Below are positions 1 to 45,892 of a DNA stretch of 45,892 nucleotides, piece after piece. This DNA comes from Chloroflexi bacterium OHK40 (GTDB lineage: Bacteria > Chloroflexota > Chloroflexia > Chloroflexales > Chloroflexaceae). The DNA is taken from NCBI GenBank assembly GCA_004367505.1, contig SFCB01000031.1, positions 1 through 45,892 on the forward strand, in the 5' to 3' direction. Within the stretch, counting starts at the first letter, position 1. The number at the start of each line of letters is the position of its first letter. The notes beneath the pieces were generated by a model, which was not told the origin of the DNA, ran no database searches, and worked only from the letters and a program-made list of their open reading frames with translations. Position numbers and translations under genes: made by a program.

Positions 1-104
1 ACCAGCACGCGCCCCTGGTACGCGGCATTGCTCGTAGCTTGGAGGCGCTCCTGCGCCCCTCGCGTATTGCCGTCAATTGGGGCCAAACTTAGGTGACACC
101 TCAT
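1..104 (-). CDS. Partial ORF running off the left edge
   Basis: An ATG at 104-102 opens a frame that stays open for 34 codons to the window edge. It lies about 18 bases downstream of the predicted start of the LexA-box promoter at 128-156. The visible peptide starts MRCHLSLAPIDGNTRG and I do not recognise it. Other starts are possible further in, such as the TTG near 86. If the promoter is real, this is the start of an SOS-controlled gene, but too little is present to name it. Confidence 0.3.
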   Translation of the reverse strand, partial: MRCHLSLAPIDGNTRGAQERLQATSNAAYQGRVL

Positions 105-127
105 AGGGGTAGCGGGCTGCTACCCTG

Positions 128-156
128 AGTATAGGCGAACATATGTTCGATGTCAA
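128..156 (-). promoter_or_regulatory. Leftward sigma-70 promoter
   Basis: On the minus strand there is TTGACA (156-151), a 17-bp spacer and TATACT (133-128): a full consensus -35, ideal spacing and a five-of-six -10. It points toward the left window edge. The spacer is filled by a 14-bp palindrome (136-149). Confidence 0.75.
136..149. promoter_or_regulatory. LexA (SOS) box, Bacillus type
   Basis: CGAACATATGTTCG is a perfect 14-bp palindrome and matches the LexA/DinR operator core GAAC-N4-GTTC known from Bacillus subtilis. It sits exactly between the -35 and -10 of the leftward promoter, where a bound repressor would block polymerase. Assignment to LexA rests on motif identity alone, since no lexA gene is visible in the window. 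Confidence 0.65.
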
Positions 157-232
157 GCCCGGGTTTGCGGCGTCGTATGCCGTACCGGTCTGCCCTACAG
201 CGCGCTGTGAGCCTCACGGTCGTGCCCGCGTG

Positions 233-275
233 CCCCCGAGAACGCGGGGGTGCTGGGTTCCCGCGCAAGCGGGAA
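233..275. repeat. Pair of palindromic elements
   Basis: There are two adjacent hairpins. CCCCCG (233-238) pairs with CGGGGG (245-250). TTCCCGC (258-264) pairs with GCGGGAA (269-275) around a GCAA loop. They look like REP-type intergenic palindromes. The 157-542 stretch otherwise holds no gene I can support. Confidence 0.5.
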
Positions 276-444
276 CGATGGTCCCAGGTCCGGGTGCGGC
301 GTCCCTTCGTGCAGGCCAGCCCACCCCGGCGCAAGCGTTCAGGGGCGGACAGAACTGGCGGACTGAAACAGGATGCGCCGCGTTGGGACGCGCTGCAGGC
401 CCTCGTTGGTAGCCACGGGAGCCTGCGCCTGCGGGATGCGCTTT

Positions 445-472
445 CCCAGAGCCGTGCGCTTCAGCGCCACGG
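445..472 (+). repeat. Dispersed palindromic repeat, copy 1
   Basis: This 28-bp segment matches 29135-29162 at 27 of 28 positions. It contains a GCGCT/AGCGC stem flanked by GCCG/CGG. Two near-identical copies in unrelated intergenic spaces 28 kb apart indicate a genome-wide repeat family. Confidence 0.65.
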
Positions 473-542
473 TACCCGAGGGTCCCCCTCGCGGGGCGCG
501 TATGGTATGATCACCTGGTATGCGCGAGAACGAGGAGGCAAC

Positions 543-869
543 ATGGCATGGCCCGGCCCAGACAGCCTGCCGTCCGAGCAGGAGCGCCTGCGCAAGCAGC
601 AGCGGGAGCGGCTAGCCGAGTTGAAGACCGTCAATGCCGAGCTGGCCGATCTATCGTGGACACTGGCCGAACTGGAGCAACAGATTGCTACACTTGAGGC
701 AGAGGATGTCGCGCATGGTGATGGGCGCGCCGAGCGCCGGATTGCCGATCTGCGGCGCTGGCGCGGGATGCTGGAGGAACGTGTGCTGCGCCACATGTAC
801 CGTGCCGACCATCTGAGCGCAGAGATTGCGCGCCTGCGTGCCGCTCTGGAGCAGGCTACTCCAGGATGA
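543..869 (+). CDS. Small coiled-coil protein, unknown function
   Basis: A 108-residue protein. The ATG is chosen because a strong ribosome binding site (GAGGAGG, 531-537) lies just upstream; the frame extends further but without such a site. Residues 10 to 105 are almost entirely charged and helical (Glu, Arg, Leu, Ala) with heptad-like spacing and no membrane segment, so a cytoplasmic coiled coil is likely. I recognise no family. Its 3' end overlaps the end of moaC on the other strand by 14 bp, so the two transcripts are convergent. The product is probably genuine because of the ribosome binding site and composition; its role is unknown. Confidence 0.65.
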
Positions 870-1347
870 GTTCGCCGCTGCGGCCGCCGCGCTTCTCGGC
901 AAGCCGAATCGCCCCGATGCGCATCCCGCGATCGACCGCCTTGCACATATCGTAGATCGTCAGCGCGGCCACGCTCACGGCCGTCAGCGCCTCCATCTCT
1001 ACACCCGTCTGCCCAACCGTTCGCACCGTGGCCTCGATCAAGAGCCGCCCACCCGCCTCATCCGCCTCGATCGTTACCCCGACATGGGAGAGCAGCAGGG
1101 TGTGGCAGAGCGGGATCAGCTCCGGGGTGCGCTTGGCCGCCATGATCCCGGCGATGCGGGCAACGGCGAGCACATCCCCCTTGGGCATGGCCCCACCCAT
1201 AATCATGCGCACCGTCTCCGGCGCGAGGGTGACCTCCCCGCGCGCGATCGCCTCGCGCTGCGTGGATGCCTTGGCGCCCACATCCACCATCTGCGCACGG
1301 CCCGCTGAGTCCAGGTGGGTGAGCCGTGGTTCTGCTTGATCGCTCAT
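856..1347 (-). CDS. moaC: Cyclic pyranopterin monophosphate synthase MoaC
   Basis: A 163-residue protein, the normal MoaC length. MoaC converts the 3',8-cyclo-GTP made by MoaA into cyclic pyranopterin monophosphate, an early step of molybdenum cofactor synthesis in the cytoplasm. Visible family signatures are the [13 protein letters not shown] stretch, LIPLCH with the conserved His, [11 protein letters not shown] and MCKAVDRGM with the conserved Lys and Asp. The start has an AAAGGAG site at 1358-1352. No other moa gene is adjacent. Upstream are a TAGAAT -10-like hexamer (1371-1366) and CCCCAC boxes that resemble MraZ sites, a possible link to the mraZ regulator. Confidence 0.95.
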
Positions 1348-1361
1348 GGTTGCTCCTTTCG

Positions 1362-1419
1362 CCCCATTCTACCCCACCTTCACACGCCTCCCGCTGGTAG
1401 ATCCCCCACTTTTCCCCAC
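1362..1419 (-). promoter_or_regulatory. Second set of MraZ-like boxes, at moaC
   Basis: The + strand reads CCCCAT at 1362-1367 and CCCCAC at 1372-1377, 1404-1409 and 1414-1419. On the minus strand these are GTGGGG-type boxes in two pairs, each pair at 10-bp phasing, the same unit and period as the operator in front of mraZ. They overlap or flank the expected moaC promoter. MraZ binding here is inferred. Confidence 0.45.
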
Positions 1420-1617
1420 TTAAGGACCGGAGACGTACGCTGGGGCCACTCCCAGAGTACTGAATCGCCGGACGGGCATCGCATTGATGCCGTTCCCGTC
1501 ATCCCCTTGCTTTACCGCTTCACCATGCTCTGGTGGGGTACATGCGTGATGGCGCCGACGCCGGAACCGGCGCGATGATATGGCGATCTGCATGGTTTTA
1601 CGGCACAGATCCGTAGG

Positions 1618-1630
1618 TGTAAAGTTTACA
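1618..1630. promoter_or_regulatory. Palindrome upstream of mraZ promoter
   Basis: TGTAAAGTTTACA is a perfect odd palindrome centred on G1624, about 50 bp before the mraZ -35 box. It may be an operator for an unidentified regulator. The rest of 1348-1676 also holds an inverted repeat (GACGGG 1471-1476 with CCCGTC 1495-1500), but no gene. Confidence 0.35.
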
Positions 1631-1676
1631 TAAACGTCATCTTTGCGTATTGGTGCGGTTTTTGCGCCTTTGTGGC

Positions 1677-1705
1677 TTGAAATAGGGATACGAGTGGTAT
1701 ATAAT
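1677..1705 (+). promoter_or_regulatory. dcw cluster promoter
   Basis: TTGAAA (1677-1682), a 17-bp spacer and TATAAT (1700-1705), with transcription expected to begin near 1712. It is the only strong promoter before mraZ and lies directly before the GTGGGG boxes, so bound MraZ would occupy the initial transcribed region. Confidence 0.85.
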
Positions 1706-1716
1706 GGGGGAGAATT

Positions 1717-1742
1717 GTGGGGAAATGTGGGGCAAAGTGGGG
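1717..1742 (+). promoter_or_regulatory. MraZ operator, three GTGGGG boxes
   Basis: GTGGGG occurs at 1717-1722, 1727-1732 and 1737-1742, exactly 10 bp apart, one turn of the helix. MraZ proteins are known to bind tandem GTGGG-type repeats in front of their own operon and repress it. The site, its phase and its place between promoter and mraZ all agree. Confidence 0.85.
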
Positions 1743-1790
1743 AAACGCACATACGTTCGAAACTAAAGTCCTGTCACTCGGAGCAAGCCT

Positions 1791-2222
1791 GTGTTCCTTG
1801 GCGAGTTCGAACATACGATCGACGACAAGGGCCGCGTGGCCATCCCCGCCCGCTTCCGAGAGGAGCTGGGCGAGCGCTTCGTAGTGACAAAAGGGTTCGA
1901 CCCGTGCTTGCAAGCCTTCCCGATGAGCTACTGGGCCCAGCTCACCGAAAAGGTGAACCGGCTACCGATCGGCAGCCCGGAGGCGCGCAACTTCCGGCGT
2001 ATTCTCTTCGCTGCCGCCGCCGAGGTTGAGGTCGACCGGCAGGGCCGCATTCTCATTCCCCAGAACCTGCGTGAATACGCGGGCCTTGCGGAAGAGGTGC
2101 TGATCACCGGGATGAGCACCTACTTCGAGCTCTGGTCGGGCCAGCGCTGGCGAGAGCTCCAGGGCGATTTGAGCGACAACGCGCCGGCCATTGCCGAGAA
2201 GCTGGCCGATCTCGGGATCTGA
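1791..2222 (+). CDS. mraZ: Transcriptional regulator MraZ
   Basis: A 143-residue protein with two AbrB-like (SpoVT/MraZ) halves. The first begins [22 protein letters not shown] and the second carries [20 protein letters not shown], each with the DxxGR core that builds the DNA-binding face. MraZ assembles into rings and represses the dcw operon. The GTG start is preceded by CGGAG (1779-1783), and the frame begins with the family's usual first residues. Autoregulation is likely through the GTGGGG boxes 50 to 75 bp upstream. First gene of the dcw cluster. Confidence 0.95.
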
Positions 2223-2253
2223 GCTGCGTGAGGATGAGCGATCTGCGGAAAGT

Positions 2254-3255
2254 ATGCAGCACGATGCGCCGGAACGTCAATCTGCAGCGAACCATCAGCG
2301 CTTCCAGCATACCGCCGTGCTGCCCGAAGCGGTGCTGGCAGCCCTGGCGCCTCGTCCGGGTGGCCGCTACATCGATGGGACGGTGGGCGGGGGCGGCCAC
2401 GCTGCGGCCCTGCTCGCGGCGGCCCAGCCAGGCGGCAGGCTGCTCGGGATCGATGCGGACCCGGCGGCGCTCAGCGCTGCGGAGGCCCGCCTGCGCGCCG
2501 GAGGCCTGCCCCCGATGAGTTACACGCTCCACCACGGACGCTTCGGCGACATGGGCGCGATCGCCGGCCAGTACGGCTTCGGGCCGGTCGATGGCATCCT
2601 GCTGGATCTGGGGGTCTCTTCGCATCAGCTGGACACCCCCGAGCGCGGATTCAGCTTTGCCAGCGACGGGCCACTCGATATGCGGCTTGACCCAACCAGG
2701 GGCCCCACTGCGGCCGACCTGGTAAATGGCCTGGAGGAGGAGGCACTGGCCGATTTGATATACCGCTATGGCGAAGAGCGGGCCTCGCGCCGGATCGCGC
2801 GCCTGATCGTCGCGCAGCGGGCGCGGGCGCCGATCACCCGTACCACCGAGCTAGCGGCGGTGGTGGCACGCGCTATTGGCCGGGGCGGCCGTGAACGAAT
2901 CCACCCAGCGACCCGTACCTTTCAGGCCCTGCGGATTGCGGTCAATGGCGAGCTTGAGCAGCTTGAGGCGGCCCTGCCGCAGGCCGTCGAGCTGCTCGGC
3001 CCCGGCGGGCGCCTGGCCGTGATCAGCTTCCACTCACTCGAGGACCGGATCGTCAAGCTCTATTTCCGCGCCGAGTCGGGCTATGGCGGCAGCGCCAACC
3101 CGCGCCCACCGCGACTGGCGATCGTCACGAAGAAACCTATCGAAGCGAGCCCGGCTGAGCGCCAGGCCAACCCGCGCGCCCGAAGTGCCAGGCTGCGCGT
3201 GGCGGAGCGGCTCCCCCTGGCGAGCGATGGTTCGCAGCCAGGCGGGGGAGTATAA
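2254..3255 (+). CDS. rsmH: 16S rRNA m4C1402 methyltransferase RsmH
   Basis: A 333-residue SAM-dependent enzyme (formerly MraW) that N4-methylates C1402 of 16S rRNA in the ribosomal P site. Signatures are [11 protein letters not shown] near the N-terminus, the SAM loop [32 protein letters not shown] and the C-terminal [13 protein letters not shown]. The frame is open back to 2191 inside mraZ. I chose the ATG at 2254 because it places the HTxVLxxEAV motif at the usual distance from the N-terminus and follows a purine-rich GGAAAG. It starts 31 bp after mraZ, the standard dcw order. Confidence 0.93.
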
Positions 3256-3289
3256 GGCACACCGCGCCTATTGTCGTGAGGTTCGTGCT

Positions 3290-3691
3290 ATGGCCGTCAA
3301 CACCCAGCGCATCTCCCCCATCGAAGGCGCCCGCGCCAGGCGCCTGGCCCTGCCGCGTTACCTGCGCCTGGACGGCGGCCGTTTCTTGCTGGGACTGGTG
3401 GTCATTCTGAGCTTGATGAGCCTGATCCTGCTGGCGCAGACGGGCGTGGTAGCCACCAGGGGCTACGCGATCAGTGCCCTGGAGGCCGAGAAGGTGGCCC
3501 TGTTGCGGGAGCGCTCGCAGCTACAGGTGCGCCAGGCCCGGGCCCAGTCGCTTGAACGCATTCGTCGCCGCGCCGAGCAGATCGGCTTGCGCCCGCTCAC
3601 CGATGCGCAGATCCGCTACATCGAGATCGCGGGGGATGTGGAAGCGCCCGGGGCGAATGGCCAGGTGGCTGCTCCGCCCGCCACTCCCTGA
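3290..3691 (+). CDS. ftsL: FtsL/FtsB-like septum protein
   Basis: A 133-residue single-pass protein. A basic cytoplasmic N-terminus of about 35 residues is followed by a hydrophobic segment near 36-55 (LLGLVVILSLMSLILLA). Then comes a short coiled coil, about 62-95, rich in Leu, Glu and Arg with heptad spacing. That is the architecture of FtsL/FtsB, which link FtsQ to FtsW-FtsI and help activate septal synthesis. Sequence identity in this family is low, so the call rests on topology, size and position between rsmH and ftsI. The tail (about 115-133) is rich in Ala, Gly and Pro. The frame continues upstream, but residue 1 is placed at the ATG beyond rsmH. Confidence 0.8.
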   Translation: MAVNTQRISPIEGARARRLALPRYLRLDGGRFLLGLVVILSLMSLILLAQTGVVATRGYAISALEAEKVALLRERSQLQVRQARAQSLERIRRRAEQIGLRPLTDAQIRYIEIAGDVEAPGANGQVAAPPATP

Positions 3692-3693
3692 GT

Positions 3694-5532
3694 GTGTCTG
3701 CCGTTACCGTGTTCTTGCCTATGGCCACACCCACGACAACCAGCCCCGGACCCCGCACCGCCGCTGCGCCCGCCCGCGTGCGGCTTTCGCGCTGGCGGAT
3801 CAACGCGGTGCTGCTGCTCTGTCTGCTGCTGATCGCGCGGGTGCTGCTGCGCCTCGGCGAGTTGCAGGTGGTGCGCCACGAGGAGTTGCGCGCGCGGGCC
3901 ATGGCCGAGATCGACCAGCAAATTACGCTCCAACCGACCCGTGGGCTGATCACCGACCGGCTCGGCAATGTGCTGGCGATGGATGTTGACCGCGAGAGCC
4001 TCTGGGTGATCCCGGCGCAGGTGGACCAGGAGCGCGCCCCGCGCCTGGCGCTCACGCTCTCCGCCCTTGTCGGCAAGAGCCCTCAGGCGATCCTGGCCGC
4101 CCTGACCGATACCGAGCACTACTGGCTGCCCGTTGCGCGCTGGCTTGAGCCGGAGGTGGCAGCGCAGATCGAAGCGCTGGACGAGCCGGGGCTGCGCCTG
4201 CAGTACGAGCCCCGCCGTGTCTACCCCCAGGGCGCCTTCGCCGCCCAGGTGATCGGCGCGGTGAACTTTAATGGGGATGGGATCTCGGGGATTGAGGGCT
4301 TCTACAACGCGCAGCTCAAGGGGATCACCGGCACGCTCCAGGCCCAGTTCGATGGCGCCCGTAACCCGATTGCGATCGCTCCCTCGCGCACGGTGCCGCC
4401 CCGCAATGGGGTGAATATTCAGACGACCCTCGACCCGCTGATCCAGTATGTGATCGAGCGGGAGCTGAAACAGGCCGTGGAGGAACATAACGCCGACGGG
4501 GGTTCGATTATTGTGCTGGACCCCAGGACTGGCGCGATCCGTGGCATGACGAGCTGGCCCTTCTTCGACCCCAACCGCTACACCGACTATGACCCGGAGG
4601 TTTTTGGGCGTAACCCGGCGATCAGCAACCTCTACGAGCCGGGGAGCACCTTCAAGATGATCACTGTGGCGGCTGGCCTGCAGACGCGGGCCTTCACCGC
4701 CGATACACAGGTGAACGACACTGGTGTCATCTTCCGCTACAACCAGTCGCTCAGCAACTGGAACGGGGGCGCCAACGGCATGCTCAACGCCGAGCGGGTG
4801 CTCTACTACTCCAGCAATGTGGGCGCCCTGCAACTCAACGAGCTTACGGGCCCCGAACGGTTCTACCAGATCCTGCGCGACTTTGGCTTTGGCGCGCCAA
4901 CCGGCGTGGAGCTTGGTGGGGAGGAGAGCGGGATCGTCAATGCCTGGGGGGGGCCAGCGTACAACGATCTGACCTTCCTCACCAATGCGTATGGCCAGGG
5001 CATCTCGGTGACTCCGCTGCAGATGGTGCAGGCGGCTGCGGCGATCGCCAACGATGGCGTGATGATGAAGCCCTACATCATCGAGCGGATCTGTGAGGGC
5101 GAGCATTGCACCACCACCGAGCCGGTGGTGGCGGGCAGGCCGGTCGAGCCGGGGGTGGCCTGGACGATCCGTCGCATGCTGGTGCACTCGGCGAACCACT
5201 ATGCCCCGGTGGTGTTCGGCCCGCAAACGGGTAACTGGGGCGACCAGTGGCTGGTGCCCGGGTACCAGGTGGCCGCGAAGACGGGTACATCGAGCATCCC
5301 GCTCGAGGGTGGCGGCTACGACCCGAGCTATACGATCGGCTCGGTGCTGGGCTTCGGGCCCGCCGATGGAGCCCACTTTGTGGTGCTGGTCAAGATCGAC
5401 CGGCCCAAGGATGACATCTGGGGCGTTGGGACGGCCATTCCCGTTTTCCAGCGCGTGATGCGCGAGTTGCTGCGCTACGAGCGCATCCAGCCAGATCCGG
5501 CCCTCTACAGTCCGGGCCAGGAGGGCGCATGA
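3694..5532 (+). CDS. ftsI: Septal penicillin-binding protein (transpeptidase)
   Basis: A 612-residue class B penicillin-binding protein, the transpeptidase that cross-links septal peptidoglycan outside the membrane. One membrane anchor lies near residues 32-50 and a dimerisation domain follows. The catalytic motifs are all present: STFK with the nucleophile Ser318, SSN at 373-375 and KTGT at 529-532. No PASTA repeats follow; the protein ends soon after the transpeptidase domain. The start is a GTG three bases after ftsL. The ATG at 3721 (residue 10) is an equally good alternative and neither has a clear ribosome binding site. Position and domain order fit FtsI/PBP2 as partner of FtsW. Confidence 0.93.
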   Translation: MSAVTVFLPMATPTTTSPGPRTAAAPARVRLSRWRINAVLLLCLLLIARVLLRLGELQVVRHEELRARAMAEIDQQITLQPTRGLITDRLGNVLAMDVDRESLWVIPAQVDQERAPRLALTLSALVGKSPQAILAALTDTEHYWLPVARWLEPEVAAQIEALDEPGLRLQYEPRRVYPQGAFAAQVIGAVNFNGDGISGIEGFYNAQLKGITGTLQAQFDGARNPIAIAPSRTVPPRNGVNIQTTLDPLIQYVIERELKQAVEEHNADGGSIIVLDPRTGAIRGMTSWPFFDPNRYTDYDPEVFGRNPAISNLYEPGSTFKMITVAAGLQTRAFTADTQVNDTGVIFRYNQSLSNWNGGANGMLNAERVLYYSSNVGALQLNELTGPERFYQILRDFGFGAPTGVELGGEESGIVNAWGGPAYNDLTFLTNAYGQGISVTPLQMVQAAAAIANDGVMMKPYIIERICEGEHCTTTEPVVAGRPVEPGVAWTIRRMLVHSANHYAPVVFGPQTGNWGDQWLVPGYQVAAKTGTSSIPLEGGGYDPSYTIGSVLGFGPADGAHFVVLVKIDRPKDDIWGVGTAIPVFQRVMRELLRYERIQPDPALYSPGQEGA

Positions 5533-5596
5533 ACCTCGCCTATCAGCTCCTTCTCATCGCACACGGCAATGGCGCCACCGTGCGAAAAAGAGGAGA

Positions 5597-5605
5597 TGCT
5601 ATAAT
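5597..5605 (+). promoter_or_regulatory. Internal extended -10 promoter before murF
   Basis: TGCTATAAT is a perfect extended -10 (TGn-TATAAT). It lies in the 117-bp gap between ftsI and murF, at the place where murE usually sits. There is no good -35, which extended -10 promoters do not need. It would start transcription near 5612, 38 bases before the murF GTG. Confidence 0.6.
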
Positions 5606-5649
5606 TGCCCCCGGCTATCCCCAGCAAAGGATGGGGTTCGGAGGGCTCG

Positions 5650-7128
5650 GTGCTACGACTGATCCATGTGCTCCACGGCGTGCAGCCACGCTGGTCGCGA
5701 GGGTTGCCCTACCTGCCGCCCCAATGGCAGGCGGCAAGCTTTGGCGAGGTGGTCACCGATTCACGCGAGGTAGAGCCCGGCACGCTCTTCCTTGCCCTGG
5801 AGGGCGAGCGCACCGACGGACATAACTTTCTGGCCGATGTGCTGGCGCGCGGCGCGCGGGGGGCGCTCGTCTCCCGCGCGGCGGTGGAGCAGCGGTTCGC
5901 GGCCCTGAGCGGCGTCAGCCGCCCCTGGGCCCTGGTGGACCCGGCCACCGGCGCGGGGCTGGCGGAGGCGCCGCCCGACGCATGCCTGCTCATCGCCGTA
6001 GACGACCCGCTGATGGCTGTGCAGCGGCTGGCCGTCTACCATCGGGGACAGCTCACGCCGACCGTTGTTGGTATCACCGGCAGCGTGGGCAAGACCTCCA
6101 CCAAGGAGGTCGTGGCGGCCGTTCTGGGTCGCCGGTATCGAACCTTAAAAAGCAGACGAAGCTTTAATAGCGAGGCCACACTTCCGACCACCCTGCTCCG
6201 GCTCACGCCTGACCACGAGGTCGCGGTGCTGGAGCTGGGGATGTGGGCGCCGGGCGAGATCCGCTTTCTGGCCGATCTCGCCCGGCCCCAGGTCGGGATT
6301 GTCACCAATGTGGGCCCCTCGCACTTGGAGCGGCTTGGCAGCATCGAGGCAATCGCCAACGCAAAGGCCGAGCTCCCCGAGTCGTTGCCGGCTGGGGGCT
6401 GGTGCATCCTCAACGCCGATGACCCACGGGTGCTGGCGATGGCTGAGCGCACCAGGGCCCGGGTGCTGACCTACGGGCTTGGAGCTGATGCCGATGTGCG
6501 GGCCGAGCATGTGACGAGCTTCGGCCTTGAGGGGATCGCCTTCGACGCTCACCACGACGGCGTGAGCGTACCGCTCCGCCTGCCCCTGATCGGTAGGCAC
6601 AGCGTGTATACGGCGCTGGCGGCCGCCGCTGCCGGAATCGTGATGGGCCTGAGCTGGCACGAGATCAGCGCTGGCCTGTGTGACCCGGAAGCGCAGTCGC
6701 GAGTCCGCGTTGTCGAGGCTGCCTGCGGCGCAACCCTTATCGACGACAGCTACAATGCCGCGCCGCTCTCGACCCTGGCCGCCCTCGATCTGCTGGCGAC
6801 CCTTTCCGGTCGCAAAGTTGCAGTGCTGGGCGACATGCTCGAGCTCGGGGTGGCCGCCGAGGAGGGGCATCGCAGCGTCGGGCGGCGGGCTGCCGAGGTG
6901 GCCGACCTGATCGTGACGGTGGGGCCACAGGCCCGCTGGTACGCTGAGGCGGCCCGTGAGGCCGGGCTGCCCGCCGAGCAGCTCCGCATCTGCGCGGGAA
7001 CCACGGACGCTGTGGCGACCCTGGAGCCGCTGTTGCAGCCGGGCGACCAGGTGCTGATCAAAGGCTCGCGCGGCATGGAGATGGAGCGGATCATCGCAGC
7101 ACTGCGTCGTCGACCGGAGGAGGAGTAA
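5650..7128 (+). CDS. murF: UDP-MurNAc-tripeptide:D-Ala-D-Ala ligase MurF
   Basis: A 492-residue Mur ligase that adds D-Ala-D-Ala to UDP-MurNAc-tripeptide in the cytoplasm, using ATP. The N-terminal UDP-binding part includes DSREVEPGTLFLAL and DGHNF. The P-loop reads GITGSVGKTSTKE, followed by SFNSEATLPTTLL, TNVGPSHLERLGS and DDSYNAAP, which is typical of MurF rather than MurE. The GTG at 5650 is chosen because CGGAGGG ends 4 bases before it; the frame extends 15 codons upstream into the internal promoter. murE is not next to it, so the third-residue ligase must be encoded elsewhere. Confidence 0.95.
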   Translation: MLRLIHVLHGVQPRWSRGLPYLPPQWQAASFGEVVTDSREVEPGTLFLALEGERTDGHNFLADVLARGARGALVSRAAVEQRFAALSGVSRPWALVDPATGAGLAEAPPDACLLIAVDDPLMAVQRLAVYHRGQLTPTVVGITGSVGKTSTKEVVAAVLGRRYRTLKSRRSFNSEATLPTTLLRLTPDHEVAVLELGMWAPGEIRFLADLARPQVGIVTNVGPSHLERLGSIEAIANAKAELPESLPAGGWCILNADDPRVLAMAERTRARVLTYGLGADADVRAEHVTSFGLEGIAFDAHHDGVSVPLRLPLIGRHSVYTALAAAAAGIVMGLSWHEISAGLCDPEAQSRVRVVEAACGATLIDDSYNAAPLSTLAALDLLATLSGRKVAVLGDMLELGVAAEEGHRSVGRRAAEVADLIVTVGPQARWYAEAAREAGLPAEQLRICAGTTDAVATLEPLLQPGDQVLIKGSRGMEMERIIAALRRRPEEE

Positions 7129-7129
7129 C

Positions 7130-8230
7130 GTGGACGTCCTACGTGCGGTGCTTGTCCAGGATATGGCCCGCGCCCTGCTGCTCGCTGCCGCAGCATTTGT
7201 GCTGACCCTGTTTGTCGGCGCGTGGTGGGTGCGCTTCGCCCGTCGTCATAAGCTGGGCAAGCAGATCCGCATCGACGGCCCGCAAAGCCATATGACCAAA
7301 ATGGGCACGCCGACGATGGGCGGCGTGATGGTGGTGAGCACGGTAGTGCTGCTGACCGTGCTCTTCAATCTGGTGGACCGCTGGTCCATGTTGCTGCCGC
7401 TGGTGGTGCTGGTAAGCTTTGCGGTGCTCGGCGGTGTGGACGACTGGATGACGCTCACCGGCTCGCAGTCCAGGACCTACGGCTTCACGGTGCGCTACAA
7501 GTTCTGGCTGATGATGGCGGTGGCCTTTATCGCGAGCCTGGCCCTGTACCTGCCTCCGCCCTTCGGGCTGGGGCACGAGGGGAAGTTGCAGATCCCCTTC
7601 GTCGGTGAGTTGAATATCGGCCCCTGGTTCATCCCGATTGCAACGCTGATCATCGTCTTCATCTCCAATGCAGTCAACCTCACCGATGGGCTCGACAGCC
7701 TGGCAGGTTGGAACCTGACGCTGGCATTTGCCTCCTACGGGGTGATGACCTTCCTCGCCGAGCCGCGCCTCACCAACCTGATGGCCTTCTGCTTCACGCT
7801 CGTGGGCGCGTGCGCCGCCTTCCTCTGGTACAACGCTCACCCCGCCCAGGTCTTTATGGGTGATCTCGGGGCCCTGGCGCTCGGGGCCACGCTGGCGATC
7901 GTCGCGTTGCAGTCGCAGCAGTGGCTGCTGCTGCCCGTGGTGGGGATCGTGTTCGTGGCCGAGGCCGTTTCGGTGATCCTGCAAACCGGCTACTTCAAGT
8001 GGACGAAGTGGCGCTTTGGGCAGGGCCGGCGGATCTTTAAGATGGCGCCCCTGCATCACCACTTTGAACTGCTCGGCTGGAGCCAGGTGCAGGTGACCCA
8101 GCGCTTCGTGCTGGTGGGCACCGTGGCCGCGATGGTCGGGATCTCCCTCGCGCTCCTCTTCGCTGCGCCTCGCCCCTCCGAACGGGCCGACCAGACGCCG
8201 CTGACCCAGGTGGTGGAGACGATGCCGTGA
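7130..8230 (+). CDS. mraY: Phospho-MurNAc-pentapeptide transferase MraY
   Basis: A 366-residue integral membrane enzyme that transfers phospho-MurNAc-pentapeptide from UDP to undecaprenyl phosphate, forming lipid I. It has about ten hydrophobic segments. Family motifs visible are GTPTMGG near residue 59, the Asp pair in GGVDDW, NAVNLTDGLDSLAG with catalytic Asp, MGDLGALALG and APLHHHFELLGW. The GTG start follows murF by one base and uses a GGAGGAGGAG ribosome binding site lying in the last murF codons, so the two are probably translationally coupled. Confidence 0.96.
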   Translation: MDVLRAVLVQDMARALLLAAAAFVLTLFVGAWWVRFARRHKLGKQIRIDGPQSHMTKMGTPTMGGVMVVSTVVLLTVLFNLVDRWSMLLPLVVLVSFAVLGGVDDWMTLTGSQSRTYGFTVRYKFWLMMAVAFIASLALYLPPPFGLGHEGKLQIPFVGELNIGPWFIPIATLIIVFISNAVNLTDGLDSLAGWNLTLAFASYGVMTFLAEPRLTNLMAFCFTLVGACAAFLWYNAHPAQVFMGDLGALALGATLAIVALQSQQWLLLPVVGIVFVAEAVSVILQTGYFKWTKWRFGQGRRIFKMAPLHHHFELLGWSQVQVTQRFVLVGTVAAMVGISLALLFAAPRPSERADQTPLTQVVETMP

Positions 8231-8243
8231 GCGGGAGGCGGCT

Positions 8244-9821
8244 ATGTCAGGGCGGGTAACAACACAGTCAGCCGACGCTCTGCGTGGTAAGCGGGCGCTC
8301 GTGATGGGCCTCGGGGTTCACGGTGGTGGTCTGGGCGTTGCCCGCTGGTTGCTGCGCCAGGGGGCTGAGGTTACTGTAACCGATACGGCAAGCCGCGAGG
8401 CGCTCGCCGCACCAATCGCGGCCCTGGACGAGGCCGCCGGGGCGCTGGGGGCAACGGTGGCCTACACGCTCGGCGAACACCGGGCAGAGGATTTCCAGAG
8501 CCACGAACTCGTGGTCGTCAACCCGGCGGTGCGCCCCGACTCGCCCTGGCTCGCGCTGGCTGCCGAGTCTGGCGCCGCCGTCGAGACGGAGATGACGCTC
8601 TTCTTTCGGGCCTGCCGGGGCACCATCCTCGGAGTGACGGGCACGAAGGGGAAGACCACGACAGCGCTCCTGCTCGCCGCGATGCTGCGTGAGCGCTACC
8701 CGGATGTGGTGGCGGCCGGCAACCTGCGCGTCTCGGCACTTGAGGCGCTGGAGGGGATCGGCCCGGCAACGCCGGTGGTGCTGGAGCTGTCGAGCTTCCA
8801 GTTGGAGCGGCTCGGCGCCGCCGGGCTGAGCCCGCGCATGAGCCTGATCACTAATCTCTCGCCGGACCATCTGAACTGGCACGGCACGCTGGAGGCCTAC
8901 GCGGCGGCCAAACGCCAGATCTACTGGCACCAGCCCGCCGATGGGGCCGTGGCGCTGAATGGCTGCGACGATGCGAGCGCGGAGTATTGTACGCTCTGGG
9001 ACGAAGGGCTCAACCGGCGGGGCGGGCGGCCGATCTGGGTTGCCGCTGGCCCGAGTTGGTCGCGCGAGCGCAGCCGCTACCCCCACCGGGTGCTGCGGGC
9101 CGTGCCGACGACGGTAGAGCGGCGCGGCGGGGTGGTGATCTGGAGCGACTTGGCTGGTGCCTTCGGTGCGCGCACGCCGCTCGCCGGCGAGCCCCTGTTC
9201 AGCCCGGAAGACTTACGGGTGCCTGGCGCGCATAACCTCTACAATGCGATGGCGGCGGCGGCGCTGGCGCGGGCCTACGGTGTGGACGGGGAGGGCATCC
9301 GCGCGGCGATCCGGGGCTTTGAGGGGGTGGAGCACCGCCTGGAGCTCGTGCGCGAGCTCGATGGGGTGCGCTATGTCAACGATACTACGGCCACCAATCC
9401 GGCGGCGGCGCTGGCCGCGCTGGCCGCTACCGCGCCGCCGATCGTGCTGATCGCAGGTGGAGCCGATAAGGAGTTGGAGTTCGCGGCGCTCGGCGCGGCC
9501 ATTGCCCGGAGTGTCAAGGGGCTGGTTCTGCTGGCGGGGAGCGCGACGCCACGGTTGCTTGAGGCAGTGGCGGCGTGCGGTACAGGCACTGGCGATGCGG
9601 CGCTGCCGGGGCGTTCGCACGGTCACATTGATCTGCCAGCCACATCCCGCCCCGTGATCGTGGGGCCGTACAGCGACTTTGCCGAAGCCGTCCGGGCGGC
9701 CAGGGAGCTGGCCGGGCCGGGCGACACGGTGCTCCTCTCCCCCGGCTGCGCCAGCTTCGGGATGTTCCGCAACGAATTTCACCGCGGCGAGGAGTTCCGG
9801 AAGATCGTCGCCGAGCTCTAG
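8244..9821 (+). CDS. murD: UDP-MurNAc-L-Ala:D-Glu ligase MurD
   Basis: A 525-residue Mur ligase that adds D-glutamate to UDP-MurNAc-L-Ala. The N-terminal Rossmann part carries GLGVHGGGLGVARWL. The P-loop is GVTGTKGKTTT, followed by LSSFQLERL, TNLSPDHLNWHGT and, in the C-terminal domain, VNDTTATNPAAALAAL and LSPGCASFGMFRNEF. It is longer than the usual 450 residues, mainly through a segment at about 240-330 and a Gly-rich one near 445-475. Start ATG has GGGAGG 5 bases upstream. Thirteen bases separate it from mraY. Confidence 0.95.
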   Translation: MSGRVTTQSADALRGKRALVMGLGVHGGGLGVARWLLRQGAEVTVTDTASREALAAPIAALDEAAGALGATVAYTLGEHRAEDFQSHELVVVNPAVRPDSPWLALAAESGAAVETEMTLFFRACRGTILGVTGTKGKTTTALLLAAMLRERYPDVVAAGNLRVSALEALEGIGPATPVVLELSSFQLERLGAAGLSPRMSLITNLSPDHLNWHGTLEAYAAAKRQIYWHQPADGAVALNGCDDASAEYCTLWDEGLNRRGGRPIWVAAGPSWSRERSRYPHRVLRAVPTTVERRGGVVIWSDLAGAFGARTPLAGEPLFSPEDLRVPGAHNLYNAMAAAALARAYGVDGEGIRAAIRGFEGVEHRLELVRELDGVRYVNDTTATNPAAALAALAATAPPIVLIAGGADKELEFAALGAAIARSVKGLVLLAGSATPRLLEAVAACGTGTGDAALPGRSHGHIDLPATSRPVIVGPYSDFAEAVRAARELAGPGDTVLLSPGCASFGMFRNEFHRGEEFRKIVAEL

Positions 9822-9827
9822 GAGTTT

Positions 9828-10568
9828 ATGATCCAGCCACCCCATGGCGACGCCCGCCCCGCCACGAGGCCCCGCGTCTGGCTTACCTGGGTCCTGCTCT
9901 GGGCCATCGTCCTGGTCTACGTGATCAGCTGCCTGCTGAGTGGGAGCCTCTTTCAACCGGCCTTCCCGGTGCTGATCGTGCTCGGCGCAAAGGAGAATAG
10001 CCTGGTGGCGGCGGGGGAGTACTGGCGACTGCTCAGTGCAACTTTCCTGCACGCCAATCTGGTGCACATCTTCTTCAACAGCTACGCGCTCTTCGCCCTT
10101 GGCCCGGAGAGCGAGCGGATCTACGGGACGGCCCGCTTCGCCGCCGTCTACTTCATCGCCGGGCTTGGAGGAAGCGTCGCCTCGTACCTGTTCTCGCCCG
10201 CGCCGGCGGTGGGGGCGAGCGGGGCGATCTTCGGCCTGATCGGGGCGCTGGGGATCTTCTACTACCTCAGCCGGCAGGCCCTGGGTGCCTTCGGGCGCAT
10301 GCAGGTGCAGAGCATCGCCTCGATCGCGGCGATCAACCTGGTGATCGGCTTTGCCTCGGCCGGCACAATCGACAACTGGGGGCATATGGGCGGCCTGGTC
10401 AGCGGCCTGCTTGCTGGCCTGGCCCTCGCCCCCCGGCTCAGCGTCGATACAGGGTTTTTCCCGCCCGTGCTGGTGCGGTGGCAGTTACCCTGGGGCTGGG
10501 CCGCCGCCGCCGCCCTCGCGCTGGCGCTTGGCGCCCTGGCCGTGCTGCTCCCGGGGGCCGGGGTGTGA
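9828..10568 (+). CDS. Rhomboid-family intramembrane serine protease
   Basis: A 246-residue polytopic membrane protein with six or more hydrophobic helices. The rhomboid catalytic pattern is clear: the HANLVHIFFNSYAL helix, GASGAIFG with the nucleophile Ser131, and GHMGG with His186 as the second member of the dyad. Rhomboids cleave substrates within or near the membrane. It starts 6 bases after murD with a GGAG site and is transcribed with the cluster. This is not a usual dcw gene, and its substrate is unknown; a role in division or envelope turnover is only suggested by position. Confidence 0.92.
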   Translation: MIQPPHGDARPATRPRVWLTWVLLWAIVLVYVISCLLSGSLFQPAFPVLIVLGAKENSLVAAGEYWRLLSATFLHANLVHIFFNSYALFALGPESERIYGTARFAAVYFIAGLGGSVASYLFSPAPAVGASGAIFGLIGALGIFYYLSRQALGAFGRMQVQSIASIAAINLVIGFASAGTIDNWGHMGGLVSGLLAGLALAPRLSVDTGFFPPVLVRWQLPWGWAAAAALALALGALAVLLPGAGV

Positions 10569-10771
10569 TACCGAGGTGAAGGGATGGCACCGCAGTGGCG
10601 CGGCTCCCACCACGCCCCGGCTGGGTGTGGGTGCATGGCGCCGTTGATGCCGGCCTCGGCGAGGCCGCCGGTGCCCATGGAGCTGCGGTGGTGTATGCCG
10701 GGAGCTGGCGCTACGCGGCTGGATCGGCCCGTGCTCTGCCCCCGTGCCCGGTAGGTTGGTGAGAGGACATC

Positions 10772-12031
10772 GTGAACGACAGGAATGGCAGGCCCGACTA
10801 TCTGCTCCTCGCCACCGTTGGCTCGCTCGTGGCCTTCGGGCTGGTGATGGTCTACAGCTCCAGCTTCGTGGAGGCCTACACCCTCTACGAGAACCAGTAC
10901 TACTACCTGCTGCGCCAGATGGTCGGGGCGGCGATCGGCACCGTCGGCCTGCTCGCGGCTACACGCATCGACTACCGCGTCTGGCGCCGCTACTCCGTCC
11001 AGTTGATGGCCGGCGCGCTGCTGCTGCTCTTCCTGGTGTTGGTGCTGCCGGCCTCAATGACCGAGGTGAACGGCTCCCGCTCGTGGATCCGCTTCGGTGA
11101 GGGGGTCTTCGGGCTCGTGAGCGTACAGCCGGCCGAGTTGGCCAAGTTCGCGATCATCATCTACTTTGCCGATTGGCTCTCGCGGCGCAGCGAGAAGCTC
11201 GGCAATGTGACCTATGGCCTCATCCCCTTCAGCGTGATGCTCGGCCTGGTGTGTGGCCTGGTGATGCTCCAGCCAGACCTTGGTACGACGGTGGTGCTGG
11301 TGATGATCGGTGGGATCATCTACTTCGCGGCGGGGGCCAACCTCTGGCACGTGGCCGGGGCCGCCGGCCTCGGGGCGCTCTCCTTCTGGTTGCTGGTGAA
11401 TGTGGCTGGCTTCCGCAACTACCGGATCGAGGCCTTCAAGGACCCCTGGAAGTACTACGACTCCTTCGGCTTCCAGCCCATCCACGCGATGTTCGCGCTC
11501 GGCAGCGGCGGGATCTTCGGCCAGGGCCTCGGGCAGGGGCGCCAGAAGTTCAACTGGCTTCCCCAGGCCCACACCGACACGATCTATGCGATCATTGGCG
11601 AGGAGCTTGGCCTGGTCGGGACGGTGGCGGTGCTGATCGCCTTTACGATCATCGCCTACCGGGGCTACCGGATTGCGGGCCGGGCGCCGAGCCCCTTCGC
11701 CGCGCTGGTGGCGGTGGGTATCACCAGCTGGATCTGCTTCCAGGCGCTGATCAATATCGCGGTGACGACCTCGCTCATCCCGTTCACCGGGCTGACCCTG
11801 CCTTTCCTCTCGTACGGCGGCACCTCGCTCTACACCTTCATGATCGCCGTCGGGGTGTTGCTGAATATCTCCAGGCACACGGTACGTCATCACCCCCAGG
11901 AGATTACCGATGGCCCGACGCTCCGGCGTGGCCCGGCCCTCGCCATCCCCAACCCTCTTGCTGTCTGGCGGGGGCACGGGCGGCCACGTCTACCCGGCAC
12001 TGGCGGTGGCCGCGGCTATCGCCGACGCTGA
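10772..12031 (+). CDS. ftsW: Lipid II polymerase FtsW (SEDS)
   Basis: A 419-residue SEDS membrane protein, the septal glycosyltransferase that works with FtsI. About ten hydrophobic helices are seen. Conserved stretches are VMVYSSS, NGSRSWIRFG, QPAELAKFA, QPDLGTT, FALGSGGIFGQGLGQGRQKFNWLPQAHTD (split here: FALGSGGIFGQGLG, then QKFNWLPQAHTD), IGEELGLVG and LPFLSYGGTS. GTG start with a GAGAGGA site. The last 40 residues or so are basic, Gly-rich and read through the start of murG in another frame, so the functional protein probably ends shortly after LLNISR. A 203-bp spacer separates it from the rhomboid gene; it holds only hairpins such as GGCCTC/GAGGCC. Confidence 0.95.
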   Translation: MNDRNGRPDYLLLATVGSLVAFGLVMVYSSSFVEAYTLYENQYYYLLRQMVGAAIGTVGLLAATRIDYRVWRRYSVQLMAGALLLLFLVLVLPASMTEVNGSRSWIRFGEGVFGLVSVQPAELAKFAIIIYFADWLSRRSEKLGNVTYGLIPFSVMLGLVCGLVMLQPDLGTTVVLVMIGGIIYFAAGANLWHVAGAAGLGALSFWLLVNVAGFRNYRIEAFKDPWKYYDSFGFQPIHAMFALGSGGIFGQGLGQGRQKFNWLPQAHTDTIYAIIGEELGLVGTVAVLIAFTIIAYRGYRIAGRAPSPFAALVAVGITSWICFQALINIAVTTSLIPFTGLTLPFLSYGGTSLYTFMIAVGVLLNISRHTVRHHPQEITDGPTLRRGPALAIPNPLAVWRGHGRPRLPGTGGGRGYRRR

Positions 12032-13289
12032 CACGGCGCTTGCAGCCGAGTACCAGGCGCGAGCCGCTCCAGCGGCCAGCGGTGCTTCCTGGTCCCTGGT
12101 GTACGTGGGGAGTGTGGGCGGGATGGAGGAGCGGATCGTGGCTGCCGAGAGCCGGCTGCCCTTCCGGGCGCTGCCGGCGGCCGCTGTGCGCGGACGTGGC
12201 CCGCTCCAGTTGGCTCGTGGCGCTGCGGTGACCCTGGCTGGAATCCGAGCGGCCCGCCGGCTGATCGATGAGTTGCGGCCCCGCGCCATCCTCGGCACTG
12301 GCGGCTACGTGTGTGTGCCGCTCTTCCTGGCGGCACGGCTGGCAGGCGTGCCGACGATGGTCTACCTCCCCGATGTAGTGCCGGGCCTGGCCGTCCGTTT
12401 CCTCTCGCGGATCGCCACGTTGACGGCGGTGAATGTGGAGGACGCGGCGAGGTATTTACGCTTGCCAGTTTACGATGTACGATGGGAGGATAGGTCGGCA
12501 ACGCAGCAGAACGTGAAATTGCCAGACGTAGGGCGTCAATTGATCGTGACGGGCTACCCGGTGCGGGCCGAGCTCTTCGGGCAAGATCGGGCGGCCTGCC
12601 GGCGGGCCTTCGGGCTCGCCAGCGAGTTGCCCGTGGTACTGGTGTATGGGGGGAGCCGTGGGGCTCGCTCGCTGAACCGGGCGATTGAGGTCCTGCTGCC
12701 CGATCTACTCGCCCACTGCCAGGTTGTCCACGTGTGTGGGCGCGAGGGCGATGAGGTCTGGCTGCAGGCGGCCGCAGCGCGCCTGCCTACGGCGCTCCAG
12801 GGGCGCTACCGGCTCTTCCCCTACCTCGAGAGCGGTGCCGGGCCGCCAGGGGCAGGGGGCGGCGCGCGCGGGGATGGCGATCGCGCGGAGGGCGCTTCGA
12901 GCCCGCCCCTCCCGGCGCCCGGGGGAGCGTCGATGGTGGCGGCCTTTGGCGCGGCCGACCTGGCGGTGTGCCGCAGCGGCGCCTCCACGCTGGCAGAGTT
13001 GCCGGCAGCCGGGCTGCCAGCAGTGCTGGTGCCCTACCCGTATGTGCACCAGGACGAAAACGCCGACTACCTGGTGCGGCGCGGCGCGGCAGTCAAAGTG
13101 GCAGACGAGGCGATGCTTGGGAGTGGCAGGCCCGGCGATGGGCCGCTCTTCCAGCAGGTGATCCGACTCATCCAGGACGAGCACGAGCGACAACGCATGG
13201 CAGAGCGGAGTAGGGCGCTGGCCCGGCCGGACGCGGCACGGCATCTGGCCCAGGCGCTCCTCAGCCTCGCCGCAAGGAGTGGTGGCTGA
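11910..13289 (+). CDS. murG: Lipid II synthase MurG
   Basis: A 459-residue GT-B glycosyltransferase, about 100 longer than Escherichia coli MurG. It adds GlcNAc to lipid I at the inner membrane face. Signatures are SGGGTGGHVYPALAVA, GTGGYVCVP, VTGYPVR, YGGSRGARSLN, CRSGASTLAELPAAGLPAVLVPYPY and HQDENA. Extra length comes from an unusual in-frame insertion at about residues 185-205 and a Gly/Ala/Pro-rich low-complexity stretch at about 310-345. The ATG has AGGAG at 11898-11902 and lies 122 bp inside ftsW in a different frame. Confidence 0.93.
   Translation: MARRSGVARPSPSPTLLLSGGGTGGHVYPALAVAAAIADADTALAAEYQARAAPAASGASWSLVYVGSVGGMEERIVAAESRLPFRALPAAAVRGRGPLQLARGAAVTLAGIRAARRLIDELRPRAILGTGGYVCVPLFLAARLAGVPTMVYLPDVVPGLAVRFLSRIATLTAVNVEDAARYLRLPVYDVRWEDRSATQQNVKLPDVGRQLIVTGYPVRAELFGQDRAACRRAFGLASELPVVLVYGGSRGARSLNRAIEVLLPDLLAHCQVVHVCGREGDEVWLQAAAARLPTALQGRYRLFPYLESGAGPPGAGGGARGDGDRAEGASSPPLPAPGGASMVAAFGAADLAVCRSGASTLAELPAAGLPAVLVPYPYVHQDENADYLVRRGAAVKVADEAMLGSGRPGDGPLFQQVIRLIQDEHERQRMAERSRALARPDAARHLAQALLSLAARSGG
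12462..12525 (+). repeat. In-frame insertion in murG with direct repeats
   Basis: TTGCCAG at 12462-12468 recurs at 12519-12525, exactly 57 bp (19 codons) apart. The DNA between is visibly less GC-rich than its surroundings, contains ACGATGTACGATGGGAGG, and encodes extra residues (about YDVRWEDRSATQQNV) between motifs that normally lie close together. This is what a small insertion with a 7-bp target duplication would leave. Confidence 0.4.
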
Positions 13290-13966
13290 TGTACTTCACG
13301 GAAGCTGGCCGTCTCGTTCCCCCAGGGGTGCTGCTCGGGCCGCTTGCCCAGCCCACCTTCACCCTCAACCTGAGCGGCTTCGCTCTGCTGGTGATCTTCA
13401 TGGCCCTCGGCGGCTACTGGGGTTACCAGCAAGGGCTCCGCAACATCCTCACCCAGGCCATCTGGACGATCGTCGCCTATATCACCACGGTGCAGGGCGG
13501 CACCTTCGTTGTCGACCTGATCAACCGGTTCTGGCAGAACGGGCCGCGCCTGGTCTCCTTCGCGATCGGGCAGGATGTCGGGAGCGCCCCCGTCCTTGAT
13601 CCGCTGATCGACCCGAACTTCCAGGTGCCGCTCTTCTTTCGCTTCCTCACCTTTATTGCACTGGTGCTGCTCGGATTCTTCTTCAATCGGGCTGCCGCCT
13701 GGAAGGGCAATCCCAACCCCAAGGAGCCCCTTGCCCGCCCTCTGGGGCTCTTCGTCGGCGCCTTGATCGTTCTGCTCTGGACGAATGCGGCGGTCGTCTT
13801 CTGGCAGGAGTACAACCTGGGCGGTGGCGGCTTTGGCGGGCCGCTGGCGAATATTCTCAATGTGCTGCCGAACGTGAGCATCCTGATGCCGTCGCTGATC
13901 GCGATCTTCTTCCTGATCCTGATTATCCTGATCGCCTTTAACTTCCCAAAGGTCTGGAAACCCTGA
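13289..13966 (+). CDS. Polytopic membrane protein, unknown
   Basis: A 225-residue protein with about five hydrophobic segments, near residues 28-45, 55-70, 112-130, 148-168 and 200-218. The second segment follows GYWGYQQGLRNILTQAIW, which recalls the CvpA family (membrane proteins with GxxxG-rich early helices), but the match is too weak to name it. Its ATG overlaps the murG stop by one base (TGATG), a sign of translational coupling, and it lies in the cluster between murG and murC. An envelope role is inferred from context only. Confidence 0.75.
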   Translation: MYFTEAGRLVPPGVLLGPLAQPTFTLNLSGFALLVIFMALGGYWGYQQGLRNILTQAIWTIVAYITTVQGGTFVVDLINRFWQNGPRLVSFAIGQDVGSAPVLDPLIDPNFQVPLFFRFLTFIALVLLGFFFNRAAAWKGNPNPKEPLARPLGLFVGALIVLLWTNAAVVFWQEYNLGGGGFGGPLANILNVLPNVSILMPSLIAIFFLILIILIAFNFPKVWKP

Positions 13967-14047
13967 GCCTCCAGCCCGCGCGGGTGGCCTCGGATGCTGA
14001 GTTGGCCAGGCTGGAACGCAGTCGGGGAGCCCTTGTCGCACGTGTCA

Positions 14048-15466
14048 ATGCCCATGCACTACCATATCGTCGGGATTGCTGGGGCCGGAATGAGCGCGAT
14101 CGCGAGCCTGCTGCTTGAGCAGGGTCATACGGTGAGCGGCTCGGACCTGGCCGCCAACCGGCTGACGGCTGCCCTCGCCGCTCGCGGCGCTCGGGTGCGC
14201 CAGGGCCATAGCCCGGACTACGTCGCCGGTGCCGATGCCGTTGTCGCGACGGCGGCCGTGCGGGCGGACCACCCGGAGCTGGCGGCGGCTCGCGCTGCGG
14301 GTATTCCGGTGGTGAGCCGGGCCGAGCTGTGGCGGCAGTGGTCGCGGGAGCGCAGGGTGGTGGCTGTGGCGGGTACCCACGGGAAGACGACCACCAGCGC
14401 GATGATCGCCGTGGCCCTGCGCGGGGCCGGGGTGGAGGCCGGCTACCTGATCGGGGCCGAGGTACCCGATCTGGGCGGCAACGCGGCCTGGGGGGCGCCC
14501 GATGCCCCCCTGGTGGTTGAGGCCGATGAGTATGAGTGGGCCTTCCTCGCACTCACGCCCGATGTGGCGGTGATTACCAACGTTGAGTGGGACCACCCGG
14601 ACATTTACCCGAGTGAGGCGGACTACCAGGATGCCTTTGCTGCCTTCGCGGCGCTGGTGCCCGATCAGCGCCGGCTGATCGTCTGTGGTGACGACCCGGG
14701 CGCGATGGCCCTCGCTGTCCCCGATGCGACGCTCTACGGGATCGAGGAGGCCCTGGCGCGGGACCCGGTCTCCTGTCGCCTGGCGCCGCTGGACTGGACG
14801 GCCAGCGGGGTGGGGCCCACGGCCGAGGGTGGGATGCGCTACGACCTGTGGCGCTACAGCCGGCGTCGGATGGCCCAGCAGCGCGTAGGTGCCTGTGAGC
14901 TGCGTGTGCCCGGCGCGCACAATGTGCGCAACGCGCTGGCTGCCCTGGCTGCCTGTGAGGCGCTCGGCGCCGAGATGGCGGCGGCGGCGGCGGCCCTGGC
15001 CCGCTACCGTGGCAGCGCGCGTCGCTTCGAGCTCAAGGGCGAGGCTGGCGGTGTCACAGTGATCGATGACTATGCCCACCACCCCACCGAGGTGCGGGCT
15101 ACCCTCGCGGCCGCCAGGGCGCGCTACCCCGGCCGGCGCTTGCTGGTCTACCTGCAGCCCCACACCTTCAGCCGCACCCGGGCCCTGCTCGATGCCTGGG
15201 CCGAGGCCTGTGGCGACGCCGACATCCTGCTGGTGGGCGACATCTACGCGGCGCGGGAGCGCGGCGATGGCCCCGCTCTGGCTCGTGAGTTGGCTGCCCG
15301 CATCGTCGCAGCCGGCGTCGATGCGCGACCAGCCGGTGATGTGACCAGCGCCGCCGCCGCTGTGATTGCCCTGGCAACCCCCGGGGATGTGCTGCTGACG
15401 ATGGGCGCTGGCGACGGAGATGGGGTAGGGATGATGGTTCTGAACGAGCTGCGGAGCCTGCCCTAG
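14048..15466 (+). CDS. murC: UDP-MurNAc:L-Ala ligase MurC
   Basis: A 472-residue Mur ligase that attaches L-Ala to UDP-MurNAc, the first peptide step. Motifs are [14 protein letters not shown] at the N-terminus, [14 protein letters not shown] (P-loop), [35 protein letters not shown] and [14 protein letters not shown]. The frame is open from 13994, but the ATG at 14048 puts the nucleotide-binding motif right at the N-terminus as is usual; a GTG at 14042 is possible. No strong ribosome binding site is seen for any of them. It lies 81 bp after the membrane protein gene. Confidence 0.95.
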
Positions 15467-15513
15467 CGCTGCCTGGACGCGGCGCTTCCGATCTTGAGAA
15501 TGACACCGATCCC

Positions 15514-16428
15514 ATGACGATGCCTCCTCCCCCCATCCCCCTCCGAGAGCAGGAGCCGATGAGCCGCCACACCTCCTGGCGGGCCGGCGGGCCGGCGCGC
15601 TACTACGCCACGCCAGCGACGCCTGAAGAGGCGCGCGCCCTCGCGGCCTGGGCGCAGAGGGCTGGCCTCCCGCTGATCTGGGCTGGTCGTGGGACGAACA
15701 GCCTCGTTCGCGACGAAGGCTATCCGGGGGTGGTCGCCGCGTACCGCGCCCAGGCGTGGCAGCTCGACGAGGCTGGCGAAACAGCCCTGCTGCGGGTTGA
15801 GGCTGGCGCGCCGATGGCCGGCCTGGCCCGGCGGCTCTGCGCGATGGGCTGGGCCGGGCTGGAATGGGCCGAGGGGCTTCCTGGCACCGTGGGTGGCGCG
15901 GTCTTCGGCAATGCTGGTTGCTATGGCGGCGATACCGCCGGCGTGCTCCACAGTGCGGAGCTGCTGATCGGCGAGCGCGTGGAGGTGTGGCCGGTGGAGC
16001 GGCTGGGCTATGGGTACAGGACGAGCGCGCTCAAAGAGCAAGGCCAGGCCGAGGCAAGGGAAGGTGTCGCTTCGCCTCCTCCGCTCATTCTCGCGGCCAC
16101 CTTCAGGCTCACGCGGGGCGACCCGCTAGCTCTGGTGGAGCGCGCGGCGGTGATCGCGGCCGAGCGCAAGGGCAAGACGCCCTCGGGCAGTTCCTGCGGG
16201 AGCGTCTTCAAGAATCCGCCCGGGGAGAGCGCGGGACGTCTGATCGAGCGGGCCGGCTTGAAGGGGCGGCAGGTGGGCGGGGCCGTAATCAGCCCCTTAC
16301 ACGCCAACTATATCGTTAATATGGGCGGGGCGACTGCCAGCGACATCCTTGCCCTGGCCGCGCTTGCCCGGGCCGAGGTGTGGGCTCGTTTCGGCATCGA
16401 GTTGGAGCTTGAGGTGCGCGTGATCTGA
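15514..16428 (+). CDS. murB: UDP-N-acetylenolpyruvoylglucosamine reductase MurB
   Basis: A 304-residue FAD enzyme that reduces UDP-GlcNAc-enolpyruvate to UDP-MurNAc with NADPH. Seen are [12 protein letters not shown] at the start of the FAD domain, [40 protein letters not shown] with the Ser expected to act as acid, [12 protein letters not shown] and HANYIVN. The FAD loop reads [10 protein letters not shown], slightly unlike the common GxGSNLL. The ATG at 15514 keeps the EPMSRHT motif internal; the ATG at 15559 has a better ribosome binding site (AGGAG) but would start inside that motif. murA is not in the window. Confidence 0.94.
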
Positions 16429-16484
16429 CGCCGGCAACGCCTTTACCCCGGGTGTTGCCGGGAGCCATACAGGGAACAGAGCTT

Positions 16485-17600
16485 ATGAGCGCAAAACGCA
16501 CCGTCGTGGTCCTTTTTGGTGGGCAGAGCGACGAACACGAGGTCTCGCTCGTCTCGGCTCACGCGGTGATGTCCGGGCTCAACCCCGAGCGCTACACTGT
16601 GCTCCCGGTTGGCATTACCAGGGAGGGCCGGTGGATCGTGGGGCCCGGCGCGCACGCCGCGCTGGTAGCGGCCGCCGACCAGGCTCGCTTGCCAACGAGT
16701 TTCGTGCCGGCGGGGGCGGGCAGCCCGGCAAGCGCAACCGACATCCTGGCCCTGCCAGCTCGGCCCGACGGCCAGCGCCTGCCTACGGCCTCGCACCTGC
16801 TGCCGGCGGAGGTGGATGTGGTCTTCCCGGTGCTGCATGGCCCGATGGGCGAAGATGGGAGCGTGCAGGGGCTGCTGGAGCTGGCAGGTGTGCCCTACGT
16901 GGGCTGTGGGGTGGCCGCGAGCGCTGTGGGCATGGACAAGGCGCTGATGAAGGCGGCCTTCGCCGCCGCCGGGCTGCCAGTGCTTCCATGGTTGCTGGTG
17001 CGGCGGAGCGAGTTGCAGGCGAACGAGGCCGCCGTGTGCGAGCGGGTCGAGGCGGCGCTGCGCTACCCGGTCTTTGTCAAGCCAGCCAACATGGGCAGCA
17101 GCGTGGGTGTCGGCAAAGCGAAGGATCGGGCCGGGTTGCGCGCGGCTTTTGCCGAGGCAGCCCGCTACGACCGGCGGATCGTCGTGGAGCAAGGCATCCT
17201 GGCCCGCGAGATTGAGATCAGCGTGCTCGGCAATGAGGCCCCCGAGGCCAGTGTTCCCGGCGAAGTGGTGCCCTCTGGCGAGTGGTACGACTATGCTGCC
17301 AAATATCTGGACGGCGCTTCGCAGATCCTCATTCCGGCACCGATCGATGCGCACCTGGCTGAGCGCGTGCGCGATCTGGCCATCCGCGCCTTCCTCGCCA
17401 TCGATGGCGCGGGGCTGGCCCGGGTAGACTTTTTGCTCGACAAGGAGACGGGTGAGCTCTGGCTCAACGAGGTGAATACGATGCCCGGCTTTACGCCGAT
17501 TAGCATGTACGCCAAGATGTGGGCCGCCAGCGGCCTGGACTACCCAGCCCTCCTCGACCGCCTGATCGAGCTCGCGCTGGAGCGTAAGCAGTCCGTTTAG
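16485..17600 (+). CDS. ddl: D-alanine--D-alanine ligase
   Basis: A 371-residue ATP-grasp enzyme that joins two D-alanines for MurF. Motifs are VLFGGQSDEHEVSLVSA, FPVLHGPMGEDGSVQGLLEL, YPVFVKPANMGSSVGV, EWYDYAAKYLDG (with the loop Tyr typical of dipeptide-forming rather than depsipeptide enzymes) and LNEVNTMPGFTPISMY. The ATG at 16485 has AGGGAA 8 bases upstream. Co-location with murB and ftsQ is the usual dcw arrangement. Confidence 0.95.
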   Translation: MSAKRTVVVLFGGQSDEHEVSLVSAHAVMSGLNPERYTVLPVGITREGRWIVGPGAHAALVAAADQARLPTSFVPAGAGSPASATDILALPARPDGQRLPTASHLLPAEVDVVFPVLHGPMGEDGSVQGLLELAGVPYVGCGVAASAVGMDKALMKAAFAAAGLPVLPWLLVRRSELQANEAAVCERVEAALRYPVFVKPANMGSSVGVGKAKDRAGLRAAFAEAARYDRRIVVEQGILAREIEISVLGNEAPEASVPGEVVPSGEWYDYAAKYLDGASQILIPAPIDAHLAERVRDLAIRAFLAIDGAGLARVDFLLDKETGELWLNEVNTMPGFTPISMYAKMWAASGLDYPALLDRLIELALERKQSV

Positions 17601-17690
17601 CGCCGCTCCAGAGGCGAGCCACCAGGGCAGCCGGACACTGACGGAGCACAAGCTCTTCAGAGGTACATCTAGCGCTAGCCAGGGAGACCG

Positions 17691-18560
17691 ATGGACTACA
17701 ACCCCCCGAACACCCGTGAGCGTATCGCCGCGCGCCGCCAGCAGCGGCGGAGCGGCACCGGGCCAGTGCCCGGCCAGCAGGCGACGCCAGGCGCCCGGCG
17801 CGCGCTGGCGGGCTGGCTCGCCAGCGGACGGCTGGTTGCCCTGGCGCTCTTCCTGGCCGCGTGCACCGGCCTGGCCTACGCGCTCACCGATGCGCGCTTC
17901 AGCGTGCAGCGCGTGGTGGTAGAGGGCAACCGGGCGCTGGATGCCGACGCAGTGGCGGAGTTGAGCGGGTTGCGCGGGCGGCCGATCTGGTTCGTCCGGC
18001 CCGAGGCCGTCGTGGCCCGGCTGCGGGAGAATGCCTACGTGGCGTCGGCCAGGGTGGAGCTCGCCCTGCCCGACCAGGCCCGCATCCGGATCGTCGAGCG
18101 GCGGCCCGAAGTGCGCTGGCAGGCTGGCGGGGTGCAGTACCTGGTGGACGGAAGCGGAACCGTCCTCGGAGCTGCGCAGGAACCAGCCGAGGCCGACGTT
18201 CTAGTCATCACCGACAACTCGCACCTGCAGCTCGAACCCAATGACCAGATCGACCTTGATGCCGTCCAGCTCGCCCAGACGCTGGCGATCCGGCTCCCGG
18301 TGGAGCTCGGTTTCACCCCGGCTCAGCTTGGCTGGGATTACGGACTGGGTGTCTATGTTCGCTCCACGGCTGGCCAGACGATCGTCTTCGGCCAGAGTGA
18401 GCATCTGCAGCGCAAGCTAGCGGTGCTCGACGTGCTCCTCACCGATGGAACGGATTTTACCTACCTCGACCTACGCCCCTCCAGCCCTTTCTACCAGAAC
18501 ACGGCGCCCGCCGGGCAGGCGATTGAGCCGCCGGCAGACGCCGTCACGACCGCCCCGTAG
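17691..18560 (+). CDS. ftsQ: Cell division protein FtsQ/DivIB
   Basis: A 289-residue bitopic membrane protein. A basic cytoplasmic N-terminus of about 45 residues precedes a membrane helix near 46-65 (LVALALFLAACTGLAYAL). A POTRA domain follows at about 70-140 (FSVQRVVVEGNRALDADAV, VASARVELALPDQARIRIVER), then the FtsQ beta domain. FtsQ recruits FtsL/FtsB to the septum. The ATG has AGGGAG 4 bases upstream. A 90-bp gap with no clear signal separates it from ddl. Confidence 0.93.
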   Translation: MDYNPPNTRERIAARRQQRRSGTGPVPGQQATPGARRALAGWLASGRLVALALFLAACTGLAYALTDARFSVQRVVVEGNRALDADAVAELSGLRGRPIWFVRPEAVVARLRENAYVASARVELALPDQARIRIVERRPEVRWQAGGVQYLVDGSGTVLGAAQEPAEADVLVITDNSHLQLEPNDQIDLDAVQLAQTLAIRLPVELGFTPAQLGWDYGLGVYVRSTAGQTIVFGQSEHLQRKLAVLDVLLTDGTDFTYLDLRPSSPFYQNTAPAGQAIEPPADAVTTAP

Positions 18561-18614
18561 GGACGCCGCGCGCTGTGGTGCCACGGCTTGGCGAGCGGGA
18601 AGCAGGTACAGCCT

Positions 18615-19865
18615 ATGCAGCGCACGATTGTAGGGATCGACGTTGGGACCACCAAAGTCTGCACCATTGTCGCCCAGGTCTCCGACGCCGGACGGCTCAA
18701 CATCCTTGGTGTCGGACTGACGCCAAGCAAGGGCCTGGATAAGGGCGTCGTCGTGAATATCGACGATGCGGTGAGCGCCATCAGCGCCAGTGTGGAGAAG
18801 GCCGAGCGCCTGAGCGGCTACCGCATCGGCACGGCCTTTGTTGGCGTGAGCGGGCGCCACATCTCCTCCCTCAACAGCCGTGGAGTGGTGGCTGTGCAGC
18901 GCCCCGACCATGAGATCACACGGAACGATGTGGCCCGGGCCGTGGAGTCGGCGCAGGCGGTGGCCATCCCGACCCAGCGCGAGATTATCCACGTGATCCC
19001 ACGGGCCTACGTGGTGGACGGCCACGAGGGCATCCGTGACCCGATCGGCATGGCCGGCTTTCGCCTGGAAGTCGAGACGCACATCGTCACCGGTGAGGTG
19101 ATGGCCATTCAGAACCTGATCCGCAGTGTCCAGAAGTCGGGCGTGGAGATCGATGACCTCATCCTGCAGCCCCTTGCCTCTGGCGAGGCCTGCCTGACAC
19201 CGGATGACAAGGATCGGGGTGTGATGCTGGTGGATATCGGCGGCGGCACCACCGATATCGCCATCTTTGTGCAGGGCGGTGTGTGGCACACGAGTGTGAT
19301 CTCGGTGGGGGGCAACCATTTTACCAACGATATCACCTATGTGATGCATACCCCCCACAATACCGCCGAGTACCTGAAGATCCGCTACGGCAGCGCCATC
19401 GCTGGCGACCCACCCGCCGACGGCGATGCGAGCGACCTGATCGAGGCCGACACGCTGATGGTGGGCGAGAAGCAGACAATTAGCCGTCACCTGCTCAACG
19501 AGATCATCCAGGCGCGCGCCGAGCAGGTGGTGGAGCTCCTATACAACGAGATCAAGCGCAGCGGCTACGAGGGCATGCTCCCGGCGGGGATCGTGCTCAC
19601 CGGCGGTGCGGCGCAACTCAGCCGTTTCGACGAACTGGTGCGTGAGATGCTCGGCATGCCGGTGCGCATCGGTGTGCCGACCGACCTCAGTGGCCTGGCC
19701 GACTCGCTCGATAGCCCGTCCTACGCCACCGGCGTGGGCCTGCTGCGCTGGGGCAGCCGCCATGGGCTCTCGATGCTCGGACCCACCCACCGCTCTGACG
19801 AGCGCCAGGGCTGGGGGAATGTCTACGAACGCTTCAAGGGCTGGCTCCGGGAGTTCCTACCGTGA
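18615..19865 (+). CDS. ftsA: Cell division protein FtsA
   Basis: A 416-residue actin-fold ATPase that tethers FtsZ filaments to the membrane. Seen are [16 protein letters not shown] (phosphate 1), the 1C-domain region ending in [27 protein letters not shown] (phosphate 2) and [10 protein letters not shown] (adenosine). The last 15 residues ([14 protein letters not shown]) form an amphipathic helix, the membrane-targeting sequence. The ATG at 18615 puts the first nucleotide motif at residue 4; a TTG at 18588 is the upstream limit of the frame. Confidence 0.96.
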
Positions 19866-19870
19866 AGGGA

Positions 19871-19951
19871 ACAGGGAACAGGGGAGAGGGGACAGGGGCG
19901 GCAACGTCCCGGCCCGGCGCCCTGGACCCTGTGCCCAGTACCCTGTCCCCT
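19871..19951 (+). repeat. Inverted repeat in ftsA-ftsZ spacer
   Basis: AGGGGACAGGG (19887-19897) is perfectly complementary to CCCTGTCCCCT (19941-19951). A second related pair is 19871-19883 with 19920-19932, with two mismatches. The right arm ends 4 bases before the ftsZ ribosome binding site (GAGGAGG, 19955-19961), so the hairpin could modulate ftsZ translation or processing. The repeated GGGACAGGG units resemble an intergenic repeat. Confidence 0.6.
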
Positions 19952-19965
19952 ACGAGGAGGAAGTA

Positions 19966-21144
19966 ATGGTCGACCGCAGCAACAATGGCTTCACGCTCGA
20001 AGATTTCGCGCAGATCAAGGTGGTGGGTGTAGGCGGCGGTGGCTCGAACGCCGTGGACCGGATGATCGCCGATGGAGTGCAGGGCGTCGAGTTTTACACG
20101 ATCAACACCGATGTGCAGGCGCTGATGCATTCGCTGGCGCCCACCCGCATCCGCATCGGCGACAAGCTCACTCGCGGCCTGGGCTCCGGCGGTAACCCGG
20201 TGATCGGCCAGAAGGCGGCTGAGGAGAACCAGGAGGACATCTACGAGCAGCTCAAGGGCGCCGACATGGTCTTCGTGGCGGCAGGCATGGGCGGCGGTAC
20301 CGGTACCGGGGCCTCGCCGATCATTGCTGGCATCGCCCACGACCTGGGCGCGCTCACGGTTGGTGTGGTGACGCGACCCTTCACCTTTGAGGGCAACCAC
20401 CGCCGCAAGCTGGCCGAGCAGGGCATTGAGCAGCTGCGCCCGGTGGTCGATACGCTGATCGTGATCCCCAATGACCGGCTGTTGCAGACGGCCAGCAAGA
20501 ACACCACCTTCACCCAGGCCTTCGAGATGGCCGACGCCGTGCTGCGCCAGGGCATCCAGGGTATCTCCGACTTGATCACCCAGCGCGGGCTGATCAACCT
20601 GGACTTCGCCGATGTCAAGACGATCATGGCCCAGCAGGGCTCGGCCCTGATGGCGATCGGCCACGGCCGTGGCGACAGCCGCATGGTCGATGCCGTGAAC
20701 CAGGCGATCGCCAGCCCGCTGTTGGAGGTGAGCATCGATGGGGCCCGTGGCGTGCTCTTCAATGTGACCGGCGGCGAGGATCTGGGCATCCTTGAAGTCT
20801 ATGAGGCCGCCGATATCGTCTCCAAGCAGGTGGATCCGGACGCCCACATTATGGTTGGTGCGGTGATCGACCCGAACTTCCCGCCCGGCGAGGTGAAGAT
20901 CACCCTGATCGCCACCGGCTTCGACATCAGCAAGCCGAGCAGCAATGTTCAGCGGAGCCGCTCCTACCCGACGCCGGCCACCAGTACCGGCCAGGCGACC
21001 GCGCTCCACCCGCAGGCCATGCCCGCCGCGCGCCAGCCTGCCCAGCCCCAACCTCAGCCCCAGCCCCGGGTGGCGCCCAGCTTCGGCGGCAGCGATGACC
21101 TTGACATTCCGCCCTTCCTCCGCAACCGTAACCGGGGTCGCTAG
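19966..21144 (+). CDS. ftsZ: Cell division GTPase FtsZ
   Basis: A 392-residue tubulin homologue that forms the division ring. The nucleotide-binding start is [16 protein letters not shown], the tubulin signature GGGTGTG is at 109-115, and the T7 catalytic loop reads [12 protein letters not shown] Pro/Gln/Ala-rich linker at about 325-375 leads to the conserved C-terminal peptide [11 protein letters not shown], which binds FtsA. The frame is open far upstream, but the ATG at 19966 is fixed by GAGGAGG 4 bases earlier and by the family's N-terminus. Last gene of the cluster. Confidence 0.97.
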
Positions 21145-21284
21145 TGCTCGACCACGCGATCGTGCGAGGTACCCCATCGGGGGGGCTCATATGCCTCATC
21201 GGGGCGTCTCAGCGGGATCGCGATCCAGTGACATCACCGTGGCGATCCGCTAGCGCGCGAACCAGGAATTGGAAACTGGCGAAT

Positions 21285-21340
21285 GGCATGCGGAGGGTGT
21301 TCTGACGCACCCTGGCCCTCCGCGTGCCGCTCAACCTTTT
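21285..21340 (+). terminator. Possible terminator after ftsZ
   Basis: GGCATGCGGAGGG (21285-21297) pairs with CCCTCCGCGTGCC (21316-21328) over 13 bp with one G-T pair, and the loop can extend the stem through GTG/CAC. A weak T run (CCTTTTC) follows about 8 bases later. It is the first large stem after ftsZ. The T tract is poor, so this may instead be a processing or stability element. Confidence 0.4.
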
Positions 21341-21556
21341 CGGGAAATGCGCTCGCGACCCGCCGTCACGCACCCTGAGGAGGCCGAAGGCCGTAGCAAA
21401 GGGTGCTGCGAGCGGAGACCATGGGTTATCCGCTGCCGGCCCGTGCGCACGGCGCCCGCAGGGCGACACTGCTGGCAGGCTGCCGGGAATGGGCTCCCCT
21501 GTACCAGGAATGGTGCGGGGGAGCCCTCTGTGTGCGCTCGTGTGCCCGCGAAATGA

Positions 21557-21585
21557 TTGACAGGGATCATGGCCCCCTGTATAAT
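21557..21585 (+). promoter_or_regulatory. Fully consensus sigma-70 promoter
   Basis: TTGACA (21557-21562), a 17-bp spacer and TATAAT (21580-21585): a 12 of 12 match. Transcription would start near 21592. It is 410 bp beyond ftsZ and points at a perfect hairpin and then a small ORF. Confidence 0.85.
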
Positions 21586-21600
21586 GGCATTCCAAATTTA

Positions 21601-21632
21601 CAACGGGGAGGGGGCTTGCCCCCTCCCCGTTG
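21601..21632 (+). ncRNA. Candidate structured RNA or leader hairpin
   Basis: CAACGGGGAGGGGGC, two bases, then its exact complement GCCCCCTCCCCGTTG: a 15-bp perfect stem beginning about 10 bases after the predicted start of the consensus promoter. No T run follows, so it is not an ordinary terminator. A second stem follows, CGTAAA (21679-21684) with TTTACG (21694-21699). It could be the 5' end of a small RNA or the leader of the ORF at 21744. Nothing identifies a known RNA family. Confidence 0.4.
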
Positions 21633-21743
21633 TCACCGTAAAGCCACAGTACGACGAAACAGCGTAGCATTGCCAATCGTAAACTGTAAGGACTTTACGA
21701 CGCACTGTCGTCGGTCGCCGCGCAGAGTCGTGGAGCCGCCCTG

Positions 21744-21968
21744 ATGAAACCACGCCGCTGGTACAGCAGCCCGGAGCTCAACCCGCACCCGAGGCCGCCG
21801 CGCGTCCGGCCGTTCCCCGCGCCGATCTACTGGGCCTATACCACACGCACCCACACCGAGCAGGGCGCGATCATCAAAACGGTGCCGCAGGCAAACAGCG
21901 CCGCGATGGAGCGCCGCGGGACGACCCCGCCAGGCAGCCGGCCGCCGCGCCTGATCGACGCGGCGTAG
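21744..21968 (+). CDS. Small basic, Pro-rich protein, unknown
   Basis: A 74-residue frame starting at an ATG with GGAG 7 bases upstream (21733-21736). It has many Arg and Pro residues (for example PHPRPPRVRPFPAPIYWAY) and no membrane segment. It lies about 150 bases downstream of the start of a consensus promoter. I do not recognise it. It may be a real small protein or chance coding in GC-rich DNA; the promoter is the main argument for it. Confidence 0.35.
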   Translation: MKPRRWYSSPELNPHPRPPRVRPFPAPIYWAYTTRTHTEQGAIIKTVPQANSAAMERRGTTPPGSRPPRLIDAA

Positions 21969-22020
21969 GCAGGCGATTGTAAGCCGCCATAGCCCGGAGG
22001 TTACCGGCCCTGTCGCGGCA

Positions 22021-23445
22021 CTAATCCCCGTTTGCGGGGAGATGATCGCGGCGTGCCACGCCCCCGGCCACGGCGGCGCTGGCCACCGCGTGAGCGATCG
22101 CGGGCACCACCGTGCGGTTGAAGACGCTGGGGATGATGTACTCCTCACTCACCTCGTGGGGCGGGATGACGGCCGCCAGCGCCTCGGCCGCTGCCAGGCG
22201 CATCGCCGAGGTCATCTGGCGAGCGTGTACATCGAGCGCGCCGCGGAAGATGCCCGGGAAGCAGAGCACGTTATTGATCTGATTGGGCTGATCCGAGCGT
22301 CCGGTGGCCACAACCCGTGCGTACTGGCGCAGCATCTCCGGGTCGCCCTCGGGCACGGGGTTCGCGAGGGCGAAGACAATCGGATCAGGGGCCATGGAGC
22401 GCACGCTCGCCGGGGTGAGGATGTTGCCCTTCGAGACCCCGATGAAGACATCGGCGCCCTCCAGGGCGGCTTCGAGCCCACCCTGGCGCCGATCGCGGTT
22501 GGTCTGGTCGGCGATAATCCGCTGCATGGGCGTTTGCACGTGATCATCGCCAGCCCGAAGGATGCCGTGACGATCCACCGCCGTAACCTCGCCAACCCCG
22601 GCCTCCAGCAGGGCGCGGATGATGGCGGTGCCGGCCGCTCCGACACCATTCACCACCACCCGCACCGCGCCGAGTTGCTTGCCGGCCACGAGCAGCGCGT
22701 TGCGGAGGGCCGCCAGCACGACCACCGCTGTGCCGTGCTGATCATCGTGCATCACCGGGATATCGAGGCGCTCGTGGAGTTGCCCCTCGACGAAGAAGCA
22801 GCGGGGCGCGGCGATATCCTCCAGATTGATGCCGCCGAAGCTCGGCGCGAGTTGCTCCACCGTCTGCACAATCACATCCTGGTCCTGTGTGCGCAGGCAG
22901 ATCGGCACGGCATCGATGTCGGCCAGTTCCTTAAAGAGAATGGCCTTGCCCTCCATAACAGGCAAGGCCGCCTCCGGCCCGAGGTTTCCGAGGCCCAGGA
23001 TGGCGCTGCCATCGCTCACCACCGCGACGCTGTTGGCCTTCCATGTGAGCGAGAAGACCTTACCCGGCTCATCGGCGATCGCCTGACAGACGCGGGCCAC
23101 GCCCGGCGTGTAGGCCAGGGAGAGATCGTCGCGGGTCTTGAGCGGCACCTTGCTATGCACCCCGAGCTTGCCGCCGAGGTGGGCCAGGAAGACCCGGTCG
23201 CTCACCTGGACGACGCTCACGCCTGGCACGCCGTTGATCGACTCGACCAGGGCCGCGCCGTGCCGCTCGTCCTGCACCCGCACGGTGATGTCGCGTACGA
23301 GGGTATTGCGCTCGGCCCGGACGATGTCGATGGCCCCGATGTCGCCCCCGACCTCGCCGATGCGGGTTGTCAGGCGACCGAGCATGCCGGGGCGGTTCTC
23401 AATCTGGCAGCGCAGGGTCAGAGTGTAGGCGACTCCCACCGACAT
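22021..23445 (-). CDS. NAD-dependent malic enzyme with ACT domain
   Basis: A 474-residue protein. Residues 1-85 form an ACT domain (TLRCQIENRPGMLGRLTTRIGEVGGDIGAIDIV), a small-ligand sensor often for amino acids. The rest is a malic enzyme that oxidatively decarboxylates malate to pyruvate: LAYTPGVARVCQAI, LTWKANSVAVVSDGSAILGLGNLGP, AAPRCFFVEG, HDDQHGTAVVVLAAL (metal and substrate sites), VVNGVGAAGTAI for NAD(P), and ALANPVPEG. The ACT fusion suggests allosteric control. The start has GGGAGAG upstream. A complete intrinsic terminator sits just 25 bases upstream, so expression probably depends on read-through. Confidence 0.93.
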   Translation of the reverse strand: MSVGVAYTLTLRCQIENRPGMLGRLTTRIGEVGGDIGAIDIVRAERNTLVRDITVRVQDERHGAALVESINGVPGVSVVQVSDRVFLAHLGGKLGVHSKVPLKTRDDLSLAYTPGVARVCQAIADEPGKVFSLTWKANSVAVVSDGSAILGLGNLGPEAALPVMEGKAILFKELADIDAVPICLRTQDQDVIVQTVEQLAPSFGGINLEDIAAPRCFFVEGQLHERLDIPVMHDDQHGTAVVVLAALRNALLVAGKQLGAVRVVVNGVGAAGTAIIRALLEAGVGEVTAVDRHGILRAGDDHVQTPMQRIIADQTNRDRRQGGLEAALEGADVFIGVSKGNILTPASVRSMAPDPIVFALANPVPEGDPEMLRQYARVVATGRSDQPNQINNVLCFPGIFRGALDVHARQMTSAMRLAAAEALAAVIPPHEVSEEYIIPSVFNRTVVPAIAHAVASAAVAGGVARRDHLPANGD

Positions 23446-23469
23446 AGTGCTCTCCCATCATGCGGATAC

Positions 23470-23493
23470 AAAAAGGCCCGTCGGGTGACGGGC
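23470..23493 (-). terminator. Leader terminator (attenuator) of malic enzyme
   Basis: On the minus strand GCCCGTC, loop ACCC, GACGGGC is followed by CTTTTTG: a 7-bp GC stem with a T5 tract. It lies after the response-regulator gene and only 25 bases before the malic-enzyme start, leaving no room for a promoter in between. It either ends the upstream operon with read-through or is a regulated attenuator. Confidence 0.75.
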
Positions 23494-23636
23494 GGCAGCG
23501 CCGGACGCTCCATCGTCTCCAGTTGCAGTTCATGGCACGCGGCGGCGTGAATGCCTCGGCTCGGTTCTCGAAGGCCACCGCCGTGGTCTCACGCGCCGCC
23601 GGGCGGGCCGTGGTAGTGCAACGTACAACGCCAGGA

Positions 23637-23666
23637 ATAGTACCATGCCCGGATTGGGTCGCGCAA
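23637..23666 (-). promoter_or_regulatory. Candidate promoter of malic enzyme leader
   Basis: On the minus strand TTGCGC (23666-23661), an 18-bp spacer and TACTAT (23642-23637). It would give a leader of about 185 bases that contains the terminator at 23493-23470. The match is moderate. Confidence 0.45.
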
Positions 23667-23718
23667 GATTGTGCATCCTGGCGCGAAAGCCAGCCCTCAC
23701 CCTCTCCTCAGCAGCGGA

Positions 23719-24357
23719 CTACACAAGCTTTTGCTGGTAGGCGAGGGCGATCGCCTCTGCGCGGCTGGCGACGCCGAGCTTGGCGAAGAGGCTTCCGATA
23801 TGGAACTTGACCGTCGAGCGGGCAATCTTCAACTGGTCGGCGATCTGCTGGTTTGAGCGGCCCAGCGCGAGCAGACGCAACACCTCCAGCTCACGGTCGG
23901 TCAGATCGGTTCCGAGCTGGTCGCGCTGGCTCATCAGGCCGAGTAGCGTCTCGGCGACCTCAGGCGCGAGTACGGAGCGGCCGCCGATCGTCTGGCGGAT
24001 CGCCTGCATAAGCTCGTGGGGCGTGGCGGTCTTCAGCAGGTAGCCGCTGGCCCCCGCGCGCATCGCCTGCTCGACCATGGTACCGTCGTGGTAGCTCGTG
24101 AGTACAATCACGCGGATGCTGGGGTGACGCTCCTTGATCTGTCGGGTTGCAGCCACACCATCAACGCCGGGCATGAGCATGTCCATCAGCACCACGTCGG
24201 GCCTGGTACGCTCACACAGCTCCACGGCATCCATACCGTTGCCGGCTTCGCCGACGAGCTCCAGCTCCGGGTAGGCCTCCACAAAGTGGCGCATCCCCAT
24301 GTGTGCGAGGGGATGATCGTCGGCGACGAGCACACGGATGCGGCCTGGCTCACTCAT
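23719..24357 (-). CDS. NarL/LuxR-type response regulator
   Basis: A 212-residue two-component regulator. The receiver domain (about 7-125) has the acidic pair Asp13-Asp14, the phosphoacceptor Asp59 (VVLMDMLMPG), a Thr at the switch position (VLTSYHD) and Lys109. The C-terminal LuxR helix-turn-helix (about 148-210) reads LTDRELEVLRLLALGRSNQQIADQLKIARSTVKFHIGSLFAKLGV. Its start overlaps the end of the kinase gene by 8 bp, so the two are coupled and almost certainly partners. Target genes are not evident. Confidence 0.95.
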   Translation of the reverse strand: MSEPGRIRVLVADDHPLAHMGMRHFVEAYPELELVGEAGNGMDAVELCERTRPDVVLMDMLMPGVDGVAATRQIKERHPSIRVIVLTSYHDGTMVEQAMRAGASGYLLKTATPHELMQAIRQTIGGRSVLAPEVAETLLGLMSQRDQLGTDLTDRELEVLRLLALGRSNQQIADQLKIARSTVKFHIGSLFAKLGVASRAEAIALAYQQKLV

Positions 24358-27300
24358 GGGGCGCTCCTTCCCGGTAGGTCGGGGCGTAGCGGGTCCAGCT
24401 GACAGTCACCGTGGTGCCGGCGTCGGGCTGGCTCGTGATCAACAGGGCAGCTCCGATCCCTGCCGCGCGCTCGTGGATCGACTCAAGGCCGAAGCCACCG
24501 GGGTAGTTCGCGCCTGGCTCAAAGCCCCGACCATCATCGGATACCTCCAGGGTGAGGGTGCCATACCACTCGTCGGCACTGGCGGGCGGCACCACGCCCA
24601 GGCGAATCGTTACGCGGCAGGCATGGGCGTGGCGCACCACATTATTCAGGGCCTCCTGGGCGATGCGATAGAGCGCGATGTGCACATCGGGGCTGAGCGG
24701 CGGTGTCCGCTCCAGAGAAACCCGCACCTTCGCTCCACTCTTGGCCGCGAGGGTGCCCACCAGATTGTTGAGCGCCTCGTGGAGCGGCGTGCGGGCCAGG
24801 GCAGCCGGACGGAGTTCCAGAAGCAGGGCGCGCATCTCTGCCTGGGCACTCTCCGTCAGCCGGACGAGATCGCCCATGGCCGCTCGGGCCTCCTCCGGGT
24901 CGAGCTCCCAGAGCTGGGGCAGCACGCGGGCGGTGCGGGTTGCCGCCAGCAGCGCCTGGCTCACCGAGTCGTGCAGGTCACGGGCGATCCGTCGTCGCTC
25001 ACCCTCGGCCGCCTCGCGGCCCGCCTCGCCGTAGCGGCGGGCGTTGTCAATGGCGATCGCGGCGTGGGTCGCGAAGGCCTCCAGGGTAGCAACGTCGTCT
25101 TCGCTATAGGCCTGCACGGCGAGCGAGTCGATCGTGAGCACCCCAAACGTTTTCGATCCGAAGATCAGGGGCACGCCGATACCACTGCGGATCGCCTCAT
25201 CGTCCGACCATGGCACCCAGCTGTGATTCCTGTGGGTATCGCGCACGAGGTAGGGGCGGCGCTCGCGCACAATCCGCTGGAGGATCGAGTGGTTGGCGAT
25301 CTTAACACGAGAACCCCGGAAGCGCTCAGCCAGTCCCACGCCCTCGATCAGCAACAGGTGAGCGCCCTCGCGCAGAAAGACGGCGGCGCCGTCGTAGGGC
25401 AGCACGCGGCGCAGGTGCGTAAAGATACCCTTGACGAGGGCCTGCTGATCGAGGTCCCGCGCTAGCTCGATGGCGATCCGGCGCAGGTTCTCGGCGAGGC
25501 GGCGCTGCTGCTGCTCAGTGGCTAGCAGGCGGCTATTGTCGATCGCGGCGGCCAGCGTGCTGGCCACTGTCTGGGCCAGGGTGAGATCGTGCACCCCGAA
25601 TGGCTGGCCCGGATGCCGCGCGGCGATGCCGAGGAGCCCGACGGGTGTGCCGTAGACGAGCAGTGGAGTGAGCAGGACGGCATGGGGGACACTTGCGTCG
25701 GCCGGGTGGCACAGTTGCGAGAGCACGTCTTCGCCAGGCTGAAGCACGCGCGGGGTACGCTGGGCAAAGATCTGGCGCAAGGTCGGGCTACCGGCAAGGG
25801 GGGCCGTGCGCGCATCGGGCGAGGCAGCGCATCCCACCATTGCCAGTGGATGGAGCCTGGCCTCGCCCTCAACGTACGACCAGATCGCCACCGCCGGGGA
25901 CTCGAAGAGGCGTTGAACGAGGACGCTGATCGCTTCGATCTCGTGCTCGAGGTGCTGCCACGTCGCCAGTGCCTGGGCGATCTGGTTGAGGATCAGCAGT
26001 TCGCCGATCCGGCGCCGGAGGGTATCGGTCGTCTCGCGGCGCTGAAGAAACGAGGCGACCATCTCAGCGGCTGTCTGGAGCCCCTGTGCCTCATCGGCGT
26101 CCCATGGCCGTTCTGATGCGCCGCTGATGGCCAGGTAGCCCCACCAGCGAGCGCCGAGGTGTACCGGCACCAGCATGGTGCGCTGCTCGGCCTCGGCTGG
26201 AGCGAGGGGCGCGGCGACAAGCCCGGCCCAGGGCCCGCTCACCATGTGCCTGGCGCTCAGGCGCTGGGCGACGTCCGGGTGCAGTGTATGCGGCTCAGGG
26301 CTCATGGGAGGACCACCGGTTGCCACGAACAGATGGCTAGCGGCGGCGGGGCCAGGCGTCTGGTAGACCACGATGCGGCTGGCGTGGGCGGCGCCGAGCA
26401 GGTGGTGCAGCGCCGTTCCCACCACCTGCTCGACGTGGGATTCGTCGGCCGTCTCGGCGAGGAGCGCCTGCGAGCACCGTGCGAGGGCATGGGCGTAGCG
26501 GGCGCGGCGGGCCAGGGCCTCTTCAGCGGCGCGCCGCGTGCTGATGTCGAGGTAGATCGCGCCGACGGACACTACATGGCCGGCGGCGTCGAAGATCGGG
26601 AAGAGCGTCGCCAGGGCAGTGCGGGTCTTCGTGTCGGGCGAGAGAACTTCGTCCTCGAACTGCAAGGGCTTGCGGTGTTCGACGACGCTGCGCCGGCGGG
26701 CGTGCCAGATTGCGGCAATCTCCGGCGGGAAGTAGTCATCGGCCGTGTGGCCGGGGATGGTCTCCGGGGTGGTTGCCAGCGCCTCGGCCATTGGCGGGTT
26801 CGCCAGCAGAAAGCGGCCCTCAGTGTCCTGCAGGGCGACAGCCACGGGCGCATAATCGAGGATGGCGGCGAGGAGCACCTGGTGGTGGCGCAACTCCTCC
26901 TCAGCCCTGCGGCGAGCGGTGATCTCGTGGGAGAAGCCGGCGATCCCCGTAATGCTGCCTCCGGGGCCGTGGATCGGCAGGCGCAGCGTAATTAACCAGA
27001 CCGGCTGGCCGGTGTGATCCCGGGTGAGCAGTTCGTTGGTGTACGCTCTACCAGTGCAGAGCACCTGCTCGTCGCAGCCCTGAATAATCTCGCTCGCCTC
27101 GGGCGAGAGGGCCTCGTTGGCGGTGCGGCCGAGCACCTCCTCGCGGCGACGCCCGTGGAAGTCCAGCATCGCATCGCTGACAAAGAGGTAGCGCCCCTCC
27201 ACGTCTTTGATCCAGACCAGGTACGGGAGCGTACGCTGGAGCAGGTGCTCGCGCTGTGTAGCGGCGACCAGGCGTGCTTCGGCCGCCTGGCGCGCGGCCT

Positions 27301-27397
27301 GTTCCTCGGCGAGCGCGCGGCGGCAGGCGGCCAGTTCCTCCAGCAGGGCTGACGTGGAGGCATCGGGGGCCTTCGATGGCTTGCTGCGAGCGCTCAT
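24350..27397 (-). CDS. PAS/GAF sensor histidine kinase (NarL type)
   Basis: A 1015-residue cytoplasmic sensor kinase with no membrane helix. Approximate order: short coiled coil 10-55, PAS 55-165 (LPYLVWIKDVEGRYLFVSD), PAS 175-300, then three GAF-like domains at 310-470, 480-640 and 645-790. A HisKA_3 dimerisation domain follows, with the phosphoacceptor His809 in ARDLHDSVSQAL. The ATPase domain has NNVVRHAHA, DDGRGFEP and GGFGLESIHERA. So many input domains suggest integration of redox, gas or small-ligand cues, but no haem- or flavin-binding signature is obvious. The ATG at 27397 is preferred over an extension to 27448. Confidence 0.93.
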   Translation of the reverse strand: MSARSKPSKAPDASTSALLEELAACRRALAEEQAARQAAEARLVAATQREHLLQRTLPYLVWIKDVEGRYLFVSDAMLDFHGRRREEVLGRTANEALSPEASEIIQGCDEQVLCTGRAYTNELLTRDHTGQPVWLITLRLPIHGPGGSITGIAGFSHEITARRRAEEELRHHQVLLAAILDYAPVAVALQDTEGRFLLANPPMAEALATTPETIPGHTADDYFPPEIAAIWHARRRSVVEHRKPLQFEDEVLSPDTKTRTALATLFPIFDAAGHVVSVGAIYLDISTRRAAEEALARRARYAHALARCSQALLAETADESHVEQVVGTALHHLLGAAHASRIVVYQTPGPAAASHLFVATGGPPMSPEPHTLHPDVAQRLSARHMVSGPWAGLVAAPLAPAEAEQRTMLVPVHLGARWWGYLAISGASERPWDADEAQGLQTAAEMVASFLQRRETTDTLRRRIGELLILNQIAQALATWQHLEHEIEAISVLVQRLFESPAVAIWSYVEGEARLHPLAMVGCAASPDARTAPLAGSPTLRQIFAQRTPRVLQPGEDVLSQLCHPADASVPHAVLLTPLLVYGTPVGLLGIAARHPGQPFGVHDLTLAQTVASTLAAAIDNSRLLATEQQQRRLAENLRRIAIELARDLDQQALVKGIFTHLRRVLPYDGAAVFLREGAHLLLIEGVGLAERFRGSRVKIANHSILQRIVRERRPYLVRDTHRNHSWVPWSDDEAIRSGIGVPLIFGSKTFGVLTIDSLAVQAYSEDDVATLEAFATHAAIAIDNARRYGEAGREAAEGERRRIARDLHDSVSQALLAATRTARVLPQLWELDPEEARAAMGDLVRLTESAQAEMRALLLELRPAALARTPLHEALNNLVGTLAAKSGAKVRVSLERTPPLSPDVHIALYRIAQEALNNVVRHAHACRVTIRLGVVPPASADEWYGTLTLEVSDDGRGFEPGANYPGGFGLESIHERAAGIGAALLITSQPDAGTTVTVSWTRYAPTYREGAPHE

Positions 27398-27509
27398 CGG
27401 CCCCCCCGAGCTATACCAGCCTCGGAGGGACAGTCCGCCGGCGCCCACGGCTGGTGCGCTTCAGGCCCCCGATGCTAGCGATTGATCAGCGTAGACAGCA
27501 GTCTTCTTC

Positions 27510-27538
27510 ATTATAGTTCGGGTTACGGAAGAGCTCAA
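27510..27538 (-). promoter_or_regulatory. Promoter of the sensor kinase operon
   Basis: On the minus strand TTGAGC (27538-27533), a 17-bp spacer and TATAAT (27515-27510). It lies between the MoaD-like gene and the kinase gene, giving a leader of about 105 bases. This makes the two-component pair a transcription unit separate from the upstream beta-propeller operon. Confidence 0.75.
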
Positions 27539-27554
27539 GGATCCGGGTGTAAAC

Positions 27555-27854
27555 TTAGCCGCCGGCCATGGCGCCCACCACCAGGAAGGGTTCGGTGCCT
27601 GCTACGACAGGCGCGGGGAGCGGGGCGTCGGGCGATTCGTGTGAGAGGTCCTGCTCGCATGCGAAGAAGCGCACGAAGGGCCGCCGTTGTTTCGTCACAT
27701 GGTCGCGGATCGTCCCACGGAGCACCGGGTAGGCCTCCTCGAGCGCGTCGAGAACCGTGCGCTGGGTGACCAGCCCATCGATCGGCAGCACCACCTCGCC
27801 ACTCACACGGGCCAGCGCGCGGAGGTGGGCCGGGAGCCAGACGCGGATGTTCAT
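27555..27854 (-). CDS. MoaD/ThiS-like sulfur-carrier protein
   Basis: A 99-residue beta-grasp protein. It starts [15 protein letters not shown], has [16 protein letters not shown] in the middle and ends in the diglycine MAGG directly before the stop, the hallmark of ubiquitin-like sulfur carriers that are adenylated and thiocarboxylated at the C-terminal Gly. The start overlaps the preceding beta-propeller gene by 4 bp (ATGA), so the pair is translationally coupled. No E1-like activating enzyme is in the window. It is unlikely to be the molybdopterin MoaD proper, since moaC is 26 kb away and moaE is absent. Confidence 0.82.
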
Positions 27855-28966
27855 GGGAGGGTCTGCACTTCCACCGATAGGACAGCCGGAAGATCACGCA
27901 CGATCGGGGCCCAGCTGTCACCGCCATTGGCCGATGCGTAGACCTGCCCGCCGGTCGTGCCGAAATAGATTCCGCACGGGTCGAGCGTGTCGACGGCCAT
28001 CGCATCGCGCAGAACATTGACGTAACAATCGCGCTGGGGCAGGCCCGTGGCGAGCGGCTCCCACTCGTGGCCACCGGACCGGCTGCGGTAGACGCGCAGC
28101 TTGCCATCGGGGGGGTAGTGCTCGGAGTCGCTCTTGATCGGCACCACGTAGACTGTCTCCGGCTCGTGGGCGTGGACAGCAATCGGGAAGCCGAAGTCAG
28201 TCGGCAGGTTCCCGCTAATCTCGTGCCAGTTATCGCCGCCATCGTCGCTGCGCATCACGTCCCAGTGCTTCTGCATAAAGAGCACCCCGGGGCGTGCGGG
28301 GTGCATCGCGAGGTGGTGCACACAGTGGCCAACCTCGGCCTGCGGGTCGGGGATGCCATCGGAGCGGAGCCCGCGGTTGATCGGCCGCCAGGTGAGGCCG
28401 CCGTCGTCGGTGCGGAAGGCCCCCGCCGCCGAGATGGCGATATAGATCCGCTTGGGGTCGCTCGGGTCCAGCACGATCGTATGGAGACACAGCCCGCCGG
28501 CTCCGGGCTGCCAGAGGGGCCCCGAGGGGTGCTGGCGCAACCCCGAGAGCTCCTGCCACGTCGCCCCGCCGTCGGTCGTGCGGAAGAGCGCGGCATCCTC
28601 CACGCCTGCATAGACCGTGTCCGGGTCGCTCAGGGAGGGCTCAAGGTGCCAGACGCGGGTGAACTCCCAGGGGTGCTGGGTGCCGTCGTACCACTGGTGG
28701 GTGCCGGGAACGCCGTCGTAGGTGAACTGGTTTCCGACCGGCTCCCAGGTGGTGCCGCCATCATCCGAGCGCTGGATGAGCTGCCCGAACCAGCCGGTTG
28801 ACTGGGAGGCGTAGAGACGGTTCGGGTTGGCCGGAGAGCCCTTCAGGTGGTAGACCTCCCAGCCCGCGAAGTGGGGGCCGCTTACCTCCCAGCGTTCGCG
28901 CTTTCCGTCCGCCGTGAGAATGAACGCTCCCTTGCGTGTACCCACGAGCACCCGTACTCCGCTCAT
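27851..28966 (-). CDS. Asp-box beta-propeller (BNR repeat) protein
   Basis: A 371-residue protein with about six Asp-box motifs (SxDGGxTW): [36 protein letters not shown], then the weaker SRSGGHEWE and SANGGDSWA. It is a sialidase- or photosystem-stability-factor-like beta propeller. There is no signal peptide, so it is probably cytoplasmic. The ATG at 28966 has AGGAG upstream and starts [15 protein letters not shown]. Sialidase catalytic residues are not evident, so I do not call it an enzyme. It is coupled to the MoaD/ThiS-like gene. The function of this pair is unknown to me. Confidence 0.85.
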
Positions 28967-28999
28967 GTGTGGCTCCTTCCCGATCGGCTGATATGGCTT

Positions 29000-29027
29000 A
29001 GTATAGCACGCATGTTCGTTTTTGCAA
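29000..29027 (-). promoter_or_regulatory. Promoter of the beta-propeller/MoaD-like pair
   Basis: On the minus strand TTGCAA (29027-29022), a 16-bp spacer and TATACT (29005-29000), with an extended -10 (TGCTATACT). The leader to the ATG at 28966 is about 27 bases. Confidence 0.7.
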
Positions 29028-29110
29028 GCTGGGGACAGGCGTGCAGGGCCATCCGGCACGCCTGCCTGCCCCTGCTTGTGCGGGGGTGGGTGTCACCGGC
29101 AACCGCGTGA

Positions 29111-29163
29111 GCCCGCGCAGGCGGGCTTCGCCGCCCCAGAGCCGCGCGCTTCAGCGCCACGGC
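29111..29163 (+). repeat. Dispersed palindromic repeat, copy 2
   Basis: Two hairpins in tandem: GCCCGC (29111-29116) with GCGGGC (29121-29126), then GCGCT (29146-29150) with AGCGC (29153-29157) inside GCCG/CGGC. Bases 29135-29162 match 445-472 at 27 of 28 positions. It occupies the spacer between two divergent promoters; 28967-29340 holds no gene. Confidence 0.65.
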
Positions 29164-29207
29164 ACGCGTGTGCAGGACCGTCCGGGACATCCATCCGGCC
29201 GCCACGG

Positions 29208-29236
29208 TTGACGAAATGCCGCCGGCGCGGTACCAT
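29208..29236 (+). promoter_or_regulatory. Promoter of the ATP-grasp/alpha-E operon
   Basis: TTGACG (29208-29213), a 17-bp spacer and TACCAT (29231-29236). Transcription would start near 29243, about 100 bases before the first gene of the operon. Confidence 0.65.
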
Positions 29237-29340
29237 ACACTCTAACCCTGAGAGTACAACCGAGTGTGTCGCGGCAGCGCTGCCCGCCCCCCTCTCTGTG
29301 GCCTCTGTCCCGTTACGGCAGAAGCACACCGGTACGCCCT

Positions 29341-30813
29341 ATGCTGACCGAGCGCAGCGCGCGAACGAACGGCCACTCGCTGTTCAATAGCTACTTCCTT
29401 GACACCGCGTATGATGAGATGTTCGATGCGGCCGGGGAGCCGCGCCCGCATTACGGCGCGCTCTACCGGCACTTGATCGAGCTCTCCGCGCGTGAGTTGC
29501 AGCAGCGCCAGGCCTACGCCGATCTGACCTTCCTCAACCAGGGGATCACCTTCACGGTCTACGGCGATGGCGAGGGTACTGAGCGGATCTTCCCCTACGA
29601 CTTGCTGCCCCGGATTATAACGACGGCCGAGTGGCTGACGGTGGAGCGGGGCCTGCGGCAGCGGATCACTGCCCTCAACCATTTTCTCCACGACATCTAC
29701 CACGAGGCGCGCATCCTCGCAGACGGTATCGTCCCCCGCGAGTTGGTTTATACCTGCCAGCACTTCCGCCGGGAGCTGCGGGGCGTGGCTGTGCCGCGCA
29801 GGGTGTATGTGTCGGTCGCAGGCACCGATCTGGTGCGGCTGCCCTCGGGGCAGTTCGCCGTGCTGGAGGACAACCTGCGGGTGCCGAGCGGGGTAAGCTA
29901 TATGCTTACCAACCGCCAGGTGATGAAGCGCGCCTTCCCACGGCTCTTTGCGACCTACGGTGTGCGCCCGATCGACCACTACGGCCAGGCGCTGCTCAGT
30001 ACGTTGCGCTCACTGGCGCCACCACACTGCCCTGAGCCAACCATCGTGGTGCTCACCCCCGGGGTGTTCAACTCGGCCTATTTTGAGCATACCTTCCTCG
30101 CTCGCCAGATGGGCGTTGAGCTGGTGGAAGGTCGTGACTTGCTGGTGCATGACAATATCGTCTATATGCGCACCACGGCGGGTCTGCGACGGGTGGATGT
30201 GATCTACCGGCGCGTGGACGATGATTTTATCGATCCGCTGGCTTTCCGTAGCGATTCGATCCTCGGGGTGGCTGGCCTGGTAAACGCCTATCGCGCCGGC
30301 AATGTGGCCATCTGCAACGCGCTGGGTACCGGCATCGCCGATGATAAGGCCGTGTACGCCTATGTGCCGCGGATCATCACTTACTACCTGGGTGAGGAGC
30401 CGATCCTGCCCAATGTGGAGACCTACCTCTGCGACGACCCGAGCGAACAGCGCTATGTGCTTGAGCACCTGGATGAACTGGTGGTCAAGGCGGTGGGTGA
30501 GTCGGGCGGGTATGGGATGCTGATCGGTCCCCATAGTACTGCCGAGGAGCGTGAGCGCTTCCGGGCGCGCATCCTGGCCAACCCACGTAACTATATCGCC
30601 CAGCCTACCCTGCAGCTCTCACGGGCCCCCTGCTTCGTCAACGGTCAGGTCGAGCCGCGCCACGTGGATCTGCGACCCTTTATCCTCTGTGGCGGTGAGC
30701 AGACGACGATCGTTCCGGGCGGACTAACTCGGGTGGCGCTGCGCAAGGGCTCCCTGGTGGTCAACTCTTCGCAGGGCGGGGGAAGCAAAGATACCTGGGT
30801 GCTCTTTGAGTAA
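29341..30813 (+). CDS. Circularly permuted ATP-grasp protein
   Basis: A 490-residue protein of the circularly permuted ATP-grasp family (DUF404/DUF407). Recognisable parts are [15 protein letters not shown] near the N-terminus, [62 protein letters not shown] and [11 protein letters not shown]. Members are predicted to form peptide-like bonds using ATP. The substrate is unknown. Start chosen at 29341 because the family begins shortly before FxSYxLxxxYDEMFD; no clear ribosome binding site is seen. First of three genes with alpha-E and transglutaminase partners. Confidence 0.9.
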
Positions 30814-30840
30814 CGGGCAGACGTACACGCTACACGAGCT

Positions 30841-31803
30841 ATGCTGTCTCGCGATGCTGATAGCCTTTACTGGATGAGCCGCTACCTGGAGCGGGCCGAG
30901 CACACGGCCCGGCTGCTTGGTGTCGGCCTCACCCAGATGCTCGACCAGACGCCCGAGCTCGCGCCGCCGCGCTGGGGCCGGCTGCTGAGCGCGCTCCAGG
31001 CAACCCCGCCCAGGGAAGGGCTCGCCGATGCCTACGCGATCACCCGGGAGCTGACGTTTGAGCCGGCCAATGCGAACGCGATCGTGGCCTGTGTGGCGCT
31101 GGCCCGCGAGAATGCGCGCCAGGTGCGCCAGCAGATCAGCAGCGAGATGTGGGAGCAGATTAACCGGCTTTACCTGCGGGTGCGCGCCACGACCCCGGAG
31201 GCAATCTGGCAGAGTGAGCCGATCGAGTTCTACCAGGCGATCAAAGAGGGCGCCCACCTGTTCCAGGGGATTACCGATGCGACGATGAGCCACGGCGAGG
31301 GCTGGCACTTCATCCAGGTGGGCCGCTACCTCGAGCGCGCCGGCGCGACGGCCCTGCTGCTGGATGTCTTCTTCCGCCCTTTTCTCGAGACGCCCCCCGG
31401 CGAGCCACCCATCCTCGACGAGAACGACTGGGTGGGCCTGCTCAAGTGCTGCACCGCCTTCGAGGCCTACTGCAAGGTCTACACCGCCGATGTGCAGCCT
31501 ACTGCCGTGGCGGAGTTCTTGCTGCTGAACGGTGAGTTGCCTCGCTCGGTGCGCTTCGCCGCCGATCGCATTCAGCGAGCGCTACAGGAGATTGGCCGCG
31601 CCACTGGCTCGCGTGGGGCGGGCCGCGCAGAGCGCCTCGCCGGTCGTCTGCGGGCCGCGCTCGATTACGGCCAGGTAGATGAGATTATGGCCGACAATAT
31701 GCACGCCGACCTTGCCAGTATTCAGCGCCAGTGCGCTGCCATTCACAACGCGATCTACCAGGCCTACATCACCTACCCCGTTGAGTCTGCGCTCGCCCAG
31801 TAG
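30841..31803 (+). CDS. Alpha-E domain protein
   Basis: A 320-residue, mostly helical protein of the alpha-E (DUF403) family. The start MLSRDADSLYWMSRYLERAEHTARLL matches the family's N-terminus and fixes the ATG. Further marks are NARQVRQQISSEMWEQIN and the HFIQVGRYLERA repeat of the helical motif. No catalytic residues are known for the family. It nearly always sits beside a circularly permuted ATP-grasp gene, as here (27-bp gap), so it is probably a partner or carrier in the same reaction. Confidence 0.92.
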   Translation: MLSRDADSLYWMSRYLERAEHTARLLGVGLTQMLDQTPELAPPRWGRLLSALQATPPREGLADAYAITRELTFEPANANAIVACVALARENARQVRQQISSEMWEQINRLYLRVRATTPEAIWQSEPIEFYQAIKEGAHLFQGITDATMSHGEGWHFIQVGRYLERAGATALLLDVFFRPFLETPPGEPPILDENDWVGLLKCCTAFEAYCKVYTADVQPTAVAEFLLLNGELPRSVRFAADRIQRALQEIGRATGSRGAGRAERLAGRLRAALDYGQVDEIMADNMHADLASIQRQCAAIHNAIYQAYITYPVESALAQ

Positions 31804-31862
31804 CCAATGCACCATGCGCGGCATGCCCCTCGCCCTGCTGCATGGCGCAGGTCGCATCCATC

Positions 31863-32804
31863 ATGTATTACTCCATTCTTCACAAGACCCGGTTTCGCTA
31901 CAGCGCACCGGTGAGCGAGAGCCTGACCGAGGTGCGCATGCAGCCCCGCTCGGAGGGAGGCCAGCGCTGCCTGAGCTTTAAGCTCATCACCAGCCCCCCG
32001 GCCCGGGTGTTCAGCTACACCGATAGCTTCGGCAACCTGGTGCATCACTTCGATATTCCGGCGCCGCATCGCCAGGTGACGATCAGCGCCGAGGCGCTGG
32101 TGATCCTGCCGCCGCCCCCGCCCCTGCCAGAGGCGCTCCCACCGACGGCCTGGGATGAGCTCGATGCGCTTACCGCCGCTGAGGACCACTGGGACGCGCT
32201 CGCGCCAAGCACCTTCGCCCGGCCCACTCCACTTCTGGATGCGCTCGCCCGCGAGCTCGAGCTGCGCCGCCGCGATGACCCGCTGAGCCTGCTGCGGGAG
32301 TTGAATGCGCGCCTCTACGATACCTTCGCCTACGACCCTGAGCACACCGAGGTGGACTCGCCGATCGATGTCGCGCTGGAGGCACGCCGCGGTGTCTGCC
32401 AGGACTATAGCCACGTGATGATCGCCCTGGTGCGCGGGCTCGGCGTGCCCTGCCGCTACGTGAGCGGCTACCTCTTCCACCGCGTCGAGGACCACGACCG
32501 CTCGGCGCAGGACGCCACCCACGCCTGGGTGGAGGCGCTCTTGCCCGGCCTGGGCTGGGTTGGCTTCGACCCGACGAACAACCTGATCGCGGGGGAGCGC
32601 CATATTCGTACGGCGGTGGGCCGTGACTACGCGGATGTACCGCCGACCCGGGGAGTCTATAAGGGGCGCGCCGAGAGCACCCTGGAGGTGGGGGTGAAGG
32701 TCGTCCCGACCGAGGCCCCCATCCCGGATGAGGATGTGCTGCCGCTGCCCGCCGGGGTGGTGGTGCCCGCCGAGAGCGCCGACGAGCAGCATATGCAGCA
32801 ATAA
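31863..32804 (+). CDS. Transglutaminase-like cysteine peptidase
   Basis: A 313-residue protein. The N-terminal bacterial transglutaminase-associated domain (YSILHKTRFRYSAPVSESLTEVRMQPR) is followed by a papain-fold transglutaminase core with Cys in RRGVCQDYSHVM, His in DATHAWVEALLPG and Asp in GWVGFDPTNN, a complete triad. It probably hydrolyses or ligates peptides in the cytoplasm; no signal peptide is seen. A start at 31842 is possible, but 31863 matches the family. Third gene of the ATP-grasp/alpha-E operon. Confidence 0.92.
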   Translation: MYYSILHKTRFRYSAPVSESLTEVRMQPRSEGGQRCLSFKLITSPPARVFSYTDSFGNLVHHFDIPAPHRQVTISAEALVILPPPPPLPEALPPTAWDELDALTAAEDHWDALAPSTFARPTPLLDALARELELRRRDDPLSLLRELNARLYDTFAYDPEHTEVDSPIDVALEARRGVCQDYSHVMIALVRGLGVPCRYVSGYLFHRVEDHDRSAQDATHAWVEALLPGLGWVGFDPTNNLIAGERHIRTAVGRDYADVPPTRGVYKGRAESTLEVGVKVVPTEAPIPDEDVLPLPAGVVVPAESADEQHMQQ

Positions 32805-32887
32805 TGGCCACGAAGGCGCGAAGTGGGCCATGTCCTCATCCGTAGTCAGTGTGCGAAGGCCTGCCGAAGCAGAGATGCTGAACCACC

Positions 32888-33500
32888 TCAGGGGTTGATG
32901 CGCTTGGCAGTGCGGATGGCCTTGTAGACGGCGAGATAGGCCTGATGCCCATCACAGAAGGCCCGCAGGAGGGTACGCAAGCCGCTGGGCCCACCATCAC
33001 GCGTGTGGCCGTAGACTTCCCGCACCCCGTCACCGTCGTCAGTGCGTGCCCGTGCGCCCTTGGCGTAACAGACGGTGACGGGGTCTGGATCGCCCTGGTA
33101 GCCCGCTCACTCGTCACTGTAGCGGATTGCGCCTGTCGGCAGCAGCGTCGCCAGTACCCCTGGCCGTTCTCCTTGCTGGGGTGGCGAGCACCAAGCGGCG
33201 TCCTTCTCGCGCGAGAAGTGGCCTAACGCCAGCGGTAAGCGGCGCCGCTGGCAGGCGTGGAGGGCAAGCGCGTAGGCGTGTTTGTCGCTCACGTCCAGTG
33301 CTTTGGCCAACGGCGCGGTGCGCGCGCCCTGCACGACGCTGTGGAGGAACAAGAAGAGGGTGGAAGGCTGCTGGTGGGTCTGTACAACGGAGGTACCGGT
33401 TAGCCGCGTGTAGGAGTGCTGGCAATCTCGGCAGCGGTCGCTGGGAACGGCTTGATCGGGGCGCCTGATCGGAGCTGCGCCACTGTGGTAGTGTCACAGC
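32888..33500 (-). pseudogene. Decayed transposase (IS1595-like)
   Basis: On the minus strand, one frame (33497 to 33107) reads CRDCQHSYTRLTGTSVVQ, then LFLFLHSVVQGARTAPLAKALDVSDKHAYALALHACQ, resembling the zinc-ribbon and helix-turn-helix start of IS1595-type transposases. It stops at 33107. A downstream stretch in another frame continues REVYGHTRDGGPSGLRTLLRAFCDGHQAYLAVYKAIRTA to a stop at 32888. The two parts would be one protein if a frameshift were repaired. No terminal inverted repeats are evident, so this is a relic. The family call is tentative; IS1-like is possible. Confidence 0.6.
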
Positions 33501-33529
33501 GAGCCGGGATCAGCGTGCGGGATACGGGA

Positions 33530-34399
33530 TCACGGAGTGTTTAGCGCCCAGTCGTATGGCTTGAACGCCAGGTCTACCTCGGCCCGCGATTCGATCCAAC
33601 GGCGGCGCGGGTCGGAGGGTGGGAGGTGGGCACACACGAAGCGGACGACACCCTCAAGGCCCCCGAAGTCGGCGCGGTACCACTGGAAGATCGTAGAGAC
33701 GTGCAGGACGCCTCGCCGCTCGTCGATCGTGGTGTCGGCGTCGATAAAGGCGCGGGCGGCGAGTTCAAGCTGGGCATCCATGCGGGCGGCGCTGTATGCC
33801 GCGATTGGCGGGCAGGAGCGACTGGCGCAGTTCAGGGCACAGTGAATGCGCGGATCGATCGGGGTGATCACCCAGGCCGCCCGTGGGTCGCCCGGGGCGA
33901 ATTGTGGCCCCGGCAGGTAGGGGTTGCCCGCGTTGGAGCGCAGCACGCCGTGCTCGATATCGTCGGCGCTGAGGCGCTGGCCGCCCACAATGTAGGCGGC
34001 GCGCCGGAAGAAGCCGAGGGCAGGCCCGGCCTTCGTGACGCTGCCCCGCACCTCGTATGCTACAACAGCGTCGAGGATGAGCGCGTTGTAGAGGTTGATC
34101 CAGAAGGCCAGACGCTCGTCTCGTGAGGCCAGGCTGGCCGGGTTAAAGCTGGGGAGGCGGGCGGCGATCTCGGCGCGGTACGCGGCGTAGGCCGCGCTTG
34201 CCTTGAGCGCGCCGTAGTCGACGTGGGCACCGTCGGCGCTGATGGCGGCGTTCTTGAGCGCGCGCAGCCCAGTCTCGAGAGCCGCCACGAGGTCGGTCGA
34301 TCCGCCGCCCGGGGGGCTCTCGCCGTTCAGTGTTTCGGCGCCGCGCGCCCCGCCCAGCAGGCGCAGGGCTGCTTCGCGCAGGTTGACGAGCTCGTTCAT
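33530..34399 (-). CDS. DUF547 family protein
   Basis: A 289-residue protein of the DUF547 family. Conserved stretches are DERLAFWINLYNALILDAVV and the Cys-rich IDPRIHCALNCASRSCPPI, followed by FIDADTTID and a C-terminal FVCAHLP. The HCALNCAS motif suggests a metal- or thiol-based site, but no activity is established that I know of. No signal peptide is seen from the ATG at 34399; the frame is open to 34504. It stands alone between the transposase relic and a + strand fragment. Confidence 0.85.
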   Translation of the reverse strand: MNELVNLREAALRLLGGARGAETLNGESPPGGGSTDLVAALETGLRALKNAAISADGAHVDYGALKASAAYAAYRAEIAARLPSFNPASLASRDERLAFWINLYNALILDAVVAYEVRGSVTKAGPALGFFRRAAYIVGGQRLSADDIEHGVLRSNAGNPYLPGPQFAPGDPRAAWVITPIDPRIHCALNCASRSCPPIAAYSAARMDAQLELAARAFIDADTTIDERRGVLHVSTIFQWYRADFGGLEGVVRFVCAHLPPSDPRRRWIESRAEVDLAFKPYDWALNTP

Positions 34400-34533
34400 C
34401 GGGGTTCCGGTGGGCCGCCCTACAAGAATGTGGGCCGCCGGCGCACTCTGTATCCAGATTGTGGCGTGATGCTGAGCCTGGCGTTGCTGCTGGGAGGATA
34501 CCACGGCGGTGGACGCCGGGCAACCACTCGCTC

Positions 34534-34836
34534 GTGGCTGCTGGCTTCGGCATCGCCAGCCTGGTGAGCCTGTTCCTCTACGAGCCGATCACGCGGCTCC
34601 AGCGCCTGATGGGCGATATGAGCCAGCTCACCGTGGCGGTGAATACCTACCAGACCGAGGTGGGCCTGCGGCTGATCCAGCTGGACATCAACGAGAAGAC
34701 CACTGTGGGCGCGGCGGCCGATGAGGTGCGCGAGGCGGCCCAGGTGACGCTGGGGCTTGTGCAGCGCTACGTGGAGCCAGCAATCACCCGCTCCATCCAG
34801 AAGGCGGCCAGTCCGGCTGGCTCAGGAGGCGGCTAA
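34534..34836 (+). CDS. Small membrane-anchored helical protein or fragment
   Basis: About 100 residues from a GTG at 34534. A hydrophobic segment (AAGFGIASLVSLFLY) is followed by a long helix rich in Gln, Thr and Val (LMGDMSQLTVAVNTYQTEVGLRL) and a C-terminal helix. No ribosome binding site is visible. The preceding 60 bases in a neighbouring frame also look hydrophobic (MLSLALLLGG), so this may be the C-terminal remnant of a larger membrane protein broken by a frameshift. Coding-like third-position GC continues to the stop. Not recognised. Confidence 0.45.
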   Translation: MAAGFGIASLVSLFLYEPITRLQRLMGDMSQLTVAVNTYQTEVGLRLIQLDINEKTTVGAAADEVREAAQVTLGLVQRYVEPAITRSIQKAASPAGSGGG

Positions 34837-35084
34837 AGCGCCACGGGAGGGCGTCTTCTCGCGCGCCGGGCCGTTAGCCTGGCTCCCCCGTTCTGCTCGC
34901 CGCGATCACGGTCCGGCACCGCCGCCCGTGCGCTTCCGGGTGGGCGCCGTACGAGCCTGCTCGCACCGATGGGTATTTTTTGCCGCGCCTCCGGCTCTCC
35001 CTCCATATGCTGATACACTGCGGCGGATGTTCGACAAGGGCGAGCGTCTGCCAGGCGCTATGAGTCTGGTAGGGGAGGTGAAGG

Positions 35085-36461
35085 ATGGCCCGGGCAATGG
35101 GGACGGCGGTGCTTCCCGAGCGGGCGGCAGGCGCTGCGGCGCTAGCGCGCTGGAGAGACTACCTGCTCTCTGAGGTGGATGGGGCCTCGCTGGGCGTGTT
35201 CCGCATCCTCTTCGGGGCGATCATGGTCTGGGAGGTGCTGCGTTACGTTCGCTACGGCTGGATCGCGCGCTATTACATTGACCCCGGGTTTCACTTCAGC
35301 TACCTGCCCTTCATCCAGCCATGGCCCGGCGCCGGGATGTACTGGCACTTTGCGCTTACGGGCGTGCTGGCGTTGCTGGTGGCTCTGGGGCTGTGGTATC
35401 GGGTGGCGGCCTGGCTCTTCGCCGCCTGCTTCACCTACATCTTTCTGCTCGATAAGGCCCAGTACCTCAACCATTTCTACCTGATCTGCTTGCTGAGCCT
35501 GCTACTGGCGATCACGCCAGCTCATCGCGCCTTGAGCCTCGATGCGCGCCGAGCAATCGCGCCCGGCAGGGTGCCCCGCTGGAGCCTGCACGTGCTGCGC
35601 TTCCAGGTGGGGCTGGTCTACTTCTTCGGGGCGGTCGCCAAGCTTAACGCCGACTGGCTGGCGGGCGAGCCACTGGGCGAGTGGCTGGCTCGCCGGGCCG
35701 ACCTGCCGCTGATCGGCCCGCTGTTGGCCTGGGAGGGTGCCGGGCTCCTCTTTGCGTGGGGCGGCCTGCTCGTTGACCTGTCGCTGCCGTTTTTACTTGC
35801 CTGGGGCCGCACCTTCTGGCTCGGCGCCGCCGTGGCGGTGGCGTTCAACCTGCTCAACGCCCAGATCTTCAGCATCGGTATCTTCCCCTGGATGATGATC
35901 GCCGCCCTCACGCTCTTCCCCCGTCCCGACTGGCCGCGCGCCATCCTCGGCCGGGCCGGGGCCTCGCGCGCCAGGCGGCCCCGCCCGGGTACGCCTCCGG
36001 CCAGCCGGGCCGCCCTGGCACTGCTGGTGGCCCTGCATCTTTACGCCCTGGTCCAGCTGACTCTGCCTCTGCGCCACTGGCTCTACCCCTCCGACGTGGC
36101 CTGGAGCGAGGAGGGTCATCGCTTTAGCTGGCGCATGAAGCTGCGCGACAAGGCGGCCGAGGTGACCTTCTACGTAAGCGATCCGCGTGGGGGCGAGCGG
36201 CATGCGGTGGACGCCCGGCGCTGGCTGACGGCCCGCCAGGAGAGCAAGATGGCCTCGCGGCCGGATATGATCCACCAGTTCGCCCGCTTCGTGGCCGACG
36301 AGGAGCAGCGCCGTACAGGCGTGCGGCCGATCGTCACCGCAGAGGCCTGGGCCGGGCTTAATGGCCGTGAGCCGGCTCTGCTGGTCGATCCCACCGTGGA
36401 TCTGGCCTCCGAGCCGTACCGGCTGGGTCCGGCGCCATGGATCACGCGCCCGCCCCGCTGA
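35085..36461 (+). CDS. Vitamin K-dependent gamma-carboxylase homologue (HTTM)
   Basis: A 458-residue polytopic membrane protein with about eight helices in the first 330 residues. It matches the gamma-carboxylase family: FLLDKAQYLNHFYL, where Lys124 aligns with the catalytic lysine of the animal enzyme in a similar LDKxxxxNHxYL context, and EEGHRFSWRMKLRDKAAEVTFYV in the C-terminal part. The animal enzyme carboxylates glutamate using reduced vitamin K, CO2 and O2; bacterial homologues are mostly uncharacterised. The ATG has GGGGAGGTGAAGG upstream. It precedes the radical SAM gene by 20 bp. No obvious peptide substrate is encoded nearby. Confidence 0.88.
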   Translation: MARAMGTAVLPERAAGAAALARWRDYLLSEVDGASLGVFRILFGAIMVWEVLRYVRYGWIARYYIDPGFHFSYLPFIQPWPGAGMYWHFALTGVLALLVALGLWYRVAAWLFAACFTYIFLLDKAQYLNHFYLICLLSLLLAITPAHRALSLDARRAIAPGRVPRWSLHVLRFQVGLVYFFGAVAKLNADWLAGEPLGEWLARRADLPLIGPLLAWEGAGLLFAWGGLLVDLSLPFLLAWGRTFWLGAAVAVAFNLLNAQIFSIGIFPWMMIAALTLFPRPDWPRAILGRAGASRARRPRPGTPPASRAALALLVALHLYALVQLTLPLRHWLYPSDVAWSEEGHRFSWRMKLRDKAAEVTFYVSDPRGGERHAVDARRWLTARQESKMASRPDMIHQFARFVADEEQRRTGVRPIVTAEAWAGLNGREPALLVDPTVDLASEPYRLGPAPWITRPPR

Positions 36462-36481
36462 AGACGTGGTACCATGGCGCC

Positions 36482-37873
36482 ATGCGCGCTGTGCTGATCG
36501 CAACCTATGAACTGGGCCGCCAGCCCTTTAGTCTGGCCTCTCCGGCAGCCTGGCTGCGCCGCGCCGGGGCCGAGGTTATTTGTCTGGACACCGCCGTAGC
36601 GCCGCTGGATCGCGCGTCCGTGGTCGGGGCGACGTTGATCGGGCTCTCCGTGCCGATGCATACGGCCACGCGCCTGGCCGCTGAGATGCTGCCCGAGCTG
36701 CGCGCCCTCGCGCCCAGGGCCCTGATCGTCTGTTACGGCCTCTATGCCCCGCTCAACGCCGACCACCTGCGCGCGCTTGGCGCCGATGTGTGCATCGGCG
36801 GCGAGTACGAGGCCGAGTTGGTACGGTTGTGGGAGCGGCGCCTGGACGGAGGGGAGCCCGAGGGGGCGGTGCGCATCGCGCTGGATCGGCTCGCCTTCGT
36901 GCCGCCCGAGCGCGAGGGGCTCCCGGGGCTGGAGCGCTACGCCCGGCTGATGACGCCACTGGGCCCACGGCTTGCGGGCTACACCGAGGCGAGCCGTGGC
37001 TGTAAGCATCGCTGCCGCCATTGCCCGATTGTCCCCGTGTACGGCGGGCGCTTCCGCGTGGTGCCGCGTGAGGTAGTGCTGGAGGATGCGCGCCGCCAGG
37101 TGGCCGCTGGCGCCCGCCACATCACCTTCGGCGACCCCGACTTTCTCAATGGGCCCGGCCACGTTCTGCCCCTCGTGCGCGCCCTCCACGCTGAATACCC
37201 GGGGCTGACCTACGATGTGACGGTAAAGGTTGAGCACCTGCTGCGGTACGCCCACCTGCTCCCCGAGTTGCGGGCTACTGGCTGCACGCTGGTGACAAGC
37301 GCGGTGGAGGCGCTGGACGACGCGATCCTGGAGCGCTTCGACAAGCGCCACAGTGTAGCCGACGTGGCACGTGCGGCGGCGCTGCTGCGCGCGGCGGGCA
37401 TCGCGCTGAACGCGACCTTCGTGGCGTTTACGCCGTGGACGAGCCGGCAGGTCTACCGCTCCTTCCTGGCGCAGATCGCGGAACTGGGCCTGCTGGAGAG
37501 CGTGAGCCCGGTGCAGTACGCCATTCGTCTGCTCGTCCCGGCGGGCTCGCGCCTGCTCGATCTCGACGAGGTGCGGGCCTGTGCCGGGCCCTTCGATGCG
37601 CGGGCGCTGGTCCACCCCTGGCGTCACCCCGATCCGGCGATGGACGAACTGCAGCGGGCGGTGCTGCGCCTTGCTCAGGGGAGTGCCGCCCGTGGCGAGA
37701 CGCGGCCAGCCTTCTACCGCCGCGTCCTGGCGCTGGTGGATGCGCATATCGGCGCGGCGCCGGTGGTGGCGCCGGAGCATCTCCTGCAGCGGCCACCCAT
37801 TCCCTACCTGAGCGAGCCGTGGTACTGCTGAGCGGAGCCTACCGAGGAGCAGGCTGCTCCTGACTACGTGTGA
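36482..37873 (+). CDS. B12-binding/radical SAM selenoprotein, CUAEP tail
   Basis: Read through the TGA at 37829 as selenocysteine, this is a 463-residue protein. Residues 1-130 form a cobalamin-binding-like Rossmann domain (GATLIGLSVPMHTATRLA, GADVCIGGEYE). The radical SAM core has the cluster motif in EASRGCKHRCRHCP (CxxxCxxC). The frame reaches WYC and then TGA GCG GAG CCT, giving Cys449-Sec450-Ala-Glu-Pro and ten more residues to a second TGA at 37871. I recall a radical SAM family described by a CUAEP/CCAEP tail, which matches. A SECIS-like hairpin follows. Without recoding the protein would be 449 residues. Its reaction is unknown. Confidence 0.85.
37829..37861 (+). promoter_or_regulatory. 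Selenocysteine TGA with SECIS-like stem-loop
   Basis: TGA at 37829-37831 is followed by AGGAGCA (37845-37851), loop GGC (37852-37854) and TGCTCCT (37855-37861): a 7-bp perfect stem with a G-rich apical loop 20 bases after the TGA. Bacterial SECIS elements place a small stem with a G at the start of its loop at this distance. No long-range sequence consensus exists to confirm it further by eye. Confidence 0.7.
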
Positions 37874-37885
37874 CCGAGGATGGCG

Positions 37886-39124
37886 ATGGCGCAACGGGTG
37901 CTCTTGCTGACAACCCCCTCCTCCTACCGCCTCCCGGCCTTTCTGGAGGCGGGCGAGCGGCTCGGTATTGAGTTGCTCGTGGCGGAGGACATGCCTGCGG
38001 CGCTGGCCGGCCGCGCGGGGCTGCGGATCGGGCTCGATTTTGCCGACGAGGCTGGCGCCACGCGCACGCTGCTCACGGTGGCCGCCGAGGCGCCGCTCGC
38101 GGCCGTGATCGCGGTAGACGACAGCGGGAGCCTGCTGGCGGCGCGGGTGAGCGCGGCTCTCGGGCTGCCACACAATCGTCCGGAGGCGGCCGAGGCAGCC
38201 CGCGATAAGTATCGCATGCGGCAGCTCTTCGCGCAGGCCGGGGTGCCCTCGCCCGCGTTTCGCCTCTGCTCAACCGACGACGACCTGGCCGCCCTGGCCA
38301 CCCGGATCGCCTATCCCTGCGTAGTGAAGCCGCTGCGCCTGAACGGCAGCCGTGGCGTTATCCGTGCTGACGGTCCGGAGGGCTTTGTGGCGGCTGCACG
38401 GCGTATTGCCCGCCTGCTCGACCGGTTGGAGGGCCCCGGGCCTCACCAGTTCCTCGCCGAGGCGTTCATCCCCGGCTTCGAGGTCGCACTGGAGGGCCTG
38501 ATCGATCGGGGGCGACTGCAGGTGCTTGCGCTCTTCGATAAGCCCGATCCGTTGGACGGCCCGTTCTTCGAAGAGACGATCTACGTGACGCCCTCGCGCC
38601 TGCCGCCCGAGGTGCAGCAGGCGATCGGCGAGGTAGCCGCGCGGGCCGCGACGGCGGTGGGCCTGGAGCGGGGGCCGCTCCACGCCGAGCTGCGGGTGAA
38701 TGAAGCCGGGCCGTGGATGGTGGAACTGGCCGGGCGCACGATCGGGGGGCTCTGCTCGCGCACACTACGCTTCGGCACCGATGCCTCGCTGGAGGAGCTG
38801 ATCCTGCGGCAGGCTACGGGGCTACCGGTGGAGTCGTTGAGCGCTGCCGGTAGCGCGGGCGGGGTGATGATGATCCCCATCCCCGGGCCCGGGGTGCTGC
38901 GGGCGGTGCATGGCGTCGCGGAGGCCAGGGCGGTGCCGGGTATAGAGAGTGTGGAGATTACCGCGCCGTTGCATTACCCCCTGGTGCCACTGCCAGAGGG
39001 TGACGCCTACCTCGGATTCATCTTCGCGCGCGGGGAGCGACCAGAGCAGGTCGAGGCCGCGCTACGGGCGAGCCACGACCTGCTGGCGTTCGAGCTCATG
39101 CCGGAGATCCCCGTGCTCTCATAG
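37886..39124 (+). CDS. ATP-grasp domain protein
   Basis: A 412-residue ATP-grasp enzyme. An N-terminal pre-ATP-grasp part (VLLLTTPSSYRLPAFLEAGERLG, VIAVDDSG) is followed by ARDKYRMRQLFAQAGVPSP, YPCVVKPLRLNGSRGVIRA, the metal-binding HAELRVNE and VELAGRTIGG, and a C-terminal lid. It should couple ATP hydrolysis to a carboxylate-amine ligation of unknown substrate. The ATG at 37886 is favoured over 37880 because GAGGA ends 5 bases before it. It lies 12 bp after the second stop of the radical SAM selenoprotein and is probably cotranscribed. Confidence 0.88.
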   Translation: MAQRVLLLTTPSSYRLPAFLEAGERLGIELLVAEDMPAALAGRAGLRIGLDFADEAGATRTLLTVAAEAPLAAVIAVDDSGSLLAARVSAALGLPHNRPEAAEAARDKYRMRQLFAQAGVPSPAFRLCSTDDDLAALATRIAYPCVVKPLRLNGSRGVIRADGPEGFVAAARRIARLLDRLEGPGPHQFLAEAFIPGFEVALEGLIDRGRLQVLALFDKPDPLDGPFFEETIYVTPSRLPPEVQQAIGEVAARAATAVGLERGPLHAELRVNEAGPWMVELAGRTIGGLCSRTLRFGTDASLEELILRQATGLPVESLSAAGSAGGVMMIPIPGPGVLRAVHGVAEARAVPGIESVEITAPLHYPLVPLPEGDAYLGFIFARGERPEQVEAALRASHDLLAFELMPEIPVLS

Positions 39125-39231
39125 AAGCCACGACTCGCTTGCGGTATCCCGTCGATGCAGCACGCTGCATCCTGCATAGGTGGCCGAGCGATGATTGTGC
39201 TTCAATACACGCCAGGGGCGCCGGCCAGGCG

Positions 39232-39534
39232 CTACTTCCGGCGGGGCGCGCCGCCCTTGCCCTGGCGCACAGGGGGCGTCCAACCCTCGGGCATTTTGGC
39301 ATTCTCGCCGAAGAAGAACTCCTCCATCTGCTGCATGAGGATCTTCTGGGCGTTCGGGTCGCCAAGGCTGAGGCCGTAGTGGTTGATCACCAGGGTTGCC
39401 TGGGCGGGCCAGAGGTTGTAGGCTTGCTGGGAGATCTCTTCGTAGATGCGCTGGCCGAGGGGGCCGGGGAAGGGGGGCCGCTCCAGCCCCGGGAGTTCTC
39501 GCCCGAGTTTCGCGCAGTTGACCATCCGTGGCAT
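39232..39534 (-). CDS. YggX-like Fe(II)-trafficking protein
   Basis: A 100-residue protein that begins MPRMVNCAKLGRELPGLERPPFPGPLGQRIYEEISQQAYNLW (cited in part: MPRMVNCAKLGREL), with NCxKLG carrying the conserved Cys and a C-terminal QMEEFFFGE. This is the YggX family, linked to iron-sulfur cluster protection and iron trafficking. The start is set by the family's MxRMVNC beginning. Gly/Lys/Arg-rich C-terminal tail. It converges on the ATP-grasp gene. Nothing visible explains its regulation. Confidence 0.93.
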   Translation of the reverse strand: MPRMVNCAKLGRELPGLERPPFPGPLGQRIYEEISQQAYNLWPAQATLVINHYGLSLGDPNAQKILMQQMEEFFFGENAKMPEGWTPPVRQGKGGAPRRK

Positions 39535-39616
39535 CGCTCTTGCCTGACTAGCGCCGGTGCCGGCGCGTGAGACTTGCGGCTGCGGGCCCGGCCCGCCCAC
39601 GTATTATACCTGAGGC

Positions 39617-40519
39617 ATGCGAGTTGTTGTCTTTGCGATGCCGGGCCGCCTGGCCGGTCCTGCTTTGCTGGCCCTGCTCGAAGCGGGCGCCGAGGTGGCC
39701 GCCGTGGTGGTACCAGCGCCGCCGGGCGCGCCGCCGCTAGCCCCGGCCCCGCCGGTAGCCCCGCCCGACAGCTTCATCGGGGTGGGCCAGCCGCCGCCGC
39801 TGGGCCCCTTGCAGGTGGCGGCGGCCCGTGGGCTCCCTGCCCTCGCCGTGGGCCGCCGCGCCGAACCAGCGCTGGCTACCGCCATCGCCGCCTACCGGCC
39901 CGACCTGGCCTGTGTGGTCTGCTGGCCGTGGCGCATCCCACCGGCGCTGCTAGCCGTGCCACGCCTTGGCTTCCTGAACCTGCACCCCGCGCCGTTGCCG
40001 GAGCTGCGCGGCCCGGAGCCACTCTTCTGGGCGTTCCAGGAGGGCCGCCGGCAGACGGCGGTGACGCTCCACTGGATGGACGAACAGTTCGATACAGGCG
40101 ATATCGCGGCGCGGGCCCCGGTGCCTTTGCCCGCCGGGATCGGCTGGGACGCCGCTGAGGAGCGAGTGGCGGTGGCGGGGGCCGCGCTTCTTCAGGAGCT
40201 TGTGCCGCGCCTTGCGAGCGGCGAGGTGCCCCGCCGTCAGCAGGGGCCGGGTGGTAGCTACCGTGGGTCGCCCGTGGAGGAGGATTTCGCCATCGAGCCC
40301 GGGTGGCCTGCGGAGCGGGCCTTTCGCTTTATGCGGGGCACCGCCGCCTGGGGCCGACCGTACAGGCTGCGGGCCGATGGAGCGGCGCCTGTCTGGCTCG
40401 GCGCCGCGATCGACTGTGACCCGGTAGGTGTGCTCGGCGCGCCGCTCATGATTGAGGGCGCCCTGGCGCGGGCGCAGCTCTCGCCGGGCGTGCTCAGCGC
40501 GACCCTGGCGCGGCGCTAG
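39617..40519 (+). CDS. Formyltransferase family protein (Fmt-like)
   Basis: A 300-residue protein with the formyltransferase fold. The active-site stretch FLNLHPAPLPELRGPEPLFWAF contains the conserved Asn and His, and VTLHWMDEQFDTGDI the conserved Asp. The C-terminal part is a poor match to the tRNA-binding domain of methionyl-tRNA formyltransferase, so another N-formylated acceptor (amino sugar or nucleotide sugar) is possible. A Pro/Ala-rich segment lies at about 35-60. The ATG has GAGG close upstream and a TATTAT element nearby. The 3' end overlaps the zinc-ribbon gene by 4 bp, convergent. Confidence 0.85.
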   Translation: MRVVVFAMPGRLAGPALLALLEAGAEVAAVVVPAPPGAPPLAPAPPVAPPDSFIGVGQPPPLGPLQVAAARGLPALAVGRRAEPALATAIAAYRPDLACVVCWPWRIPPALLAVPRLGFLNLHPAPLPELRGPEPLFWAFQEGRRQTAVTLHWMDEQFDTGDIAARAPVPLPAGIGWDAAEERVAVAGAALLQELVPRLASGEVPRRQQGPGGSYRGSPVEEDFAIEPGWPAERAFRFMRGTAAWGRPYRLRADGAAPVWLGAAIDCDPVGVLGAPLMIEGALARAQLSPGVLSATLARR

Positions 40520-40722
40520 CGCTGCTGCCGGGCCGAGCTCTCCTTGCGGTTGGGGCGCTCGTCGCCCTCGCGAGGGGCGTCGCGGCGCGAGCGGCACTTC
40601 GGGCAGCGTGTCGGCTCGTGCAGGAAGCCCTTGTCGGCGTAGAACTCCTGCTCACCAGCGGTGAAGATGAACGTCGCGCCGCAGTTGCGGCAGACGAGCT
40701 CCATGTCGCGATAGAAAGGCAT
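40516..40722 (-). CDS. Zinc-ribbon protein
   Basis: A 68-residue protein: MPFYRDMELVCRNCGATFIFTAGEQEFYADKG (shown in part, first Cys pair in CRNCG), then a second pair in RCPKCRSRR. The CxxC pairs and the EQEFY..KG spacing match the small zinc-ribbon family PF13451. The frame is open to 40806, but a TACAAT -10 overlaps that region, so I start at 40722. The C-terminus is rich in Arg, Glu and Lys, compatible with nucleic-acid contact. Function unknown. Confidence 0.85.
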   Translation of the reverse strand: MPFYRDMELVCRNCGATFIFTAGEQEFYADKGFLHEPTRCPKCRSRRDAPREGDERPNRKESSARQQR

Positions 40723-40806
40723 AACGCTTGGGGGGGTGCCCGCCGGGGTGCCGCCGGGCGACCGATCGGTGCCCGGCGCGGGGCAGGGGTGAGGTTCGCC
40801 ATCCAT

Positions 40807-40815
40807 ATTGTAGCA
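40807..40815 (-). promoter_or_regulatory. Extended -10 promoter of the zinc-ribbon gene
   Basis: Minus-strand TGCTACAAT, an extended -10 with a five-of-six hexamer and no convincing -35. Transcription would start near 40800, excluding the ATG at 40806 and supporting the one at 40722. Confidence 0.55.
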
Positions 40816-40972
40816 CGGCGCGCAGCCTCCTGGCAGAGGCTGGTGGTCTGTGCCATCCCCCGGTATTTATGCGGCACCGGCTCACACCGCAGAGGCGATC
40901 GTTGGGGCGCCGATCCGTGCGCCCGGAGAGAACCACGTGGTGCCCATCCTCCGCAGTGGGTAGTAGAGCTGC

Positions 40973-40989
40973 GGCAGGCCTTGCCTGCC
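40973..40989 (+). other. Hairpin in the leader of the Ni/Co transporter gene
   Basis: GGCAGGC (40973-40979), loop CTT, GCCTGCC (40983-40989): a perfect 7-bp stem 45 bases before the transporter start. No T tract follows. The 40723-41034 stretch contains no gene I can support. A metal-responsive leader is possible, but I could not fit the NiCo or cobalamin riboswitch consensus by eye. Confidence 0.35.
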
Positions 40990-41034
40990 ACCCCGTTGCC
41001 ATCCCTGTTCCGCAATCGTGCCTGGGAGGCGCCA

Positions 41035-42459
41035 ATGCTGCTTCGAGCCTTGCTCGCCGGGTCGCTCGCGGCCCTGATCGCTGGCCACCTGGCCGTGACC
41101 ACCGCCGCCGCGCACCCGATGGGGAACTTCACGATCAACCACCACTCGGCGCTCACGGTGGGCGCCGAGACGATTGTGGTCGAGCAGGTCATCGATATGG
41201 CCGAGATCCCGGCCTTCCAGGAGCTCGCCGCGATCGACGAGGATGGCAACGGCCAGCCTGGCCCGGAGGAGGCGAGTGTGTACCACAGCGGGCGCTGCGC
41301 CGACCTCGCTGGCGATCTGGAGCTGCGGCTGGCCGGGCGGCTGGCCCCGCTCAGCCTTGAGCAGTCGACGGTGAGCTTTCCACCGGGGGTTGGCGGGCTG
41401 CTCACGCTGCGCCTCAGTTGCCGCTACCGCGCGCCGGTGGCCGTGCCCGCTGAAGGGCTGGCCATCTCCTTCGCCGACCGTAGCTACGCCGAGCGGCTCG
41501 GCTGGCGCGAGATCGTGGTTCGCGGCGATGGCCTGCGCGTCGATGGTGCGCCGGCAGCGAGCGTGAGCGCGGCGCTGACGAACTACCCCGACGATCTGTT
41601 GAGCAGCCCGCTCGATGTGCGCGAGGTACGCTTCTCGGTGACCCCCGGGGCTCAGGCGCCTGCGGAAGCCGCTATGGCCGGCCCGAGTCCTGCCCGTGCC
41701 GACCGTCTGGCCGAACTGGTGACGCTCCGGACGCTCACGCCGGCCTCGGTAGGGCTCGCTCTATTGCTCGCCTTCGTCTGGGGGGCTGCTCATGCCTTCG
41801 CGCCCGGCCACGGCAAGACGGTCGTGGCGGCCTACCTGGTAGGAACCCGGGGCACCGTGGGGCATGCCCTCTTCCTGGGGCTCACCACGACGATCACGCA
41901 CACGGCGGGAGTCTTCGCGCTCGGCCTGCTCACCCTTGCCGCCTCGCGCTTTGTCGTCACCGAACAGCTCTTTCCCTGGCTCAGCCTCGCCTCGGGCCTT
42001 ACCGTCGTCTGGCTTGGTGTAACGATGTTCGCCGGTCGTCTGCGTGGGTCGGGCGGGCACCACCACCACCACGGGGCGGAGGGGCACCACCATCACCACG
42101 GGGCGGAGGGCCATACCCACGAACCACCAGCGGGTGGGGTGACATGGCGGAATTTGCTGGTGCTGGGGGTGTCGGGTGGGCTGATCCCCTGCCCGTCGGC
42201 GCTCGTGGTGCTCCTGGGTGCGGTGGCGCTGGGGCGTGCCGGTTTCGGGCTCGCGCTGGTGCTGGCCTTCTCCCTGGGGCTCGCCAGCGTGCTCACCGCG
42301 ATCGGTGTGCTGTTCCTCTACGCGGGGCGGCTGCTCGACCGTGTGCCGGCCAGCGGACCACTGCTGCGCCTGGTGCCCGCCGCCAGCGCGCTCTGCGTGG
42401 CGGTGCTGGGCGCAGGGATCACCTGGCGGGCGCTGGCCGCGATGGGTGCCTTTGGCTGA
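41035..42459 (+). CDS. Nickel/cobalt transporter, NiCoT/RcnA type
   Basis: A 474-residue membrane protein. A signal-like N-terminus (LLRALLAGSLAALIAGHLAVTTAAAHP) leads into an extracytoplasmic domain of about 200 residues that begins with HPMGNFTINHH. A six-helix transporter core follows, with the family motif AHAFAPGHGKT and, before helix 4, a His-rich loop with two HHHHHG runs at about residues 342-361, then GLIPCPSALVVLL. Such proteins move Ni2+ or Co2+, mostly as exporters when His-rich. The ATG has GGGAGG 5 bases upstream. Confidence 0.92.
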   Translation: MLLRALLAGSLAALIAGHLAVTTAAAHPMGNFTINHHSALTVGAETIVVEQVIDMAEIPAFQELAAIDEDGNGQPGPEEASVYHSGRCADLAGDLELRLAGRLAPLSLEQSTVSFPPGVGGLLTLRLSCRYRAPVAVPAEGLAISFADRSYAERLGWREIVVRGDGLRVDGAPAASVSAALTNYPDDLLSSPLDVREVRFSVTPGAQAPAEAAMAGPSPARADRLAELVTLRTLTPASVGLALLLAFVWGAAHAFAPGHGKTVVAAYLVGTRGTVGHALFLGLTTTITHTAGVFALGLLTLAASRFVVTEQLFPWLSLASGLTVVWLGVTMFAGRLRGSGGHHHHHGAEGHHHHHGAEGHTHEPPAGGVTWRNLLVLGVSGGLIPCPSALVVLLGAVALGRAGFGLALVLAFSLGLASVLTAIGVLFLYAGRLLDRVPASGPLLRLVPAASALCVAVLGAGITWRALAAMGAFG

Positions 42460-42475
42460 GGCGGGGCCGCAGCTC

Positions 42476-45400
42476 CTACCGGTTGCGCCGCGCAGGCGCG
42501 GACTCGCTCCGGGCCAGGATCAGCAGGAGCCAGAAGGCGAAGGCGAGATCGGGCCAGAAGTAGAACTGATCGACCAGGCCGTGCACCAGCGCCGCCGCCA
42601 TCGCGGCGGCCAGGCCGGCCCGGAGGGGCGCCGCGCGAGGGGAGAGCGCCGCGCCTCTCCGGTTTTCGTGGTAGAAGCGCATGATCAGCCAGGCGAAGGC
42701 GAGCAGCCCCGGCGGCCCCATGCGCAGCGCGATGTCGAGCAGCAGGTTGTGCGGGTGGGCAGTGTTGATCTCGTTCGTGCCTGCGAGCTCCGGCGCGATG
42801 TAGCGCGGGTAGAGCTGCCCGAACTGATCGAGCCCGATCCCCAGCGGGTGATCACGCAGCATGGCCAGCGCTGAGGCCCACGTTTGCAGGCGGATGGCGC
42901 TACTGGCCCCAAAGGGGTTGAAGCGCTCGACACCGAGCGCGACGATGGCAAGGGCCGCGACGGTCGCAAGGGCTCCCAGGACCCCGAGCGCTCCGAGCAC
43001 CCGCCGGTCGCGCCAGAGGCCGGGCGGCAGGAGCCACGCCGCGAGCACGGCGATCGCCGCCGCCGCCCCGAGGTAGGCGCCTCGCGAGAAGGAGACGAGT
43101 AGCCCGCCCAGGCACAGCGCGGTGATGGCGAGCCATGGGGCGGCGCGGCGCAGCCCCTCGTGGCGCGAGGGCGCGCCCCAGAAGGCCCCGTGGGCCAGGG
43201 CAGCCGCCACGGGCCAGTAGCGGCCCATGGCCAGCCCCAGGTTGTTGGGGTGGCCGTAGAGGCCCGAGACGCGCCGCACCCCCTCTACCAGGAAGCTGTC
43301 TTCGCTGAAGCCGGCTTTCGTGCCGAAGAGGGGGGCCAGGTTCAGCCCGAGAAACTGGAGCACGCCAACCAGGCCCGCCACCGCGCCGCCCACCAGCCAG
43401 AAGATCAGCGCCTGTCGCTCGTAGCCCGTGGTCCAGGGCGCCTGGTCGGCCTGCTGCGGGGCGTCCGTTTGTTCCCTGCGGCTCACAAGCAGCAGCAGCC
43501 CGGCGAAGAGCAGCGGCTCGATGATCAGCCAGCGCAGTTCGCGCAGGGCCGGCCCGCGAACCTCGGCGATCAGCGCGCCCCAGAACCCCGCCGCGAGAAA
43601 GAGCCAGACGGGGGCGAGGTGAGTTGCCAGGCGCCAGAGATCGGTGAGCACGGGCCGGGTGCGCATCCTCCGGCGCGTTTCTACCCACGCCCACCGCGCG
43701 GTTGCCGCACCCAGCGCGATCAGCAGCAGCAACTCGTGGAGCGGGAGGTAGATCCCGCTGTCGCGGATGCCGAAGCGGGCGTCGAAGAGTCCTTTGGGGA
43801 TGAAGTAGAGCGGTACCGTCAGCGGCACGAAGAGCAGCGCGAGCTCGGGCCGGACGAAGGCCAGGCCGCCGAAGAGGGCCAGGCCGGCCAGGGTGAGGGG
43901 CAGTTGCGCCGAGGCACGGTAGGCCACGACCGCGCCGAGGAGCATTCCGATCAGGATGAGACTCTGCGGCTGGATCAGTCTGGCGGCCAGGCGGGGGCTA
44001 CCTCGTGCGCGGGCCTGAGCCGCCGCCAGGCGCGCCGCTAGCCCGTCCAGCGTAGGGAAGAGTGTGGCAAAGGTGGCGCCGGCGCTGAGGGCCAGGGCAG
44101 CAACGAGCGCCAGCGGCCCGTAATCCCAGAGCCAGCCCAGGGGACGCGCGCGGGCCACGATCAGCCGCTCGGGCGCCGGCCCGCCGCGCACCTCCAGCAG
44201 GTGCTCTCCGTCGGGCAGAGCCGGCGCGCTGAGCACCTGGCGACCCGCGACGTTGTCACGGGCCAGGGTTACCGGGGCGCCATCGAGCGTAGCCGCACTC
44301 ACGCCCTCCAGGCCGCCCACCAGGCTGATCGACGTGCCGCTGAAGCGCACGCGCCAGCCGCTGTCGAAGGGCTCGACGGCGGGGTGGGACCAGAGGTGGG
44401 CGCCCACGCCAGCCACAGCGGGTGCGGCGGTGAAGCTCCGCAGCGCCTCGTAGGCGGGGAGGAGCTGCCAATCGCGGCTCACGAGGGCAAAGTAGGGAGT
44501 GGGATCAGCCGGGTCGGGCTCGGCGAAGCCGCCGTAGCGCAGCATCCAGACGTTCATCACCCCCATCCAGGGCCACTCATCGCGGGCGCGCTGGAGCTGG
44601 CCCACCAGGTAGGCGCCCTTCTGCTCCTCGCTCACTGGCGCGCCCCAGGTGAAGCGCCGCTCGGGCGGAATATGTTCTGGCGCACTGTTCCAGCCGAATT
44701 CGGTCACCCAGACCGCCGTGCCTCCATCGCCGTTGGCCTCCATCACCTCCCGCAGCAGCACCACCCGCCCGACGTCGTTGCGGGTATCGACCGGGCGGCG
44801 CCAGTTCCAGTTGTCGCGGCCACGGAGGAAGACGTAGCGGTGCTCGTCGGGTGGCTGGCCGAGGCCATAACTCTGGGCGGCCATCACATCGAAGTAGGCG
44901 GCGCCACCGGCCTTGTAGACGCGGTCGAGATACTCGAGCTCGGTCATGGGCGCACGATCGTCCAGACCGTCGGTAGGCGCGAGGCCGGGAAAGAGGATGA
45001 CCGCCGCAGGGCTGGCCTCTCTGGCAGCAGTGGCGCCCACCCGCAGGAGCTCCACGAACGCCTCGGGCCGGGGCTCCTGCCAGCCCCACTCGTTCTTGAG
45101 GTTAGGCTCGTTCCAGAGCTGGAAGTGGCGCACCGTTGGGCTGCCCGGCGCGTCATCCTGTCCATCGCCGTCGTAGCGCTCCACCACCGTGGCCACGAAG
45201 CGCCCGTAGTCGGCCAGATTGTCGGGCGGGCCGGTCGAGTTGCCATCACGCAGCAGGCCAGCCTGGAACTCGGGGGTGGCGTTGGCTACGGCGCGAGCCC
45301 AGGCCGGCGGGCGCTCCAGGCGCATAATCAAGGCGACGCCGGCGGCGTTGGCCTCGGCGACGATCCGGTCATACTTCGACCAGGCCGAGATGGCGCCGAC

Positions 45401-45730
45401 GGCCTCCAGATTGCGCCGGTCCTCGAAGTCGCCCCGGGCGTGGATCTCGATATCGTCCCAGGGCACCTGCATACGGGCGAAGCGGGCGCCCATACCTGCG
45501 GCCAGTTCAAAGGAGCGGCGCACGGCCTCGGGGTCGGGTTCGAGGTGGATGTTGAAGAGGTTCACGCCCACCACGGGGCCGCCGGCGTGGGGGATCGGCT
45601 CAGGACCGGGTGTGAAGGTAATGCCGCGATTGGCCGCGTTGTCCAGCCAGACGACGGCGGCCATGGCTGCCAGAATCAGGGCATTGAGCATGAGCAGCAG
45701 CGCCAGTCGCGCGGCGGGTGGTGGCTTCAT
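42476..45730 (-). CDS. Glycoside hydrolase-like/O-antigen ligase fusion
   Basis: A 1084-residue membrane protein. After a signal anchor (about 8-28) comes a TIM-barrel glycoside hydrolase-like domain at about 50-440, resembling clan A families such as GH39, with probable acid/base Glu208 (LWNEPN) and nucleophile Glu344 (WVTEFGW). A beta-rich linker at about 440-525 follows. From about 540 the protein is polytopic, with an O-antigen ligase/polymerase (Wzy/WaaL) core: VSGLYGHPNNLG, SFSRGAYLG and AHPHNLLLDIALRMG. The same chain may therefore cut and join glycans outside the membrane. No neighbouring glycan genes are in the window. Convergent with the transporter, 16 bp apart. Confidence 0.9.
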   Translation of the reverse strand: MKPPPAARLALLLMLNALILAAMAAVVWLDNAANRGITFTPGPEPIPHAGGPVVGVNLFNIHLEPDPEAVRRSFELAAGMGARFARMQVPWDDIEIHARGDFEDRRNLEAVGAISAWSKYDRIVAEANAAGVALIMRLERPPAWARAVANATPEFQAGLLRDGNSTGPPDNLADYGRFVATVVERYDGDGQDDAPGSPTVRHFQLWNEPNLKNEWGWQEPRPEAFVELLRVGATAAREASPAAVILFPGLAPTDGLDDRAPMTELEYLDRVYKAGGAAYFDVMAAQSYGLGQPPDEHRYVFLRGRDNWNWRRPVDTRNDVGRVVLLREVMEANGDGGTAVWVTEFGWNSAPEHIPPERRFTWGAPVSEEQKGAYLVGQLQRARDEWPWMGVMNVWMLRYGGFAEPDPADPTPYFALVSRDWQLLPAYEALRSFTAAPAVAGVGAHLWSHPAVEPFDSGWRVRFSGTSISLVGGLEGVSAATLDGAPVTLARDNVAGRQVLSAPALPDGEHLLEVRGGPAPERLIVARARPLGWLWDYGPLALVAALALSAGATFATLFPTLDGLAARLAAAQARARGSPRLAARLIQPQSLILIGMLLGAVVAYRASAQLPLTLAGLALFGGLAFVRPELALLFVPLTVPLYFIPKGLFDARFGIRDSGIYLPLHELLLLIALGAATARWAWVETRRRMRTRPVLTDLWRLATHLAPVWLFLAAGFWGALIAEVRGPALRELRWLIIEPLLFAGLLLLVSRREQTDAPQQADQAPWTTGYERQALIFWLVGGAVAGLVGVLQFLGLNLAPLFGTKAGFSEDSFLVEGVRRVSGLYGHPNNLGLAMGRYWPVAAALAHGAFWGAPSRHEGLRRAAPWLAITALCLGGLLVSFSRGAYLGAAAAIAVLAAWLLPPGLWRDRRVLGALGVLGALATVAALAIVALGVERFNPFGASSAIRLQTWASALAMLRDHPLGIGLDQFGQLYPRYIAPELAGTNEINTAHPHNLLLDIALRMGPPGLLAFAWLIMRFYHENRRGAALSPRAAPLRAGLAAAMAAALVHGLVDQFYFWPDLAFAFWLLLILARSESAPARRNR

Positions 45731-45739
45731 AGCGGGCCG

Positions 45740-45748
45740 AGTATACCA
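45740..45748 (-). promoter_or_regulatory. Extended -10 promoter of the fusion gene
   Basis: Minus-strand TGGTATACT, an extended -10 just 9 bases before the ATG at 45730. The transcript would be almost leaderless, and no good ribosome binding site is seen. Confidence 0.5.
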
Positions 45749-45892
45749 GAAGTCCGCCCGCGAGTCGGATGGACCAGACCCGGGGGGTGGCGTATCTTTC
45801 TGCCTCTCCCGCTCTTAGAGAGGGCGCCAGGGCCTGCCCCGCGCAACCGGGGGCCCAGCAGCAGCATTGACTTGTTCGAGATATTGCAAATC

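Follow-up and report, generated by a model that had tools for sequence, protein, structure and literature searches.

Introduction

ArsL of Burkholderia gladioli, when expressed alone in E. coli, converts arsenite to hydroxyarsinothricin, and a transfer by this enzyme of the 3-amino-3-carboxypropyl group from SAM to arsenite has been proposed (PMC8552651). We suggest that the Cys pair of ArsL binds the arsenic. By sequence, ArsL is the closest characterised relative of the predicted radical SAM protein analysed here, which belongs to a family modelled by NCBI under the accession NF040546. Selenocysteine (Sec) has been predicted in other radical SAM proteins, namely TIGR04167 and TrsS (NF045646), in the accessible portions of a 2026 review of prokaryotic selenoproteins, where NF040546 does not appear in the table of 119 families and its accession does not occur in the text (PMC13188914). 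Our literature search, whose coverage was incomplete so that prior publication is possible, returned no paper mentioning CUAEP, NF040546, or CCAEP together with radical SAM.

The gene studied here is an ordinary member of this family, and the novelty implied in a preliminary description of the locus was not supported, since NCBI had already modelled and named the family; the tail that the description attributed to a radical SAM family does exist, as NF040546. We report that the apparent stop codon of the gene is almost certainly read as selenocysteine, which would make the enzyme 14 residues longer than the gene-finder call. The parts worth following are its relatives with Sec-Sec or Sec-Cys tails and its kinship with ArsL.

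A radical SAM gene with an in-frame TGA

The gene lies in a 45,892-nucleotide stretch of DNA from Chloroflexi bacterium OHK40, referred to below as the window. In translation, the frame runs from the ATG at 36482 to Cys449, closing with ...EPWYC in front of a TGA at 37829-37831, which is followed by AEPTEEQAAPDYV and then by a second TGA at 37871-37873. Reading the first TGA as Sec would add 14 residues (U-A-E-P-T-E-E-Q-A-A-P-D-Y-V) and give a protein of 463 aa; the window sequence confirmed the coordinates that had been given for the gene, the TGA, the read-through and a 7-bp stem. The close relative from Oscillochloris sp. ZM17-4 (L092) has a TAA or TAG stop at the place matching 37871-37873. 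The gap of 12 bp to the next gene, also described previously, stands if that gene begins at the ATG at 37886, and shrinks to 6 bp if it begins at the first ATG, 37880, as the list of open reading frames has it. For the pattern TGC-TGA-GCN-GAR-CC, devised with the site already known, the window has one occurrence versus 0.02 expected from shuffling.

The open reading frame list places the end of the gene at the first TGA, and the preliminary description had cautioned that standard gene calling truncates this protein by 14 residues. Such truncation can indeed happen in the family, as the RefSeq CDS of the homologue from Thermomicrobium roseum (L189:5932-7368, NC_011961.1) stops exactly at the TGA. 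RefSeq names this product a CUAEP/CCAEP-tail radical SAM protein, yet the tail given in the name is absent from the sequence of the record.

The read-through protein scored well above the cut-off of NF040546, "CUAEP/CCAEP-tail radical SAM (seleno)protein" (Table 1), with residues 4-459 matching positions 2-467 of the 468 in the model and with the motif of the family, Cys449-TGA-Ala-Glu-Pro, at its C-terminus. Sixteen NCBIfam families matched at E 0.001, the second-best being ArsL (NF040542; 266.4 bits, cut-off 450). Pfam recognised Radical_SAM, with B12-binding just under threshold (31.5 vs 32.1). The CX3CX2C motif was invariant among 20 aligned family members and again when three ArsL-type proteins were aligned with the window protein. 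Structure prediction (pLDDT 91) gave a fold resembling those of AprD4, TsrM and OxsB (6fd2, 6wte and 5ul3; TM about 0.6-0.7, identity 16-21%), which ranked above MiaB, RimO and, more weakly similar, lipoyl synthase.

Table 1 Features of the locus, in window coordinates
Feature	Position	Strand	Evidence
CUAEP-tail radical SAM gene, predicted selenoprotein of 463 aa with Sec450	36482..37873	+	Translation; NF040546, 644.4 bits vs cut-off 500
CX3CX2C motif (Cys174, Cys178, Cys181), expected ligands of the [4Fe-4S] cluster	37001..37024	+	Alignments; Pfam Radical_SAM
Cys-Sec-Ala-Glu-Pro tail motif (predicted)	37826..37840	+	Present in 136/136 readable sequences, Cys/Sec swaps apart
In-frame TGA, predicted selenocysteine 450	37829..37831	+	Homologues have TGA or Cys at this codon
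Candidate bacterial SECIS hairpin, 7-bp stem, loop GGC	37845..37861	+	Register and covariation, 87 Sec vs 48 Cys genes
Predicted true stop codon (TGA)	37871..37873	+	Stop of L092 at matching place; 6 or 12 bases to next gene
ATP-grasp amino-acid-ligase-like protein, probable partner gene	37880..39124	+	PF13535, PF18603
YggX-like Fe(2+) trafficking protein, conserved neighbour	39232..39600	-	NF003817 over cut-off, PF04362
Formyltransferase-like protein, conserved neighbour	39617..40519	+	PF00551

Conservation of the tail among homologues

Homologues were collected in two ways. When 400 genomes from the same phylum were scanned, 93 had a match over the NF040546 cut-off, including the window's own, and 60 phylum regions with flanks were taken, 58 of them over the cut-off and hand-picked for spread and two (G388 and G218) below it. 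From contigs of named genomes we kept the best 80 of at least 562 relatives, and the titles of these 80, mostly MAGs, included Chloroflexi, Acidobacteria, Actinomycetota, Proteobacteria, Latescibacterota, NC10, Calditrichia and Planctomycetota. Since one of the two search patterns behind the 80 named loci was the tail itself, and the 60 phylum loci were found via the whole-family score, conservation of AEP is less independent evidence in the former than in the latter. Viral contigs gave 40 pattern matches and no relative. Together with the window there were 141 loci, reduced to 137 by removing four copies identical over the compared stretch, and 136 of these had a readable tail, the contig of L113 ending before it.

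The tail is Cys-Sec in 83 of the 136 non-redundant sequences (window included), Cys-Cys in 48, Sec-Sec in three and Sec-Cys in two, with TGA taken as Sec throughout, and the pair is followed by AEP in every one; the 60 phylum loci alone comprise 37 CU and 23 CC. The TGA thus aligns with Cys in homologues and the sequence past it is conserved, as expected for a bacterial selenoprotein. Homologues ending at the Cys with no conservation beyond the TGA, which had been named in advance as an argument against recoding, were not what we found.

A candidate SECIS hairpin

The hairpin of the window, with stem AGGAGCA/TGCTCCT (7 bp) and loop GGC, begins 14 bases past the TGA. When its ungapped register, positions 14-19 against 30-25 after the codon, was applied to 87 Sec genes (L150, also a Sec gene, was omitted because its flank is too short), 85.8% of the cells held standard pairs, compared with 35-56% in registers slid by 1-3 bases and 46.9% for the 48 Cys genes in the same register. 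The observed pairing was never reached in 1000 shufflings of the 3' letters (mean 71.2%), and standard pairs had changed on both sides in 83 cells, which count sequences and not events. The loop G at position 21 was present in 87/87 Sec genes versus 30/48 Cys genes. The codon that has this G as its third base, mostly Gln, was CAG in 84 of the 87 Sec genes and CAA in none, and among the 48 Cys genes CAG in 28 and CAA in 14; since CAG is kept and CAA never used in the Sec genes, the constraint exceeds that on the amino acid.

A separate scan agreed: Sec genes had higher best hairpin scores than Cys genes (p 9e-11, relatedness ignored), those of the Cys genes being no better than those of their own shuffles (10.9 vs 10.8). 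A hairpin was present in 86 Sec genes, and 67 of these had a loop starting 20 or 21 nt past the codon. Whole-tail folding energy separated the two groups weakly (p 0.03). Taken alone, the 45-nt fold of the window was not stabler than its shuffles (z -0.32, with 61/200 folding at least as well), so that the hairpin is convincing only through the comparison of homologues, and Rfam gave two weak hits on the hairpin region to unrelated families, taken as chance. The earlier claim of a hairpin at SECIS distance was therefore borne out by the homologues, not by the single-sequence fold or by Rfam. We conclude that this putative stem-loop, at a fixed distance past the TGA, is kept with covariation in the Sec genes and is decayed in the Cys genes.

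Selenocysteine machinery

The source genome (6.93 Mb, 301 contigs) contains selA (554 bits), selB (313 bits), selD (372 bits) and tRNA-Sec (70 bits; anticodon TCA by ARAGORN, i.e. UCA), all over cut-off, and so is not the genome lacking selA, selB and tRNA-Sec that would have counted against the preliminary description. The selD frame (L193:1453-2430, G000:C152) has an in-frame TGA of its own, giving AACAGUASK, and SelD is itself likely a selenoprotein; since this frame needs TGA as a residue, the genome would hold a second selenoprotein gene.

In a hand count from the phylum scan listing, selA was found in 51 of the 53 genomes with a TGA inside the matched frame, one of which (G340) has a TAG there as well; the exceptions are G212 (76% complete) and G217 (86%). 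Presence of selA was considered as a discriminator between Sec-type and Cys-type genomes and set aside as weak, since the gene is also common in the Cys-type genomes sampled (21/23 by hand count, G238 and G391 being without) and in the background (322/400 phylum genomes at E 1e-60).

Exchange of Cys and Sec across the family

We built a FastTree phylogeny of 142 proteins, namely the 136, three additional Sec-first ones and, as outgroups, three of ArsL type, from an alignment trimmed before the pair so that the Cys/Sec trait lay outside the data. At least 20 Cys/Sec changes were required at the second residue of the pair and one at the first, and the four tail labels together took 21 changes versus 47.3 when shuffled. 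Support was uneven, 52 of the 139 inner branches being starred (well supported) and 52 open, and the starred branches by themselves require 13 changes in the CU label. The nearest relatives of the window gene, L093 (a Chloroflexi MAG) and L092, both have the TGA and the tail, and the sister group consists of seven Chloroflexus-type genes with Cys at this codon. As judged from this tree, which cannot separate gain from loss, Cys and the predicted Sec have been swapped many times in the family, and this is strong evidence that both forms work.

Sec-Sec and Sec-Cys relatives

Three of the collected genes (L117, L132 and L156) read WY-TGA-TGA-AEP, the Sec-Sec tail of L132 lying within match 9001-10404, and two (L130 and L157) read WY-TGA-TGC/TGT-AEP. 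When 396 genomes from the class to which L132 belongs were scanned with a pattern, seven matched, among which L200, L201 and L203 repeat L130, L157 and L132, and L198, L199 and L202 are new. L197, with only 20 codons open upstream, was rejected as a chance match. Neither the window's own genome nor any of 20 relatives, 21 in all, gave a match to the Sec-first pattern. The totals are thus four putative Sec-Sec genes (L132, L156, L117 and L202) and four Sec-Cys genes (L130, L157, L198 and L199), from Chloroflexi/Anaerolineae genomes. All seven genomes searched, those of the first five genes and of the Cys-Sec neighbours L119 and L169, had selA over cut-off.

The four Sec-Cys genes form a clade (support 98) nested in a larger one (99), in which the remaining three genes are Sec-Sec; L117, the fourth with a Sec-Sec tail, lies nearby with its placement unsettled. 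This arrangement is consistent with a path from Cys-Sec through Sec-Sec to Sec-Cys. The adjacent selenocysteines, encoded by TGA-TGA before AEP, are apparently served by one hairpin. The motif table in the accessible part of PMC13188914 has no adjacent UU motif, and from what the retrieved records state, a literature search on adjacent selenocysteines found none apparently about a bacterial Sec-Sec protein.

Gene neighbourhood

The neighbours of the radical SAM gene were surveyed within 4 kb at the 137 loci with one tblastn query per family; many loci are cut by contig ends, a single query may miss distant members or catch paralogues, and the counts may include gene order inherited within lineages. 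On this basis, ATP-grasp was found at 70 loci (on the same strand at 55), YggX at 60, formyltransferase at 37, a NifU/Fe-S biosynthesis-domain protein at 20, DUF169 at 15, aconitase at 14, a MoaA-like protein at seven and NadA at six, each of these families occurring with both Sec and Cys types. At five Sec-first loci of the survey there was no ATP-grasp match within 6 kb.

Directly upstream in the window (35085-36461) is a gene for a protein with HTTM and vitamin K-dependent gamma-carboxylase lumenal domains, which by tblastn is near the radical SAM gene at the window locus only, of the 137. Further upstream are a row of circularly permuted ATP-grasp, Alpha-E and transglutaminase genes (29266-32804) and an isolated hit to a CRISPR repeat model (29109-29132; 35.6 bits vs cut-off 35), probably due to chance. 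No arsenic genes were seen among the annotated window neighbours, which lie beyond position 28000.

Discussion

The best explanation of these results, and one we regard as very probably right on comparative sequence evidence, is that the window gene encodes an NF040546 selenoprotein. The first TGA would be decoded as selenocysteine by the genome's own SelA, SelB, SelD and tRNA-Sec, directed by a stem-loop whose loop starts about 20 bases downstream, and translation would end at 37871-37873. The product would be a radical SAM enzyme related to ArsL, with a fold like that of B12 radical SAM enzymes, and would end in a vicinal Cys449-Sec450 pair followed by a short AEP tail. That the protein instead ends at Cys449, with the TGA an ordinary stop and AEP the decayed remnant of a CCAEP ancestor, is very hard to credit: although RefSeq and the open reading frame list end the T. 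roseum and window genes in this way, and the hairpin of the window by itself shows no unusual stability, a decayed remnant fits poorly with AEP past the TGA in all 83 CU sequences, representing many separate TGA genes, with a hairpin retained in TGA genes only, with complete Sec machinery in the genome, and with the same TGA and tail in the two nearest relatives. Recoding corrects the length of the gene by 14 residues that include the conserved tail.

As to function, our suggestions are tentative. Near the [4Fe-4S]/SAM site, the Cys-Sec pair of the predicted selenoprotein may bind or reduce a soft substrate that seeks thiols or selenols. The enzyme would move a group derived from SAM (3-amino-3-carboxypropyl in the proposal for ArsL) onto this substrate, and the neighbouring ATP-grasp protein would ligate the amino-acid product. 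About as likely as such substrate-holding for group transfer is that the pair serves iron or Fe-S metabolism as a device for redox or for cluster delivery, a role to which the YggX, NifU/Fe-S, aconitase, MoaA-like and NadA neighbours point, but the proximity of ATP-grasp and formyltransferase genes fits small-molecule assembly better. A sacrificial Sec, acting as a chalcogen donor like that of MiaB or lipoyl synthase, seems improbable; the fold does resemble MiaB, RimO and, more weakly, lipoyl synthase, but AprD4, TsrM and OxsB rank above these, and Cys-Cys versions are common (48/136). Returning to group transfer, a broader and somewhat more doubtful proposal would make the CUAEP family a selenium branch of ArsL-type chemistry. 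Its swappable pair (Cys-Cys, Cys-Sec, Sec-Sec or Sec-Cys) would hold the soft substrate during transfer of a SAM-derived amino-acid group, and a dipeptide-ligase-like ATP-grasp enzyme would complete an undescribed metabolite occurring across many bacterial phyla. The Sec-Sec members, with adjacent UGA-UGA codons and one hairpin, would be intermediates between Cys-Sec and Sec-Cys. With these relatives, both Sec-Sec and Sec-Cys, two matters become testable, the decoding of tandem UGA codons from one SECIS and the importance of the position of selenium in the pair.

ATP-grasp proteins are common, and their link to ArsL clusters is weak. Such a gene is present in two of the three ArsL-type clusters examined, those of Priestia and Alicyclobacillus, where the product is 24-25% identical to that of the window; the stretch examined of the Pseudomonas amygdali cluster has none. 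Our literature search, incomplete in coverage, found no paper combining arsinothricin with ATP-grasp.

Compared with known systems, the window gene agrees with NF040546 in whole-length match, tail motif and Sec/Cys alternation, and nothing essential differs; the family name leaves out Sec-Sec and Sec-Cys tails, yet L132, L117 and L157 score 621-631 bits. TIGR04167 and TrsS are not among the 16 families that matched the window protein, and AprD4, TsrM and OxsB have in common with it the overall predicted fold at the low identity given above. The three ArsL-type proteins are 30-35% identical to it in alignment and have a related core, the CX3CX2C motif and a C-terminal vicinal pair, Cys-Cys in ArsL and probably Cys-Sec here. 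They differ in having about 43 residues fewer ahead of the pair, which means that the two pairs can be aligned only with gaps, in ending with CCLKC/RCCLKC where the window protein has CUAEP and thus lacks the RCCLKC motif, and in having arsenic- or arsinothricin-related genes around them; the window protein also stays below the ArsL score cut-off. A widespread radical SAM family already named by NCBI thus appears to use selenium in a C-terminal pair resembling that at the end of ArsL, an enzyme that handles arsenic.
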